Source: Coriobacteriales bacterium (GTDB lineage: Bacteria > Actinomycetota > Coriobacteriia > Coriobacteriales > UBA8131). From it: a stretch of DNA of 64,000 nt. The stretch covers positions 23,160-87,159 of the forward strand of contig JAITRZ010000014.1 of the NCBI GenBank assembly GCA_031288185.1. The letters run 5' to 3'. The notes below the pieces were generated by a model. The model was not told the DNA's origin and ran no database searches. It saw nothing but the letters and a program-made list of their open reading frames with translations. Below, in pieces: positions 1 to 64,000 of this stretch; within the stretch, counting starts at the first letter, position 1; each line of letters begins with the position of its first letter. The position numbers and the translations under genes were made by a program.

Positions 1-2
1 AG

Positions 3-158
3 AATATAAAAGCCATTCCGTTGCTCGTGGATGATGAAATTGAGGTTGGCTACATCGCCCATAAGGACATAGGGTTGACGCGACAGGCAAACAGTTACCT
101 TGATGAACTAAAGGCCGTTGTGGCTGAATACGGAGTTAAAATCGAAAATAGGCTATAG
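3..158 (+). CDS. LysR-family transcriptional regulator, C-terminal fragment (5' truncated by window)
   Basis: Open frame from the window edge: NIKAIPLLVDDEIEVGYIAHKDIGLTRQANSYLDELKAVVAEYGVKIENRL*; resembles the C-terminus of LysR substrate-binding domains; lies just upstream of metE-family genes. Confidence 0.55.
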   Translation, partial: NIKAIPLLVDDEIEVGYIAHKDIGLTRQANSYLDELKAVVAEYGVKIENRL

Positions 159-255
159 CCTATAGCTATAACTCAATATATTATTTTGGTGTTACCTATA
201 AGCTCCCTTTCGGCGGTATACTATGGTTATACCCTATTAAGGAGGGCTTTATTAT

Positions 256-1416
256 ATGAGTACTAAGTTTCAAACCGTAGGCAGTCTCTTGCGCCCGACA
301 GATTTGCTCAACTATAAACGTGAAATCGAGAGCAGGGACGACATCACCTACCCTTTTTACGCCGCGCTGCCCGGCTACGAGCAATGCGAGGCAGATGCTA
401 CCTGTGTGGTTGTGGCGAAACAAATAAAACACAAATTGTCCATTATCACAGACGGTGAGTATTCCAAGTCGATGTGGCACCTCGACTTTGTCTGGGGGAT
501 TGGTGGTGTGGAGCGCTACATCGCCAAACACGGCTACTTCTTCCGCGACAAAGACGAAACGCAGAAATACGAAACGCGCCGTGACATCGGTTTGCGCATT
601 ACGGGTGAATTGTCCGGTAAGAACCATCACTTTATCTCTGTGTTCAAGCGCCTAAAAGCAATGGCGGGCGACAGAGCAACAAAACTCTGCATTCCGTCGC
701 CGTCGCATATTTTTGGCGAACTATCGTGGTCGGATGCTATCGGTGGCAAGAATGCAATTTATGCAAATCCGCATGAGCTTAAAACAGGGCTTACCCGTAC
801 CTATGAAGAATTTATAGAGGAATATATCGAAGCAGGCGGAAAGATATTGCAATTTGATGATTGTCTTTGGGAGATTTTTGCGGATGATAATCCCAACTCT
901 CCCTATACAGGCACAAACATCAACCACACAACCGTTCGGGCGTTGGCAGCGGAATTTATCGACATTAACAATAGGTTGATTGACTTTGGACACAGTCTTG
1001 GTCTTACCATGTGGACGCACAACTGTCGTGGCAATTACGACAGCCGCAATATGGGTGGCGGCTCGTACATCAAGATTGCGAACCTGTTCTTAAAGCAACT
1101 GAAATACGACCGTTTTTTCCTTGAGTGGGACGATGAGCGGGCGGGTTCGCTTGAAGCGTTGACTGTTTTCAAGGATAAGCCAAACACTGAAATCGTCCTT
1201 GGCCTGCTTTCCAGCAAGACAAATACGCTTGATGATGAAAGGCGTGTTATCAGAATGCTCGATGAAGCGTCCAAGATTATCCCGAAAGAGCGGCTTTTGC
1301 TTTCACACCAGTGCGGTTTTGCCTCCTGCGATGGAGGCAACAAACTCACTGAGGACGAACAGTGGGCGAAAATTGACCAAGGGCAAAAAATCGCCTTACA
1401 GTATTGGGGCACATAG
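256..1416 (+). CDS. Cobalamin-independent methionine synthase (MetE C-terminal domain)-like protein, YxjG/YxjH type
   Basis: ORF 386 aa with AAGGAGG RBS; MetE/UROD-like motifs (TDGEYSKSMWHLDF, QFDDCLWEIF, THNCRGNYDSRNMGGGSY, LSHQCGFASCDGGNKLTEDEQWAKI). Confidence 0.8.
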   Translation: MSTKFQTVGSLLRPTDLLNYKREIESRDDITYPFYAALPGYEQCEADATCVVVAKQIKHKLSIITDGEYSKSMWHLDFVWGIGGVERYIAKHGYFFRDKDETQKYETRRDIGLRITGELSGKNHHFISVFKRLKAMAGDRATKLCIPSPSHIFGELSWSDAIGGKNAIYANPHELKTGLTRTYEEFIEEYIEAGGKILQFDDCLWEIFADDNPNSPYTGTNINHTTVRALAAEFIDINNRLIDFGHSLGLTMWTHNCRGNYDSRNMGGGSYIKIANLFLKQLKYDRFFLEWDDERAGSLEALTVFKDKPNTEIVLGLLSSKTNTLDDERRVIRMLDEASKIIPKERLLLSHQCGFASCDGGNKLTEDEQWAKIDQGQKIALQYWGT

Positions 1417-1448
1417 AAGAAAAGAACGCACAGAGGAGAAAAACAACC

Positions 1449-3719
1449 ATGCAGACATCCATTATCGGTTACCCTCGTATCGGGAGCAATCGCGAACTTA
1501 AATTTGTCACCGAGAGTTACTTTAAGGGTGCGAGTACAGAAGATGAACTTCTCGCGAAGGCAAAAGAACTCCGCTTCGCGCATTGGAAAAAGCAGGCAGA
1601 CGGCGGGATAGACTTTATCTCGTCGGGAGATTTTTCTTTTTATGACGGGATGCTTGATACCGCCTTTTTACTTGGCATTATCCCAAAACGCTACCGTGAT
1701 TTGGGGTTTTCAGGAGTAGATACCTATTTCGCTATGGCAAAGGGCTATCAAGGCGAAAAAGGTGACGTTAAGGCTCTTTCTATGCGCAAGTGGTTTACTA
1801 CCAACTATCACTATATCGTTCCCGAAATTGAGGATGATACCGCTATTGCCCTGAAGGGCAGCAAGCTGTTTGACGAGTTTTTAGAGGCAAAAGCGGCGGC
1901 CTTTGAAACAAAGCCTGTTGTGATTGGGGCGTTTACATTCCTTAAACTCGCGACGTATGAACACAAGCAAGCAAGCGACTTTGTCGAGCAGATAACAAAA
2001 GCCTACGTAGACATTATCACACGGCTTGGCAACCTTGGCGCGCAGTGGATTCAGATCGACGAGCCAATCCTTGTGACGGATTTGACGCCGGACGATAATG
2101 CGCTGTTCACACAGATTTACTCTGCGCTCTTGGCCCAAAAAGGTAGCGTAAAAGTTCTGCTGCAAACATACTTTGGTGATATCCGTGACGCATACGATGA
2201 CGTTATCGCATTGCCGTTTGACGGTATCGGGCTTGATTTTGTTGAAGGCAAAGAAACGCTGAATCTTGTTAAAAGCGGATTTTCGCCAGACAAAACCTTG
2301 TTTGCCGGTTTAGTAAATGGTAAAAATATTTGGCGAAATAACTATACCAAGACATTAAAGCTGCTTACGGAAATCCAAAAACATGCCGCGCCGGTTGTTA
2401 TAGGAACATCCTGCTCACTGCTCCATGTCCCGTATTCAATTGTGCCCGAAAAGAAGCTGCCAGAATCTGCGTGCAGGGTTCTTGCCTGTGCTGAGGAAAA
2501 ACTGATCGAGCTTGCTGAACTTTCCTTACTCGGAGGTGACAACAAGTACGCAGAATCTGCGGTATACAAAAGCAATAGAGCGCTGCATGCCGGGCTCGAA
2601 AAGGGCGTAAATTCTGCCGTAACATCTCGTCTTGGCTCCTTGAAAGAAAGCGACTACATCCGCCTGCCCATTCGCAGGGAACGTTTTACTATTCAAAAAC
2701 AAGTATTTAATCTACCCTTGCTGCCTACAACTACCATTGGCTCCTTCCCGCAAACTGAGGAGGTTCGAAAAAATCGCACAAATTACCGCAAGGGCAACAT
2801 TACAAAGGAACAGTATGAGGCAAAACTGAGGGAATTGACGGCCAGAGTTGTTAATTTTCAAGAGGAAATTGGGCTTGACGTGCTTGTCCACGGCGAGTTT
2901 GAACGCAACGACATGGTAGAGTATTTTGGCGAGAACCTTGACGGCTTTTTGTTCACACAATTCGCTTGGGTTCAGTCCTATGGCACACGATGCGTAAAAC
3001 CGCCGATTGTTTATGGGGATATCAGCCGCAAACAACCGATAACAGTCGAAACCTCGATATATGCACAAGGCTTGACAAATAAGCCAATGAAAGGCATGCT
3101 CACCGGGCCAATGACAATCCTTAACTGGTCGTTTCCTCGTGAAGACGTGAGCAACAAAGAACAGGCGACACAAATTGCTCTTGCCATCCGTGACGAGGTT
3201 CTTGACCTTGAGGCTGTGGGCATTACAATTATACAGATTGACGAGGCGGCTCTGCGAGAAAAACTGCCGCTGAGAAAATCTGACTGGCACCGTGAATATC
3301 TTGACTGGGCAATTCCGGTGTTTCGCTTGACGCACAGCGGAGTAAAGCCTGAAACGCAAATTCATACCCATATGTGCTACAGCGAGTTTCAGGATATTAT
3401 TTGTGACATTGACGCTATGGACACCGACGTGATTACCTTCGAGGCAAGCCGTTCATCCCTGGCGATTCTAACTGCTATTAAGGAAAGTGGATTTAAAGCT
3501 GCGGTGGGCCCAGGAGTTTATGATATTCATTCTCCGCGTGTGCCATCTGAAGAAGAAATCAGAGCGACCATTGAGACAATCTTACAAACCGTACCTGTTG
3601 AAAAAGCGTGGGTTAATCCTGACTGTGGACTAAAAACACGCGGAAACACTGAAACCATACCAAGTTTGAAAAATCTTGTGGTAGCGGCAAAAAAACTACG
3701 GAACACGTTGAAGGTATAG
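1449..3719 (+). CDS. metE: 5-methyltetrahydropteroyltriglutamate--homocysteine S-methyltransferase
   Basis: Starts MQTSIIGYPRIGSNRELKF; contains TTTIGSFPQTEEVRKNR, HGEFERNDMVEYFGE, IHTHMCYSEF, VNPDCGLKTR; start moved to ATG 1449 from the longer ORF. Confidence 0.93.
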   Translation: MQTSIIGYPRIGSNRELKFVTESYFKGASTEDELLAKAKELRFAHWKKQADGGIDFISSGDFSFYDGMLDTAFLLGIIPKRYRDLGFSGVDTYFAMAKGYQGEKGDVKALSMRKWFTTNYHYIVPEIEDDTAIALKGSKLFDEFLEAKAAAFETKPVVIGAFTFLKLATYEHKQASDFVEQITKAYVDIITRLGNLGAQWIQIDEPILVTDLTPDDNALFTQIYSALLAQKGSVKVLLQTYFGDIRDAYDDVIALPFDGIGLDFVEGKETLNLVKSGFSPDKTLFAGLVNGKNIWRNNYTKTLKLLTEIQKHAAPVVIGTSCSLLHVPYSIVPEKKLPESACRVLACAEEKLIELAELSLLGGDNKYAESAVYKSNRALHAGLEKGVNSAVTSRLGSLKESDYIRLPIRRERFTIQKQVFNLPLLPTTTIGSFPQTEEVRKNRTNYRKGNITKEQYEAKLRELTARVVNFQEEIGLDVLVHGEFERNDMVEYFGENLDGFLFTQFAWVQSYGTRCVKPPIVYGDISRKQPITVETSIYAQGLTNKPMKGMLTGPMTILNWSFPREDVSNKEQATQIALAIRDEVLDLEAVGITIIQIDEAALREKLPLRKSDWHREYLDWAIPVFRLTHSGVKPETQIHTHMCYSEFQDIICDIDAMDTDVITFEASRSSLAILTAIKESGFKAAVGPGVYDIHSPRVPSEEEIRATIETILQTVPVEKAWVNPDCGLKTRGNTETIPSLKNLVVAAKKLRNTLKV

Positions 3720-3782
3720 TCAGCACCATCTTTGCAACCAGGCATCTGAGGAAAACGGGGTAAGAAGTGGTGAGCGGTGAAG

Positions 3783-3857
3783 TGGTGGGCGATAACGGAC
3801 TTGAACCGCTGACCTTGTGCGTGTAAAGCACCTGCGCTACCGCTGCGCCAATCGCCC
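3783..3857 (-). tRNA. tRNA-Val (anticodon TAC), CCA encoded
   Basis: Reverse complement folds as cloverleaf: acceptor GGGCGAT/ATCGCCC, anticodon loop TTTACAC, T-loop TTCAAGT, ACCA end. Confidence 0.93.
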
Positions 3858-4021
3858 ACGCTATAACATAGTATTATAGAGTAAGTTACTGCTCTGATTG
3901 CGGGTCGAGACACATACCGGCGCGGTTTTGTGTCTGCGTTTGGTGCCTGCAAGGCGTTTGCGCAACAGACCAGTATCGATGGCCGGGGCCAGACAGTCTA
4001 CAAAAAACGAAAGGAACGCCA

Positions 4022-4579
4022 ATGGGCAATCCAGAAACAAACCCAGAGACAAAGGCTGAGAACACGCAAAACCGGCAATCTCAAGAGATTCTGCACGATG
4101 CGTCTCGCCATATCAGTATTCGACTGGCTCAGGCCGGTGATGAGAACTTCATAGTAGAGATGGTCAGGCAGCTTGCCCAACACGAGCACTCGTTGCAAGA
4201 GGTCAACGCCACGGCAAAACAACTGCATGACACATTGTTTGTGGGCGGAGAAGCAGAATGTTTGATCGGAATGCTGAACGGTGTCGATTGCGGCATAGCT
4301 CTGTTTTTTCGCAACTTTTCTAGCTGGGAGGCAACGTCCGGGCTCTTTTTGGAAGACCTGTTTGTAAAGGAACAGGCCCGTGGTCACGGCCTGGGCAGAG
4401 CACTGCTCAAGGCCCTGGCCCAGCTGGCCAAAGAGCGCGGCTACGCTCGCATTGAGTGGGCGTGTCTGGACTGGAATGAGCCCAGTCTGCGTTTTTATAA
4501 AGGTATAGGAGCCCAGGTTCGCAAGGAATGGATTTTGCACCGCCTGGACAAAAGTGGCATCGATCAGCTTTTAGCATAG
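4022..4579 (+). CDS. GNAT-family N-acetyltransferase
   Basis: LFLEDLFVKEQARGHGLGRALLKALAQLAKERGYARIEWACLDWNEPSLRFYKGIGAQVRKEW, typical GNAT acetyl-CoA motif. Confidence 0.88.
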   Translation: MGNPETNPETKAENTQNRQSQEILHDASRHISIRLAQAGDENFIVEMVRQLAQHEHSLQEVNATAKQLHDTLFVGGEAECLIGMLNGVDCGIALFFRNFSSWEATSGLFLEDLFVKEQARGHGLGRALLKALAQLAKERGYARIEWACLDWNEPSLRFYKGIGAQVRKEWILHRLDKSGIDQLLA

Positions 4580-4629
4580 GAAGAAGCAGGGCCGCGCGCA
4601 GGCGGTCTCAGTTCTGACCTGTTTACCCC

Positions 4630-6021
4630 TCATAACACGGCGTAATCAGCGATCACTTTTTCCAAGCTCACCCCAGAAGCGAGCATCCGCAGCATCCGCT
4701 GCGCTGGATTTTCCAGGCGTTCAGCTCGTTCAAACAGGCAGTTTAGATAGACTTCCTCACCCAATCCGCGCTGCTCAAGCCCGCCACGGGCCACCTCCAG
4801 GACAGACAACAGCAATGAGCGCAGCGCATTGCGGTTGATAAACTGTGGCCACTGCTCGCATACTAACAACGCGCGCAGCTCTGCGTGAGTAAAGCCCTGG
4901 CCAAAAAGCACGGTATCAGCAGTAAGCAATTCTTTTAGATGTTCCGTCTGCTCCTTACCCATCAACCCCAGATGAAAGGCCGCGACGCTCATGGCGTCGC
5001 GCACCGGCTGACAACAACAACTGCGCCATTCAATGGTGCCTCTAAAGGTTAAGTCCGTAAATTTATAGCTGCGCAGATAGTTCAGATCGTCGCGCTCAGG
5101 CATAAACTCCATCTGGTGGTAACTGCCCAGCGCAAAGTATTCGCCGCTGATGTGAGGTTGTGCAAAATAATCAACGATGGGTAACGGCAAAAAGGTAAGG
5201 TACTTTTCCTGGCGTCGCGCGCAGTAGATACTCAAGCCTGAAAGATAGGATAAAAGCTCAGTAGGCGTTGCCGGCAGCTGCTCAAAGGAGCCGACATTAT
5301 GAGGATTATAGCCTTGCATACTGTTGGCCCACAAGAAATCACGCCCGCAGAGGTACTGAACGCCAGCGTCGTAAAAAGGTGAATTGGCAAACAGCACCGC
5401 CTTTAGGGGTTCCAGCAGGTTGTGGACAACCAATGTTGGCACCAGCTGTTCAAAGCTAACGTCGCACTGTATTTGTGAAGCGCTGGTAAACATGCCGTAG
5501 TTGTAGTAGTGATGCAGATAGCGCGGCAGCTTTATGGTGGCGGCCTTACTCAGGTGATGGTATAGCATCCGATAGCGCGCAGTTGGTATGGGCTGATGAT
5601 GGTTTACGCGATAGCGCGGGTTGATGCCCATGCCGGTTAAGCCGTGCCCGTGGCGACCCAGAAATTCCTGAGCTACGCAAAAATAGCGCTCAAAGCGCCG
5701 CAGAACCTGGTGCAGGTCGTCTGTCCGGCCAAAACTGAACTCTAGATTGTTGTAGGAACAGTCATACGACAGCACATCACCGGTTTGCGGCGAGTGCACG
5801 CTAAAGGTGTTTCCGTAACTGTCCAGTGCCGCTCTTTGTAAGCCAGCCTTGGTGAGGAAATGCTCAGTCAGGGCATGTACGACCGTAAAATCCACTGCCG
5901 CCCCACTTTGGTTGACAAGTGGCATTTCCAACTCTACGCCAGTAAAGAGTGGTCGCAGCCGTCGTGTTGGCTCGATAAACCGCTGCCAAAGCATGTCCAA
6001 AACCTGCTGCCTGTTCAACAC
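4630..6021 (-). CDS. Glutamate-cysteine ligase family (GCS2-like) protein
   Basis: N-terminal TGVELEMPLVN, YDCSYNNLEFSFG, SYGNTFSVHSPQTG, MGINPRY; carboxylate-amine ligase-like architecture. Confidence 0.65.
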   Translation of the reverse strand: MLNRQQVLDMLWQRFIEPTRRLRPLFTGVELEMPLVNQSGAAVDFTVVHALTEHFLTKAGLQRAALDSYGNTFSVHSPQTGDVLSYDCSYNNLEFSFGRTDDLHQVLRRFERYFCVAQEFLGRHGHGLTGMGINPRYRVNHHQPIPTARYRMLYHHLSKAATIKLPRYLHHYYNYGMFTSASQIQCDVSFEQLVPTLVVHNLLEPLKAVLFANSPFYDAGVQYLCGRDFLWANSMQGYNPHNVGSFEQLPATPTELLSYLSGLSIYCARRQEKYLTFLPLPIVDYFAQPHISGEYFALGSYHQMEFMPERDDLNYLRSYKFTDLTFRGTIEWRSCCCQPVRDAMSVAAFHLGLMGKEQTEHLKELLTADTVLFGQGFTHAELRALLVCEQWPQFINRNALRSLLLSVLEVARGGLEQRGLGEEVYLNCLFERAERLENPAQRMLRMLASGVSLEKVIADYAVL

Positions 6022-6132
6022 CGACCTCTCACCTCCTCTTCTGCTGTGTTGCCTGTAGTCAGGAGTGTTCGTGCGTCTTGTCCCGGTAATGTCACCCCCG
6101 TAAAAGGCAGCTTGCTGTCTGTCGCACGGGGG

Positions 6133-7020
6133 CTAAAGGGCAGCAAAATCCTGATAGAGATAGCGGGTGTCCTCCTCATTGTCAAAGTATTCATGTGTGT
6201 GAGGCTGTCCCTGGCGAATCAGGCGACCCTGGCGGTAGGCAAAGGCGGTACAAAGCGGCAGATCTTCCCAGCAGGGTAGGACAGGGGATGTATGCGGCTG
6301 TGTGGAGCGCCGTCCAGTCTGGGGATGTTCGGGTGCGCGCTCGTCTGCTGAGGTTGCTACCTGCGCGGGAATTGAGGTCAGTGCCGAGGTGCAGAACAGC
6401 GCGCAATCGGCACAGTGCAGTAGCCTGATGGCGTTTTTATAGTTCGCGTGCAAGAAGAACTGCTCACCGTCAAAGACAATCAAATTGAGGCAGGCACCCA
6501 CTGAGATCTCACGTGTCAGCCGCTCAAAGACCGCAAAGCGCTCAGCGGCTGTCAGCTCTGTCGCCTTGTTTGCTCCTGCTCTGTTTATCTGATCGATCAG
6601 ATAAAGCAGTATGCGCTCGCTGTCTGTGGAACCCTGTTGCAGGGTGAAATAGGGATCCAGAGGCGAGTAGTCAAAAACAGTCCCCTTATGGATCAGCGTC
6701 CATTTCCGACCGCTGGCATCCGCAGCCACAAACGGGTGGCAGTTGTCGAGTTCTATCTGACCTACCGTTGCCATGCGAATGTGCACCAGGGCGTTCGCCA
6801 ATGTCAGGGGCTGCGCCAACAGTTGGCTGGCCAGCGTGCTGCGGTTGGCGGGTTCGGGACAGCGCAGCAGTTCTGTTTGCGCTCCGGAAAAGTCTGCAAA
6901 GCCCCAGCCATGTGGGTTTTTGTTGGCATGGGTAAAAAACTCGCGCACCATCTCAGTGGCAGTGATGCCGTGCGTCGAACTTATGCAAAACAGCTGGCAG
7001 ATGACCCGTATCTCCTTCAA
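6133..7020 (-). CDS. Class II glutamine amidotransferase (YafJ/EgtC-like)
   Basis: CQLFCISS...NPHGWGFADF, HIRMATVGQIELDNCHPF, LIHKGTVFDYS; start uncertain (see findings). Confidence 0.8.
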   Translation of the reverse strand: MKEIRVICQLFCISSTHGITATEMVREFFTHANKNPHGWGFADFSGAQTELLRCPEPANRSTLASQLLAQPLTLANALVHIRMATVGQIELDNCHPFVAADASGRKWTLIHKGTVFDYSPLDPYFTLQQGSTDSERILLYLIDQINRAGANKATELTAAERFAVFERLTREISVGACLNLIVFDGEQFFLHANYKNAIRLLHCADCALFCTSALTSIPAQVATSADERAPEHPQTGRRSTQPHTSPVLPCWEDLPLCTAFAYRQGRLIRQGQPHTHEYFDNEEDTRYLYQDFAAL

Positions 7021-7488
7021 TTCCTGACCAAGACGGCACCTGTGCGCCGCGCCTTCAGCTCAAGGCTGGTGCGGCTCACACGGTTAAGAAGCAGTGCCAT
7101 CAGCGTGTGTAGGTTTCCACTGGAGATCCCCGTGCAGGATTTTTGTCCAGGATTTGGCCGGGGATTTCTGCCAGGGGCTCCCATTCACCTGTGCGAAGCC
7201 CAATCAGTATAGTTAGTAGATAAGTTTAACATGTTTTAAGCGCCAGGTCATCCGCAGCCTAAGCAAGCAACCAGCAAACAACCAGACAACAATGAGCGAA
7301 CCGATTGTGGCGAAAAAGCCAAACGTGAGCCTTTGAGCGTTCCTTTGGGCGCGTCCAGCCCTCTTAAAAACAAACAAGGAACAAGACATGGCAAGAATTC
7401 TGCACCAATCCCTCAGCGCGTTCAACCCTGTCAAAGGCAAACAGGTAACCGGCGCGTTAACCCTTGCGCGTGTCCGGCCCGTTTAAGG

Positions 7489-8040
7489 TCATTTGGGCAG
7501 GAGAAAAGCCAGCACGGCAGGCCAGTCTGGAAAGCGCTCACTGCCAAATTTAAGCCAGAGACCAGAAAAGCGCACTACGCCATGTTTATTGCGGTCATCA
7601 ATCAGATAGTCGCCGCAAAAGGTACCCTTATCGTGCGTCAGGTTGATGCGCTTGTAGAAGGGGCTTTCGCGATCTGAGCCAAAATGGCGAAAAATCCAGT
7701 ATACCTTGTCGCTCCAGGCGCTGGGGTTTTCCCAAGGTGCTGTAGAAAGGATATGGCATTCATACTGCCGCGCAAGCGCCTTGACAGCGGTGAGGGCACC
7801 GGGCATTGGGCACAGGCGAGCAAAAATGCCCGGCACGTTTTTTAACTGACCACCGGCCGCCTCCAGTTCTGCCGGGCTAACCAGGGCATAGCCGCCGGTA
7901 TAGTCAACCAAAACGTCATCCATATCAAAGAAAATGGTCTTGCGATCATCCTGAGCGGCAACAGGAGCAGGGGCAGGACAGATATTGTCCTTGGCTCCGA
8001 CAGGTTCAGTTGTTGTTAGTGGGTGGTCTGGGGTATCCAC
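7489..8040 (-). CDS. 5'(3')-deoxyribonucleotidase-like HAD hydrolase
   Basis: FFDMDDVLVDYTGGY..., LSTAPWENPSAWSDKVYWI, LTHDKGTFCGDYLIDDRNKHG. Confidence 0.8.
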   Translation of the reverse strand: MDTPDHPLTTTEPVGAKDNICPAPAPVAAQDDRKTIFFDMDDVLVDYTGGYALVSPAELEAAGGQLKNVPGIFARLCPMPGALTAVKALARQYECHILSTAPWENPSAWSDKVYWIFRHFGSDRESPFYKRINLTHDKGTFCGDYLIDDRNKHGVVRFSGLWLKFGSERFPDWPAVLAFLLPK

Positions 8041-8253
8041 GGTTGCTTTACGGCACCTCTCTTACAGGTATCTGTCGGTCACGTCCTCGCCAGATGATAG
8101 GGCATCCCCTTGCGGGTGTCTGCCAGCTGCCACTTATAGGAGTGTGCAGGAGGCGGAACCCCCCCCCCGTTGCGGATATCTGCTACCGGTCACAGCAGCG
8201 AGCGGTAGGGTGGCTGAGGCTGGCGAGCCGTAGGGTGGCGCTTCGGACTCTCC

Positions 8254-8327
8254 TGGCTGGGGCAGAGGGAGTCGAACCCCCACTAGCGGCACCAAAAACC
8301 GCTGTCCTACCATTAGACGATGCCCCA
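8254..8327 (-). tRNA. tRNA-Gln (anticodon TTG), CCA encoded
   Basis: Reverse complement TGGGGCATCGTCTAATGGTAGGACAGCGGTTTTTGGTGCCGC...GGTTCGACTCCCTCTGCCCCAGCCA, cloverleaf intact. Confidence 0.93.
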
Positions 8328-8661
8328 ACGCAGCTCCAGGATTTTATGACAGTTTCCGTCTCTTGTCCAGCCAGCATTTTTCTTCGCCGCCGCTTCGCTG
8401 CTGGTCGCGTGACAGGAGCTGACCTACCACTCTGTCGCATATCCCGCAGTTGGGCCCGTCAACAGGTACCGCTCACACAAAACGATTTCTGTAGAAAAAT
8501 CTCACCGCCATTTCTGTAGCCTTGTTGTAGAATACGATAGCAACAAGGCTGTACTGGACGGCTCGCAAGCTGCGATTTTGCGCTAACCGGCAGCCCTGTG
8601 CGCACGTATCAGCCTTGTACCCGTATTGTCCGGGGCTCAGTTTAGTGCTTAACGGATTTGG

Positions 8662-9027
8662 ATGATAGTTATGACTTCAGAAACACCGGTGGAGGGTATC
8701 GACTACCAGGCAGGACTGGCTCAGTATCAGTTAGAGCGCGTTTACCATCGCATTCTGACAAGCTACGCGCGAAGCGTACCTGACCTGCTTAACAAACTTG
8801 CGGCGTTTGTGCCTGAGGAGCTTCAAGATTACATCACCACTGTGCACGGCCTAAAGGGGGCCAGTTACGGGGTACAGGCCAATCATATTGGCGACCTGGC
8901 CAGGGATCTGGAACTTGCGGGCAAACAGGGGGATCTCAACTTCATCAGAGAACACAATCAACATCTGCTTGATGAAACAAATACCCTGCTGAACCGCCTG
9001 CGCGTCTATCTGGACTCTGAAACCTGA
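8662..9027 (+). CDS. Histidine phosphotransfer (Hpt) domain protein
   Basis: TVHGLKGASYGVQANHIGDLARDLELAGKQGD matches the Hpt H-x-LKGxS...A...L...L motif. Confidence 0.75.
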   Translation: MIVMTSETPVEGIDYQAGLAQYQLERVYHRILTSYARSVPDLLNKLAAFVPEELQDYITTVHGLKGASYGVQANHIGDLARDLELAGKQGDLNFIREHNQHLLDETNTLLNRLRVYLDSET

Positions 9028-9131
9028 AAGCCACGACATCGTGTCATCCACAATTCTGCCATCCACAATTCTGCTATCCGCAGTACCGTCCGGCGCGCAG
9101 TTTTTGTAGAGCGTGAGACGACCCATCGCCG

Positions 9132-10166
9132 ATGCCTGAAGGAGACACCGGCACGTTTATTGTCCTGCCCCAGGTTGACTCGACCAACAACGAAGTGCGC
9201 AGACTTTTGGATGGCTGGCTACCAAAGACGCCCTCGTCATCTCTTCCCAACAAGCGGCAGTCCTGTCCCGTGCTCCTGCCTGAGCTGGTGGTGAGGGCTT
9301 CGTGCCAAAGCGCGGGACGTGGGCGATTGGGGCGCGCCTGGAGTTCACCTGAGGGCGGTCTCTACTTTTCATTAAATCTGGGGACGGTTGATGATGCCAA
9401 TCGCCAGGCGGCCTTGAGCCCGCTGGTGGCATTGGCGGTGCGACGGGCTCTGGGTAACTGCATAGGGTGGCAAACCACCAGCACCCAAAAAACGGCGAGC
9501 ACCCAAAAAACCGCCAGGCGACAAACGGCTTCTGTTCTCCAGGAGGTCGCTCTCCACACAGCAGCTACCACCCCAATAGACGCTGAGGCCCACAAAGATG
9601 CTGTCAGGCGCTCAGGTGCCCCTCTGCTACACATCAAATGGCCCAATGACATTATGGGCGCGCGTGGTAAACTGGCTGGCATCCTGATTGAGGACTATCG
9701 CCGCGCCAACCTGGACTGGCACTGTGTTATCTGCGGAATAGGCGTTAACGTTTATCGCCCAGGACAGGATGCGCAGCAAGCGACGGCACACGACAGCACC
9801 TTCAGCTCACCTGATACCAGCGCCGCGCCTGCTTCTCCTGCGGCCGCTTCGACTGTCTATCTGCAGGAGATGGCTAACCGCAATCTTAAACTGGAAGAGG
9901 TGGCCGCAGAATGCGTGTTTCAGATTCGCTCGTATCATGCCCTCTGGCTGGCGGCTGGAGGCGATTTTGCGCCCTTCCAGGATGAATACAACGCGTACCT
10001 CAGCCTGCACGGTCACGTTGTCACCGTGAGTGACCCTACCGGCCAGCCCCTGGCTTCAGGACGGGTGCTTGGGGTGGATGGGCGCGGATTCTTGCTGTTG
10101 GAAGACGGATTTGGTAAGGAGCGGGCCGTGTTGAGTGGTGAGGTCACCCTGCGGCGTCCAGTGTAG
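9132..10166 (+). CDS. birA: Biotin--[acetyl-CoA-carboxylase] ligase
   Basis: QVDSTNNE, SAGRGRLGRAWSSPEGGLYFS, IKWPNDIMGARGKLAGILIE, GIGVNVY; carries two low-complexity insertions. Confidence 0.88.
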   Translation: MPEGDTGTFIVLPQVDSTNNEVRRLLDGWLPKTPSSSLPNKRQSCPVLLPELVVRASCQSAGRGRLGRAWSSPEGGLYFSLNLGTVDDANRQAALSPLVALAVRRALGNCIGWQTTSTQKTASTQKTARRQTASVLQEVALHTAATTPIDAEAHKDAVRRSGAPLLHIKWPNDIMGARGKLAGILIEDYRRANLDWHCVICGIGVNVYRPGQDAQQATAHDSTFSSPDTSAAPASPAAASTVYLQEMANRNLKLEEVAAECVFQIRSYHALWLAAGGDFAPFQDEYNAYLSLHGHVVTVSDPTGQPLASGRVLGVDGRGFLLLEDGFGKERAVLSGEVTLRRPV

Positions 10167-10305
10167 CGCGTGGCTTTGCCACGTCAACCTTTGCCACGTC
10201 AACCCCACAATTTGTTGCCAAAATCCTCTTTGAGCTGAATCTTAGGATTTGCTCATGTCCAAGTGCGCTACAATCAATTATCTTGAGAATTGAGGTTATA
10301 CCACC

Positions 10306-12057
10306 ATGCCTAAAGACCCTTTGGCAGATGGGCCTGAAAACGACCCGCCACAGCATATGTCCACTCACACAAATTCGCATTCTGCCCCTGCGCCTGCCGT
10401 TCCAACTGACGATGCGCGTCAGAGTGCTGTCCCTGCATCTGCCCCTTCTCAAAACGCGGCTACCCCTCTGCCAGCGGAAACGGCCGTTTCTTCCGCTGCT
10501 TCTTCGCAGTCACCCTCTCCCTACCTAAGCAAAGCCCACTGCGAGCCTGATCCAAATCTTGTTGTGGATCCCCGGGCTGATGAGGATTACACGCCAGATG
10601 AGCCGGTCTCCAAGCGCGGCCTTCAGTACACAAAAAAGCAGGATCAGGTAGATAGGATGGGAACCGCCAAGCTGGGGCGACTGATCCTTGAGTTTGCCAT
10701 TCCTTCAATTGTGGGTATGGTCATCAACGGTTCCTATAACGTTATTGACTCAGTGTTTTTGGGCTTGAAATTGGGCGAGACGGGCCTGGCGACCATTACG
10801 GTAGCCACACCCGTGATGACCATGTCGATGGCTGTGGGCGTATTGGTTGGCGCCGGAGGCAATGCTCTCGCGGCCATCAAGCTAGGCGAAGGCAAGCGTG
10901 ATGCCACTGAACGCGTATTGGGTAACGCCTTTATCCTGACCATTGCACTGGCCCTGTTTTGTACGCTGGCCGTGCAACTGTTCATGGATCCGGTGCTGCA
11001 CCTATCCGGCTCCACCCCAGAGGTTCACGGCTCTGCCCACACCTTTATCAGCGTCTTTTCCCTTGGCTTCATCTTGCAATTTTTTGGTATGGGATTTAAC
11101 AATTTTATCCGTACTGCCGGCGACCCTAACAGGGCTCTGTATACCATGGTCATTGGGTTATTGGCGGGGATTGCATTTAACTATCTGTTTGTGATGGTGC
11201 TCAATATCGGCATTTTAGGCTCGGCCCTGGCCACGGTCATCGGCCAAGGTGTCACCGCCGCTACCGTTTTTTATTACTTTGCCTTTTCAAAAAAGGCCCC
11301 GTTTAAGCTGCGCCGGCCGGCCTTTCAGCTTAGTTTGCGCCTGATGGCCAATATCTGTGCTTTGGGCTCGGCATCGTTCTTTTTGCAGGCGGCGATGGTT
11401 GTGCTTAATCTGATCCTGAACAACCAACTGGTACTCTACGGCGCCACAGACCCCATAGCTGCCCCTGGCGCTCTGGCAGCCTTTGGCGTTATGCAGCGCA
11501 TCGCCATGTTTTCATTTTTGCCTATTCTGGGTATATCGATTGCCGTGCAGCCAATTATGGGCTATAACTTTGGCGCCCATTCTTATGACCGCGTCAAACG
11601 CGCCTTTAACATCTCTTTAGCCTGGGTTAGTTCCTTTGGCGTTTTCTTCTGGCTGATACTCCACCTTTTTCCCCATCCTATTGTGGCCATGTTTGGGGTG
11701 GAGGCAGGGCTGTATGACTTTACCATCAAGGGCACGCAGATACAGATGTTCATGATGCCGTTAGTTGGCCTCCAGGTGCTTGTGGCCGGTTATTTTCAGG
11801 CTACAGGCCAACCTCTTAAGTCTATGTTTGTTTCCCTGACGCGTCAGCTGCTGTTTCTGGTGCCCCTGCTCTACCTGCTGCCCATGTTGCTGCCACGCCT
11901 TTTGGCGGTTAGCTCCCTGCAGTCGCTGTACTATACGTACCCCATCGCTGATCTGCTATCTATTGTGACATCTGGCAGCATGATTCTTGTAGAATGGCGA
12001 CGCTTAGATCGACTGTCTCAGCCTGCCAAAAAGCACCATCCTGCCGCCGCTGGTTGA
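10306..12057 (+). CDS. MATE-family efflux transporter
   Basis: Multi-TM; VFLGLKLGETGLATITVATPVMTM, FNNFIRTAGDPNRALYTMVIG, AVQPIMGYNFGA; ~100-aa low-complexity N-terminal extension. Confidence 0.88.
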   Translation: MPKDPLADGPENDPPQHMSTHTNSHSAPAPAVPTDDARQSAVPASAPSQNAATPLPAETAVSSAASSQSPSPYLSKAHCEPDPNLVVDPRADEDYTPDEPVSKRGLQYTKKQDQVDRMGTAKLGRLILEFAIPSIVGMVINGSYNVIDSVFLGLKLGETGLATITVATPVMTMSMAVGVLVGAGGNALAAIKLGEGKRDATERVLGNAFILTIALALFCTLAVQLFMDPVLHLSGSTPEVHGSAHTFISVFSLGFILQFFGMGFNNFIRTAGDPNRALYTMVIGLLAGIAFNYLFVMVLNIGILGSALATVIGQGVTAATVFYYFAFSKKAPFKLRRPAFQLSLRLMANICALGSASFFLQAAMVVLNLILNNQLVLYGATDPIAAPGALAAFGVMQRIAMFSFLPILGISIAVQPIMGYNFGAHSYDRVKRAFNISLAWVSSFGVFFWLILHLFPHPIVAMFGVEAGLYDFTIKGTQIQMFMMPLVGLQVLVAGYFQATGQPLKSMFVSLTRQLLFLVPLLYLLPMLLPRLLAVSSLQSLYYTYPIADLLSIVTSGSMILVEWRRLDRLSQPAKKHHPAAAG

Positions 12058-12123
12058 CCTGTCACCTCTATAAGGCGGGCAGAGACCTCACCCGCCAAAA
12101 ACCTCACCTGCCCGGCCTGCCCG

Positions 12124-12822
12124 TTACCCTTCCCTTGCTTTGCTGATGGTAGGCTCGTGGTAACGATTCTGAGTCCAGGTTACCCCCTGGGTCATGAGCG
12201 CCCAGGCGGCCTCAGCGCACCGGCTGGCCCCCAGGTGCAGTTCTTCCAGATCCAGGCCGCTTAGGCGCTTAAGCACATACGTGCTGGCATCCATCTGACC
12301 TGGTGGTTTCCCGATGCCATATTTCAAGCGTAGAAAATCAGGGCCAATGGCGGCAATGATGTCGCGGATGCCATTATGACCGCCAGAACCTCCTCCTTGC
12401 CTGATGCGAATGGCATCCGGAGGCAGGTCAAGGTCATCGTGAATCACGAGCATATCCTCAAGCGTGAGGTCATAGTGCTTGAGCAGGGCGCGTACGGCCC
12501 GCCCAGAGTGGTTCATCATGGTTTGCGGCTTAGCCAGAATAAGGGGTGAGACAAGCACGGCGTTCGCGATGGTGAACTGTTGCGGTGGTTGCTCGGGCGC
12601 TTCTGAGATTGTTTGCGCGCAGTTGCCGTCTGATGTTGCGGCTGTGACCAGGACATCGGCCTGATGTGGCATGTCAGCCTCAAACACCAGAGATTTACCC
12701 AGGAGGTGCCAGTGGCCCTTGGTGTCAAGCCGTTGTGCCAGCTGCTCCAGCGCCAAAAATCCGATATTGTGCCGAGTGGCCGTATATTCTGCCCCCGGAT
12801 TTCCCAGTCCTATAATTAACAT
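12124..12822 (-). CDS. pth: Peptidyl-tRNA hydrolase
   Basis: LIIGLGNPGAEYTATRHNIGFLAL, LAKPQTMMNHSG, VIHDDLDLPPDAIRIRQGGGSGGHNGIRDI; internal insertion. Confidence 0.93.
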   Translation of the reverse strand: MLIIGLGNPGAEYTATRHNIGFLALEQLAQRLDTKGHWHLLGKSLVFEADMPHQADVLVTAATSDGNCAQTISEAPEQPPQQFTIANAVLVSPLILAKPQTMMNHSGRAVRALLKHYDLTLEDMLVIHDDLDLPPDAIRIRQGGGSGGHNGIRDIIAAIGPDFLRLKYGIGKPPGQMDASTYVLKRLSGLDLEELHLGASRCAEAAWALMTQGVTWTQNRYHEPTISKAREG

Positions 12823-12920
12823 GTTACACAGCTACCTTTTCTTAAGCAGATACCGGTTCTGCTATCTTCTGCGAAGCTAGGGGAGCGTGTTTGCAACACC
12901 TTAGTACCCCCTCAGTACCT

Positions 12921-13895
12921 CTAAATGGCAAATTCAGGATCAAACAGCTCACTAACTGAGGTATTGTTAAAAACGCTGTTGATAGCCTGGGCCAGAAGAG
13001 GCGCCACACTCACCACCTTGATCTTGTCGTTTTGATGTTCTGGCGGTACCGGTACGGTATCGCCAACCACTATGGACTTAACGTTTGCGTTATTGAGGCG
13101 CTCATAGGCCGGGCCGGAAAACAGCGCATGGGTGGCGCAAACATAGATGTCACCTGCGCCTTGAGCTTCTAACGCGCTGATGCCAGAGGCGATGGAACCC
13201 GCGGTGTCAATGATGTCATCATTAATGATGCAGGTTCTGCCGCGCACCTTGCCGATGACGTTTGTTATTTCGGCCTCATTATGGGCGGGGCGAGATTTGT
13301 GCATGATAGCCAGATCCCCCTTTAGCAGATCGGCTAGTTTCTTGGCCGCCTTGGCCCGGCCAACATCGGGAGAAACCACGCAGACATCGGTCAATCCAAT
13401 ATCATTAAAATAGTTAGCAAAAATGGGAAGAGCGGTCATATGGTTAACAGGAATGTCAAAAAATCCCTGAATCTGGCCCTGGTGCAGGTCAATGGTGATG
13501 ACACGGTCAACGCCGGAAACCGCGAGCATATCGGCAACGAGCTTGCCGGTAATCGGCTCCCTGGCCGCTGACTTTTTATCCTGGCGCGAATAGCCAAAAT
13601 TTGTTATGACTGCGGTAATGGAATGAGCCGAGGCCCGTTTGGCGGCATCCACCATTATCAACAATTCCATCAGTGCGTCATTAACGCTGCCGCCTGGGTA
13701 GGAGGCCACAGATTGAATAATGAACAGGTCAGCGCCGCGTACACTCTCTTTGTAGCGGGCATAGATCTCGCCGTTGGCAAAGGTTTTGGTGGTGATTTCG
13801 CGGAGCTTCAGGTTTAGGATCGCCGCGATGTCTGCCGCCAGTTTGGGATTGCTGCGCCCGCTGAACAACATAATGTCTTTGGTTACCTGGGTCAT
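12921..13895 (-). CDS. prs: Ribose-phosphate pyrophosphokinase
   Basis: GRSNPKLAADIA, FGYSRQDKKSAAREPITGKLVADML, VVSPDVGRAKAAKKLAD, CIINDDIIDTAGSI. Confidence 0.95.
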   Translation of the reverse strand: MTQVTKDIMLFSGRSNPKLAADIAAILNLKLREITTKTFANGEIYARYKESVRGADLFIIQSVASYPGGSVNDALMELLIMVDAAKRASAHSITAVITNFGYSRQDKKSAAREPITGKLVADMLAVSGVDRVITIDLHQGQIQGFFDIPVNHMTALPIFANYFNDIGLTDVCVVSPDVGRAKAAKKLADLLKGDLAIMHKSRPAHNEAEITNVIGKVRGRTCIINDDIIDTAGSIASGISALEAQGAGDIYVCATHALFSGPAYERLNNANVKSIVVGDTVPVPPEHQNDKIKVVSVAPLLAQAINSVFNNTSVSELFDPEFAI

Positions 13896-13944
13896 AGAAC
13901 TCTCCCTGAGCGTTTATATTTGCTTTGTTAGCGGCCTGATGTTC

Positions 13945-15486
13945 TCAGGCGTTGGCCCCCTTGTCAGACGGCTCGTTTTTCTCACTGTCTGTCGGCCGTT
14001 TCCTCTGGCGTTTTGTCCAGTTTGCAACATTGGTCTGTGGTGGTCGGGCAATGGCCAGGGTGCCACTTGGCACATCGTTGGTTATCACACTACCGGCGCC
14101 GGTAACAGAGTCCGCGCCAATCTGAACCGGCGCCACTAACATAGTATCACTGCCAATAAAGCTGCGGTCGCCAATTATGGTAGGATTTTTGTGGACGCCA
14201 TCGTAATTACAGGTGATTGAACCGGCGCCGATATTGACCTCGCTCCCCAGGCGGGCATCGCCAATATAGGACAGATGGGGAACCTTAGAGCCCGCGCCGA
14301 TCTCTGACTTCTTGATTTCTACATGGCTGCCAGCATGAGAACCCGCGCGCATCACGGTGCCCGGACGCAGATAGGCTCGTGGCCCTACGCTAACCCTGTC
14401 CTCCAAAATAACATCGATAAGAACACTTTCATCCACGACACAGCTTTGGCCGATGGTGGAGTTGTTTACACGGCTACTGGGTCCAATGATCGTACCCCAA
14501 CCAACCTTGGTTTGGCCGGTCAGCGTTGTAAACGGCAGTATTTCCACATCATGGGACAGCTCTACATCAGGGCCGATCCACACACTTTTTGGATCAAAGA
14601 TGGTAACGCCGGCGCGCATAAGCCGTTGATTAACGCGCTGTTGGGCCAGGGCCTGAACTTCAGCCAACTGTATCCTGTCGTTGATGCCCCTAAGCTCGCT
14701 GGCATCAACAACCCTGATTACCTCCACTGACAAACCGGTTTGCACCATCAGCGTTAGTACATCAGGCAGGTAATACTCCTTCTGCGCGTTATCCGCGCGC
14801 AGCTGTTGTAACAGGGAAAAGAGAGAGGATCGTTCAAAGCAATAGACACCGCCGTTCACTTCCCTTATCTGGCGTTGTTTGGTGTTGGCATCCCTCTCTT
14901 CAACGATTCCCCTGAAAGCCGGGCAGGAGACGAGCGGTGTATCTGAGGCGATGTCTTGCGTTCGGTCGCCCTGATGCTGCCAGGCATCCTCATATGTCCA
15001 CCTGTCCGTACCGGCCTGCTTATTGGGAGCGCGTTCTGTGGCACCAGGGGCCCAATCGCGAATGATGCGTCCATATCCAGAGGGGTTTGCTGTCTCAAAG
15101 GTTAAGAGACAGGCCGCCGCCCCTGACTGAGCCCGCCGCTCAGCCAGTTGCGTGATGGTCTGGGAAAGGAGTAGGGGCGTATCACCGGACATAACCACTA
15201 TATCATCGCCGTCCAGAGGCTCCAGCGCCGGACGGGCCATCAACACGGCATGACCGGTGCCAAGCAGCTTATCTTGATAGATTATCTCAGTATCAAAGGC
15301 CAAGGGCGCGGTTTGGGCGTGATTGTGCCCTAAAACGGTAAACACGTGGTTTGAGCCGGCAGCCCAGGCGGCATCAATAGCCCAGCGCAACAGTGGCTTA
15401 CCTAAAATTTCATGGGCCACCTTGGGCTTTTCTGATTTCATGCGCGTACCTGCGCCCGCCGCCAGGATCAGGGTAGAAAAAGCCAT
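13945..15486 (-). CDS. glmU: Bifunctional UDP-GlcNAc pyrophosphorylase / glucosamine-1-phosphate N-acetyltransferase
   Basis: LILAAGAGTRMKSEKPKVAHEILGKPL, MSGDTPLL, GAYLRPGT-like RAYLRPGTVMRAGSHAGSHVEIKKSEIGAGSKVPHLSYIGDA, NIGAGSITCNYDG. Confidence 0.93.
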   Translation of the reverse strand: MAFSTLILAAGAGTRMKSEKPKVAHEILGKPLLRWAIDAAWAAGSNHVFTVLGHNHAQTAPLAFDTEIIYQDKLLGTGHAVLMARPALEPLDGDDIVVMSGDTPLLLSQTITQLAERRAQSGAAACLLTFETANPSGYGRIIRDWAPGATERAPNKQAGTDRWTYEDAWQHQGDRTQDIASDTPLVSCPAFRGIVEERDANTKQRQIREVNGGVYCFERSSLFSLLQQLRADNAQKEYYLPDVLTLMVQTGLSVEVIRVVDASELRGINDRIQLAEVQALAQQRVNQRLMRAGVTIFDPKSVWIGPDVELSHDVEILPFTTLTGQTKVGWGTIIGPSSRVNNSTIGQSCVVDESVLIDVILEDRVSVGPRAYLRPGTVMRAGSHAGSHVEIKKSEIGAGSKVPHLSYIGDARLGSEVNIGAGSITCNYDGVHKNPTIIGDRSFIGSDTMLVAPVQIGADSVTGAGSVITNDVPSGTLAIARPPQTNVANWTKRQRKRPTDSEKNEPSDKGANA

Positions 15487-15785
15487 CGCCGTTCCTTTCA
15501 TTGCCAATAGTGCGCGTCAAAAGAGCACTAATGCGCTCAGTCGCGCGATCAGGTTGGGAAGTCGTAACAGGACAGTTACCCCATTATCGCAGAATTGCAC
15601 TGGTCACGGCACAGTGTTTCGTGTTACTCTGGTTGGGTGTTACCGGGTGCTTCTGAAGTGGGTCTGCGGTTTGCGACGGCGTCTTGTTTGATGCCAGTCA
15701 AAAACCAGTTGGGGAGCAAACTTACCACACGGACAGCTGTCTGTGTGGTTTGGTATCGCCGTGTTACGGGAATAGGTTAAACGAC

Positions 15786-17438
15786 GTGTCCAGTAAAAAT
15801 CACCATACCTTTGAAGACGATCTGGCCCTGTTGGGCGGCGCTCCGGCTTTGGCGGGCGGCGGTGTCCCAAACTTCACTAAACCAACCCCATCCGGCACTA
15901 CCGGGCCCACCCATCCCCCTGCTTCTTCAGTCGCACCTGCTGGTTTTGCGCCCCTTCACTTCAGTGGCAACGCGGCTGCCGCAGGCCATCCTGTAGGCGC
16001 GCTACATTCACCTGGCCCCGCTCATCTGGCGATACCGCAAAAACCTTCCCTGCGCTGGTTTAAGATTGCGATACTCACTTTAACGGTAGTGGTTTTAGCT
16101 GCTTACGCCGGATTTGCCTACTTCTTTATGGATCATTTTGGTTTTAATTCTACGGTCAATGGTGTTGATGTCAGCTTCATGGCCACTCAAGATGTCGAAG
16201 GCGCCATAGCTGCCCAGGTCGATAACTATACCCTGAGCATCAGCGGTCGTGATGGTCAGCTTGCCAGCATCAGCGGCGAGCAGGTTGGTCTGCGCTATGT
16301 GCCGGATGGTCAGCTTGAACGCCTGCTCAAAGCGCAAAGCGCCCTGCTTTGGCCGGCGCGTCTGTTTACATCCGATAATGCCTTTACCACTGCCAGCGTA
16401 GAACTGGATGAAAGCCGCCTTGAAGAGGTCAGTGTCGCCCTACCGTTTTTTGACAGCGCCCAGATGCGACCGCCCATTGACGCTTATTTGCAGTTCAAGG
16501 ACAGTGCCTATGTGATTGTTCCTGAAGACCCAGGTACCACACTGGAGAGTGAGCAGGCCCGCCAACTGATACGTTCAGCGCTCCTGGCCACACTCCGTAA
16601 CCTGGATCTAGACGCTGAGGGCGCCTACACGTTGCCGGCCGTCCTTTCTACCAATCCGGAATTGGCGCAGAGGAGGGAAACGTTTAATCGCTATGTACCC
16701 TTTTCCATCACCTACGTGTTGGGTGACGAGCGCGTAGTGCTTGATGCTCACACCGCTATCAACTGGGTGGATCGCAGCGGTGGGGGTTCTGGCGAGTTGG
16801 ATCCGACAGAAGTGTCAAATTGGATAGCAGAATTTGCGGCCAATCATGATACGCTGGGATCCACGCGCGATTTCATAAACGGATATGGTCAGCCAAAAAG
16901 CGTCAGTGGCGGTACGTACGGCTGGCAGGTAGATCAAACCGCTGAGATTGAGGCCATCTATGCGGCGGTGGCCAATCGCTGGGGAGAGGAACGAGAACCC
17001 TATCTGCGCAGGAGCGCCGCTAGTGTAGGTGTGCCGGACTGGGGCAGTACCTATGTAGAGGTGGATATGAGCGAACAACACATGTGGTATTTTGTCGATG
17101 GAGCCTGTGTACTGGAGTCTGATGTGATAACGGGCCTGCTCTCTGGTGGTAACGCGACACCGGAGGGAGTGTACACCATCTTGGACAAAAAAAGCCCTTC
17201 AGTGCTCAGGGGCCCCAAATTGCCAGAGGGCGGTTATGAATGGGAGTCGCCGGTGTCCTACTGGATGCCCGTTACCATTCAGGGTGTGGGCCTGCACGAC
17301 GCCACCTGGCAATCATCTTTTGGTGGGCAGCTTTACCTAACGCGCGGTTCTCATGGCTGCGTCAACCTGCCCCTGTCTGTGGCCAAGCAACTATATGCGC
17401 AGATAGAGACGGGCACACCGGTAGTGCTGCACTTCTGA
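15786..17438 (+). CDS. L,D-transpeptidase (YkuD) with single TM anchor
   Basis: C-terminal YLTRGSHGCVNLPLSVAKQLYAQI catalytic motif; TM segment IAILTLTVVVLAAYAGFAYFFM; GTG start at 15786 chosen (ORF open from 15684). Confidence 0.88.
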   Translation: MSSKNHHTFEDDLALLGGAPALAGGGVPNFTKPTPSGTTGPTHPPASSVAPAGFAPLHFSGNAAAAGHPVGALHSPGPAHLAIPQKPSLRWFKIAILTLTVVVLAAYAGFAYFFMDHFGFNSTVNGVDVSFMATQDVEGAIAAQVDNYTLSISGRDGQLASISGEQVGLRYVPDGQLERLLKAQSALLWPARLFTSDNAFTTASVELDESRLEEVSVALPFFDSAQMRPPIDAYLQFKDSAYVIVPEDPGTTLESEQARQLIRSALLATLRNLDLDAEGAYTLPAVLSTNPELAQRRETFNRYVPFSITYVLGDERVVLDAHTAINWVDRSGGGSGELDPTEVSNWIAEFAANHDTLGSTRDFINGYGQPKSVSGGTYGWQVDQTAEIEAIYAAVANRWGEEREPYLRRSAASVGVPDWGSTYVEVDMSEQHMWYFVDGACVLESDVITGLLSGGNATPEGVYTILDKKSPSVLRGPKLPEGGYEWESPVSYWMPVTIQGVGLHDATWQSSFGGQLYLTRGSHGCVNLPLSVAKQLYAQIETGTPVVLHF

Positions 17439-17565
17439 AATGTTATTCTCCCTGCGTTCCACCGAGATGTTACCTGCTCTCCACACGTGTTGTTGTTCCC
17501 TACCAACATTTCCTCGTGTATCCCTCCCGTTCTCCTCTGATCCTTGAAGCAAGAAGATGAACAGC

Positions 17566-17595
17566 AAAAAGCCCTGCTCTTGAGCAGGGCTTTTT
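17566..17595. terminator. Bidirectional Rho-independent terminator
   Basis: AAAAAGCCCTGCTC TT GAGCAGGGCTTTTT perfect hairpin between convergent genes. Confidence 0.9.
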
Positions 17596-17743
17596 GAGTG
17601 GGTCATGCTGTGGGCTGCTTAGTTGTTCAGTCAAGCTATCCGTCACCCATAGCGCCACCCGTCACCACAGTCTGAGAGAAGAGGAGTTGCCACCAAAGGG
17701 GCAGACAGCGGGCTGTTTGGTCGGCGCTATCTATCGGCTCCAA

Positions 17744-18934
17744 CTACTCACCTGCCCCTGCGTTGGATTCCGCGCTGGGCTGAGTGGCCGCAGACAATTC
17801 AACCTCAAAGTACAATGTGGAATTGGCCGGAATGTCGTTCAATTCCTGGTCGCCATAGGCTAATTCAGGCGGGATGGTCAGCAGGCGTCTGCCACCCACC
17901 TGCATGCCCACCAAACCAGCATCCCAGCCCTTGATGACGGTGCCCTGGCCCAAGGTTAACGTGATGGGATCATCAGGTGCCTGACGGCTATCAAAAACCG
18001 TGCCGTCTGCCAATGTGCCGGTGTAGAACACAGCAACTTCACTGCCGTCTATAGCCTCAGCACCTTCGCCCACCACTATATCCTCAATCACCAGGCCGGC
18101 GGCCAAGGCCGCCTCAATGGCCTCGGGGGTAGAAGTGGTACCGGCCGTGGGGTTGCTCTCAGACTCCTCATTGATGTCCTCAGCCAGGCTCATGTCTACG
18201 TTATAGGGTACGTCTTCTGGTATCGGATTGATAACCACATCAGCCGCTTCCACCAGCCCGTCAACATATTCCTGAAACCTGATGCCCTTATTGGCTGTTA
18301 CCCACTGTTCTTTGAGCTGGGTAATGACGCTTTCGGGCACATCGGCATACACCACCACGCCATCGTCTGGCACGGTATAACCCTCAATGCTTGTGGCATT
18401 GTCTATGACATACTGCTCCAACTCCTCGGCGCTTGGCTCAACAATATAGGCATCATACATTTGTTCGGCAAGATCACTGGTGGTCAGCATGTCGCGATAG
18501 GCCTGCTCGTCCTTGTAGCCGTAGCGTTTTAAGGTATCTGTCCAATTTTGCTCATCGCCACCCACCGTGGTCTTGGCTTGGGTAATCTGCTCATCGATAG
18601 CGGTCGTGTCCGCCTGATAGCCCTGTTCCAGGGCCGCCTGCTCAATGACTATGTTGCGCACAAAAGAATCGATAACCTGCTCGCGCAGGGATTCCGGCGT
18701 CAAAGCGCTACCCGCGAGCGCCGTTGCCCAATCAACATCGGCGGTGTAGCCGGATTGTGAGCGCATGGCCTCAATGGAATCCGTAATGTCCTGTTCCAGT
18801 ATTGGCTCACCGTTGACCGTTGCCGCCTGCGCGGCCGGTGATTCTGCCTCATCGCATCCTGCCAGCGTAAAAGTCGCCAGTAGCAGGCTTAAAGTTATTG
18901 CTAAAGTTATGAGCAGTTTCTTTCTGTCCATCAA
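17744..18934 (-). CDS. FKBP-type peptidyl-prolyl isomerase lipoprotein (SurA-like N-terminal region plus FKBP)
   Basis: Lipobox LATFTLAGC; FKBP motif SEVAVFYTGTLADGTVFDSR...TLGQGTVIKGWDAGLVGMQVGGRRLLTIPPELAYGDQ. Confidence 0.87.
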   Translation of the reverse strand: MMDRKKLLITLAITLSLLLATFTLAGCDEAESPAAQAATVNGEPILEQDITDSIEAMRSQSGYTADVDWATALAGSALTPESLREQVIDSFVRNIVIEQAALEQGYQADTTAIDEQITQAKTTVGGDEQNWTDTLKRYGYKDEQAYRDMLTTSDLAEQMYDAYIVEPSAEELEQYVIDNATSIEGYTVPDDGVVVYADVPESVITQLKEQWVTANKGIRFQEYVDGLVEAADVVINPIPEDVPYNVDMSLAEDINEESESNPTAGTTSTPEAIEAALAAGLVIEDIVVGEGAEAIDGSEVAVFYTGTLADGTVFDSRQAPDDPITLTLGQGTVIKGWDAGLVGMQVGGRRLLTIPPELAYGDQELNDIPANSTLYFEVELSAATQPSAESNAGAGE

Positions 18935-19309
18935 TCGTTCTCCCTTGCTCTTAGGTTTGGGGACTCTGGTTGTGAATGCGTTTTGCCCATTGCGAGGCCC
19001 TATATTATAAAACTCTGCCCTCCCATTCTAACTGAAACCATGTTCCCTATCGGATATGAATCAGCAGTTTTGTGTGAGAGCTGTTTTTTAAGAAGGATGA
19101 TTTTTCAACGGGACTGATTTTTCAAGGAGGAAAGCAGCACCAGGCGTAACGGAGGTAGAGCTACCTGGTGAGCATGCGATGGGTGTCACAAGGGTAAAAC
19201 TACCCGACAGGTTGCGCGTTGGGCATAACAGAGGCGCGCCACTCACGCATCAGGGGTGATAGATAAAACCGCAACGGCCGCGAAGGCAGCCAGCAGCGCC
19301 AATCACGCA

Positions 19310-20059
19310 TCAGGGATGATAAGGGTCAAACTGCTCGTAATCATAGAGACGTTCAGCTTCAAAGACCTTGATGATCGAGCGATTGCGTGAGATGTGACCT
19401 TCACTTTCCAAGGTGGTGAGCAGGCGAGAGCAGGTAGAGACGTGGATATTCAGCAACTCTGCCAACTGCTCAATGGTGATATTGGCGTGGATGGTGTGTA
19501 CACCTTGTTCGTCTGCCTCATATATCGCGCAAAGCTTAAGCAGCCAAAATATCAGCCTCTGCATGGCCGAGGGCATGGAAGAGTCCGCCAGACGATGGCC
19601 CATCTGGCCAAAGGCCATGTGGCAGTTGAATATGAATTCAAAGAAAATGCCTGGATCCCTTTGGCAGAGCTCATAGAGTTGCGCCTGGGTAAAGCCAAAC
19701 ACCACGGTATCGGTGGTGGCCACAAAGCGCATCTTAAAGCGGTACAGTGACGCGATGCCGCTGTATTCCACTGAAAAGGCATTGCCGGCATTGCGATAAA
19801 ACAACGTAGCCGCTTCACCATCCAGTTTGATAAAGGTGCAGCGCAGCTGGCCGGTTTCCACGTAAAAATAGTAGAGATCGGCCAATTCCTCTGCCGAGGC
19901 ATACACCGCCTCTCCCTTAAAGAGTTTACGCTTTTTGGCCTGGTCAATATACTGGCCAATCTTCAGTTTATGGTAGGGCATCGTTGGAACCAGAACCGCA
20001 GTAAAATCCTCTTTGCTTGTCATGGGATTCCTTTCTTCTTTAACACCAGTATGCCTCAA
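19310..20059 (-). CDS. Crp/Fnr-family transcriptional regulator
   Basis: cNMP-binding-like domain plus HTH ITIEQLAELLNIHVSTCSRLLTTLESEGHISRNRSIIKV. Confidence 0.85.
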   Translation of the reverse strand: MRHTGVKEERNPMTSKEDFTAVLVPTMPYHKLKIGQYIDQAKKRKLFKGEAVYASAEELADLYYFYVETGQLRCTFIKLDGEAATLFYRNAGNAFSVEYSGIASLYRFKMRFVATTDTVVFGFTQAQLYELCQRDPGIFFEFIFNCHMAFGQMGHRLADSSMPSAMQRLIFWLLKLCAIYEADEQGVHTIHANITIEQLAELLNIHVSTCSRLLTTLESEGHISRNRSIIKVFEAERLYDYEQFDPYHP

Positions 20060-20205
20060 ACCTCCTGGTCAGACACACCCTTGTTGTGGGATGCCTTCAT
20101 GCGGTGGCAGCGGGCGTAAGTTTCTACCACACGGCGCTCAGCACTCCCCCTTATGCAACCGGTCTGACGCTACAGCCGCGTGCATACCGTTACGCGCGCA
20201 CAATC

Positions 20206-20316
20206 GCGCACGTAGAAGACCGGCAAGCAGTACTCACACAACGTGTGCCGGAACTTGGTTGTGCATGTAGCGTTGCGCACGTACAAGACCGGCTTTGCGC
20301 GCGCATCCGCGCGCAA
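20206..20316. repeat. Intergenic direct repeat pair plus perfect inverted repeat between crp/fnr-like gene and molybdoenzyme operon
   Basis: GCGCACGTAGAAGACCGGC (20206-20224) and GCGCACGTACAAGACCGGC (20275-20293); hairpin TTTGCGCGCG-CATC-CGCGCGCAAA nearby (~20293-20316). Confidence 0.7.
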
Positions 20317-20595
20317 ACAAGAGTGATTGAAAAGTACAGAGGTGCGCGCCGTCTTTCTCAGGTGATCAGGTCAGAGGCGGCCACCTCGCGTCTCGTCTGA
20401 CGGCATCACCACAAATCATCTCTCTGGTCATTATATCAACCTCGCATACGCAAGGGAGCGTAGTATTCCAAGAAATATGCTGGCATATCTCACGCTACTG
20501 GAAATGTTACTTTCTTCCCTTTAGCATGGTTTCATTACCTCAGGGGGGGTAGGGGATATTGGATTTTTAGTCCCAGAGAAAAGGAGAGTGACGCT

Positions 20596-21417
20596 ATGTC
20601 GAAAAAGGCAATGGTGATCGACCTGACACGCTGCGCGGGATGTTATGCCTGTGTGGTGGCCTGCCAGATGCAGAACAACACCCGGCCGGGTGTTGCCTGG
20701 AACCAGGTGGAGCGCTGCGAGTGGGGTGACTATCCCGAGGCCGGACGCTCGTATCTGCCGCACGCGTGCATGCAGTGCGAAGCGGCTTCGTGTGTGGAAG
20801 CCTGTCCCACAGGCGCAAGTTATACGCGTGAAGACGGTATTACCTTGGTAAACTATGATGAGTGTATCTGTTGCGAACAGTGCGTACACGCCTGTCCCTA
20901 CGGCGCTCGCCGTGTCAATACCGCCAACGCCTATTGGTTTGAGGCTGCCGTACCCACACCCTATGAGGGCTATGGCATCCAACGAACCGATGTAGTAGAA
21001 AAATGTATTTTTTGTAACGAGTTGGTAGATGCCGGCGGTCAGCCAGCCTGTGTGGCTAACTGTCCTGGTGGAGCGCGTGTCTTTGGCGACATCGATGACA
21101 TGGAAAGCGCGGTGGCCCAAAAGGCTGCTGGGGCGCTTCGCATCGATAAAACCAGCTTTTATTATGTACCCGTAAAAGGAATGCCGGACGAGATAATTAC
21201 AGGAAAGGTTCTTGCGGCCAAACCTGCCCCGCGTAGCGGGCGTAAGCCTGCGGCTGATGCCACCCCGGCGCTGGTGGGGGCTGGGGTTGTGGCCGCTGCC
21301 GCCGTAGGTGCCGCAGTGGGTTATGGCGCGCGAGGGCTGCGCGAGGGCGGCAGGCGTGATGCAGCTGGTACAAGCGAAATTCAGGATACTGCCGGCAAGG
21401 GTGGTGAGCAATCATGA
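20596..21417 (+). CDS. 4Fe-4S dicluster electron-transfer subunit (DmsB/PsrB/NrfC-like)
   Basis: CAGCYACVVACQMQN, CMQCEAASCVEACPTGA, CICCEQCVHACPYGAR, CIFCNELVDAGGQPACVANCPGGAR. Confidence 0.9.
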   Translation: MSKKAMVIDLTRCAGCYACVVACQMQNNTRPGVAWNQVERCEWGDYPEAGRSYLPHACMQCEAASCVEACPTGASYTREDGITLVNYDECICCEQCVHACPYGARRVNTANAYWFEAAVPTPYEGYGIQRTDVVEKCIFCNELVDAGGQPACVANCPGGARVFGDIDDMESAVAQKAAGALRIDKTSFYYVPVKGMPDEIITGKVLAAKPAPRSGRKPAADATPALVGAGVVAAAAVGAAVGYGARGLREGGRRDAAGTSEIQDTAGKGGEQS

Positions 21418-23654
21418 CCGCCTTATCAAGACGCAATTTTGTGAAAGGAGCCGCCTGCGCGGTTGCGGCTGTGGCTGGCGCTTCCCTTGGTTTTAGATCC
21501 GGAGGCATTGACTTTTATTATCCCCAGGAAGCCTTTGCGGATGAGAATTCACCTATAGAGCGGCGCTACAGCTACTGCGATATGTGTAATCATGTACCCA
21601 AATGCGGCATCGTCGCCTCAGTGCGTGAGGATAAGGTAATCCGTGTTGAAAGTCGCGACAAGTATCCTTCTACACCACTGTGCGCAAAGGGCATCGCTTC
21701 ACTGCAGGAACTCTATGATCCACATCGTCTGCTTACTCCCAAAATCCGTACCAACGCCAAGGGGGGTCCGGCGGAATGGAAGGATATAACCTGGGACGAG
21801 GCCTACAGCATACTTGCTGAAAGGCTCAACCGCGTTAAGGCGCAGCACGGCGCGGATTCCGTCCTCTTCTTTTGCGGCGATCCAAAAGAACCGCGCGGTG
21901 CCATGCAGCGTCTGGCTACACTCTTTGGCTCGTCAAGCTATGGTACAGAAAGTAGCGTTTGCGCGGCGGCCAGCTGGATGTGCGCGCAGTTGGTCTTTGG
22001 TCAAAACTCGATGGGTGAAAACCCTTCTGATGCTTCTGCCTCCTGTCTGATATGGAGCCTGAACCCCGCATGGTCGCAGCCCAACCGTTATGGCGTGCTC
22101 ATGAAGCAGAAGGAACGGGGGTGTAAGTTTGTGGTAGTAGACCCGCGCGTTACGCCTACGGTCACCGGCATGGCTGACATCCACCTTCAACTGCGCCCCG
22201 GCTCAGACGGTGCTCTGGCAGCGGGTTTTATCAATCAACTCATCGAGCAGGATCTCATTGATCACAACTTTGTGGACAACTGGACCCACGGCTTTGAGGA
22301 GCTAAAAGCCTATGTGGCCGCGTATACGCCTCAGAAAGTAGAAGAGATAACCTGGGTGCCGGCTGACAGGCTGATTGCCGCAGCCAAACTGATAGGGGAG
22401 AACAAGCCTGGCACTTTGATTACCTCCTCCAAGGGAGGCTGCCACACCACCAATGTGGGACACTTTCAGCGTGCAGTGTTTATGATTCCGGCCTTGTTGG
22501 GCAACCTGGATGTTACCGGCGGACTGCCGCTTGGTCCCGGTTTGCCCTTTGACTATGCGGCCTCCACTAAGGGATTTCAGTTGGAGGATGTCTATGAGGC
22601 CGAGGGATTTCAACAGCGCCGCTATGATCGTGAAGATTTTCCGGTCTGGGCTCGTTATTACAAGATGATGCAGACGGTCAAACTACCGGAGTACGTTGAT
22701 GAGGGCAAGATTCGCGCCGGTGTTTTGTTGGGTGTCAACTCAATGATGTGGCCCAACACGCCGCTGTATCAAAAGGCCATTGCGGATTTGGAGTTTTCTG
22801 TAGCCATCGACTATTATCTGCGTCCGGTGACTCACGATCTGGTTGACATGGTGCTGCCGGCGGCCATGTGTTATGAACGAAGCGCCGCTCTGGCAATTTT
22901 TGGCCGTAAGATTTTTCTGCGTGAGCCGGTTGTTACCCCACGGGGAGAAGCCCGCGAGGACTGGCGCATCATCCTGGAAATTGGGTGCGCGCTTGGATAC
23001 GCCGAGCAATGCTTTAACGGTGATGTTGATGCAGCATTAGAAGAACTGCTGCGTACCACCAATCTTGGCATCACTCTGGCCGACCTGCGAGCCAACCCCC
23101 AGGGATATGACGTACCTGGCCCAGCCGCAGCCCAGCGTAAGTATGAGACCGGTGGCCTGCGCAACGATAAGCAGCCAGGTTTTAACACGCCCTCCGGCAA
23201 GGTTGAATTGGTAAGCACGGTGCTTGAGGACATGAACTTTGTGGGCTTGCCTGTCTATGAAGAACCGCTGCATAGTCCCTTTACCGCTGATGCCAAAGAC
23301 TACCCGCTTGTCTTAAACACCGGCTCGCGCGTACCTTACTATACCCACTCAAAACTGCGCGATCTGCCCTGGCTCAACCAGTTCATGCCCAATCCGGTTG
23401 TGCGTATCTCTTCCAAGGATGCCTCTGAACGCGGTTTGGTCGAAGGTGAATTGGCGCGTGTCTACAACGCACAGGGCGAGGTTGAGATGCAGGTAGAGAT
23501 AACCAACATGGTATTGCCCGGCGTTGTTGACATCTTTCATGGTTGGGAGCGTGCCGATATTAATCTCCTTACCACGCGCGACTTTGACCCCATCAGCGGT
23601 TTTCCGCCGTTTAGTAATGGGCTCTGTCAGGTTGCCAGCCTACAGGCCAGGTGA
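21414..23654 (+). CDS. Molybdopterin-dependent oxidoreductase, DMSO-reductase superfamily, Tat-exported catalytic subunit
   Basis: Tat motif SRRNFVKGAA; 4Fe-4S motif YCDMCNHVPKCGI...CAKG; molybdopterin-binding motifs; overlaps upstream gene by ATGA. Confidence 0.88.
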   Translation: MTALSRRNFVKGAACAVAAVAGASLGFRSGGIDFYYPQEAFADENSPIERRYSYCDMCNHVPKCGIVASVREDKVIRVESRDKYPSTPLCAKGIASLQELYDPHRLLTPKIRTNAKGGPAEWKDITWDEAYSILAERLNRVKAQHGADSVLFFCGDPKEPRGAMQRLATLFGSSSYGTESSVCAAASWMCAQLVFGQNSMGENPSDASASCLIWSLNPAWSQPNRYGVLMKQKERGCKFVVVDPRVTPTVTGMADIHLQLRPGSDGALAAGFINQLIEQDLIDHNFVDNWTHGFEELKAYVAAYTPQKVEEITWVPADRLIAAAKLIGENKPGTLITSSKGGCHTTNVGHFQRAVFMIPALLGNLDVTGGLPLGPGLPFDYAASTKGFQLEDVYEAEGFQQRRYDREDFPVWARYYKMMQTVKLPEYVDEGKIRAGVLLGVNSMMWPNTPLYQKAIADLEFSVAIDYYLRPVTHDLVDMVLPAAMCYERSAALAIFGRKIFLREPVVTPRGEAREDWRIILEIGCALGYAEQCFNGDVDAALEELLRTTNLGITLADLRANPQGYDVPGPAAAQRKYETGGLRNDKQPGFNTPSGKVELVSTVLEDMNFVGLPVYEEPLHSPFTADAKDYPLVLNTGSRVPYYTHSKLRDLPWLNQFMPNPVVRISSKDASERGLVEGELARVYNAQGEVEMQVEITNMVLPGVVDIFHGWERADINLLTTRDFDPISGFPPFSNGLCQVASLQAR

Positions 23655-23659
23655 GGTTC

Positions 23660-24445
23660 ATGAGCAAGGATACCAAAAGACCCAATCTGGATGACGCTCA
23701 CGAGCTGGACATGCGTGACGCAGGTTTGGATGATGCTCACAAGCCGGACATGCTGTCGCGCGCCAACCGGCGCGCGCGAATTGGCATGGTTGCGGCAATC
23801 GCGGCGGTGCTTGTGATAGCGGTAGCCTGCGGTGGTTGGGTTTGGCATGAGGATCCCAGTTTCTGTGGTGCCATCTGCCATGAACCGATGGACACCTATG
23901 TATCCGGGTATTATGCTAGCCCCGGACAGGTCACTACCGATGCCTATGGTGGCGACGCTTCGGCCATGCTTGTGACAACGCATGCCTCCGAGGGTGTCAG
24001 CTGCCTGCAGTGCCACCCACCTGATATTGCCCAGCAAATAGGTGAATTAAGCACCTGGCTCTCTGGTAACTATGACTATCCGCTGGTAGAAAAGGATGTG
24101 AAGCAGCTGCTTGTTGACGCGCATCAACCCGTTCAGGGCAATGGATCAGAATTCTGTCTGGTGGAAGGCTGCCATGTGGACGCAGACGGCAATCCGCTCA
24201 CTGAAGAAAGCCTAAGAAGCACCCTTGCGGGAAAGCCAGGATATACGTATCGCAACCCGCATGTGGCACCTTCTGGCTCACCCCACGGCCTTTTGGAATA
24301 TACCTGTTCAGATTGCCATAAGTCACATCGTGCCTCTACCAACGCCTGTACGCGCTGTCACTATGACCTGGTACCCCTCCTGCCCGACGGCTGGGAACCC
24401 TGGGCAATCAATGCGGGGGTTTTGTCTCAGGTACATCTTCAGTAA
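23660..24445 (+). CDS. Membrane-anchored multihaem cytochrome c
   Basis: N-terminal TM (VAAIAAVLVIAVACGGWVW); haem motifs CGAICH, CLQCH, CLVEGCH, CSDCH, CTRCH. Confidence 0.82.
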   Translation: MSKDTKRPNLDDAHELDMRDAGLDDAHKPDMLSRANRRARIGMVAAIAAVLVIAVACGGWVWHEDPSFCGAICHEPMDTYVSGYYASPGQVTTDAYGGDASAMLVTTHASEGVSCLQCHPPDIAQQIGELSTWLSGNYDYPLVEKDVKQLLVDAHQPVQGNGSEFCLVEGCHVDADGNPLTEESLRSTLAGKPGYTYRNPHVAPSGSPHGLLEYTCSDCHKSHRASTNACTRCHYDLVPLLPDGWEPWAINAGVLSQVHLQ

Positions 24446-24483
24446 CAAGAGGTTTTGAGCGACAGCAAGGCGCTCTCTCGCCG

Positions 24484-24566
24484 TCACTCTGAACAAAGCG
24501 CAGCAAGTCCGGCAGTCCCTCCATGCGCTCTGCCGGACAGCCTTACCAACGCGCTCTTTAGAGTGA
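24484..24566. other. Long nested imperfect hairpin (terminator or structured RNA)
   Basis: TCACTCT(24484-24490)/AGAGTGA(24560-24566); AAAGCGC(24495)/GCGCTCTTT(24551) with bulge; GTCCGGCAG(24507-24515)/CTGCCGGAC(24530-24538). Confidence 0.5.
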
Positions 24567-24623
24567 AGAAGTAGGAGCAGGCACAGCCCAGATAAAGCTG
24601 ATGGTATGGGGATTATGAACGCA

Positions 24624-24649
24624 GCTCAGGCGACCTTGGTCGCCTGAGC
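24624..24649. terminator. Perfect 12-bp inverted repeat, possible terminator-like hairpin without U tract
   Basis: GCTCAGGCGACC TT GGTCGCCTGAGC. Confidence 0.45.
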
Positions 24650-24722
24650 CCACCACCGTAGTGGCTCAACATGAAATTTGGCCGAATCTGGTCACAAAAC
24701 ATAGTCGAAACATCAGCGCCAC

Positions 24723-24751
24723 TTGACATTTGAGTCCTCATTGTGCACTAT
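24723..24751 (+). promoter_or_regulatory. Candidate sigma-70-type promoter for the T-box transcript
   Basis: TTGACA (24723-24728), 17-nt spacer, weak -10 CACTAT (24746-24751). Confidence 0.35.
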
Positions 24752-24759
24752 AGGTGCCA

Positions 24760-25256
24760 ACGCGTTGACGGAGAGAAGGATGGCGTATCCTGTTTGGGGC
24801 GAATGTCCCGTCCAGAGAGTCCGCGGTTGCTGTGAGCGGATAGCAGAACGACATGTATGTACACTCCTGAGCGGATCACCTGAAAGCCACCTACCTTTTG
24901 GGCGCCTGTGCTTGCCATGAGCAGGCCGGTGGTGTCCAGGCGGCCACTTGCCAGGGCGCTGAGGCACCCAAACCTTAATGGCGCGTAGCGATTGTTGAGG
25001 GGAGGCGGCCGTCAGGGCAGTGCGTTGCTAGCAACAGAGGTATCGGCAACATCCAGGTGGCAGATGCCGCCTGCGAGCAATGAGCAAGTAGGGTGATACG
25101 GGTGCCCCCCGTTATAGGGCTGGGATTAGGAGCCTGACCCGGGCTTTGATCCGATGAGAGGCGGCTTGGCCGCAACCGGGGTGGTACCGCGGAAGTCTTG
25201 AGAGCTTTCGTCCCCGGGCAAGTGTTTTGCCCGGAGAGGAAGGCTTTTTTCTTTTC
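24760..25256 (+). ncRNA. T-box leader riboswitch with antiterminator/terminator
   Basis: Stem I signature CCAGAGAGTCCGCGGTTGCTGTGAGCGGA...GTACACTCCTGAGCGGATCACCTGAA; T-box sequence AACCGGGGTGGTACCGCGG (25174-25192); terminator CCGGGCAAGTGTTTTGCCCGG...GGAAGGCTTTTTT. Confidence 0.9.
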
Positions 25257-25328
25257 CTCCCGAGCGGTCATGTAACGCTCCGTCGGCCCTGGTCCGAGGC
25301 CGGGAGCACAGAGAATGGGAGGCCCCCT

Positions 25329-26777
25329 ATGGACACAGTGAAGTTAAGCAGTGGTGAGTTTGTGCCTTTGGAAATGCATAAGGCGCGCATTGTCCAGCGC
25401 ATTACTCTGGAGCCCATCGAACAACGCAAGCGGGCGATAGAAGAAGCAGGCTTTAATACTTTTTTGCTTAAAAACCGGCATGTCTTTCTCGATATGCTCA
25501 CCGATAGCGGCGTCAATGCCATGAGCATTGAGCAGCAGGCAGCCATGCTGCTGGCTGACGATAGCTATGCGGGCTCTGAGACCTATTACCGTCTGGAGCA
25601 GGCACTCATGGATTTTTTTGGTACACGCTATTTTTTGCCAACCCATCAGGGTCGCGCCGCAGAAAACGTTTTAGCTAACAGCTTTATACAACCCGGCTTG
25701 GTAGCACTGATGAATTTTCACTTTACTACTACCAAAGCCCTCGTCACTCTGCGGGGAGGTTCAGTTCTAGAACTGGTTTCAGAGGCTGGCCTGGAGATTG
25801 AGAGCGATCTGCCCTTCAAGGGTGACTTTGACCTCGCGAGCCTGAACGCTGAGATTGAACGTTTGGGCACGGACAACATTGCCTTTGTGCGTGCCGAAGC
25901 TGGTACCAACCTTATCGGCGGTCAACCAATTTCCATGGGCAACATGCGAGCGGTCTCAGCTGTCTGTAAAGAAAAGGGCCTGCTTTCGGTGCTGGATGCC
26001 AGCCTATTGGCAGACAACCTCTACTTTATCAAAACCCGCGAAGCCGGCTTTGCTGATGTTGACCTGGCCACTATCACCCGCGAACTGGGCCAGCTCTTCG
26101 ATATTATCTACTTTAGCGCCCGCAAATTGGGTTGTGTGCGCGGTGGTGGTATCGTCACCAATAACGAGGAGCTCTACAAACAGATGCGTGGTTTTGTGCC
26201 GCTGTTTGAGGGGTTTCTGACGTATGGTGGCATGTCGGTGCGCGAGATGGAAGCGCTGGCAGTGGGCCTGCGCGAAACCCTGGATTTTGATGTCATCAGC
26301 CAGACGCCGATTTTTGTCAGGGCACTTACCGAGGAGTTAACCAGGAAGGGTGTGCCCACGGTGACACCGGCAGGCGGTCTGGGCTGCCATATAAACGCTT
26401 TCAAGTTTCTACCCCATATTAAGCAGAGCCACTACCCGGCTGGAGCCCTGGCGGCGGCGGTGTTCCTGGCCGGCGGTATTCGTGGCATGGAGCGCGGCAC
26501 CCTTTCAGAACAGCGCAATCCCGATGGCAGTGAGCCGTTGGCCGAGATGGAATTGCTGCGTCTGGCCTTTCCCAAAAGGGTATTTTCGCTTTCCCAGGTA
26601 AAGTACATTGCCGATCGAGTGGCCTGGCTGTTTGCCAACCGCGAACTGGTGGGAGGGCTGCGCTTTGTGGAAGAGCCACCAACACTCCGCTTTTTCTTTG
26701 GTCGCCTGGAACCCCTGGGAAACTGGCCGCAGCAATTGGTTGATGCCTTCCGTTGCGACTTTGGCGACAGCCTGTGA
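25329..26777 (+). CDS. Tryptophanase / tyrosine phenol-lyase family PLP-dependent beta-eliminating lyase (divergent)
   Basis: LTDSGVNAMS, SYAGSETYYRLE, PTHQGRAAEN, NLIGGQPISMGNMRAV, PLP-lysine region FSARKLG, GIRGMERG, LRFFFGRL. Confidence 0.85.
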   Translation: MDTVKLSSGEFVPLEMHKARIVQRITLEPIEQRKRAIEEAGFNTFLLKNRHVFLDMLTDSGVNAMSIEQQAAMLLADDSYAGSETYYRLEQALMDFFGTRYFLPTHQGRAAENVLANSFIQPGLVALMNFHFTTTKALVTLRGGSVLELVSEAGLEIESDLPFKGDFDLASLNAEIERLGTDNIAFVRAEAGTNLIGGQPISMGNMRAVSAVCKEKGLLSVLDASLLADNLYFIKTREAGFADVDLATITRELGQLFDIIYFSARKLGCVRGGGIVTNNEELYKQMRGFVPLFEGFLTYGGMSVREMEALAVGLRETLDFDVISQTPIFVRALTEELTRKGVPTVTPAGGLGCHINAFKFLPHIKQSHYPAGALAAAVFLAGGIRGMERGTLSEQRNPDGSEPLAEMELLRLAFPKRVFSLSQVKYIADRVAWLFANRELVGGLRFVEEPPTLRFFFGRLEPLGNWPQQLVDAFRCDFGDSL

Positions 26778-27078
26778 GGCCACCGGGTGCCTATTTTGCT
26801 TATTATATTAGTATTTCACCAACCTCGTTCCAACTGCTGGTGAGACTGCTGGCCTGATGTATTGCCCCCTCTTGCCCGTTTTGTTGTAGAATGGCAAGCC
26901 GTGCTGGTTCTGTAGACCTCCCTGGGATTTCCTGAAACATCTAACAGACAGCATATCGACCGATCTCCGCGCTATCAGGTACAGGTTTTTTGAAGAGGAC
27001 TGTACCGGGGAGATGTACGACCGACCCCCGTGCCAGCAAACGCGGGGATCCAGACAGACCTGAAGGCAGGTGATAGTT

Positions 27079-27696
27079 ATGAGCAAGGCAGACGATGTCA
27101 AAAACGCTACCCCGGATAGAACGCCTCCGGGCAGTATTGGCGCTAAAATAACAGAATTGCGGGAAGCCTTGCTGTTGTCGCCTGAGGATCTGGCTGAGCG
27201 TTGCGGTTGTGCGGTGCAGGTTATTACGGATCTGGAGGGCGGACAATTGGCGCCTTCACTGGCTCCGCTTATCAAGATTACGCGAGCTTTGGGTGTGCGT
27301 CTGGGCACCCTGCTTGATGACGATGAAAACCTGGGACCGGTGCTCACCAGGGCCAACGCCTACAAGGGTTCTACGCGCCTGAAGGGCCTGGAGACACACA
27401 GCGACGCAGGTGAGCTCAGTTTCTTTTCGCTGGCCGAAGGTAAGGCTGCCCGTCACATGGAGCCCTTTTTTATCAGTCTGGAACCCTCCCAGGACCTGGA
27501 ACACAGCCTCAGCGCCCATGAGGGTGAGGAATGGCTGTTTGCTCTGGAAGGTTCGCTTGAGATAGAGTACGGAAAACAACTCTTCATCCTTGAACCCGGC
27601 GATAGCATTTACTATGATTCCATCGTGCCCCATCAGGTTCGCTCCCATAACGGCCAGAGCGCTCGCTTTGTGGCCTGTGTCTACACGCCGGTGTAG
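27079..27696 (+). CDS. XRE-family HTH regulator with C-terminal cupin domain
   Basis: [57 protein letters not shown] plus cupin [42 protein letters not shown]. Confidence 0.88.
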
Positions 27697-27704
27697 GTGA
27701 TTTT

Positions 27705-29375
27705 GTGACAGAGAATTTTCCCCTGCATAGCGAGTTAACCATTGGCGACTATTTTGCCGCTCAACGGGCCTTGGATCCCAACCATGAGTTTGTTGTCTAT
27801 CCTGATCGCCAACTGCGTTGGACGTACGGCGATTTTGATATTCGAACCAACAATCTTGCCAAGGGCCTTTTAGCCATTGGGATGCGACCCGGCGACCACC
27901 TGGGTGTCTGGGCGCGCAATATCCCAGACTGGCTGACCTTCATGTACGCCACCGCCAAGGCGGGCATTGTGCTGGTCACAATGAATCCGGCCTACAAGAG
28001 TCATGAGCTTGATTACGTGCTCAAACAGAGCGATATGTCCACCCTGTGCGTTATCGACGCCTGGCGCGATGTGGATTACATAAAGATAATTCGCGACCTG
28101 ATACCTGAGGCCCAAAGCTACGAGCGGGGATATCTGCAAACTGCCGAATACCCCTACCTAAAGAACCTTGTCTACATGGGACCAGAAAAACACCGCGGCT
28201 TTTTTACCGTGCCCGAATTGCTGCTGTTGGGATCACACCTTAATGATGACCAGCTGCGCCAGGCCCAGGGCACGTTTGACAATAATTCCGTTGTGAATAT
28301 GCAATACACCAGTGGAACCACCGGCTTTCCCAAAGGGGTCATGTTAACGCACCGCAACATCTTAAATAACGGCTTTTATATTGGTGAAAACCAGAAACTC
28401 GGCCCTGATGACCGGGTCTGTCTGCCGGTACCCTTTTTTCACTGCTTTGGCTGCGTGTTGGGGGTTATGGCATCACTGACCCATCGTTCTACGATGATCA
28501 TTGTAGAGGAGTTTGACGCGCTCATGGTGCTGGAAGCCATCGAAAAGGAACAAGCTACCGCCGTCTATGGCGTACCAACAATGTATATTGCCGAGCTAAA
28601 CCACCCACTGTTTGACCGGTTTAACCTGAGCAGTTTGCGTACTGGCATCATTGCGGGGGCTGCTGTGCCGCCAGAAACCACCAAGGAGGCTATGGAGCGC
28701 ATGAATATGCGCCAGATAACCAACTGTTATGGACTGACGGAAACCTCCCCGGTGTTTATTCAAACCAATGCAGACGATGATGACTGGCACAAGCAGTACA
28801 CCGTGGGTCGTCCCCATCCTGCCGTGCAGGTGCGGGTCATCGACCCTGAAGACGGCCATATCTGTGGCCCAGGAGAGATTGGTGAGCTGTGCTGTAAGGG
28901 CTATAACGTTATGAAGGGCTACTATAAGATGCCTGAGGCCACTGCTGAGGCCATAGACGCTGATGGCTTTTTGCACTCCGGCGACCTGGGTTCTTTTGAT
29001 GATGAAGGCTATTATCGCGTAACCGGCCGCATAAAGGATATGATCATTCGCGGTGGCGAAAACATATATCCGTTGGAGATAGAAGATTTCCTGCTGTCAG
29101 TTCCCGGTGTGTTGGATGCCCAGGTAGTAGGTGCCCCTGATCCTACCTATGGCGAGATCGTTGTGGCCTTCATTAAACAGCGCGAGGGTTTTGAGCTAAC
29201 TGAGGCGGGCATTCGCGAACATGCCCAAAAGCACATCGCCCGCTTCAAGGTTCCCAAATATGTATTTTTTGTGGATGAATATCCTGAGACAACCTCTAAA
29301 AAAGTCCAGAAGTTCAAACTGCGCGAGCAGGCCGCTGAGTTAGTGGAGCAGCGCAGGGTAGAGGCGCAAACGTAA
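27705..29375 (+). CDS. AMP-forming acyl-CoA synthetase/ligase
   Basis: [56 protein letters not shown]. Confidence 0.92.
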
Positions 29376-29417
29376 GAGAAACTATGCCCGTGCTGTTGAC
29401 CGGCGATGTGGAAAAAA

Positions 29418-30548
29418 CTAATCCTTGGCTATCTCGCGTTCCAGTAGATGGATCTTGATAAGGTCAGGATGTATCACCGCCTCCTGTGGCTGACCAAGGG
29501 CGGCAAGCAGGACAACGCGCAGGCCATCCCGCGCGGCGGCGGCGTTGACCAGCATCTCCTCAAACAGCACGTCAACGTCAAACGGCTCAAGAAGAGGCGG
29601 CAGGTTGAGACTGGTCAGTAGGGATTCCTGTTGGGTTGTGAGCTCCCTGGAGGCGTTGATAACCTCCTCGGCCAGCCTGGCACAGTAACGCATACCCTCT
29701 GCCAGGGCGCGACCAGAGGCAACGGGCGCAGTGGGTGCGGCAGCCGACACGGCTAGTGCCACAGCCTCCAGGGCGTGCGCGAACGGCCGGCCATAGCTCT
29801 GGTAGGCACATGTTTCTGTAGCGTTGGCGTTGGTGGTAAGGGCGAGCGCTCGAAAAGCGAGGGTTTGAACTATGGCCTCCTGAAGGCTGGCTTCATCATG
29901 CGCCACCAGCCCCTCGACGTTATTGTGTAACCACTCCAGCGAACCCCCGCCTTCCAGCAGGGCCGTTTGGGCAATTTCCGCAAAGCCGTTTTCCCAATCG
30001 GCCCTTGAGTTCGCGGCCAGCGATTGGAGGTCACAGGTCGCGTACACCGGCAAGCTGTCAGTCACAATCCGGTCGCTGGCAGTTCCCATATCAAGGGCCG
30101 CATGGTTTGCCAGGGTGTGGCCCACCATGGCGGCCAGCGTCACCGGTACACGCACCAGGGGGAGACCGCCTTGGTAGACTGCTGATGCAAATCCTGCCGC
30201 GTCCAACACCGCCTCTCCACCCAGAGCGACAATCAGGGTGCCGCGCCTAGTATCTAAAAGCGTTATTTGTTTAAGCAATTTAAGAACCGCCGGAGCGGAC
30301 TTGGCCGCGCGGCCAGACGGCAGGGTTATCTCTGCGACGGTAAACGCTGCCTTTGACAAACCGGCCCTGGCTTTTTGCAGGGATGCGGGAGAAATAAGCG
30401 CGTCGGTTACTAAAATCGCGTTGTCTGTGGTACTGGTAAGGAGGGTATCGCGCAGGTGCACCCCCAGGTTTACCAACAGGCGATTGCCCACACGTATATC
30501 AAAACGGTGCTTTTCATCAATGATCGCGCGCAGGCGACGGGTTCCCAT
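29418..30548 (-). CDS. 3-dehydroquinate synthase-like protein lacking expected catalytic/metal residues
   Basis: AroB-fold pattern LIVALGGEAVLDAAGFASAVYQGGLPLVRVPVTLAAMVG...YGRPFAHALE...SGRALAEGM, aligned by eye with AroB GGGVxGDLAGF...GHTxGHAIE...HGEAVxxGM. Confidence 0.65.
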   Translation of the reverse strand: MGTRRLRAIIDEKHRFDIRVGNRLLVNLGVHLRDTLLTSTTDNAILVTDALISPASLQKARAGLSKAAFTVAEITLPSGRAAKSAPAVLKLLKQITLLDTRRGTLIVALGGEAVLDAAGFASAVYQGGLPLVRVPVTLAAMVGHTLANHAALDMGTASDRIVTDSLPVYATCDLQSLAANSRADWENGFAEIAQTALLEGGGSLEWLHNNVEGLVAHDEASLQEAIVQTLAFRALALTTNANATETCAYQSYGRPFAHALEAVALAVSAAAPTAPVASGRALAEGMRYCARLAEEVINASRELTTQQESLLTSLNLPPLLEPFDVDVLFEEMLVNAAAARDGLRVVLLAALGQPQEAVIHPDLIKIHLLEREIAKD

Positions 30549-30557
30549 CCTGATCCT

Positions 30558-31841
30558 CTACCGCTCATAGATCTGACCGCCGCCCAGCAGTTTATACATG
30601 GCGTGATATATCTGCTTGGGATCGTTGAGCCGGTGGGCGGGCGGCTGCATGGTAAAGCGAATAATGGCGCCTTCTATCAGTTCTTTGATAGGCACCTTAC
30701 TCTCGATACAAATAGCCTGGGTGGGACAGATGTCCTCACAAAGGCGGCACTGTACACAGTCTGCCGGATAGTGTTCCACACCCATGTCGCCGTTTTTACC
30801 CGGATCGTCAAACATGGCAATTGCGCCAGTAGGGCAGAATGTCGCGCACATCCGGCATGCGCTACAGCGTTTCGCGTCGATGCGCAGATAGCCCCACAGG
30901 CGGCTGTCAAGGTATTGGGCCATCGGCTCGCCAATGAGTGCCAGATGATCAAGCATCCGCTCGCGACGGCTAGGCACAAAGTGGGGCAAGGTGCCATCGG
31001 CCATCACCTTAACCACACGGGGTCGGGATCCATCAAGCGCCTGTTGCTCCATCTCCAGAGTTTGAAGTGCCGCCTGGCTGGCCGCTTCGGTCATGCGGGT
31101 TTTAATCTGGGTAAAAAACTCTCGGCGCGACACACCATCAACATCTGAGGTCTGCGCAGCTTTGTTTCTCTTGCGCAGGACGTTAGCAGGTAGCCCCTCG
31201 TCCATCCGCATTGGATCATCACGCCCCCACACTGCGAGCAGGGCGCGCATTGTTTCTAAAACAAGTTTTGCAACCTCATAGCCACGGGCGCGGTCGCAAT
31301 CTGCGCAGATGGCATGAGCAAACCGCGGCGCTGGCATTCCAGAGGCAATCAGCGCAACAAGTTCGCTTTCTTCTAAGCGTCCCAGACAGCCAAGTCCTAT
31401 GACCCGGCTCTTATCATACGTGCCTTTGCAGGCATCAAGCAGTGGCTCACAGGCAAAGACAGGTGCCTGCCCGGTCTCTCTGAGGACGTTCATGCTCATC
31501 TCCAACAGCTCTGAGGCTGCTGGCTTGCGCGCTTCTAAGGCCATCGTTGGGCAGGCGGCGGCGCAGCTGCCACAGCCCAAACAGGTGTCGGGATCAACGG
31601 ACAGTGTATTGTTTTCTATTCTGATGGCTTCGGGTGTACAGGCCTGCAGGCAGCGTCGACAGTGAGCGTTACGGTTGCGCACCAAAACGCAACGTTCAGG
31701 GTGAAGGATTAGATCGTCGGTATCCAACCTGCTTAGGCCATCAACTAAATCCAGTATAACCGGCATCTCACAAACCTCGCTTTCTGGACTCCTGCATCCG
31801 GGGGAGGCCGGTGGGGGGCCGCCAGATGAAGATTCTCGCAC
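30558..31841 (-). CDS. Multi-[4Fe-4S] polyferredoxin
   Basis: CRRCLQACTPEAI, CLGCGSCAAACPTMA, central ICADCDRARG, CSACRMCATFCPTGAI, CVQCRLCEDICPTQAI. Confidence 0.85.
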   Translation of the reverse strand: MRESSSGGPPPASPGCRSPESEVCEMPVILDLVDGLSRLDTDDLILHPERCVLVRNRNAHCRRCLQACTPEAIRIENNTLSVDPDTCLGCGSCAAACPTMALEARKPAASELLEMSMNVLRETGQAPVFACEPLLDACKGTYDKSRVIGLGCLGRLEESELVALIASGMPAPRFAHAICADCDRARGYEVAKLVLETMRALLAVWGRDDPMRMDEGLPANVLRKRNKAAQTSDVDGVSRREFFTQIKTRMTEAASQAALQTLEMEQQALDGSRPRVVKVMADGTLPHFVPSRRERMLDHLALIGEPMAQYLDSRLWGYLRIDAKRCSACRMCATFCPTGAIAMFDDPGKNGDMGVEHYPADCVQCRLCEDICPTQAICIESKVPIKELIEGAIIRFTMQPPAHRLNDPKQIYHAMYKLLGGGQIYER

Positions 31842-32040
31842 AACCTTCTAAATGTCCAAAAGGTACTCGCGCGGAGGGATAAGGGGCGCCCTCCTTGTCC
31901 CGTCTCTGTCTCGTCTCCGCTTAAGACGTTACGGTACAGACCCTAACCTGGCGCACAGAGGACAACAGGGCCAAGGTTGGCCCAAGCCGCTTAAGACAGG
32001 CGAAATGTTACGCGCCGCATGGCCGATTGACTAAAGGCGG

Positions 32041-32123
32041 CCCTCTCGTCTATCATAGCAGAGGGAAAAACCGCTGGCCTCAGCGGATGTTGTTTGCAGA
32101 AGAACCCCTCAGGGGGTTTGTTT
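32041..32123 (+). promoter_or_regulatory. Three successive hairpins in leader of orphan/TorD operon; last is terminator-like
   Basis: CCCTC...GAGGG(AAAAA); CCGCTG-GCCT-CAGCGG (32071-32086); AACCCC-TCA-GGGGGTT followed by TGTTT (32103-32123). Confidence 0.4.
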
Positions 32124-32175
32124 GCTGTGTAGTGTAGCATAACCTGGTGTGCGGGCAACATCTGAGAGGACTATC

Positions 32176-33153
32176 ATGAGCCATGATCCACCTGATGCGC
32201 AGGGTTTTTCTGGTTATACAGATACCTTTCTTTCATCCCCCTTTTCTGCTCTTGACACCTTTGGCCTTGACGAGTCGTTTGATCCACTGTCAGACAGTGA
32301 ATTGGATACTGATGACGAGGATTTTGAAGAGTCAATCGAGTTGATTGGCCCCGGTAGCCTTTCTGTGCGGCCGGGCTCTGCTACCAAACAAGTTGATACC
32401 CGTAGCGCACAGGAACGCATCGCCGATCTTCTGAAAGCGATGGCTCCTCACCGCAAGGCGCTTTACGGCATCCTGGCTTTTTGTCTAAAGCCGCACCTCG
32501 CAAAGGAGGTCGACGGTGAGGTCGAGCGCCTCAAGGAGCACAGCCTCTCTGTATTCAGTGCAGCTAATTTGACAAATCTTTTAGAACAATCCGGTGGGAT
32601 TCGTCGCGTTGCGGCGGATGGTAGCGATTACAACCAAAATGCAAAACCACAACTGGTTGAGGAGGAGGGGATACCGTACCTTCGTCCGGGGCAGGCGCCT
32701 GACATCTACTGGGTTACAACTGCCGAGGGGCGCGCGGCACTTGAGGCCGACAATCCCTTACAGCGTCTGCGCGAACTATTTGCGACCGACAGCCGATACC
32801 TACCCATCTACAAGCGCATACTCACCCTGTGTAAACGTGAAGGAGGGGTATCAGTCAGGGAGTTGGGCATTCACGTGGATGATGATCCGTTGACGCAAAA
32901 GCCACGCCTGTACGCGCCCCGTTTTCTTGACCGACTGGAGAAATGCGATGCAGTCATCTGGCGCGGAAACTGGATTATCACCAACATTGGCACGAGTGCC
33001 CTGGAATTTCTGGATACGACACGCGATGACTATGCCATGCCCACGTCTGAGACAGTGGCGGCCAAACTCGCTCCACAGTTCACCGTACCTGCCATAGCAT
33101 CAGCGGCGCAAGCGAAGAGGCAAGCGGATGGCAGGCCGGCAGGCCTGCCATGA
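32176..33153 (+). CDS. Hypothetical orphan protein (paralogue of 38585..39391), possibly winged-helix; partner of adjacent TorD
   Basis: Shares QERIADLLKAMAPHRKALYGILAFC and VDDDPLTQKPRLYAPRFLDRLEKCDAVIW with the minus-strand paralogue; stop overlaps torD start (ATGACA at 33150). Confidence 0.75.
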   Translation: MSHDPPDAQGFSGYTDTFLSSPFSALDTFGLDESFDPLSDSELDTDDEDFEESIELIGPGSLSVRPGSATKQVDTRSAQERIADLLKAMAPHRKALYGILAFCLKPHLAKEVDGEVERLKEHSLSVFSAANLTNLLEQSGGIRRVAADGSDYNQNAKPQLVEEEGIPYLRPGQAPDIYWVTTAEGRAALEADNPLQRLRELFATDSRYLPIYKRILTLCKREGGVSVRELGIHVDDDPLTQKPRLYAPRFLDRLEKCDAVIWRGNWIITNIGTSALEFLDTTRDDYAMPTSETVAAKLAPQFTVPAIASAAQAKRQADGRPAGLP

Positions 33154-33968
33154 CAACTGACCACTTTACGAACGCCAGTTCTTCTCCAGCTTCTGCCCAT
33201 CCTAATGCAGGAGCGCCGCGCGCGTTGTCCACCAACATCTCAGACGATGGGGCATTGATAGAACTTGCTCAACTGAATGTTCAGCGCGCCGCCACCTATG
33301 CCTTCTTAAGCCGACTTTATCGGGTTGAGATCGATGCGGAGTTGTTGGAAGAGCTGCGGGAAATGCGCTTTCCGGTGGACACCGGCGACGAGAAGATTGA
33401 CCGGGGTTATCGAACCATCGCTGTCTATCTAAGCGCGGTATGGGAAAACAGCCTAACTGAACTGGCCGTGGATTATGCGCGCGTGTTCATCGGCCATGGC
33501 GTAGACGCCTTTTCTGCCGCCTATCCCTTTGAGAGCGTCTATACCTCTGAAAAGCGCCTGCTGATGCAGGATGCTCGCGATGAGGTGCTGGCCCTCTATC
33601 GCGCCAGCGGTCTGCATAAATCCTCTCGCTGGAAGGAAGGCGAAGATCATATCGCCCTTGAGCTGGAGTTTATGCAGGCGCTTTGCCAACGAACCGCTGA
33701 TGCGTTAAAAAACGGTGATGAAAAAACCGCCACGCGCCACTTGCTCTCTCAGCTAAATTTTCTCATTGACCATCTGGCAGCCTGGGCGCCAATGATGACT
33801 GCGGATATGAAGAGCTTTGCTCAAACCGGTCTTTATCAGGGACTGGCCTGGCTGACAGAGGGCTTTCTTGAGACAGAGGTGGAATTTCTAAAGGATCTGT
33901 TGGTGTCACACGAGGCGATTGAACAAGGAGATAGATCAAGGCAAAATGGTAGGAGTGATCATGGGTGA
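33150..33968 (+). CDS. TorD/DmsD-family molybdoenzyme chaperone
   Basis: LTELAVDYARVFIGHGVDAFSAAYPFESVYTSEKRLLMQDARDEVLALYRASGL...EDHIALELEFMQAL. Confidence 0.9.
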   Translation: MTTDHFTNASSSPASAHPNAGAPRALSTNISDDGALIELAQLNVQRAATYAFLSRLYRVEIDAELLEELREMRFPVDTGDEKIDRGYRTIAVYLSAVWENSLTELAVDYARVFIGHGVDAFSAAYPFESVYTSEKRLLMQDARDEVLALYRASGLHKSSRWKEGEDHIALELEFMQALCQRTADALKNGDEKTATRHLLSQLNFLIDHLAAWAPMMTADMKSFAQTGLYQGLAWLTEGFLETEVEFLKDLLVSHEAIEQGDRSRQNGRSDHG

Positions 33969-34617
33969 GAGCGAAAGGCCGGGGATAACCCGCCGCAGCG
34001 CGGTTGTTGGAGCAGGAGCGGCTGCCGTTGTCCTAGGATTGGGCGGTTTCAGGTTTCTGCCCACAGAACCCACCTTGAGGCCACCGGGAGGACAGGCAAC
34101 TGACCAGGTTGTTTCAGCCTGTATCCGTTGTGAGAAGTGCTATGAGATCTGTCCACGTGAAGTTATTGTGCCAAGCCACATCGAGGCGGGCATTTTGAAC
34201 ATGCGCACCCCTACACTTGACTTCTCCGGTGATTATTGTGATTGGTGTGGAGAAGCCAACAACGGTGACCCTCTCTGTGATAAGGTCTGCCCCACTCTGG
34301 CCCTCAGATTGCCAGAGGGCGCTAGCGCCAAAAACACCATCATCGGCGTTGCTGAACTCTATACAACCTGGTGTCTGGCCTACAAGCTGATTGGTTGCCG
34401 TTTTTGTTACGATGCCTGTCCCTATGAGGCCATGGAGCTTGACGGGAATAATCGCCCTTATGTGCTTAACGATAGATGCAACGGCTGTGGCGCCTGCGAA
34501 AGCGTTTGCGTTTCGCTGCAAAGCGGTTCTATCGCAGAAGGCGCCGATGAGCGCGCGATCATTGTTCGGCCGCTGAGGCAGGATGGCAGCGTCCTGTATC
34601 GCTGGAAACCGTCTTAG
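33961..34617 (+). CDS. NapG-like periplasmic 4Fe-4S protein (Tat leader)
   Basis: ITRRSAVVGAGAAAVVLGLGG; CIRCEKCYEICP, CDWCGEANNGDPLCDKVCP, CRFCYDACPYEAM, CNGCGACESVC; overlaps torD. Confidence 0.85.
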   Translation: MGESERPGITRRSAVVGAGAAAVVLGLGGFRFLPTEPTLRPPGGQATDQVVSACIRCEKCYEICPREVIVPSHIEAGILNMRTPTLDFSGDYCDWCGEANNGDPLCDKVCPTLALRLPEGASAKNTIIGVAELYTTWCLAYKLIGCRFCYDACPYEAMELDGNNRPYVLNDRCNGCGACESVCVSLQSGSIAEGADERAIIVRPLRQDGSVLYRWKPS

Positions 34618-34637
34618 GACTGGGAAGAGGAAAGCCC

Positions 34638-35693
34638 ATGAGAATTGCGAGCTTGCGTGTTCTGGTTGCTCTGGCCGTCATTGCTTTAATCACCATCGGC
34701 TTTGTAACAAATATCGGCATCGGTACGCTCTCGTCCTTTGGCTGGAGCGATATTTCTATTCTTTGCCCGCTGGGCGCTCTGACAACGATGCTAGGTGCCA
34801 AGATTCTTGTGCCACGTGCACTGATCGCCCTGGTCATCGTCGTTATATTGATTGTGCTTGTGGGCAGAGCTTTTTGTTCTTGGGTTTGTCCCGTACCGCT
34901 GCTGCAAAAGCTGCGCGCGGTGTTTCGTAAGGACAGCAAGCTCACCACACCTGATGAAGAATCAACTGTAGGGACAGGTGATACTGATACAACTGCCACC
35001 TGCAGGTCTGCCGCTTCCCTCAAGACGCAGTCTACCGCCCCTCCCAGGGTAGCGGGTAAGGCAGAAAAGGCCAGCCTGTGTCACTCAAATGGCGATGCCT
35101 CAAACTGCTCTAGCTGCGCTCAAAAGCGTGGCACCCTTGATCCTCGGCATTTTGTGCTTGGCGGCTCCTTGCTTTCGGCTGCCCTTTTTGGCTTTCCGGT
35201 GTTTTGCCTTATCTGCCCCATCGGCTTAAGTTTTGCCGCTATTTTGCTGGTGGTTCGGCTGTTTAGCGAAGGTGATCTAACATGGTCAATTGTTATTGTG
35301 CTGCTGCTTCTAACGGTCGAAGTGCTAATCTTTCGTAAGTGGTGTTCACAGATTTGCCCACTTTCTGCCTTCATGTCACTCCTGGCCAAGGTCAACCGGA
35401 CGTTTCGGCCCGCCATCAACAAAGCCACCTGCCTTGAGACCGCCAAAGGTATTGATTGTGGACTGTGCGCAAAGGCCTGTCCCGAGGACATTGACCCGCG
35501 CCATCCCAAGCGTTCCTACGCGCCCATGAGTGAATGTACAAAGTGCCTGGAGTGCGCAAAGGCCTGTCCAACTAAAGCGTTGCGCCTGCCCTTTTTGCCT
35601 GGGTCGCGCGCAAACGGAGCTGGTTCGGACGACAGTGGAGGTTTGGGCGGCAGCGGTGGCCCCAACACATCTGAACAGGAAAGGGCCGCATGA
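34638..35693 (+). CDS. NapH-like membrane 4Fe-4S quinol dehydrogenase
   Basis: Multiple TM; FCSWVCPVPLL, CLICPIGLSF, WCSQICPLSAFMSL, CGLCAKACPEDIDPR, CTKCLECAKACPTKAL. Confidence 0.85.
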   Translation: MRIASLRVLVALAVIALITIGFVTNIGIGTLSSFGWSDISILCPLGALTTMLGAKILVPRALIALVIVVILIVLVGRAFCSWVCPVPLLQKLRAVFRKDSKLTTPDEESTVGTGDTDTTATCRSAASLKTQSTAPPRVAGKAEKASLCHSNGDASNCSSCAQKRGTLDPRHFVLGGSLLSAALFGFPVFCLICPIGLSFAAILLVVRLFSEGDLTWSIVIVLLLLTVEVLIFRKWCSQICPLSAFMSLLAKVNRTFRPAINKATCLETAKGIDCGLCAKACPEDIDPRHPKRSYAPMSECTKCLECAKACPTKALRLPFLPGSRANGAGSDDSGGLGGSGGPNTSEQERAA

Positions 35694-37855
35694 GTTCTCA
35701 GGTGATGATGGTTGATGGGGAAGCGCTTCCCATGGTTGAGACGTACAGGATAGTCGCAGTTGACCCCAGACGCTTCACCACTCCTGAAGCGCGGTGTATC
35801 CTTGGGGGTGCTGGCACGGGCAAGACCGAACACCTCTTAAAAAGAATTTCCGCATTACTTGCGGCGGGCGCCAAACCTGGCGAACTGTTGGTGCTGTGTG
35901 CCACCCCTTCTGCTGCTATAGACTTTAGGGAGCGGCTGGCGCTCCGGATTGAAAATATCGCTTATGAGATAAGTATAATAACGCCTCGCGCGCTGGCCCT
36001 TGAGATTCTTTCAACAGAGATGGCCAGGGCATATACCAGACGTCCCGCTCGGCTCCTCGCGTCCTTTGAAGTTAATTTTCTGCTGGAGGATATGAAGACG
36101 GTGGGCACGCGACCAGGCCGGCTTAGAGAGATACTGAAGTTTTTTTATCGAGGCTGGACAGAACTGGCTGAGGACGATCCTGAATGGCTTATCATGGCTG
36201 AAGAGGTGCACCTGCATCGTCTGCTGCTTGAAAACCTCACCTTTATGCAGGCAATGCTTGAGCCGGAACTCTCCAAGCTGGCACTTGGTTTTTTGCGTGG
36301 CAATGATGAAGCGTGCCAACAGACCGCGCCTGCTCATATTTTTGTAGACGATTATGGCTTTTTGAGCAGGGCTTCACAACTGCTGGCGCAGTTTCTGGCG
36401 GTTCAATCAATCACGGTGGCCGCAGACCCCTTTGTCAATTACCCTGTATTTGATTCCTATCCCTATCTGGACGGTGTGCAAGAGTTCATGAGCATCAATT
36501 CAGCGGCTAACCGCACGGTACTAAGTGCCAGCTGGCGAAGCGCCGCCGTGACTGCCGCTCTGGGCGACCTCTTCTCTGACCAGGCTCTTGCATCAAACGG
36601 CTCCGCACAAACTGAAGCCGCAGGAGATATTTCAGCCCCAGGGTTGGCAGCGCACGGAAAGGAGCATGTCGAAAGAACTGGAGGCGTGGGAGATATTTCA
36701 GGACTGCCACTGCCTGAAGTGTGTCCTGGTGCACCAAGCGGGCAGGTGGATGAAGGGACGGTAACCAGCGTAGCGTTCAGCGGCCCTGCTGAGGAGTTTG
36801 AGGGGGTGGCGACCAAGGTCGAGATGTTGCTTGCCTCCGGACTGCGGCCCAGGGACATCGGCATTGTCTCTCTGCATGAGCTTTGGGGAAAGCAGGTGGC
36901 CGCTCACCTTATGAGCCGTGGTATCCAGGCCGCCACCCTTTTTGGCGACAATCAGTTGAGAGGTGATATACGTGACTTGAGCCGTTCCTTTGCGTTGCGT
37001 GTCTATACGGCCCTGCGCCTGACGGCAAATCCCGCAGACAGTGCGTCCTGGCGTTGTTGGTGCGGATTTGGGGACTACCTCACAAACAGCGCGGCCCTGC
37101 TAGAACTAAAATCAAGGCAGCCAGGCCCCAGCCACAAGGTTCAGAGTCCTGCCTGCACAACCCCTGCTGTCCCACCTGAGCCTGTGTCACTCTTGGCCGC
37201 TTTGGCTACTAAGGGCCAACATCTGCCCGACACTGAGGACGACATTCTTTTTGAGGATCCGACAGAAACCAGTGAACCCATTTTGGGTAAAGTGCTTGTC
37301 CAGTGGCAAAAAGGCCAGAATATCATTGCTCATTGCGCGGATCTCAGAGGTCAAGAGCTGCTAAACAAAATTATGCATCTAGTAGCAAGCGATACGCCTA
37401 ACCCTTCCTTACTTCCCCCGGCTCTCTTTTCCTTGGTTCCTGAGTGCGCTTCAGCTGTTGAATTGGCGCGTTTGCTGGAAGAACGCCTGCTTTTTCCCCA
37501 TTTTGATGTCCCGTGTGACCAGGTGCGTGTTCTTGTCCCCTCACAACTTTGTGGCCTGCACTTCAAGGCGGTAATTGTTTGCGGCGCAGCCAACGGCTTT
37601 TTGCCCTGCCGTGACTATTTTGACGGCACCATCGTGTCTCTTGATCAGCGAGAGCGCATGCGCGCCCGCGATCTCAGGCTGTTTTACCTGATAGTGGGCA
37701 CACCTCTCCAGGACTTGATATTTACCTGGTTTAGAAAAATAGACCTTGAGAGCGCTGAACGCTTGAAGTTGAAAATAGCGCGTATTCGCCTGGAAAAGGG
37801 CCAGCGCGTCTGTTTAATGACCCCCAGCCAGCTCCTTGAGCTCATTCACCGCTGA
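35690..37855 (+). CDS. UvrD/Rep superfamily-1 helicase-like ATPase, degenerate, in respiratory operon
   Basis: Walker A ILGGAGTGKTEHLL; motif II-like HIFVDDYGFLSRASQ; motif IV-like LSASWRS; motif V-like VLVPSQLCGLHFKAVIVCGAANGFLP; motif VI-like LRLFYLIVGTPLQDLIFTWF; ATGA overlap with NapH-like gene. Confidence 0.7.
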   Translation: MSSQVMMVDGEALPMVETYRIVAVDPRRFTTPEARCILGGAGTGKTEHLLKRISALLAAGAKPGELLVLCATPSAAIDFRERLALRIENIAYEISIITPRALALEILSTEMARAYTRRPARLLASFEVNFLLEDMKTVGTRPGRLREILKFFYRGWTELAEDDPEWLIMAEEVHLHRLLLENLTFMQAMLEPELSKLALGFLRGNDEACQQTAPAHIFVDDYGFLSRASQLLAQFLAVQSITVAADPFVNYPVFDSYPYLDGVQEFMSINSAANRTVLSASWRSAAVTAALGDLFSDQALASNGSAQTEAAGDISAPGLAAHGKEHVERTGGVGDISGLPLPEVCPGAPSGQVDEGTVTSVAFSGPAEEFEGVATKVEMLLASGLRPRDIGIVSLHELWGKQVAAHLMSRGIQAATLFGDNQLRGDIRDLSRSFALRVYTALRLTANPADSASWRCWCGFGDYLTNSAALLELKSRQPGPSHKVQSPACTTPAVPPEPVSLLAALATKGQHLPDTEDDILFEDPTETSEPILGKVLVQWQKGQNIIAHCADLRGQELLNKIMHLVASDTPNPSLLPPALFSLVPECASAVELARLLEERLLFPHFDVPCDQVRVLVPSQLCGLHFKAVIVCGAANGFLPCRDYFDGTIVSLDQRERMRARDLRLFYLIVGTPLQDLIFTWFRKIDLESAERLKLKIARIRLEKGQRVCLMTPSQLLELIHR

Positions 37856-38618
37856 AGGGAGGGTCAGGAACAGACCTGCCATCATGGTGTTCATCGTCTG
37901 ACGCTTCTATCCATTCCGATAAAATATCAAAATCTGTAGCAATAAATCCCGCGCTCAGGAACGCGAGGGCCCGGTAAAAATCCGTCTTTGCGAATTTGTG
38001 CATTTCAGCAAAGAGCATCGGTGTCCAGTTTGCAAGGTGGTCATTTAGAAAACCGTACTGTACCGCAAGCAATCTGGCGGCCTCGTCTTCGCGCTGTTTC
38101 TGTCGTGCAACCAGCATTCGTTCACCTATAACCTGCATAAACTCCAGCTCCAGGGATATATGGTCTTCTCCCACCTTCCAGCTGGAACGAGTGATAATGT
38201 CATTGGCGCGATAGAGCGCCAGTATTTCATCCCTGGCATCCTGCATCAGCAGGCGCTTACTGGATGTGTGTACGCTTTCAAACGGATAGGCGGCTGAATA
38301 GGCATTTACCCCATTACCCAGAAAGACCCTGGTGTAATCAATTGCCAGCTCGGTAAGCGTTCTTTCCCAGGCGTTGCTTAGGTAGGTATGAAAGAGGCGA
38401 TAACCCGCATCCATATCCGCGTTGCCCGTATTCACCGGAAACCGCATTGCGCGCATCTCGGAGAGTAATGGTTCGTCTACCTCCTTACGATACAGGCGTG
38501 TCAACAGGGCATAGGTGGCAATTCGCCCTTCTAACAGAGTCAGGACATCGGAATCTGACATTACGTTTGCGCATTCTAGCTCGCTCATTGTTCTGCCTCT
38601 CCTTCCGATAGCGCACAT
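37842..38618 (-). CDS. TorD/DmsD-family molybdoenzyme chaperone, second copy
   Basis: LTELAIDYTRVFLGNGVNAYSAAYPFESVHTSSKRLLMQDARDEILALYRANDI...EDHISLELEFMQVI; convergent 14-bp overlap with the ATPase gene. Confidence 0.9.
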   Translation of the reverse strand: MCAIGRRGRTMSELECANVMSDSDVLTLLEGRIATYALLTRLYRKEVDEPLLSEMRAMRFPVNTGNADMDAGYRLFHTYLSNAWERTLTELAIDYTRVFLGNGVNAYSAAYPFESVHTSSKRLLMQDARDEILALYRANDIITRSSWKVGEDHISLELEFMQVIGERMLVARQKQREDEAARLLAVQYGFLNDHLANWTPMLFAEMHKFAKTDFYRALAFLSAGFIATDFDILSEWIEASDDEHHDGRSVPDPPFSGE

Positions 38619-39391
38619 TCAACCAACACCTTGAGGCCGATATCGGTTGTTTTCCACAACGGCATCCACGCGAGAGCATCATATTCATTGAGGCGATCGA
38701 TGAAATACCCGCTGTAGCGGCGAGGCTGCTGCAAGAGGGGGTCGTCATCAACCAACACGTTAAGTTCAATCTTGCTGCGCGGCTCATCAGCACAAAACTC
38801 AAGGATGCGCCTATATATCTCCAGGTACTCGTTATCCTGTCCTAAGATTGTTTTCAGGTTAGAAAGGGGGTCAAGTGCATCATAGAGAACCAGTGCCTCC
38901 GGTGTTGACAGCCAATTGCCCTGAGCGGACGTTTGAACCACCAGATATTCTGTCTCTGAGCCATCCTGCTGTGTCAGCGGCTCAACGGCCACGGTTTCTT
39001 CATTGGCTTGTTCATCCTGTTGATATATCAGCGCCCCGGCTTCTTCCAGTAACTGCCGCAGCATAACCGGTGTGTAGACCGAGCGATTTGTTTTTTGCAT
39101 CGCTTGGGTAAACTCGTCCACCTCCTGGGGGCTGCGTGCGCTTCGGCAAAAATCGATAAGGGCAAGTAGGATTTTTTTCTGTGCTGGCAGGCTGGACAAA
39201 AGATCGTTAATGCGCTGCTCAGAAGAACGCCCAGGTTCATCACCACATTCTGCCTCTAACCGCTTTTGGCTGCCGACCAGCCCGATGAACTCAATGTCCT
39301 GATCCTCTTCATCCAACTTTGCGACACCCGCGTCGTCCAGGGGGTCATAATCCAGTTCGCAGGTAAAACCGTGGTCATCCTGATACACCAA
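38585..39391 (-). CDS. Hypothetical orphan protein (paralogue of 32176..33153)
   Basis: EQRINDLLSSLPAQKKILLALIDFC...VDDDPLLQQPRRYSGYFIDRLNEYDALAWMPLWKTTDIG; overlaps torD copy 2. Confidence 0.75.
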   Translation of the reverse strand: MVYQDDHGFTCELDYDPLDDAGVAKLDEEDQDIEFIGLVGSQKRLEAECGDEPGRSSEQRINDLLSSLPAQKKILLALIDFCRSARSPQEVDEFTQAMQKTNRSVYTPVMLRQLLEEAGALIYQQDEQANEETVAVEPLTQQDGSETEYLVVQTSAQGNWLSTPEALVLYDALDPLSNLKTILGQDNEYLEIYRRILEFCADEPRSKIELNVLVDDDPLLQQPRRYSGYFIDRLNEYDALAWMPLWKTTDIGLKVLVECALSEGEAEQ

Positions 39392-39580
39392 ACGCCTCCG
39401 TATCTCTCCTCTTGCTCACGTCTGTTTTTCTGGTGAGTGGGCTGGTGAATGGGCACATTTACCCTGGTTGTTAAGCCTGAGTGCAGCCTCCCGTCTGTTT
39501 TGCCTGTTTTCCTCGTGCTGGTTTGGGAAAGAACCGTGTATCTCTGTCAATAGGCTCCGTTGTCAGCAGAAGGCGTATTG

Positions 39581-40453
39581 TTAGTAGAAGGCGTAAACAC
39601 TGATGCCCAGGATATACAGCGCGGCCCTGAAGGCTATCCCACCTGCCAGAGCGCAGATCAGCGCGGCGCCAGCAAAGCCTGAGTTAGCCACCGATTTATT
39701 CCAGAACAAAAATCCCAAAACAGCGGCAATGACACCACCCATTATCAGCGCTCCCCAGAAATAAGCAGCTAGTTCACCTACCAGCAGGTTGCTTCCCAGG
39801 TCGGTAGGGGCAACCATCGGTTTGGTGGGCTCGGTGGGGTCAAAGTAATTGCCAACCATCGGCAGTGACAAACTGCCAACATACGCCGCATAGGCGACAA
39901 GAGACACTGCAACCAAGGCTCCACCAACGGCCGTAAAGCGCGCTCCTAGCTGGAGCGAGTCCTCGGTTTTGGTAAGAGCCGCAATTAACCACAGGGCTGA
40001 CGCGCCGGCCACCACCATCTGCGCCAGATAGAACAGGTGCAACAGGACGGTTGACCACACGGGACGTGCGGCCATCATATAGGAATTTGCCATGACCAAG
40101 ACCAATACCACTCCACCAACCACGGCAAGCGCTCCCATCCATTTGGGAATCTCACCTCTGCGGGCAAAGGCAAAGTAGATGATAATAAGGACAAACATCA
40201 CCGCAACAGCGATCAATTCCTGGGTTATCCCTGAGCTCAAGTGACCAAAGCCATTGAAACTCCGCTCCCAATGTTGCAGATGCGTAAATGAAGCAATGCC
40301 GCCAATAAGCAAGGCAACCAACGCCACCATCAGGCTTGGCATTTGCAGTTTAGCTCCCTTGCCAAGCAAAACCAGCAGGCCCTGTCCGGCAAACACGCCA
40401 GCACTCAGGCAGACAAATAAGGTAAAGAGCACCAAAGACCACTGTATCTCCAT
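39581..40453 (-). CDS. DmsC-like membrane anchor subunit
   Basis: MEIQWSLVLFTLFVCLSAGVFAGQGLL..., HLQHWERSFNGFGHLSSGITQELI; multi-TM. Confidence 0.88.
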   Translation of the reverse strand: MEIQWSLVLFTLFVCLSAGVFAGQGLLVLLGKGAKLQMPSLMVALVALLIGGIASFTHLQHWERSFNGFGHLSSGITQELIAVAVMFVLIIIYFAFARRGEIPKWMGALAVVGGVVLVLVMANSYMMAARPVWSTVLLHLFYLAQMVVAGASALWLIAALTKTEDSLQLGARFTAVGGALVAVSLVAYAAYVGSLSLPMVGNYFDPTEPTKPMVAPTDLGSNLLVGELAAYFWGALIMGGVIAAVLGFLFWNKSVANSGFAGAALICALAGGIAFRAALYILGISVYAFY

Positions 40454-40456
40454 CTC

Positions 40457-41041
40457 TTATCCCTTCCATTTCATAGTTCTAAGGATGTATTTGAAGGTTG
40501 GCTTATTGCCTACATCAGGCAGTGAATAAACCTTGCCGGAATCCTCAGCCGCCAGTATCTTGGATACCTCAGAGCTGGCATCCTCCAGGTCGCCAAAGTA
40601 GCGAGCACGGCCGCCGCATTGGGTAACACACTGGGGTGTACCGCCGTCAGCGATGAGTTGTTCGCAAAGAGTACATTTCTCAACAACCCGCTCGTCCTCA
40701 TTAAGATAACGCACATTGTAGGGACAGGCCATCACACAAAACTGACAGCCGATACACTTCTGCTTGTCGATCTGCACCGTTCCATCTATGAGTTTCTGCG
40801 AAGCGCCGGTGGGGCAGACCTCAACACATTGGGGCTTTTCGCAGTGTTGGCACTGAACTGTCAGATAATAAAGCTCAACATCCGGCCAGTTATCCCCTTC
40901 CTTTTTTGGGTTGGGGCCAACACGCAGGGTCTTGTTCCAAAACTGTCCTATCGGCACCGAGTTGACCATTTTGCAGGCAACCGAACAGGCCAGGCAGCCA
41001 ACACAACGATCCAAGTCAGTAACAATCGCATACTTAGTCAT
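40457..41041 (-). CDS. DmsB-like 4Fe-4S electron-transfer subunit
   Basis: RCVGCLACSVACKMVN, CQHCEKPQCVEVCPTGA, CIGCQFCVMACPYNVRY, CTLCEQLIADGGTPQCVTQCGGRARYFGDLED. Confidence 0.93.
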   Translation of the reverse strand: MTKYAIVTDLDRCVGCLACSVACKMVNSVPIGQFWNKTLRVGPNPKKEGDNWPDVELYYLTVQCQHCEKPQCVEVCPTGASQKLIDGTVQIDKQKCIGCQFCVMACPYNVRYLNEDERVVEKCTLCEQLIADGGTPQCVTQCGGRARYFGDLEDASSEVSKILAAEDSGKVYSLPDVGNKPTFKYILRTMKWKG

Positions 41042-41043
41042 AC

Positions 41044-43953
41044 TTATTTCCTTCCCTCATAGACCGGCTGCCATTCTTTAAGGCGGGGATCGGTTGCCGA
41101 GGCGATGATCGGTGTGCCATCTTGGCCGGTTGGCACTACAACGCCGCCCGGACAGTTGGCCGGCGTGGCTTTGTAGATGGTGCCCAGATAGGCGCGCAGG
41201 TTTGTAGCGCCACATATGGGGCACTGCGCATACCTGTCATTGACGCAGTTAATACTGGACAGCCTAAAGCCGTGCCCCGACTCATTGAGCTCTGGATACC
41301 ACCATTGGTGTTCGCAATTTATGGTACCTTTTTTGATACCGTAGTACAGATCGGCAACCTGGCGAACCTTGCCCCATTCAGTTTCAATCCACACCCAGTC
41401 ACCCTGTTCAATACCCAGTTCAGCGGCATCCTCTGGGTTGATTTCGCACCGAGGCGTCGGCCACAGTTCACGACACCAGGGCAGCTGGCGATGCTCAGAG
41501 TGAAAATAAACGGGAATGCGCCGGCCCGTTGTAACAATAAAGGGGTATTCCTTGAAGCGTTCGGGATCGCTGATGGGGGAGTGCGGTGGTTCATCATAGG
41601 TGGGCAGTTCAAATCCCCGTCCCGGCATCAGAGACTCGACGATGGTCGACCAGAACTCATATTTTTTTGTTGGGGTATTCCATCCCGGCGTAGGTGGTAC
41701 GGGCGGCCCACCCATCATGCCCGCTGAACCTCCCAGGATATAGCCGGTCTCGTAACGGCGGTAGGTGCCCCACCGGTCTGGTTCCATGACCTTGGCGTCC
41801 CACCAACCATCGCGTTGAAATGCCTCGGCATACTGATTCCAGGACATTCCACTGCCCATCACAGCGTTGTTGAGAATAAACTGCTCTCCTGGTTCCCAAT
41901 CTTCAGGAAGATTGCCAGGCCAGGGATCCTCAGGGTTGGGACTATAGAAGATTCCCAGGGCCTTGGCCACTCCCATGATTATCAGCGGATCCCAGAGGGT
42001 ATCTGCCGGTGGCTGCACACAGCGCACGTTAGCACCGTAGGCTCCTGACGATCCCTGAGACACGCGCGAACAGTTAATTTCCAGCCAGTGCCAGGCGGGC
42101 AGCAGGAGATCAGCATAGTCGCTTGAGGGGGCGTGCCAGAGATTGCATTCTATGATAAAGTCAAGTTTGACCAGCTGATCCCAGGCGTTGTTCGCGTTGG
42201 TCATGTTCATGAAGTCGCCCGACATGTTCACGCCGCCCTTGACAGGATAGGGTTTGCCGGTCTCCATCGCGTCATAGAGTGTGTTGCCATCTGACCAGCC
42301 ACCCCACCAGCGGTTGACCGGGAATTCATCATCGCCGATCTCTTTGGAGCTGTCAGGGAAGTAACCTTGCATCATGGCACCGGGAATCATGAAAGCAAAG
42401 GGGGTAAAGCCGCCGTCCACAGGGGCCATGGTTGGGCCTCGCTGGCCAGCCGGCGTGTCATAGTTACCGGTAAGCGCCGCGATGGCATCAATAGCTCGGC
42501 AGTTTTGAACTGCCGTGCCTGCGTGCTCTACAGCCAGCATATACTGAATGCCGCCATTGCCATAACCAGACGCAGGATCGATACGCGTGGCGTAGGTCTT
42601 GGCTGCTGCCTCCAGTTGGTCGGCGGGGACACCCGTTATCTCAGCGGCCCTTTCAGGGGTGTAGTCGCGGCAGACCTCGGCATATATATCCAAGACTGGA
42701 CGTACTTTTACCGTTGTACCGTCCTTAAGCGTAACGTCATATTCACCATAGATGGCAGGGTCTATCTCTGGATTGAAAGGCGTGGGGTCAGGAACAAATC
42801 CCTGAACTACACCAGGCATCAGATGAGGCTGACGCGCCTCATGGCCCTTGGTGGGAGGCGAGAAGGGCGGCTCGTTTTCCCAAAGACCGGTAGTGGAGTC
42901 AAAATAGGTAAGCCCGTTTGCGATACTGTCCCAAACCATGAAGCGCGTAGGATCGCCGCCTTCAATCAGGTCTGATTCCTTAAGAAGGCGTGTTTTCAGT
43001 TCCCAGGGACGTCCCGGACCGTACAGTTGAGTGCTGCTAAGGCTTGGCCCTGTGGGAAGAACCAAGAAGGAAGCGTTGGTCCACCGCTTCACAAACAGTG
43101 CGTCAATCAGGTCGTTTTCCAGTATGACGTTAGTCCAGCAGAGCGCGACAGCGGCATCGGTGCCCGGACGCAGATTCATCCAGTAATCTGCGTTGCGGCC
43201 GATGCCAGCCATGCGTGGGTCAACTACGATATGAGAATCAGCCACAACAGCGCAGTCAACCGTAGTGCGGCAGGAGTCATCATAGTTTGATATTTCCGAT
43301 GCCCCACCCCACTGCACAAAAACACGGGGACGGTCAACAGTCGCCATCCAGCTAAAGGCCCTGTTGGAGACCAGACGTGTCGCGTAGTGGCGGGGACCCT
43401 TGCACACCTGGTAAGCCTGGATGGTGTTGGGCGTTTGCAGTATCTGTGGCCAGGCCATTAACCCACCCATCGACCAAACACGGCTTGTCCCTACCATAGA
43501 ATAAAACGTTTCGCCCCCGTACTTGTCTTTAAGTTCCTGTATCTTTTCCGCCGCTAATGCAAAGGCCTCATCCCACGTGATGCGTACCCAGCCGGGATCG
43601 GGCGCGTTTTTGGGATTAGTGCGCTTCATGGGATACATCAGGCGGTCAGGATGGTAACAGGCTTGGACTGATGCTTGTGATTTTGAACAGCAGTTTGCAT
43701 CACTCTGGAAGGCGTCCGGATCTCCCTCGATCTTAATGGCGCGACCGTTGCGCACTGTCACTAAAACCCCACATTCCATTTTGCCGCAGCCTCTGCAGGT
43801 GGTACGCACCACCTTGACCTCATCTGGTGTTGATGAGGCATTCTCATCAACGGCAAGCGCTCTGTCCATGACAGCGGACGTTAGAGCGGTTGCCGCGCTG
43901 AGCGCCGCAGCAGTTTTTACGAAACTGCGCCGTGTCATAGTTGGCATCTTCAT
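41044..43953 (-). CDS. DmsA-like molybdopterin oxidoreductase, Tat-exported catalytic subunit (copy 1)
   Basis: MTRRSFVKTAAALSAATALTSA; CRGCGKMECGVLVTV...CCSKSQA; TGRRIPVYFHSEHRQLPWCRE. Confidence 0.9.
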   Translation of the reverse strand: MKMPTMTRRSFVKTAAALSAATALTSAVMDRALAVDENASSTPDEVKVVRTTCRGCGKMECGVLVTVRNGRAIKIEGDPDAFQSDANCCSKSQASVQACYHPDRLMYPMKRTNPKNAPDPGWVRITWDEAFALAAEKIQELKDKYGGETFYSMVGTSRVWSMGGLMAWPQILQTPNTIQAYQVCKGPRHYATRLVSNRAFSWMATVDRPRVFVQWGGASEISNYDDSCRTTVDCAVVADSHIVVDPRMAGIGRNADYWMNLRPGTDAAVALCWTNVILENDLIDALFVKRWTNASFLVLPTGPSLSSTQLYGPGRPWELKTRLLKESDLIEGGDPTRFMVWDSIANGLTYFDSTTGLWENEPPFSPPTKGHEARQPHLMPGVVQGFVPDPTPFNPEIDPAIYGEYDVTLKDGTTVKVRPVLDIYAEVCRDYTPERAAEITGVPADQLEAAAKTYATRIDPASGYGNGGIQYMLAVEHAGTAVQNCRAIDAIAALTGNYDTPAGQRGPTMAPVDGGFTPFAFMIPGAMMQGYFPDSSKEIGDDEFPVNRWWGGWSDGNTLYDAMETGKPYPVKGGVNMSGDFMNMTNANNAWDQLVKLDFIIECNLWHAPSSDYADLLLPAWHWLEINCSRVSQGSSGAYGANVRCVQPPADTLWDPLIIMGVAKALGIFYSPNPEDPWPGNLPEDWEPGEQFILNNAVMGSGMSWNQYAEAFQRDGWWDAKVMEPDRWGTYRRYETGYILGGSAGMMGGPPVPPTPGWNTPTKKYEFWSTIVESLMPGRGFELPTYDEPPHSPISDPERFKEYPFIVTTGRRIPVYFHSEHRQLPWCRELWPTPRCEINPEDAAELGIEQGDWVWIETEWGKVRQVADLYYGIKKGTINCEHQWWYPELNESGHGFRLSSINCVNDRYAQCPICGATNLRAYLGTIYKATPANCPGGVVVPTGQDGTPIIASATDPRLKEWQPVYEGRK

Positions 43954-43970
43954 AAACTCCTCCTGTTGGA

Positions 43971-44069
43971 TTGATGGCCCTGCGCGCTGGCACGCACGAA
44001 GGTGATGTAAGAGGGGATTCCCGCTGAAGGTGTTGATGGTTCTGCGCGCTGACGCGCACGAAGGTAATG
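43971..44069. repeat. Pair of 37-nt imperfect direct repeats (period 62 bp) upstream of dmsA-like copy 1
   Basis: TTGATGGCCCTGCGCGCTGGCACGCACGAAGGTGATG (43971-44007) and TTGATGGTTCTGCGCGCTGACGCGCACGAAGGTAATG (44033-44069); 32/37 identical; second copy contains TGCGCG-CTGA-CGCGCA. Confidence 0.85.
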
Positions 44070-44322
44070 ACCTCAAAACCCTCAAAAGAGTGGGGAAGCA
44101 CTCCTACCTTTCTACTCCCTCCCTCCGTACGGCCGCTGCTTTTTCAAGTATAGAGAGGTAGGAGGTATGCTTGGATCAGTAAAAACAACCGTAAAACGTC
44201 CCAGCCCGTCATAAATGCTTTATGATTTCTCATTCGTATGGAGCAGCGCGAGGCAAGAAGCGGTATCCTTGTTAGGTAAAGAGGATGCGCGTTGTAAGAT
44301 GGCATGCTGATAGAGGAGTCCC

Positions 44323-45810
44323 ATGGTCAATATACCAAAAGTCTCTCGCGAAAAGTCCCTGGCGCGTTTGGGCACTATGATTCCAGGGGAAAAGGAGAGT
44401 TTGTTCAGGATTGTAGGCTTTACCTGTAATCGTGCCTGGATCTACTGTGTCATCTTTAACCCCCTGTTAATTGCCTCCTCCGGTTTTACCTCCATTCCGC
44501 TTACTGTTTCCCTTTTCTGTCTTGCCATAACCCTTGTGGTGATGGCTCTTGCCCACAACCTTACTAAGCGCCTGCTTGAGAAGAACGGTTGCCTGATGGG
44601 GGCGGGCATGAGCATGGCTTTGGGTGCCTTCTTTTGGATAATGGCCAGCACCATGCAGCTTGATTCTGTTGTCCTGTTTGTGCTCTGTGGGATACTAACC
44701 GGTTTTGGATCTTCCCTTATGCTTATGCAGTGGGGACGCGTTTTTGGCGCTGTCCCAACTGCTACCTCTCATTTTGAATCGTCTCTGAGTTATCTCAGCG
44801 CTGCCTGCGTATTTCTCATGTGTGGTTTTTTGCCCCTGCCAGCAAGCGTTGGAGCGGCGATACTGCTGCCACTGATTTCAGTCTTTATTCTTGCGCAGTT
44901 GAAACGGCTCGCCGTTTCACCACGGCCAAACCTTGAGAATTTATCTGCTATCACGCAGGATAGTTTTTTCATCAAGTTGCTGCTTGGGGTTTTGCTGATA
45001 GGAACTTGCGCGGGTGTTGCTGATGAGTTTTACTTTATCTACAATCCGGTGATTTCACCAACGGATGCAACACTACAGTTCTTTCTGGCGGCCTTACTTG
45101 CGCCCCTCCTCATGCTCATAATTCCGGTTTTTTCAAAACGCCTGGATTTTGGCCTTACCTACCGACCAACCCTCGTAGTGATGATATTTGGAGTGCTGAT
45201 GCTGCCCTTCTTCACCGGGGGTACGCAGATGACAGGATGGATAGTGCTAGCTGGCTATCACTGCTTTGATTTGATGACCTGGATCTTGTTGGCTGATCTC
45301 TCCTATCGTTTCCACATTTCACCCATCCTCAGTTTTGGGCTCGGTCGCGGTGTCCTTTACTTCTCCTGCGGGATGGGCAGCTGCATCGGTAGGCTGATTC
45401 GCCTTTATTGGGGAATAGGATTTGAATCAATGGCTACCAGCCTGGCCGTTACCGTTATTACCCTGGTTCTTGTTTTGACCTACTGCCTTATATTCACAGA
45501 AAAGGATTTAAGTAGGTATGAAAGTGTGGCAAAGGACGGCCGCCCCGGCGCTGTCATGCAGTCATGCAGTCATATTGCTGGACTCTACGGCCTTTCGCCT
45601 CGGGAAGAAGCGGTGATGCGGTTGCTGGTAAAAGGACGTTCCATTGCCCGTATCCAGACTGAGCTTTTCATTTCTAAGGGAACGGTAAATACGCACCTGC
45701 GTCATATCTATCAGAAGTTGAATATCCACACCAAACAAGAGTTACTTGACCTCGTGGAAGGTGACAGGCTGCCCGTGCAAGCGCCAGAGCCTGACAGCCA
45801 CACCGAGTGA
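44323..45810 (+). CDS. Membrane LuxR-type regulator (multi-TM N-terminus plus C-terminal LuxR HTH)
   Basis: ~12 hydrophobic segments then YGLSPREEAVMRLLVKGRSIARIQTELFISKGTVNTHLRHIYQKLNIHTKQELLDLV. Confidence 0.92.
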   Translation: MVNIPKVSREKSLARLGTMIPGEKESLFRIVGFTCNRAWIYCVIFNPLLIASSGFTSIPLTVSLFCLAITLVVMALAHNLTKRLLEKNGCLMGAGMSMALGAFFWIMASTMQLDSVVLFVLCGILTGFGSSLMLMQWGRVFGAVPTATSHFESSLSYLSAACVFLMCGFLPLPASVGAAILLPLISVFILAQLKRLAVSPRPNLENLSAITQDSFFIKLLLGVLLIGTCAGVADEFYFIYNPVISPTDATLQFFLAALLAPLLMLIIPVFSKRLDFGLTYRPTLVVMIFGVLMLPFFTGGTQMTGWIVLAGYHCFDLMTWILLADLSYRFHISPILSFGLGRGVLYFSCGMGSCIGRLIRLYWGIGFESMATSLAVTVITLVLVLTYCLIFTEKDLSRYESVAKDGRPGAVMQSCSHIAGLYGLSPREEAVMRLLVKGRSIARIQTELFISKGTVNTHLRHIYQKLNIHTKQELLDLVEGDRLPVQAPEPDSHTE

Positions 45811-45831
45811 TGACTCTTTGGGTAGTGCGCG

Positions 45832-45910
45832 AAAAAAAAGGGCCACAAATCCCCTGGACGCGACTGTTTGCAGAGTCAGGAAAAGATCGCGCCCGGGGGG
45901 CTTGTGGCCC
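45832..45910 (-). terminator. Long-stem intrinsic terminator for the second dmsABC-like operon
   Basis: Outer stem GGGCCACAA/TTGTGGCCC, inner CCCC/GGGG and CGCGA/TCGCG; followed on minus strand by TTTTTTTT. Confidence 0.75.
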
Positions 45911-46034
45911 CGCAGAAAGGATGGGCAAGAGACGATCGTCAACTGCCCCGATGTTTCATGTTGTGGTCTCAGCAAGAGAAAGGGCGCCTGGGGCCTGGCT
46001 GTGCAGACGACCTGCCCTTTCTCCAAACTGCTGA

Positions 46035-46952
46035 TTAATAAAATACAAAAACCGAAAAGCCCAGCGCATAGAGCACAACCCTGAAGCATAGCGCGCCCGC
46101 GAGGGCACACAGTGCAGCCACACCGGCTGTACTTGCGGCCGTGGTGCCTTGTTGCCTTGTGACAAAGAAGGCCGCCGCGCCCGGTACAAGTGCGCCCAGT
46201 ACAAGCGCCCCTACCCAAAACAAGAGCGCTTGGTCTCCGGTAAGAAAGCCAGAGAGCATCCCCTGAGGATCGTCCATGACCTTGGTAGGCTGTGTGGGAT
46301 CAAAGTAGTTTCCCACAGAAGTAAACGACGGAGACAGGGAGGGGATAAAGACGGCGTAGGCCAAAAGGGCTATGAGCGTAAGCACGGCAGCGCCCAAGGC
46401 GAGTTTTGCGCTCAGGGTAAAGATAGCAGATGAGCCTTGAGAACCCTTTGCGCTTTCAGCGTCTGGCTTTGCAAGCGCTGAGATAGCCAACACAACCAAT
46501 GCCCCTGAAAGCGCGGCATTGGAGAGGTAATACAGCCAAAGCAGGGGTGTATCCCACACGGGACGCGCCGACATGCCATAGGATGCTGACATGATGATAA
46601 CCAGGACAACAGAAACAATTAATGCGAGCCATCCCGCCCAAGCAGGTACCGCTCCCCGTCTGGCCAACACAAGGTAGATGATGGCCACCACAGCAAAGAC
46701 AACGATGCCGATAAGCTCCTGGGTTATCCCGCTTGTTAGATGGCCAAAGCCATTAAACGCTCTGTCCCAGTGCTCAAGGTGCAGAAAAGAGGCAAGACCG
46801 CCCAGAACAATAGCAATAAGCGAAACAACAACTGCGGGTATCTGTATCTCTTTTGCCTTGTTGAGCCCCGCAAGCAGGCCGGCAACCCCAAAGGTGCCTG
46901 TTCCAAGGCAGATAAACAAGGTAAAGAACATTAAAGGCCATTGGAGTTCCAT
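46035..46952 (-). CDS. DmsC-like membrane anchor subunit (copy 2)
   Basis: MELQWPLMFFTLFICLGTGTFGVAGLL..., HLEHWDRAFNGFGHLTSGITQELIG; start set to MELQWP. Confidence 0.88.
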   Translation of the reverse strand: MELQWPLMFFTLFICLGTGTFGVAGLLAGLNKAKEIQIPAVVVSLIAIVLGGLASFLHLEHWDRAFNGFGHLTSGITQELIGIVVFAVVAIIYLVLARRGAVPAWAGWLALIVSVVLVIIMSASYGMSARPVWDTPLLWLYYLSNAALSGALVVLAISALAKPDAESAKGSQGSSAIFTLSAKLALGAAVLTLIALLAYAVFIPSLSPSFTSVGNYFDPTQPTKVMDDPQGMLSGFLTGDQALLFWVGALVLGALVPGAAAFFVTRQQGTTAASTAGVAALCALAGALCFRVVLYALGFSVFVFY

Positions 46953-47617
46953 TATCGACCTCCTCCCTGCCAAGTGCGTTCCCGTAGGATAAACTTGAAG
47001 GATGGGATATTGCCAACGTCGGGAAGCGAGTACACTTCGCTTTCCTTGTGCGGATTCAACAAGCTACCCAAAACGCTGCGTTCGCCCTGACACTTCTCAT
47101 ATGACTTATCTTCTTCCATTTGAGACGGTTCGGCGGGGCCTTCAAAAGACTCAATGCCTGCTTCCAGATCTCCAAAGAAACGAGCGCGCGCTCCACACTG
47201 CATAACACACTGTGGCAACTCGCCCTGGGCAATCTTCTGCTCACAGAGCGTGCATTTTTCCACGATGCGCTCTTCCTCATTAAGGTAGCGCACGTTATAG
47301 GGACAGGCCATCACGCAAAATTGGCAGCCGATGCACTTGGACTTATCTATCTGTACCGTGCCGTCCGCGCGCTTATGGGAGGCCTGCGTAGGACAAACCT
47401 CAACACACTGGGGCTTCTCGCAGTGCTGACATTGCACTGTTAGAAAGTACATTTCAACATCAGGGCAGACAGCACCTTCAAACTTGGGATTAGGGCCAAT
47501 GCGCAGTGTCTTGATCCAGAATGATCCGATGTCCACGCTGTTGGCAGCCTTACAGGCAACCGTGCAGTTTAGGCATCCGACACAGCGGTTGAGATCGGTG
47601 ACGATGGCGTACTGCAT
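46952..47617 (-). CDS. DmsB-like 4Fe-4S electron-transfer subunit (copy 2)
   Basis: RCVGCLNCTVACKAAN, CQHCEKPQCVEVCPTQA, CIGCQFCVMACPYNVRY, CTLCEQKIAQGELPQCVMQCGARARFFGDLEA. Confidence 0.93.
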   Translation of the reverse strand: MQYAIVTDLNRCVGCLNCTVACKAANSVDIGSFWIKTLRIGPNPKFEGAVCPDVEMYFLTVQCQHCEKPQCVEVCPTQASHKRADGTVQIDKSKCIGCQFCVMACPYNVRYLNEEERIVEKCTLCEQKIAQGELPQCVMQCGARARFFGDLEAGIESFEGPAEPSQMEEDKSYEKCQGERSVLGSLLNPHKESEVYSLPDVGNIPSFKFILRERTWQGGGR

Positions 47618-50600
47618 TAGTACTCACCTCCATTCAACGAGAAATCTGGCAGCCACTTCTTCAGCCGCGGATCAGAGGCATCGTGAATGATTTCGGTGCC
47701 ATCGTTGTCGCAGGGAACCGGATTGCCAAAGGGGCTGTTTGCTGATGTAGCCTTATAGACCTTCACCGCAAAGCCACGCATACCCGGCGACGCCATGATG
47801 GGATCAACGTTATCGGGATTGATCAAGCGATTGCAATTACATAGTTCTTCACCATGATTGGGAGCGGAGAGTTCCGGGAACCACCAGGCATGTTCCAGGT
47901 TTACCACGCCCTCATTGATACCGTGGTAGAGGTCGGCAATCTGGCGCACTTTGCCATATTTGGTCTCGATCCAGGCCCAATCACCCTGCTCAAGGCCCAA
48001 CCTGGCGGCGTCAGCGGGATTGATTTCCATGCGCGGAGCAGGCCATTGCTCGCGGCACCACGGCAGCTGTCGATGTTCGGAGTGAAAGTACACCGGGATA
48101 CGGCGACCGGTTGTGGCCAACAATGGATAGTCGGTAAAGAGTTCCGGGTCGCGCACGGGACTTTCCAGGGGCTCTCGATAGTCTGGGATTAGCCAGGTAT
48201 CGATCCATTCCCTGTCTGTCAGGCCCTCACCCTCATTGGCAAGACCGTCTGAGGTGTATCCCGACACCCCTTTCTGGGCGATGCCGCCCACGGCATAACG
48301 TTCCATCACCGTAGGCCAGAATTCATATTTGCCTGTTGGGGTAACAAAACCAAAGCGGCGGGTCTCGTCGCAACCGGGCACTTTAAGGCCGGTAATGCCT
48401 TCGGCGCGGCCAACACGTGGTTGTATTGTCGCATAGCCCGTCTCCCATCTGCGCCAGGTGCCCATTACCTTTGGATAGACCTTCTTGGCATTGCGCCAAC
48501 CGTTGATCTGAAAGTCCTCCTCAAACTCTTTGTAGCTGTTAAATGGCAGACGTTCCCCAAAGGGCTCAGAGGCCGCCTGAGCCATCTGGAACATATGCTC
48601 ACAGGCATCCTCGGTGGTTGGATCTTCCGGACCAACAGGTACGCCTATATCCCTGAGACTCCAAGGAAAGCCATAGGCGCGCGCCAATGCTTTCATAAAC
48701 ATCGGATCATCCTTGCAGTCGCCCGGAGCCTCCACACAGGGAACATTCATACCAAGGCCACAGTGGGGACCCTGGCTGATGCGCGGCCAGCGCATTTCCA
48801 GCCAATGGTAGATGGGAACCAAGATGTCGGCGCAGTCAGCCGTTGGATGATGCCAGAGATTGGCTTCAAGCCAGAATTCCAGCTTGTTCATAGCCTCCCA
48901 GGCCGGGCCGGAGGCACCCTGATTCATAAAGGAACCGGAGTCATTTGCGCCCGCCACAATTGGATAGGGCTCACCCGTCAAAACAGCCTCCCAGATTTTG
49001 TTTGGGTTTGACCACTGGCCATACCACTTGGACATTGGCCAATCATCACCACCAACAATGGCCGCGTTTCTCTCAAAACTATTGGGTGGCGCGGCAGGAT
49101 TGGCCAACTCAAGCACATCGGCATTGGGATCCTTGTAGCCTAGATCCCATCCACCCCCGATAAATGCGTAGGGCAACCAGCATTCATCGTTAAAATAGGC
49201 GTGTGTTGGCCCTCGGTTACCACCCGGAATATCCATATTGCCGGTCATGTGCACAAGCATCATGATGGCGCGAAGCGTCTGATAATTGTTGCCGTTTTGA
49301 TCCATCGCCAAGCTTACGTGAAGGCCCCCGTTGCCGTGGTCAGCGCCTTCAGGACGCGTTGCCCAGGCCAGACAGGCTTTCTCGATTTTCTCGGCGTCAA
49401 CGCCGGTGACGCTTTCAGCCCACTGCGGTGTCTTATCGGCAAGCATCTCAACATAATAGGACCAGACGCTTCTCGCCTTTACGGTGCGTCCATCCTTAAG
49501 GGTCACTTCGCCCTCCCAGATGAGATCGGGATCAATGCTCTTGAACTGGGTGGGTTCAGGCAACCATCCTTCCCACGGTGTACCTTCCTTGGCGACACGA
49601 CCATTTTTATAGGCATCATCCATTGTGATGAATTCGCCATCCCACTGTCCAACACAGACATCATAAAATGACAGGGACTCATTGCCGGTTTTGCCCGCCG
49701 ATGCCTTAGTAGCGTCATGAACAAAGAATTTCTGGTAGGAGCCGCCCTCAACCAGGTCGCTTTCCTTTAACAGGCGCGTCTTCATGTCATGAGCGCCAGA
49801 ATTGTCGGTCATCCAACCGCCGGATGGTTCCATATCCTCAACCACCAGGAAAGGAGCGTTGGTCCAGCGCTTCATGTGGAGGTTATCCATCAAGTTATTA
49901 TCAGAGATGGTCTTTGCCCAGGACAGCGCGATGGCCATGTCGGTACCAGGCCGAATATCCAGCCAGTAATCAGCCTCTTTGCCTATACCGGTCATACGGG
50001 GATCAACAATAATAAAGGTCTCCGCCTTGCTTATTGCCGCGTTGACAACATTACGACAGGAGTCATCGTAATTTGAATACTCAATATTGCCTCCCCATTC
50101 AACATAAACCCGTGGTTCCTCGGCAGAAGTCATCCAGTTTGAGGCATAGGTATCGTTGGTTGCCGTGGTAAGAAAGCGGGGGCCCTTGCAGACACAGGAC
50201 GCGACATGGTGGTTTACAGCTCCTGTGATAATTGCGAGGGTGGCATAACCACCCATCGCCCACATGCGGCTGGTTCCATTCATGGTAAAGATGCCGGTGC
50301 CGGTGTACTTAGCGCTGATTTCATGAAACTTCTCGGCACTTATACTCATTGCCTCGTCCCAGGAAACACGCACCCACCCTGGATCCTCGCCTTTGGGGCG
50401 CGTGCGCTTCATGGGATAACGCAGCCTATCGGGGTGGTAGCAGGCCTGTATGGATGCCTGCGACTTTGTGCAGCAGTTACCACGGCTGGTAAAGCTGGAT
50501 TGGTCGCCTTCAACACGAATAGCCTTTCCATCTTGCACCGTCACCCATACGCCACACTCCATCTTTCCACATCCTCGGCAAATGGTGCGTATGCGCTTTA

Positions 50601-50772
50601 CTTCGCCGTCAGTAATTGCAGAGCCATCACCAACGTCTGCCAAAACGGATAGCGAGCCACTTGTCGAAAGCGCCGCAGCACCTGATGTAGCTATGGCTAG
50701 CTTAACAAAGCTACGACGGGACAGGTTGCGCGACAGATTGAAGCCGCGATGGGTCGAATCCAGTTTTTCCAC
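47617..50772 (-). CDS. DmsA-like molybdopterin oxidoreductase, Tat-exported catalytic subunit (copy 2)
   Basis: LSRRSFVKLAIATSGAAAL; CRGCGKMECGVWVTV...CCTKSQA; TGRRIPVYFHSEHRQLPWCREQWPAPR; GTG start at 50772 proposed. Confidence 0.9.
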   Translation of the reverse strand: MEKLDSTHRGFNLSRNLSRRSFVKLAIATSGAAALSTSGSLSVLADVGDGSAITDGEVKRIRTICRGCGKMECGVWVTVQDGKAIRVEGDQSSFTSRGNCCTKSQASIQACYHPDRLRYPMKRTRPKGEDPGWVRVSWDEAMSISAEKFHEISAKYTGTGIFTMNGTSRMWAMGGYATLAIITGAVNHHVASCVCKGPRFLTTATNDTYASNWMTSAEEPRVYVEWGGNIEYSNYDDSCRNVVNAAISKAETFIIVDPRMTGIGKEADYWLDIRPGTDMAIALSWAKTISDNNLMDNLHMKRWTNAPFLVVEDMEPSGGWMTDNSGAHDMKTRLLKESDLVEGGSYQKFFVHDATKASAGKTGNESLSFYDVCVGQWDGEFITMDDAYKNGRVAKEGTPWEGWLPEPTQFKSIDPDLIWEGEVTLKDGRTVKARSVWSYYVEMLADKTPQWAESVTGVDAEKIEKACLAWATRPEGADHGNGGLHVSLAMDQNGNNYQTLRAIMMLVHMTGNMDIPGGNRGPTHAYFNDECWLPYAFIGGGWDLGYKDPNADVLELANPAAPPNSFERNAAIVGGDDWPMSKWYGQWSNPNKIWEAVLTGEPYPIVAGANDSGSFMNQGASGPAWEAMNKLEFWLEANLWHHPTADCADILVPIYHWLEMRWPRISQGPHCGLGMNVPCVEAPGDCKDDPMFMKALARAYGFPWSLRDIGVPVGPEDPTTEDACEHMFQMAQAASEPFGERLPFNSYKEFEEDFQINGWRNAKKVYPKVMGTWRRWETGYATIQPRVGRAEGITGLKVPGCDETRRFGFVTPTGKYEFWPTVMERYAVGGIAQKGVSGYTSDGLANEGEGLTDREWIDTWLIPDYREPLESPVRDPELFTDYPLLATTGRRIPVYFHSEHRQLPWCREQWPAPRMEINPADAARLGLEQGDWAWIETKYGKVRQIADLYHGINEGVVNLEHAWWFPELSAPNHGEELCNCNRLINPDNVDPIMASPGMRGFAVKVYKATSANSPFGNPVPCDNDGTEIIHDASDPRLKKWLPDFSLNGGEY

Positions 50773-51112
50773 TAAGCTCTCCTTTTCTCTCTGATGATTT
50801 TGGTAAACGGACAGGCACGTGCAACGGATGTTCGATACACGCGGCAAAGCGAAACCCTCCCTTCTTTCTGCACGGATGGGTGCAAGTGTAGCGAACTGGG
50901 AGATAATAGAATACGGATATTTTTTATGAATTTGCGAGGGGAAACCAAAACCATATCATGCAAACTTTATGATTCTACTCGGTCACCTGGCAGATTCCCC
51001 CAGCATGATTGCCTGAGGGGGCCTTATGAACATTGGGTGCTGATTGAGAGGAGGTCAGGAATAAATTATCGGGAACAAAAGGCGCTCTTAGCAGGATAGC
51101 TTTGTGCGGTGA

Positions 51113-51188
51113 TGGTGCCCTCGACAGGATTTGAACCTGCGACACCAGGTTTAGGAAACCTGTGCTCTATCCCCTGAGCTACGAGGGC
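51113..51188 (-). tRNA. tRNA-Arg (anticodon CCT), CCA encoded
   Basis: Reverse complement GCCCTCGTAGCTCAGGGGATAGAGCACAGGTTTCCTAAACCTGGTGTCGCAGGTTCAAATCCTGTCGAGGGCACCA. Confidence 0.95.
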
Positions 51189-51356
51189 GCGATAGAATTT
51201 TAACACGCGCGGGAACGGGAAGGAAATCTGCCTATCCTGGAGCTTCCTGATAAGGCACCGTTTTTGCGTTCTGGCGGTTTTCTTCCGTGCCTTTCACCGC
51301 TATGCACACTGCCTTCTACCTGACAATTCTGGTTTTTGCATTCTGGCCGGTTTTCT

Positions 51357-52628
51357 TCAGCTCCCTTCGCCCTTGGGCATGAGCCTAAGAAACACCAGCC
51401 CCAGGATAAAAAGCACGGTGATGGACAGGATACCCAAGCTGGCGCTGCCAGTCATAAAGGTAAAACCACTCATCAAAAAGGTTCCCAAGATGGCGGCGTA
51501 TTTGCCAAAAATGTCAAAGAAACCAAAATATTCATTAGCATGTTTCAGGGGAATAAGCCTGCCAAAGTAAGAGCGCGAGAGCGCCTGGATGCCCCCCTGA
51601 AACAGTCCAACGGCAAGTGCGAGTATCCAAAACTCAACGGCGGTTTTTAAGAAAAAGGCCGCAAAAAGCGTTATGAGCGCATAGGCGCACACACTCACAC
51701 TGAGCATAACGCGCGCGCCAAGGCGCTGTGCCAGCTTGCCAAACAGCAGCGCTGCGGGAAAGGCGACCAACTGGGTACCTACAAGGGCCAACACAAGTTG
51801 TGTACTGTCAATGCCAAGGTCGGTGCCAAAACTCGTAGCCATCTTGATGATAGTATGCACGCCGTCGATATAGCAAAAGAAAGCAAGCAGGAAAAACAGC
51901 ATTTTGCGGTTGGCGATGATGTTGCGCAGTGTCTTGCTCAACCCGGCGAGTGTTTTGCGTATCGCGTGATCCTCATGCGGCTTGAAGTGCGTTTGGTGAA
52001 CATTTTTAATCAACGGTAGGGAAAAGGCAGCCCACCACAAAGCAATAATGATAAAACTGATCTTTGTTGCCAGCTGGCTGTCTATACCAATCACCCCACC
52101 GCCAAATATCAGGGCGACACACGCAAGAAAGGGAATCAGCGAGCCAATATAGCCCCAGGCATAGCCCTTGGAAGACACAGAGTCAAACTTCTCCGGTTCT
52201 GTCGCGTCAACAAGAAAGGCATCGTAGAACACCGTTGAGGAGTTTACGCCAACTGCCGCGATGACATAGACGGCCAGAAAGCCAAAAGCTGTGTTGGGAA
52301 TACTGAGTGCCGCGCAGGCAACAACGCCGGTAGAAACCGCGCCAACAAAAAATTTCTTCTTACTTTTTGGATAGTCAGCCAGAGAGCCAAGAAAGGGCAT
52401 AAGCAGGGCCACGATGAGAGAAACAACCGTCTCAGTGAGACCCCATCCAACAACAACCGAGCCTTCAGACAATTGGCTATAGTAGATGGGTGCTACCGCC
52501 GTCGCAAACATGAAAAAGGCCGAATTGCCCACATCGTAGAGCACCCAGCACCATTCACGGCCGTTCATGCGGTTTGTTTGGTCTTTGCGTGATCGATTCT
52601 TTTGATCCTCTGTGGGCGATATACTCAT
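51357..52628 (-). CDS. MFS transporter, UMF1/Atg22-like
   Basis: EWCWVLYDVGNSAFFMFATAVAPIYY, PFLGSLADYPKSKKKFF, ALSRSYFGRLIPLKHANEYFGFFDIFGKYAAILGT. Confidence 0.9.
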   Translation of the reverse strand: MSISPTEDQKNRSRKDQTNRMNGREWCWVLYDVGNSAFFMFATAVAPIYYSQLSEGSVVVGWGLTETVVSLIVALLMPFLGSLADYPKSKKKFFVGAVSTGVVACAALSIPNTAFGFLAVYVIAAVGVNSSTVFYDAFLVDATEPEKFDSVSSKGYAWGYIGSLIPFLACVALIFGGGVIGIDSQLATKISFIIIALWWAAFSLPLIKNVHQTHFKPHEDHAIRKTLAGLSKTLRNIIANRKMLFFLLAFFCYIDGVHTIIKMATSFGTDLGIDSTQLVLALVGTQLVAFPAALLFGKLAQRLGARVMLSVSVCAYALITLFAAFFLKTAVEFWILALAVGLFQGGIQALSRSYFGRLIPLKHANEYFGFFDIFGKYAAILGTFLMSGFTFMTGSASLGILSITVLFILGLVFLRLMPKGEGS

Positions 52629-52978
52629 ACATTCTCCATTTCTTGTTCCCCCTACGATAGAGTATTGCCATCAGGAGGGGAACAGCGGCAGGCACAGAAC
52701 AAACAAAATCACAATCGTGCGTGCCTGAAAGGCGCGTGAAGGCGGGGGAGAGGAAGGGCAGCGTTTAAGGATAAAGCCGGTTTGGGGGAGAAAACGGCGC
52801 GCGTCAGGGCAGATCAGGCCCAGCAGCTCAGGCAAAACTGATAGGGGATTGCGCACATAACAAGCAGGAAGGTGCCAGATGGCCCGTATCCCTTAAGCGA
52901 TTGAGGCTGCATCACCTAAGCGACGGGAAAGAGTCCTGCGTCACAACCCTGCGTCATGCGGTTGCGTACCTGTTGCGC

Positions 52979-53389
52979 TCAGTCGTCACGCGTCAACTCA
53001 GCCAGTGACACGCCGTCGATAAAGGCGTCAACGGTATTTTGTAAACCCTGCCAGAAGCGGGCTACGCCGCAGCAACTGCTCTGGCGAGGACACAACTCAG
53101 CTTGAGCATCCAGACAGGACACCGGCAGAAATCCGCCCTCAGCAGCACGCATGATGTCGCCGGCACTGATGTTACGGGCCGTCTGAGCAAGGCGATAACC
53201 CCCCTGGGCCCCGCGTACACTTTCTAAAAAACCGAGCTTGCTTAGGTCGCCAGCGATACGTTCCAGGTATTTTAGGGGGATGTCCTGGCGCGAGGCAACC
53301 GCGCGCAGGGGTACTGGGCCAGCCTGCTCGTGGCGAGCGACATCGATCATCAGATACAGAGCATAACGGGCCTTGGAGGAGGTCTTCAT
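52979..53389 (-). CDS. Rrf2/IscR-family regulator
   Basis: SKARYALYLMIDVARHEQAGPVPLRAVASRQDIPLKYLERIAGDLSKLGFLESVRGAQGGYRLA. Confidence 0.92.
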   Translation of the reverse strand: MKTSSKARYALYLMIDVARHEQAGPVPLRAVASRQDIPLKYLERIAGDLSKLGFLESVRGAQGGYRLAQTARNISAGDIMRAAEGGFLPVSCLDAQAELCPRQSSCCGVARFWQGLQNTVDAFIDGVSLAELTRDD

Positions 53390-53394
53390 GCAGT

Positions 53395-53841
53395 TTAGTA
53401 GTCCTCTTCTTCAGCCTCGTCTTCATGGATGTCGCTTTTGGGCTTAACGAGCCCCTCAATAGCGATGCTGTTTTTCTCAGCGTAGTCCCACAGCGCGGCG
53501 TGTATGGCCTCTTCAGCCAGGAGCGAACAATGCACCTTGACAGGTGGCAGGCCATCCAAAGCTTCGCAGACGGCCTGGTTGGTCACCTCCAGCGCCTCCT
53601 GTATGGTTTTACCTTTAACCAGTTCAGTAGCCATTGAGGACGTTGCCACAGCGGCGGCACAACCAAAGGTCTTAAATTTAACATCGCGAATCACGCCTTT
53701 GTCGTCTATATCAAAATACACGCGCATGATGTCGCCACACTGGGCATTGCCCACCGTGCCAACACCGCTGGGATTAGCGATCTCGCCCATATTACGTGGA
53801 TTGGCAAAATGTTCCATCACTTTTTCAGAATAGGAAGCCAT
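53395..53841 (-). CDS. Fe-S cluster scaffold NifU/IscU-like
   Basis: YSEKVMEHFANPRNMGEIANPSGVGTVGNAQCGDIMRVY...TFGCAAAVATSSMATELVKGKT. Confidence 0.93.
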   Translation of the reverse strand: MASYSEKVMEHFANPRNMGEIANPSGVGTVGNAQCGDIMRVYFDIDDKGVIRDVKFKTFGCAAAVATSSMATELVKGKTIQEALEVTNQAVCEALDGLPPVKVHCSLLAEEAIHAALWDYAEKNSIAIEGLVKPKSDIHEDEAEEEDY

Positions 53842-53933
53842 CAGATTGTGATCCTTTCCAATCAGGACGTCAGGTCATATCCAACCAGGGATAAAAACCG
53901 CCGCCTAAACCGATGCCCGGCTTTTACTACCGG

Positions 53934-55142
53934 CTACTTTCGGGCACTGAGCTGCTTTTTGCCGGCGACAAAGTCTTCATACAGTGGGCTCATCTGGCGC
54001 AAATGAGCAACGATTTCCTTCAGGGCTTCTACGGTGTAGTCGATATCGGCGCGGCTGGTATCTCTGCCCAGTGTGAGCCTGAGCGAACCGTGGGCGATTT
54101 CGTGCGGAAGCCCAATGGCCAACAGTACATGGCTTGGATCCAGTGATCCGGAAGCGCAGGCTGAGCCGCTGGAGGCCATGATTCCCCTTTGTTCCAGGCT
54201 TAGCAACAGCGACTCGCCCTCAATAAACTCAAAGGAAAAGTTTGCGTTACCCGGCAGGCGCAGGGAGCGGTGACCATTCAGGCGACAGTGTTCAACTTCT
54301 GCCAATACCCGCTTGATAAGATGGTCGCGCAATACGGTCTCGCGCGTTACGCGCTCATCAAAGTTGGCCATGCAAAGATCCAGGGCCTTGGCCATTCCCA
54401 TGATGTAGGGCACGTTTTCAGTGCCAGCGCGGCGTTTACGCTCCTGTGCTCCGCCATCCAGAAAAGAACGAGTACGCAGACCCTTTTTGATATACAGGAA
54501 GCCTACCCCCTTGGGAGCGTAGAACTTGTGCCCGGAGGCGGAGAGCAGGTCAACGTCTAATTTAGTTACATCAATTCGCAAATTTCCGAGGGCCTGTACG
54601 GCATCTGCGTGCAGAAGCACTCCATGTCGTCTGGCAACATCTATGAGTTGTTCAAGTGGCTGAATAGTGCCTATTTCATTGTTGCCGTAGATTATTGAGG
54701 CCAGCACGGTATCGGGACGGATAGCCGCTTCAAACTGCGCTGGGTCAACCATGCCGTACTGATCCACCGGCAGATAGGTTACTTCATAGCCGCGTTTTTT
54801 TAGCCAGTCACAGGAATGGGTAGTGGCATGGTGTTCAACCGAGGTGGTTATCAGATGCCGCCCGTTTTGGCTGTAGGCAAACATTGTTTCCTTGAGCGCC
54901 CAGTTGATGGACTCGGTGCCGCAGGAGGTGAAGTAGAGGTCAGGGGGGTTAGCACCCAGATGGGCAGCGATACGCTCGCGGGCATCAGTAATTGCATTGC
55001 GCGCCTGCTGCCCCAACTCATACAGCGCGGAAGGATTGCCGTAATACCGGCTGAAATAGGGCAGCATCTCCTCTATGACTTCTGGTGCTACCGCAGTGGT
55101 TGCGGCGTTATCCAGATAAACGGTCCTTGCGGGATGGGACAT
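53934..55142 (-). CDS. Cysteine desulfurase NifS/IscS-like
   Basis: VYLDNAATTAVAPEV, SGHKFYAPKGVGFLYI, SSGSACASGSLDPSHVLLAIG. Confidence 0.95.
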   Translation of the reverse strand: MSHPARTVYLDNAATTAVAPEVIEEMLPYFSRYYGNPSALYELGQQARNAITDARERIAAHLGANPPDLYFTSCGTESINWALKETMFAYSQNGRHLITTSVEHHATTHSCDWLKKRGYEVTYLPVDQYGMVDPAQFEAAIRPDTVLASIIYGNNEIGTIQPLEQLIDVARRHGVLLHADAVQALGNLRIDVTKLDVDLLSASGHKFYAPKGVGFLYIKKGLRTRSFLDGGAQERKRRAGTENVPYIMGMAKALDLCMANFDERVTRETVLRDHLIKRVLAEVEHCRLNGHRSLRLPGNANFSFEFIEGESLLLSLEQRGIMASSGSACASGSLDPSHVLLAIGLPHEIAHGSLRLTLGRDTSRADIDYTVEALKEIVAHLRQMSPLYEDFVAGKKQLSARK

Positions 55143-55301
55143 GGCTACTCCTTGACTAATCCTGTGGTTGCGCGCAGATGCTGCTCTGCAACAGGGCTGT
55201 TGCAGAACGTGGGACGAGGCGCTACGCTACGGGGGGCGGGGACACCTTCTGCGTGCTTGCGCTGCCCAGAAGGGTTGTGGGCCTGCGGGTCGCTTGCTTT
55301 C

Positions 55302-55838
55302 CTAGAGGGTGTTGGCCTGTCGGGCCTCCTCAATCTCATCTAAGGCTTCCTGGGGAGTGGCATCACAATGGCCGTCGCCCCATTTCAGTACTCGGATGTG
55401 ATCGCCCACCTGTACCTTGCCAGGCTTGCGTACCACACCAAAGATACCTTCGCGCGGAAAAATACAATCGCCGGCCAGGTGATAGATGGCGCAGCGGGTA
55501 TGACAGACCTTGCCAATCTGGCTGATTTCTACCTGGGTGTCGCCAACAGACAGCAGGGTACCCACCGGTATGCTATACAACTCAATACCTTCCGTGGTAA
55601 AGTTTTCAGCAAAGTCTCCTTCCCCAACATCGAGGCCGGCTTCCCGCGCCTTTTGAATGGATTCTTCAGCCAGAAAGGAAACCTGACGGTGCCAGTCGCC
55701 CGCATGGGCATCGCCAACAATGCCACTATTCAGATCGATAGAGGCACAGCGCTCCGGCAGGGGAGTCTTGCGCGTACCCTTACGCCTGGAGGTGTTAATT
55801 GACGTTATGGTGCCACAAACGGCGGTCTGGCTGCCCAT
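55302..55838 (-). CDS. MOSC-domain protein
   Basis: GIVGDAHAGDWHRQVSFLAEESI, GDFAENFTTEGIELYSIPVGTLLSVGDTQVEISQIGKVCH. Confidence 0.87.
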   Translation of the reverse strand: MGSQTAVCGTITSINTSRRKGTRKTPLPERCASIDLNSGIVGDAHAGDWHRQVSFLAEESIQKAREAGLDVGEGDFAENFTTEGIELYSIPVGTLLSVGDTQVEISQIGKVCHTRCAIYHLAGDCIFPREGIFGVVRKPGKVQVGDHIRVLKWGDGHCDATPQEALDEIEEARQANTL

Positions 55839-56021
55839 TTAATCCATACCTTTCTTGTAGGGATTCACTCTCAGCAGTATAGTTCAACCGCGCCCAGATT
55901 TCTAGCGAAACCGGACGATTTTTTACCCACCTGTTTGTCCGTTACACTATTTCCCTGACATCGGGAAAAACCAGTAACGGTCATTGTCACGTGTGGACAA
56001 GTCTTGTACGACGGTGGGTTT

Positions 56022-56243
56022 TCACACAGTCTGCCGACCCCCTTTTGTTTTGTTGTGGTGATAATGGCTGGTGATAATGGCGGAAGCCTTGTTCAGGTCA
56101 TAGCGCTTTGAAGGAACCGCCTCCATCATCTGTCCGGTAACCAGGGTAGAAGCAGAGCAGACATCATTATGGGTGTACTTCAAGCCAGCCTCCACCGTTT
56201 CTCTGTCTACCGGCGAAAGTAGCTCAAGATTGTAGCAAAGCAA
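56022..56243 (-). pseudogene. Remnant of acyl-CoA dehydratase activase-related (DUF2229/HgdC-like) gene
   Basis: LSPVDRETVEAGLKYTHNDVCSASTLVTGQMMEAVPSKRYDLNKASAIITS resembles ...PPVDxxAVxxGLKYVNNDACYPxxIVxGQLMxALxSGKYDLxKxxVIISQTGGGC (recalled family pattern), truncated on both sides. Confidence 0.5.
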
Positions 56244-56326
56244 AAGCGATGCACTGGCGCTGCCATCCCTGAGTTGGTTACCGGCTCATTAGCGGGTTAG
56301 GGTTGGTTAGGGTCTGTACTGCAGCT

Positions 56327-57151
56327 TCATGGGCGCAGCCGGTAGAGGGCATAAAAGGCCAGTCCCAAGGCCACGCCGCCTACAAGGTTACCAAGGGTTA
56401 CCGGCACAAGGTTATGCACAATACCCAGCCAGCTAAGATCGGCGGTCTGGATCGCGTAGAGTTCCTGTGCCCTGGCGGCGTAGTGTGGGTTGGCAGCTGC
56501 AGCTAGGCCAGCAACAAGGTAGTACATATTGGCGATGCAGTGTTCAAAGCCAGAAAGCACAAAGGCCATGATTGGAAAGAATATAGCCACTACCTTTCCT
56601 ACAATATCGCGGGCCGCGAACGCGCCTAAAACAGCCAAACAAACTAATATGTTACAGAGGATGCCGGACGCAAAGGCCGCCTCCAGTGGCAATTGAGACT
56701 TGCTCAGGGCCACCTTGATGGTAAAGGCTCCCAGCGTATCGGCTGAATAGTTAAACTGGGTGGACAAAACAACCAGCACAACCACCAGCACAGAGCCCAC
56801 AAAGTTACCAAAAAAAACAATGATCAGGTTGCGCAGCCAGGCACGAGCGCTAATCTGACGGGCCCACAGCGCCTCTACCATCAGACAGTTGCCGGTGAAC
56901 AGTTCACCCCCCACTACCATGATTAAGATCAGGCCGGTGGGAAAAACACAGCCGGCTATCAGTCGCGCCAGGCCCACATTGTCCATAGTGTGTATGGCTA
57001 CCGAGGAAGCCGCAGCCCCCAGGGCGATGAAGGCACCCGCCAGGATAGCCAGCAAAAATGTCTGCGTGAAGCGCATCGTTGCCTTGCGCACTGATGTCGC
57101 GATGTAGAGTTCAGTGATTTCTGTCTGATTGTTAAAATTGTTAGTAGACAT
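56327..57151 (-). CDS. Formate/nitrite transporter (FocA/NirC) family channel
   Basis: GAFIALGAAASSVA, GGELFTGNCLMVEALWARQIS, GFEHCIANMYYL, LVPVTLGNLVGGVAL. Confidence 0.9.
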   Translation of the reverse strand: MSTNNFNNQTEITELYIATSVRKATMRFTQTFLLAILAGAFIALGAAASSVAIHTMDNVGLARLIAGCVFPTGLILIMVVGGELFTGNCLMVEALWARQISARAWLRNLIIVFFGNFVGSVLVVVLVVLSTQFNYSADTLGAFTIKVALSKSQLPLEAAFASGILCNILVCLAVLGAFAARDIVGKVVAIFFPIMAFVLSGFEHCIANMYYLVAGLAAAANPHYAARAQELYAIQTADLSWLGIVHNLVPVTLGNLVGGVALGLAFYALYRLRP

Positions 57152-57305
57152 AGCTTTATCTCATAGACGCAAGGGATAGCGGACGCAGCACACATGGCAC
57201 GGCATACGGCACCGTTGTGCGGCATGGTGTGTAAACGGTTGCGCCCTTAAGCAAAAGGAGCAACGCAGGACGGATACAGGGTGCGACAGTGCAGACGGAA
57301 CCACT

Positions 57306-57390
57306 TGCCTAGCGCGCATAGAGCGAAGACTGCACCTATGCTGGTTGAGAGCCTTTGCCGCAATATCTGCCTGGCGCGCATAGAGCGAAG
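57306..57390. repeat. Pair of 23-nt direct repeats (period 62 bp) upstream of the FocA-like gene
   Basis: TGCCTAGCGCGCATAGAGCGAAG (57306-57328) and TGCCTGGCGCGCATAGAGCGAAG (57368-57390), one mismatch. Confidence 0.85.
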
Positions 57391-57417
57391 GCGTATCAGG
57401 CGCGAGTCACAAGCGCG

Positions 57418-57579
57418 TTAATCTTCTGTGGGCTCGAAGGAGTTTTTAGCCGCGCCACAGCCGGGGCAGATCCAGTCCTGCGGCAAATCCGCAAATGCGG
57501 TATCCGGCTCAATGTCACTGTCTATATCCCCCAGGGCCGGATCATAGATAAAACCGCACACACCACACTCGTAACGCAT
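57418..57579 (-). CDS. Rubredoxin
   Basis: [64 protein letters not shown] upstream. Confidence 0.95.
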
Positions 57580-57825
57580 CGTGACCTCCTTGTGTCGTCT
57601 TCCTAAAACCAGCACTGGCCAGCCTGCTGTCCAGTGCTGTCCAGCAGCAGTGCACCAACACGGGCACCTTGTCACAAAACGGTGACCAATCCGTGGCCAG
57701 TTTGGGGCCAGCACGCTTCGATTATAGGGCATAGGAGCCCATTCCTGGGTTACAATAAAACATTGTGCACAAACAGGCGGGCGAGTAGCGGCCGGCCCTT
57801 TATCGATATTCAAAGGAGGAATCGC

Positions 57826-60800
57826 TTGCAAGACTTTATAGTCATTCGCGGCGCCCGTGAACATAACTTGAAAAACCTGGATATATCCATCCCTCGCAAT
57901 AAACTGGTTGTTGTTACCGGACTTTCCGGTTCTGGTAAGAGCTCACTGGCCTTTGACACCATCTATGCCGAGGGTCAGCGCCGTTACGTGGAATCACTTT
58001 CGGCCTACGCGCGACAGTTTCTGGGGCAGATGGACAAACCCGACCTGGACTCGATAGAGGGTCTTTCCCCCGCTGTGTCCATCGACCAAAAAACCACATC
58101 CAAAAATCCCCGTTCTACCGTGGGCACGGTTACTGAAATATACGACTATCTGCGCCTGTTATTTGCGCGCATCGGGTTGCCGCATTGTCCGATATGTGGG
58201 CGGGAAATCTACCGTCAGACCACCGATCAGGTCGTGGATAAAATTCTGGCGCTGGCCGGTACGGTTGAGCGCCGGGCCTTGGTGCTGGCTCCGGTAGTCA
58301 GGGGGAGAAAGGGTGAATATAATAAGCTGCTTAATTCTTTAACAAAAGAAGGTTTTGTCCGCGTGCGTGTTGACGGTGAGGTACGCGAGCTCAGTGAGTC
58401 AATAGTGCTGGACAAAAACTACAAACATACCATTGAGGTGGTGGTGGACCGGCTGGTGCTGAGGCCCTCTGCCCGCTCTCGCCTGGCCGAAGCGGTGGAA
58501 ACCTCTACGCGCATCGCCGAAGGCAACGTCATTATTCAACTTTTGGAGCAGTCGGCACCGTCTCTTAGAGAAAACGGAGCGACTGCCACAGGAACAGCGG
58601 GCGATCCCCTTTCCTCGCCGTCTACAGCTGGAGCGGCAAACCCATCACCTTCCCTGCCTGCGACGGTGCCAATGCCTGTGACGGTGCCTGTTTCACCCAA
58701 CAATACGGTGTCTACCCATCCCGATGCAGGCCCCAACCGCGCGCCGTCTGCTGCCGTCTTGCCCATGCTTGAAGAATCCTTTTCTCTGGCGCTGGCCTGT
58801 CCTATCCACGGCCATTCTATTGACACATTGGAGCCACGCGATTTTTCCTTCAATGCTCCTTATGGCGCCTGTCCAGAATGTCTGGGCCTGGGGTTTAAGA
58901 ATGAAGTTGACCCTTCGCTTATCATCCCCGATCCATCGCAGAGTCTGGCCGAGGGAGCTTTTTCGGTATTTGGCATAAATTCTAACTATATACCCCAGAT
59001 ACTGGCCGCTGTTGCCCGCCACCTCAACGTGAATCTGGATACCCCCTGGGAGGATTATCATAAAGATGTGCGGCGGGCCTTCATGGAGGGCATTCCTGAA
59101 AAGATCCGCGTTGACTACGTGACACGTGACGGACGTGACACTCACTGGACCTATAAGTGGAACGGATTGCTGGCTCTGGTTATGGAACGTTACCAGGATA
59201 CCCAAAGTGAACAACAAAAAACCAAGCTGGAAAACTATCTGGCGGTAACACCCTGCAAAGCCTGCCACGGTGCTCGCCTGAAGCCAGAAATCCTGGCCGT
59301 GCGTATCGCGGGTATGAATATCTACCAGGTCACGCAGCTGGCCGCCTTGCAGAGTCTGGACTTTTTTGAGCTCCTGGCCCAGCAGTTGGGCCCACGCGAA
59401 CAGCGTATTGGCGGGCGAGTGGTCAAGGAGATTTTGGAGCGTCTGCGCTTTTTGGTAGATGTGGGATTGGATTACCTTACCTTAGATAGGGCTACGGCCA
59501 GTTTAAGCGGCGGTGAAGCTCAACGCATTCGTCTGGCTACTCAAATAGGCGCTGGTTTGATGGGGGTGCTCTATATTCTTGATGAGCCCTCCATCGGCCT
59601 GCATCAACGCGATAATCAGCGCCTGATCGCCACATTGGAGAGGCTGCGTGATCTTGGCAATACCGTAATAGTGGTTGAACACGACGAGGAGACTATTCGC
59701 GCGGCTGACCATGTGGTAGACCTAGGGCCAATGGCCGGTGAGCAGGGCGGTTACGTGGTAGCTCAGGGCACACCCAACCAGATTGAGGCGGCAGAAGGCT
59801 CATTGACCGCAGATTACCTGTCGGGTCGCCGCGCGATAGCCATTCCTGCCCGGCGCCGGCATCCGCGTCAGGGCAGACTGGTTATTGAAGGCGCCAACGC
59901 CAATAACCTAAAGGATGTCTCGGTTAGTATCGAACTGGGTACGCTGACGGTGGTTACGGGGGTTAGTGGTTCAGGTAAATCTTCGTTGGTTACCGATACG
60001 CTGGCACCGGCGCTTACCAACCGCATCCATCATTCACACAAGCGTGTTGGCTACTACAGTCGCCTTAAAGGCATTGAACGTCTTAATAAGGTCATTGACA
60101 TTGACCAGTCGCCAATCGGCCGCACGCCGCGCTCTAATCCGGCCACGTATGTGGGCCTGTGGGATGACGTACGTCAACTGTTTTCATCGGTTCCTGAATC
60201 GCGGGCACGCGGCTATGCGCCGGGTCGTTTTTCCTTTAACGTGCCGGGAGGGCGTTGTGAAGCCTGCCGCGGCGACGGGCAGTTGAAAATTGAGATGCAC
60301 TTTCTGCCTGACGTCTATGTGCCCTGCGAGGTCTGTGGTGGCCGTCGCTACAATCGCGAAACCCTGGAGATAAGCTATAAAGACAAAAATGTCAGTGACA
60401 TCCTCAACATGAGTGTCAATGAGGCGCTTTTGTTCTTTGCAAACATTCCTCAGCTGGCTCGCAAGCTCCAGACCCTGCATGATGTTGGCCTTGGCTATAT
60501 CAAACTTGGCCAGCCAGCCACCACCCTCAGCGGTGGCGAGGCACAAAGGGTTAAACTTTCTAGCGAATTACAGCGCCGGCAGACCGGTTCTACCTTCTAC
60601 ATTTTGGATGAACCAACTACCGGGCTGCATTTTGATGATGTACGGCAGCTTCTGGACGTGCTGGAACGTCTTGTCGATAAGGGCAACACCGTTTTGGTTA
60701 TCGAACACAACCTCGATGTTATTAAATCTGCCGACCGCATCATAGATTTGGGACCTGAGGGTGGCGAGCGTGGTGGCCAGGTTGTCGCCACCGGCACCCC

Positions 60801-60864
60801 TGAGCAAGTAGCCAAGGTTCCTGAAAGCTATACCGGACAGTTTTTGGCGAGGATACTCTCATGA
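57826..60864 (+). CDS. uvrA: UvrABC excinuclease subunit A
   Basis: [87 protein letters not shown] start at 57826 after AGGAGGA. Confidence 0.96.
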
Positions 60865-62372
60865 GCATCGTGGCGGCTTTTGTAGTGCCGCATCCTCCAC
60901 TTTTGATTCCCGGAATCGGCGATGCGGAAAAGCCACGGGTTCACCAGACCCAGGATGCCTACCAACGCGTCTGTCGCCACATTGCGCGACTGCAACCGCA
61001 AACCATTGTGGTCTTTTCCCCACACGCCCAAATTTTGCCCGATCATTTTGAGGTGTCCGGAGGCAGGGGCGCTACGGGCGACTTTAGTCGCTTTGGCGCG
61101 CGCGAAACCAACCAAACATACACGGTATCTTATGACCAGACATTGGCGGCGGCTGTCCTCTCACGTCTCAAGGCGGCTCACCTTGCCGCAACCTCTGCCG
61201 CTGAAAGCTCCTCAAAGTTGGATCACGGGTTTCTGGTGCCGTGGCATTTTATTCAACAGGAGGCTTTCTGTGAGGTGCGCGCGCTTCGTGTGGGTCTTTC
61301 CGGCCTTGACCTTACCAGTCATTATCGTTTTGGACACTGCCTGGCTGCGGCTGCCGCCGACCTAGACAGAAGGGTGGTACTGGTGGCAAGCGGCGACCTT
61401 TCACATCGCCTTTTGGCCTCAGGACCCTATGGCTTTACGCCCCAGGGGCCGCGTTTTGACAAGCAGCTTATCACCATCCTCGCCAGCGGTGACCTGGCCA
61501 ATCTGCTCTACCTGGATCCCCAGCTCTGCGAGCAGGCTGGAGAATGTGGGCTGCGTTCCTTTGTCATGATGGCGGGAGCGCTACAGGGGTTGGATGTTGT
61601 GCCGCGCCTGCTCTCCTACGAGGGACCTTTTGGCGTTGGTTATGCCGTGGCCAGCTTTGTTGTTGAGAGTCTGCCGGTAGCGCTGGCTCGCACGGGCCTG
61701 GAAGCCTTTTTTCGATCAGGTGAGATTCCCAACAAGAAAACGCCTGAGATTGCCGGGCTGCTTAGACGGGCAAACAACGGCGAAGGCAGAGGCGTTGAAT
61801 ACGGTGACGATGGCGCCCGCGATGACGAGGGTGGAGCAGGTGGCGCCTGCGACGACGGGGCCGGTGACGATGGCGCCCGCGCAGATGAGAGTGACGCGCG
61901 CTCAGGTTTTTGTCAACTCGACACACCCTCAGGTTCCCGGCAACTGTTACAGCAGCTCAGTAGCCGCCGTGCTGGAGCCTTCGTTAGCCTGCACCGTCAG
62001 GGTGAATTGCGCGGCTGCATTGGCACGATTGCGCCAAGTACGGCAAGTGTTATAGATGAGATCATCCAAAATGCTCTGAGTGCCGCACGCAATGATCCGC
62101 GTTTTGCGCCCCTTAGTGCTGCAGAATTGGACGATCTGGACATAAAGGTTGATATCCTGGGATTGCCTGAGCCCGTTGCGAGCGCCTCTGAACTTGATGC
62201 CCAACGTTTTGGCGTTATTGTCAGTTGCGGCCTTCGTCGTGGGTTGCTCCTGCCGGCGTTGGAGGGAGTAGAAAGCCCTGACCAGCAGCTCGCTATCGCC
62301 CTGTGCAAGGCTGGCATTGCCAGAGGCGAAAGCTATCACATTGAACGCTTTGAAGTTGAACGCTATACCTAA
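60861..62372 (+). CDS. AmmeMemoRadiSam system fused Memo + AMMECR1 protein
   Basis: Memo-like N-terminus [37 protein letters not shown]1-like C-terminus [18 protein letters not shown]...[22 protein letters not shown]. Confidence 0.87.
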
Positions 62373-62505
62373 TAATGCTAATAATATAAGCAAAAATAGG
62401 TTCATTGTGCGCTGCGGCCGTCCCAAAGACCGTTTGGCCTGTGTGCCGGGCTACGTGCCGCGCTGTGCGCCGCACTCCACACTGTTGTGATGATGAGGTT
62501 TTCTC

Positions 62506-63468
62506 ATGTCTGAAGGCTCCCTTGCCAAAACCCTGGTTTGTCCGGTTTGTCCCCATGCCTGCCGTTTGCGCGTTGGCCAGTGGGGACGCTGTGCCGCTCG
62601 CCTAGCCGCTGATGGATCGGTTTGTTGCGCAAATTATGCGTCTATCAGCTCACAGATCCTGGATCCCATTGAGAAAAAGCCCCTTGCGCGCTTTAATCCT
62701 GGCTCATTGATACTTTCGGTGGGCAGCTTTGGATGTAACCTGGGCTGTCCGTTTTGCCAAAATTGGCAGATAGCTCAGATAAAGACACCACCTGACCCAC
62801 TACCCACTCACCCTCTCCATCCCAGACACGCAACAGCGGAACGGCTCCTTGAGGCGGCCGATGGAGACCACTTTGGCCTGTGTGAGCAAATCAGCGCTGC
62901 CTATCCTGCCGGTTGGCATCCGGTAACTCCCCAGGAGCTTGTCAGCGGAGCGTTGGCCGCCAGGCCCAGAGGTAATATTGGCATTGCCTTTACCTATAAC
63001 GAACCCTTGGTTGGTTATGAGTATGTGCGCGATACGGCGACGCTGGCTCAACGCGAAGGGCTTAAAACTGTTCTGGTTTCCAATGGCTACGCCAATCCGG
63101 CAATTATTGCTGAAGTTGGTGCCTGTATCGATGCCGCCAACATTGACCTCAAGGGATTTTCGCAGGATTTTTATGACTTTGTTGGCGCGCCCCAGGGGCT
63201 GCGCGTGGTCAAGCGCACTATAGAGTATCTTGCCTCCCACTGCCACCTGGAGGTGACCAATCTGTTGGTGCCTGGCATCAACAGCAGTTGTGAGGAGGTG
63301 GCAGAATTAGCCCGTTGGCTTGCCAGCATAGATCCTGGCATTCCCCTGCACATAACTCGCTATCATCCCGCCCATCAACTGTGCCATCTGCCCGCCACCC
63401 CCACGCCATCAGGTGCTGGAGGCCGTGGAAGTAGCGCGGAGGCATCTGCGCCATGTCTATGCGGGTAA
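62506..63468 (+). CDS. AmmeMemoRadiSam system radical SAM enzyme; 3' end out of frame in this sequence
   Basis: GCNLGCPFCQNW radical SAM CX3CX2C; GNIGIAFTYNEPLV, NIDLKGFSQDFY, LHITRYHPAH; removing one C from CCCCC 63398-63402 extends to stop 63473-63475 as PATPRHQVLEAVEVARRHLRHVYAGNI*. Confidence 0.88.
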   Translation: MSEGSLAKTLVCPVCPHACRLRVGQWGRCAARLAADGSVCCANYASISSQILDPIEKKPLARFNPGSLILSVGSFGCNLGCPFCQNWQIAQIKTPPDPLPTHPLHPRHATAERLLEAADGDHFGLCEQISAAYPAGWHPVTPQELVSGALAARPRGNIGIAFTYNEPLVGYEYVRDTATLAQREGLKTVLVSNGYANPAIIAEVGACIDAANIDLKGFSQDFYDFVGAPQGLRVVKRTIEYLASHCHLEVTNLLVPGINSSCEEVAELARWLASIDPGIPLHITRYHPAHQLCHLPATPTPSGAGGRGSSAEASAPCLCG

Positions 63469-63607
63469 TATTTGAGTGGCGAAAGATATGGTCAGTACAC
63501 TTCAGATGTATGGCGCGGTGCAATACCCTTTCGGTTGAGAAAGGGCTACAGGCAAAGAGGGGTCTGAGTATCGCTATCGTGCAGGGCATGGTTGGTGCGA
63601 AGGATGT

Positions 63608-64000
63608 TCATTCTTCAGCTTGTTCTTCTGCTTGTACGCCTTTTTCGGCTTTTTTAGCATCCAGTCTTTTGAGTGTCGCATCTGACCGACGGCAGTGTGC
63701 TATTTCCTCCAAAACACGTTCTTTGGTGATTTTGGAGGGAGGATCATGAGCGCGGATGTTATTCATGTAAATTGCTACGTCACCATCCCACGCCTGAAAA
63801 TCAACGGCACAGACCATGTTTACCAGCTCGGTGTCCATATCCACTATCAGATCGGCATATTCATCATCATTCAGGCCGACAGTAAGCCATGCCTCAAAGC
63901 GCACCGAGGAACTCATATTGGAGCGTCTGGCAAAGAAGTCCTCCAGACTGTCTTTTTCTGTCCAGACCTTATGGGGGCCTGTGAAAAGACTATCAATCAC
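63608..64000 (-). CDS. Hypothetical protein, possibly 5' truncated by window end
   Basis: Open frame to window edge, MIDSLFTGPHKVWTEKDSLEDFFARRSNMSSSVRFEAWLTVGLNDDEYADLIVDMDTELV... Confidence 0.5.
   Translation of the reverse strand: MIDSLFTGPHKVWTEKDSLEDFFARRSNMSSSVRFEAWLTVGLNDDEYADLIVDMDTELVNMVCAVDFQAWDGDVAIYMNNIRAHDPPSKITKERVLEEIAHCRRSDATLKRLDAKKAEKGVQAEEQAEE

Follow-up and report, generated by a model that had tools for sequence, protein, structure and literature searches.

The window analysed here is a 64,000-nucleotide stretch of a Coriobacteriales genome (G000). At the locus under study, a promoter, a T-box leader RNA and an intrinsic terminator are followed by a 482-codon gene for a PLP enzyme of the tyrosine phenol-lyase (TPL)/tryptophanase (TnaA) family (Table 1). 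The original prediction had described a stem I, a T-box sequence and a strong terminator before such a homologue, and all of these were confirmed by Rfam, RNA folding and profile matches. The next gene in the window, about 300 nt downstream of the lyase, encodes an XRE-cupin regulator. In G008, the other species of the genus, the lyase is followed by a convergent gene and so has a transcript to itself; the T-box appears to control the lyase only. Two neighbouring regions may be mentioned: about 200 nt at 26880-27081, possibly structured, lie before the XRE-cupin regulator and a CoA ligase and gave no Rfam match at the gathering threshold, and an apparent operon 5' of the T-box (20596-24445) encodes an Fe-S protein, a molybdopterin oxidoreductase and a CxxCH-rich protein, the last of which has no Pfam match.

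Table 1. Features of the T-box/lyase locus (positions in the window).
Feature	Position	Strand	Basis or remarks
Promoter	24723-24751	+	TTGACA, 17-nt spacer, CACTAT
T-box leader (RF00230)	24756-25218	+	Rfam covariance-model match, 65.9 bits, E 5.9e-14 (cmscan of 801 bases)
Stem I	24770-24867	+	Helices also formed in G008 and G021
Stem I base helix	GGAG 24770-24773 / CUCC 24864-24867	+	Three genomes
Stem I helix	AUGGCGU 24780-24786 / ACGACAU 24848-24854	+	
Stem I helix	CUGUU 24790-24794 / AGCAG 24842-24846	+	Two-sided changes between genomes
AGAGAG	24814-24819	+	Within stem I
Specifier codon UAC (Tyr)	24860-24862	+	Rfam alignment, family register, invariance in G000, G008 and G021
T-box sequence AACCGGGGUGGUACCGCGG	25174-25192	+	Rfam alignment, cross-genome comparison
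Antiterminator	25178-25215	+	GGGG/CCCC and inner helix around the 7-nt UGGUACC bulge; UGGU at 25182-25185
Intrinsic terminator	25203-25250	+	AGCUUUC..CCGGGCAA hairpin, then U-run
TPL/TnaA-family PLP enzyme, 482 aa	25329-26777	+	NCBIfam NF009709, Pfam Beta_elim_lyase; ATG at 25329, stop at 26777, ribosome site GGGAGG at 25317-25322

The covariance-model search that the original prediction had called for matched the leader to RF00230, also at whole-genome scale (E 3.2e-14). The score lies below the Rfam gathering score of 93, probably owing to an insertion of about 200 nt between stem I and the antiterminator. RF00230 matches were found in 25 of the 33 genomes of the bacterial family and, because only one of these 25 passes the gathering score, this cut-off is too strict for the T-boxes of the family. 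The promoter arrangement directly 5' of stem I is kept as TTGACA-17-CACTAT in G000 and G008 and as TTGACA-17-CATCAT in G021; an automatic promoter scan misses it, the -10 element having just three of six matches. Stem I is supported by comparison and not by energy, because it gave no signal when folded alone without constraints (z +1.5): its helices form in three genomes, and CUGUU/AGCAG becomes CCGGU/ACCGG in G008, with both sides altered. Further downstream, GCUUUCGUCCCC is common to the terminator and the antiterminator. The T-box part alone takes up the antiterminator fold, and extending the folded segment yields the terminator hairpin instead, as is expected for a transcriptional T-box. 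The UGGN bulge lies within an antiterminator that competes with the terminator. The terminator region has a fold z-score of -2.68 (beaten by 1 of 200 shuffles), and its outer helix is kept in G000, G008 and G021.

The specifier loop of stem I is bounded by the GGAG/CUCC and AUG/CAU helices, which hold in the three genomes, and contains the tyrosine codon UAC one nucleotide 5' of the CUCC of the base helix. In 25 distinct other T-boxes of the family, the codon at this position is UGG, and in every one of them it stands six bases 5' of GAG; the register of the three UAC leaders was read separately from this count. Because the spacing is six in both classes, as against 1-5 nt before GAG in a published survey (PMC2494555), it is the within-family comparison that carries the register argument. 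The bulge is UGGC in all 25 UGG T-boxes and UGGU in the three UAC leaders. UGGU pairs with ACCA of an A73 tRNA, and the tRNA-Tyr of the same genome, with anticodon GUA and a 3' end of A73-CCA, bears out the A73 tRNA predicted from this bulge. Two other triplets were rejected as the specifier: GUA, which is AUA in G008 and G021, and UAU, which is conserved and also codes for tyrosine but is out of register. The original prediction had taken the specifier to be non-aromatic (AUC, ACC or CAC, with neither UGG nor UAY). The segment that it read, GAGCGGATCACCTGAA (24868-24883), extends onward from the GAG at 24869-24871, a conserved triplet at the 3' foot of stem I, and so lies past the specifier loop. 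It had itself named a UAC or UAU specifier, joined to ordinary lyase activity, as evidence against it, and the specifier half of this is what was found. The loop-E motif (5' AGUA / 3' GAA) is absent from the specifier loop, which has AGAAGG and GUAUGUACA instead, although most of the family's Trp T-boxes have the AGUA; we did not count the motif as essential, given the profile match, the switch and the conserved core. Judged from these comparisons of sequences, the switch and its tyrosine specificity are well supported.

The lyase matches the broad tryptophanase subfamily NF009709 of NCBIfam above its cut-off (558.8 bits). It misses the curated cut-off of the NCBIfam TPL equivalog (408 of 720.7 bits) and stays under those of two TnaA equivalogs (367 and 326 bits). 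Searches by sequence and by fold both rank TPL entries first, with 34-38% identity and, for the predicted structure (pLDDT 79.9), a TM of 0.77-0.84 by query length. Five residues separate phenol-lyases from indole-lyases: T124, M288, M379, R381, and F448 (PMC5805759). The lyase carries four of them (T124, M379, R381, and F448), with F at 288, as in tryptophanase; most of the phenol-type homologues compared have L at this position. The tryptophanase residues D137, V394, I396, and H463 (TnaA numbering) are replaced by T, M, R, and F. Y71, N185, D214, K257 (the PLP lysine), and R404 are retained as well. At the PLP site, R217, K256, K257, and D258 (TPL numbering) are L, R, K, and L. The changes R217L, K256R, and D258L occur in all six full-length coriobacterial members, and R, K, and D in all 29 other TPL/TnaA sequences. 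TPL activity of the lyase is not assured, because the three residues that are constant in the 29 others are L, R, and L here. With full support, the six members group on a deep branch of their own (1.24 changes per column), apart from the sampled TPL/TnaA; this "third branch" is separate and not necessarily older, the tree having been rooted at its midpoint. The protein thus shares with TPL (EC 4.1.99.2) the fold, the PLP lysine and four pocket residues, whereas the three PLP-site changes, F at 288, the separate branch and control by a Tyr T-box set it apart.

Lyase matches occur in just 9 of 301 genomes of the order. The leader, with promoter, specifier and terminator, is kept in both species of the genus, whose lyases are 83% identical; the third Tyr T-box (G021) runs to a contig end, and its downstream gene lies beyond the contig. 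No T-box was found before the 60-63% identical orthologues in other genera, and an order-wide search with the leader pattern, allowing two mismatches, gave seven further matches, all of which lack a T-box sequence and whose rate is close to that of the control. Two observations concern other TPL-like genes of the family. The gene of G029, at the ends of two contigs (L015:1501-2625 and L017:6-365), carries T124V, Y291I, M379F, R404C, and F448C, which may represent further drift or loss of function. In G028, a long near-perfect inverted repeat (L011:2276-2380) lies 5' of the TPL-like gene; Rfam labels it a eukaryotic microRNA, which is probably a chance match.

TPL is generally seen as a catabolic enzyme; it is also reversible and is used industrially to make tyrosine. 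PMC12058496 cites a bioreactor in which tyrosine is synthesised with TPL. We agree with the original prediction that induction of a "catabolic" lyase by uncharged tRNA is odd. The genes known to be under T-boxes serve aminoacylation, synthesis and transport, and among them is phenylalanine hydroxylase, another route to tyrosine; the text of the large T-box survey nowhere mentions degradation or catabolism, its targets being supply genes (PMC2494555). In the B. cereus group a Tyr T-box controls phenylalanine hydroxylase, a precedent with a tyrosine-supplying target (PMC2494555). With the transcriptional Tyr-class T-boxes (RF00230) of tyrS and the B. cereus-group phenylalanine hydroxylase/tyrosine operon, the present leader has in common the tyrosine specificity, stem I, specifier loop, AGAGA, UGGN bulge, and antiterminator/terminator. 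Unlike them, it has a TPL-like lyase as its target, the insertion of about 200 nt after stem I, and AAGG in place of the 5' AGUA of the specifier loop. No case of a T-box with a TPL-like target was met in the literature searched, most subscription journals lying outside it.

How do these organisms obtain tyrosine? In profile searches, on which all the gene absences given here rest, TyrA (PF02153) was not detected in any of the three genomes with a Tyr T-box (G000, G008, and G021). It is present in 24 of the 30 other family genomes (Fisher p 0.015, a value that overstates independence, as G000 and G008 share a genus), and in 5 of 6 genomes that have a TPL homologue without a Tyr T-box. The three genomes are drafts (89, 88, and 72% complete), and the probability that TyrA is missing from all of them by incompleteness alone is about 0.004. 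Neither species of the genus yielded PheA; chorismate synthase was found in G008 and not in G000, and no phenylalanine hydroxylase (Biopterin_H) was found as another source of tyrosine. Operon comparison did not serve to trace a loss of tyrA: the aroE-aroC-aroB-aroQ cluster of G008 differs in layout from the aro clusters of G018 and G029, and such dissimilar clusters show no loss directly. An AroB-like protein in the window (29418-30548, reverse strand) reaches just 129.9 of 305 bits for AroB and may be a diverged paralogue; a better AroB is encoded in G008 (L076:8365-9954).

A second T-box of the same genome, with the tryptophan specifier UGG, precedes a stand-alone TrpB2 (L018:11425-13306; TIGR01415, 578 bits). 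This arrangement was seen in eleven family genomes including G000, nine of which lack a detectable TrpA, and TrpA was found in neither species of the genus. The UGG T-boxes with a readable gene precede trpE-type, TrpB-like or trpD-like genes or a probable transporter, targets named from sequence starts except for the TrpB2 of G000, which was assigned by profile. Indole salvage is the natural reading of TrpB2 under a Trp T-box, and tyrosine formation by the TPL-like enzyme would be its parallel. Both are PLP enzymes for an aromatic amino acid under control of the cognate tRNA, and in both cases a usual pathway step is undetected; in contrast, their folds are unrelated, and TrpB2 uses indole and serine, not phenol.

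Because a switch for tyrosine shortage precedes the lyase in a genus where TyrA was not found, the synthetic direction is suggested. The best explanation, to which we give a probability of roughly 0.55, is that the lyase is an anabolic or salvage tyrosine-forming enzyme, made under its tyrosine-specific T-box when tRNA-Tyr is uncharged. The T-box, its tyrosine specificity, the gene identity, the residue pattern and the undetected TyrA can be read in the sequences; from them we infer the activity of the enzyme and its physiological direction. The transcription-attenuating T-box (UAC, UGGU) would allow the single gene to be transcribed only with uncharged tRNA-Tyr, and the product, from a divergent third TPL/tryptophanase subfamily that keeps the phenol pocket, would form tyrosine by joining phenol, pyruvate and ammonia through a C-C bond or, alternatively, phenol and serine by beta-replacement. 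The phenol would presumably be environmental, and the lyase would be the counterpart of TrpB2, which would make tryptophan from indole. Four points weigh against this explanation: the PLP-site changes, the draft state of the genomes that lack TyrA, the contig end that hides the target in G021, and the orthologues of other genera before which no T-box was found. What remains of the original suggestion of an enzyme that may form an amino acid concerns tyrosine, and not isoleucine or threonine. More tentatively, and with somewhat less than even confidence, we propose that a natural tyrosine synthase has replaced prephenate dehydrogenase in one genus, drawing on environmental phenol, switched by uncharged tRNA-Tyr and paired with indole salvage by TrpB2.

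Other readings must be weighed against this one. The subfamily may no longer be a TPL and may catalyse another reaction, e.g., as a C-S lyase or in beta-replacement with a different aromatic, the link to tyrosine being indirect through a precursor or analogue. The deep separate branch, the three PLP-site changes fixed in its six members, after which the chemistry may differ from that of TPL, and a thiocysteine lyase domain among the structural matches speak for such a shift; however, the retained pocket and PLP-site residues and the rank of TPL entries in both searches do not, and we regard it as rather unlikely. An ordinary catabolic TPL that acquired a Tyr T-box by chance, its expression on starvation being maladaptive or serving to win pyruvate and ammonia from scavenged amino acids, tyrosine-derived or other, would agree with the family membership, the TPL-type pocket and the general view of TPL. 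Conservation of the leader in two species, and its recurrence before the contig end in G021, tell against chance acquisition, as do the supply genes under the surveyed T-boxes (PMC2494555), and this explanation seems improbable. The original proposal of a T-box for Ile or Thr, and of an enzyme that handles some other amino acid, can be given hardly any weight: UGGU would also suit those A73 tRNAs, but the quoted triplets fall outside the specifier loop, on the 3' side of the conserved GAG, whereas UAC is inside the loop, in register and invariant.

The specificity of a T-box points strongly to the direction in which the enzyme under its control works in the cell, and a Tyr T-box on a relative of TPL argues for an anabolic branch in a family known as degradative. 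The fixed changes at the PLP site mark where the direction or type of the reaction may have shifted, and a tyrosine-forming lyase is a testable alternative to TyrA. If the proposed tyrosine synthesis is true, some anaerobes could live on phenol and indole as precursors of their aromatic amino acids.
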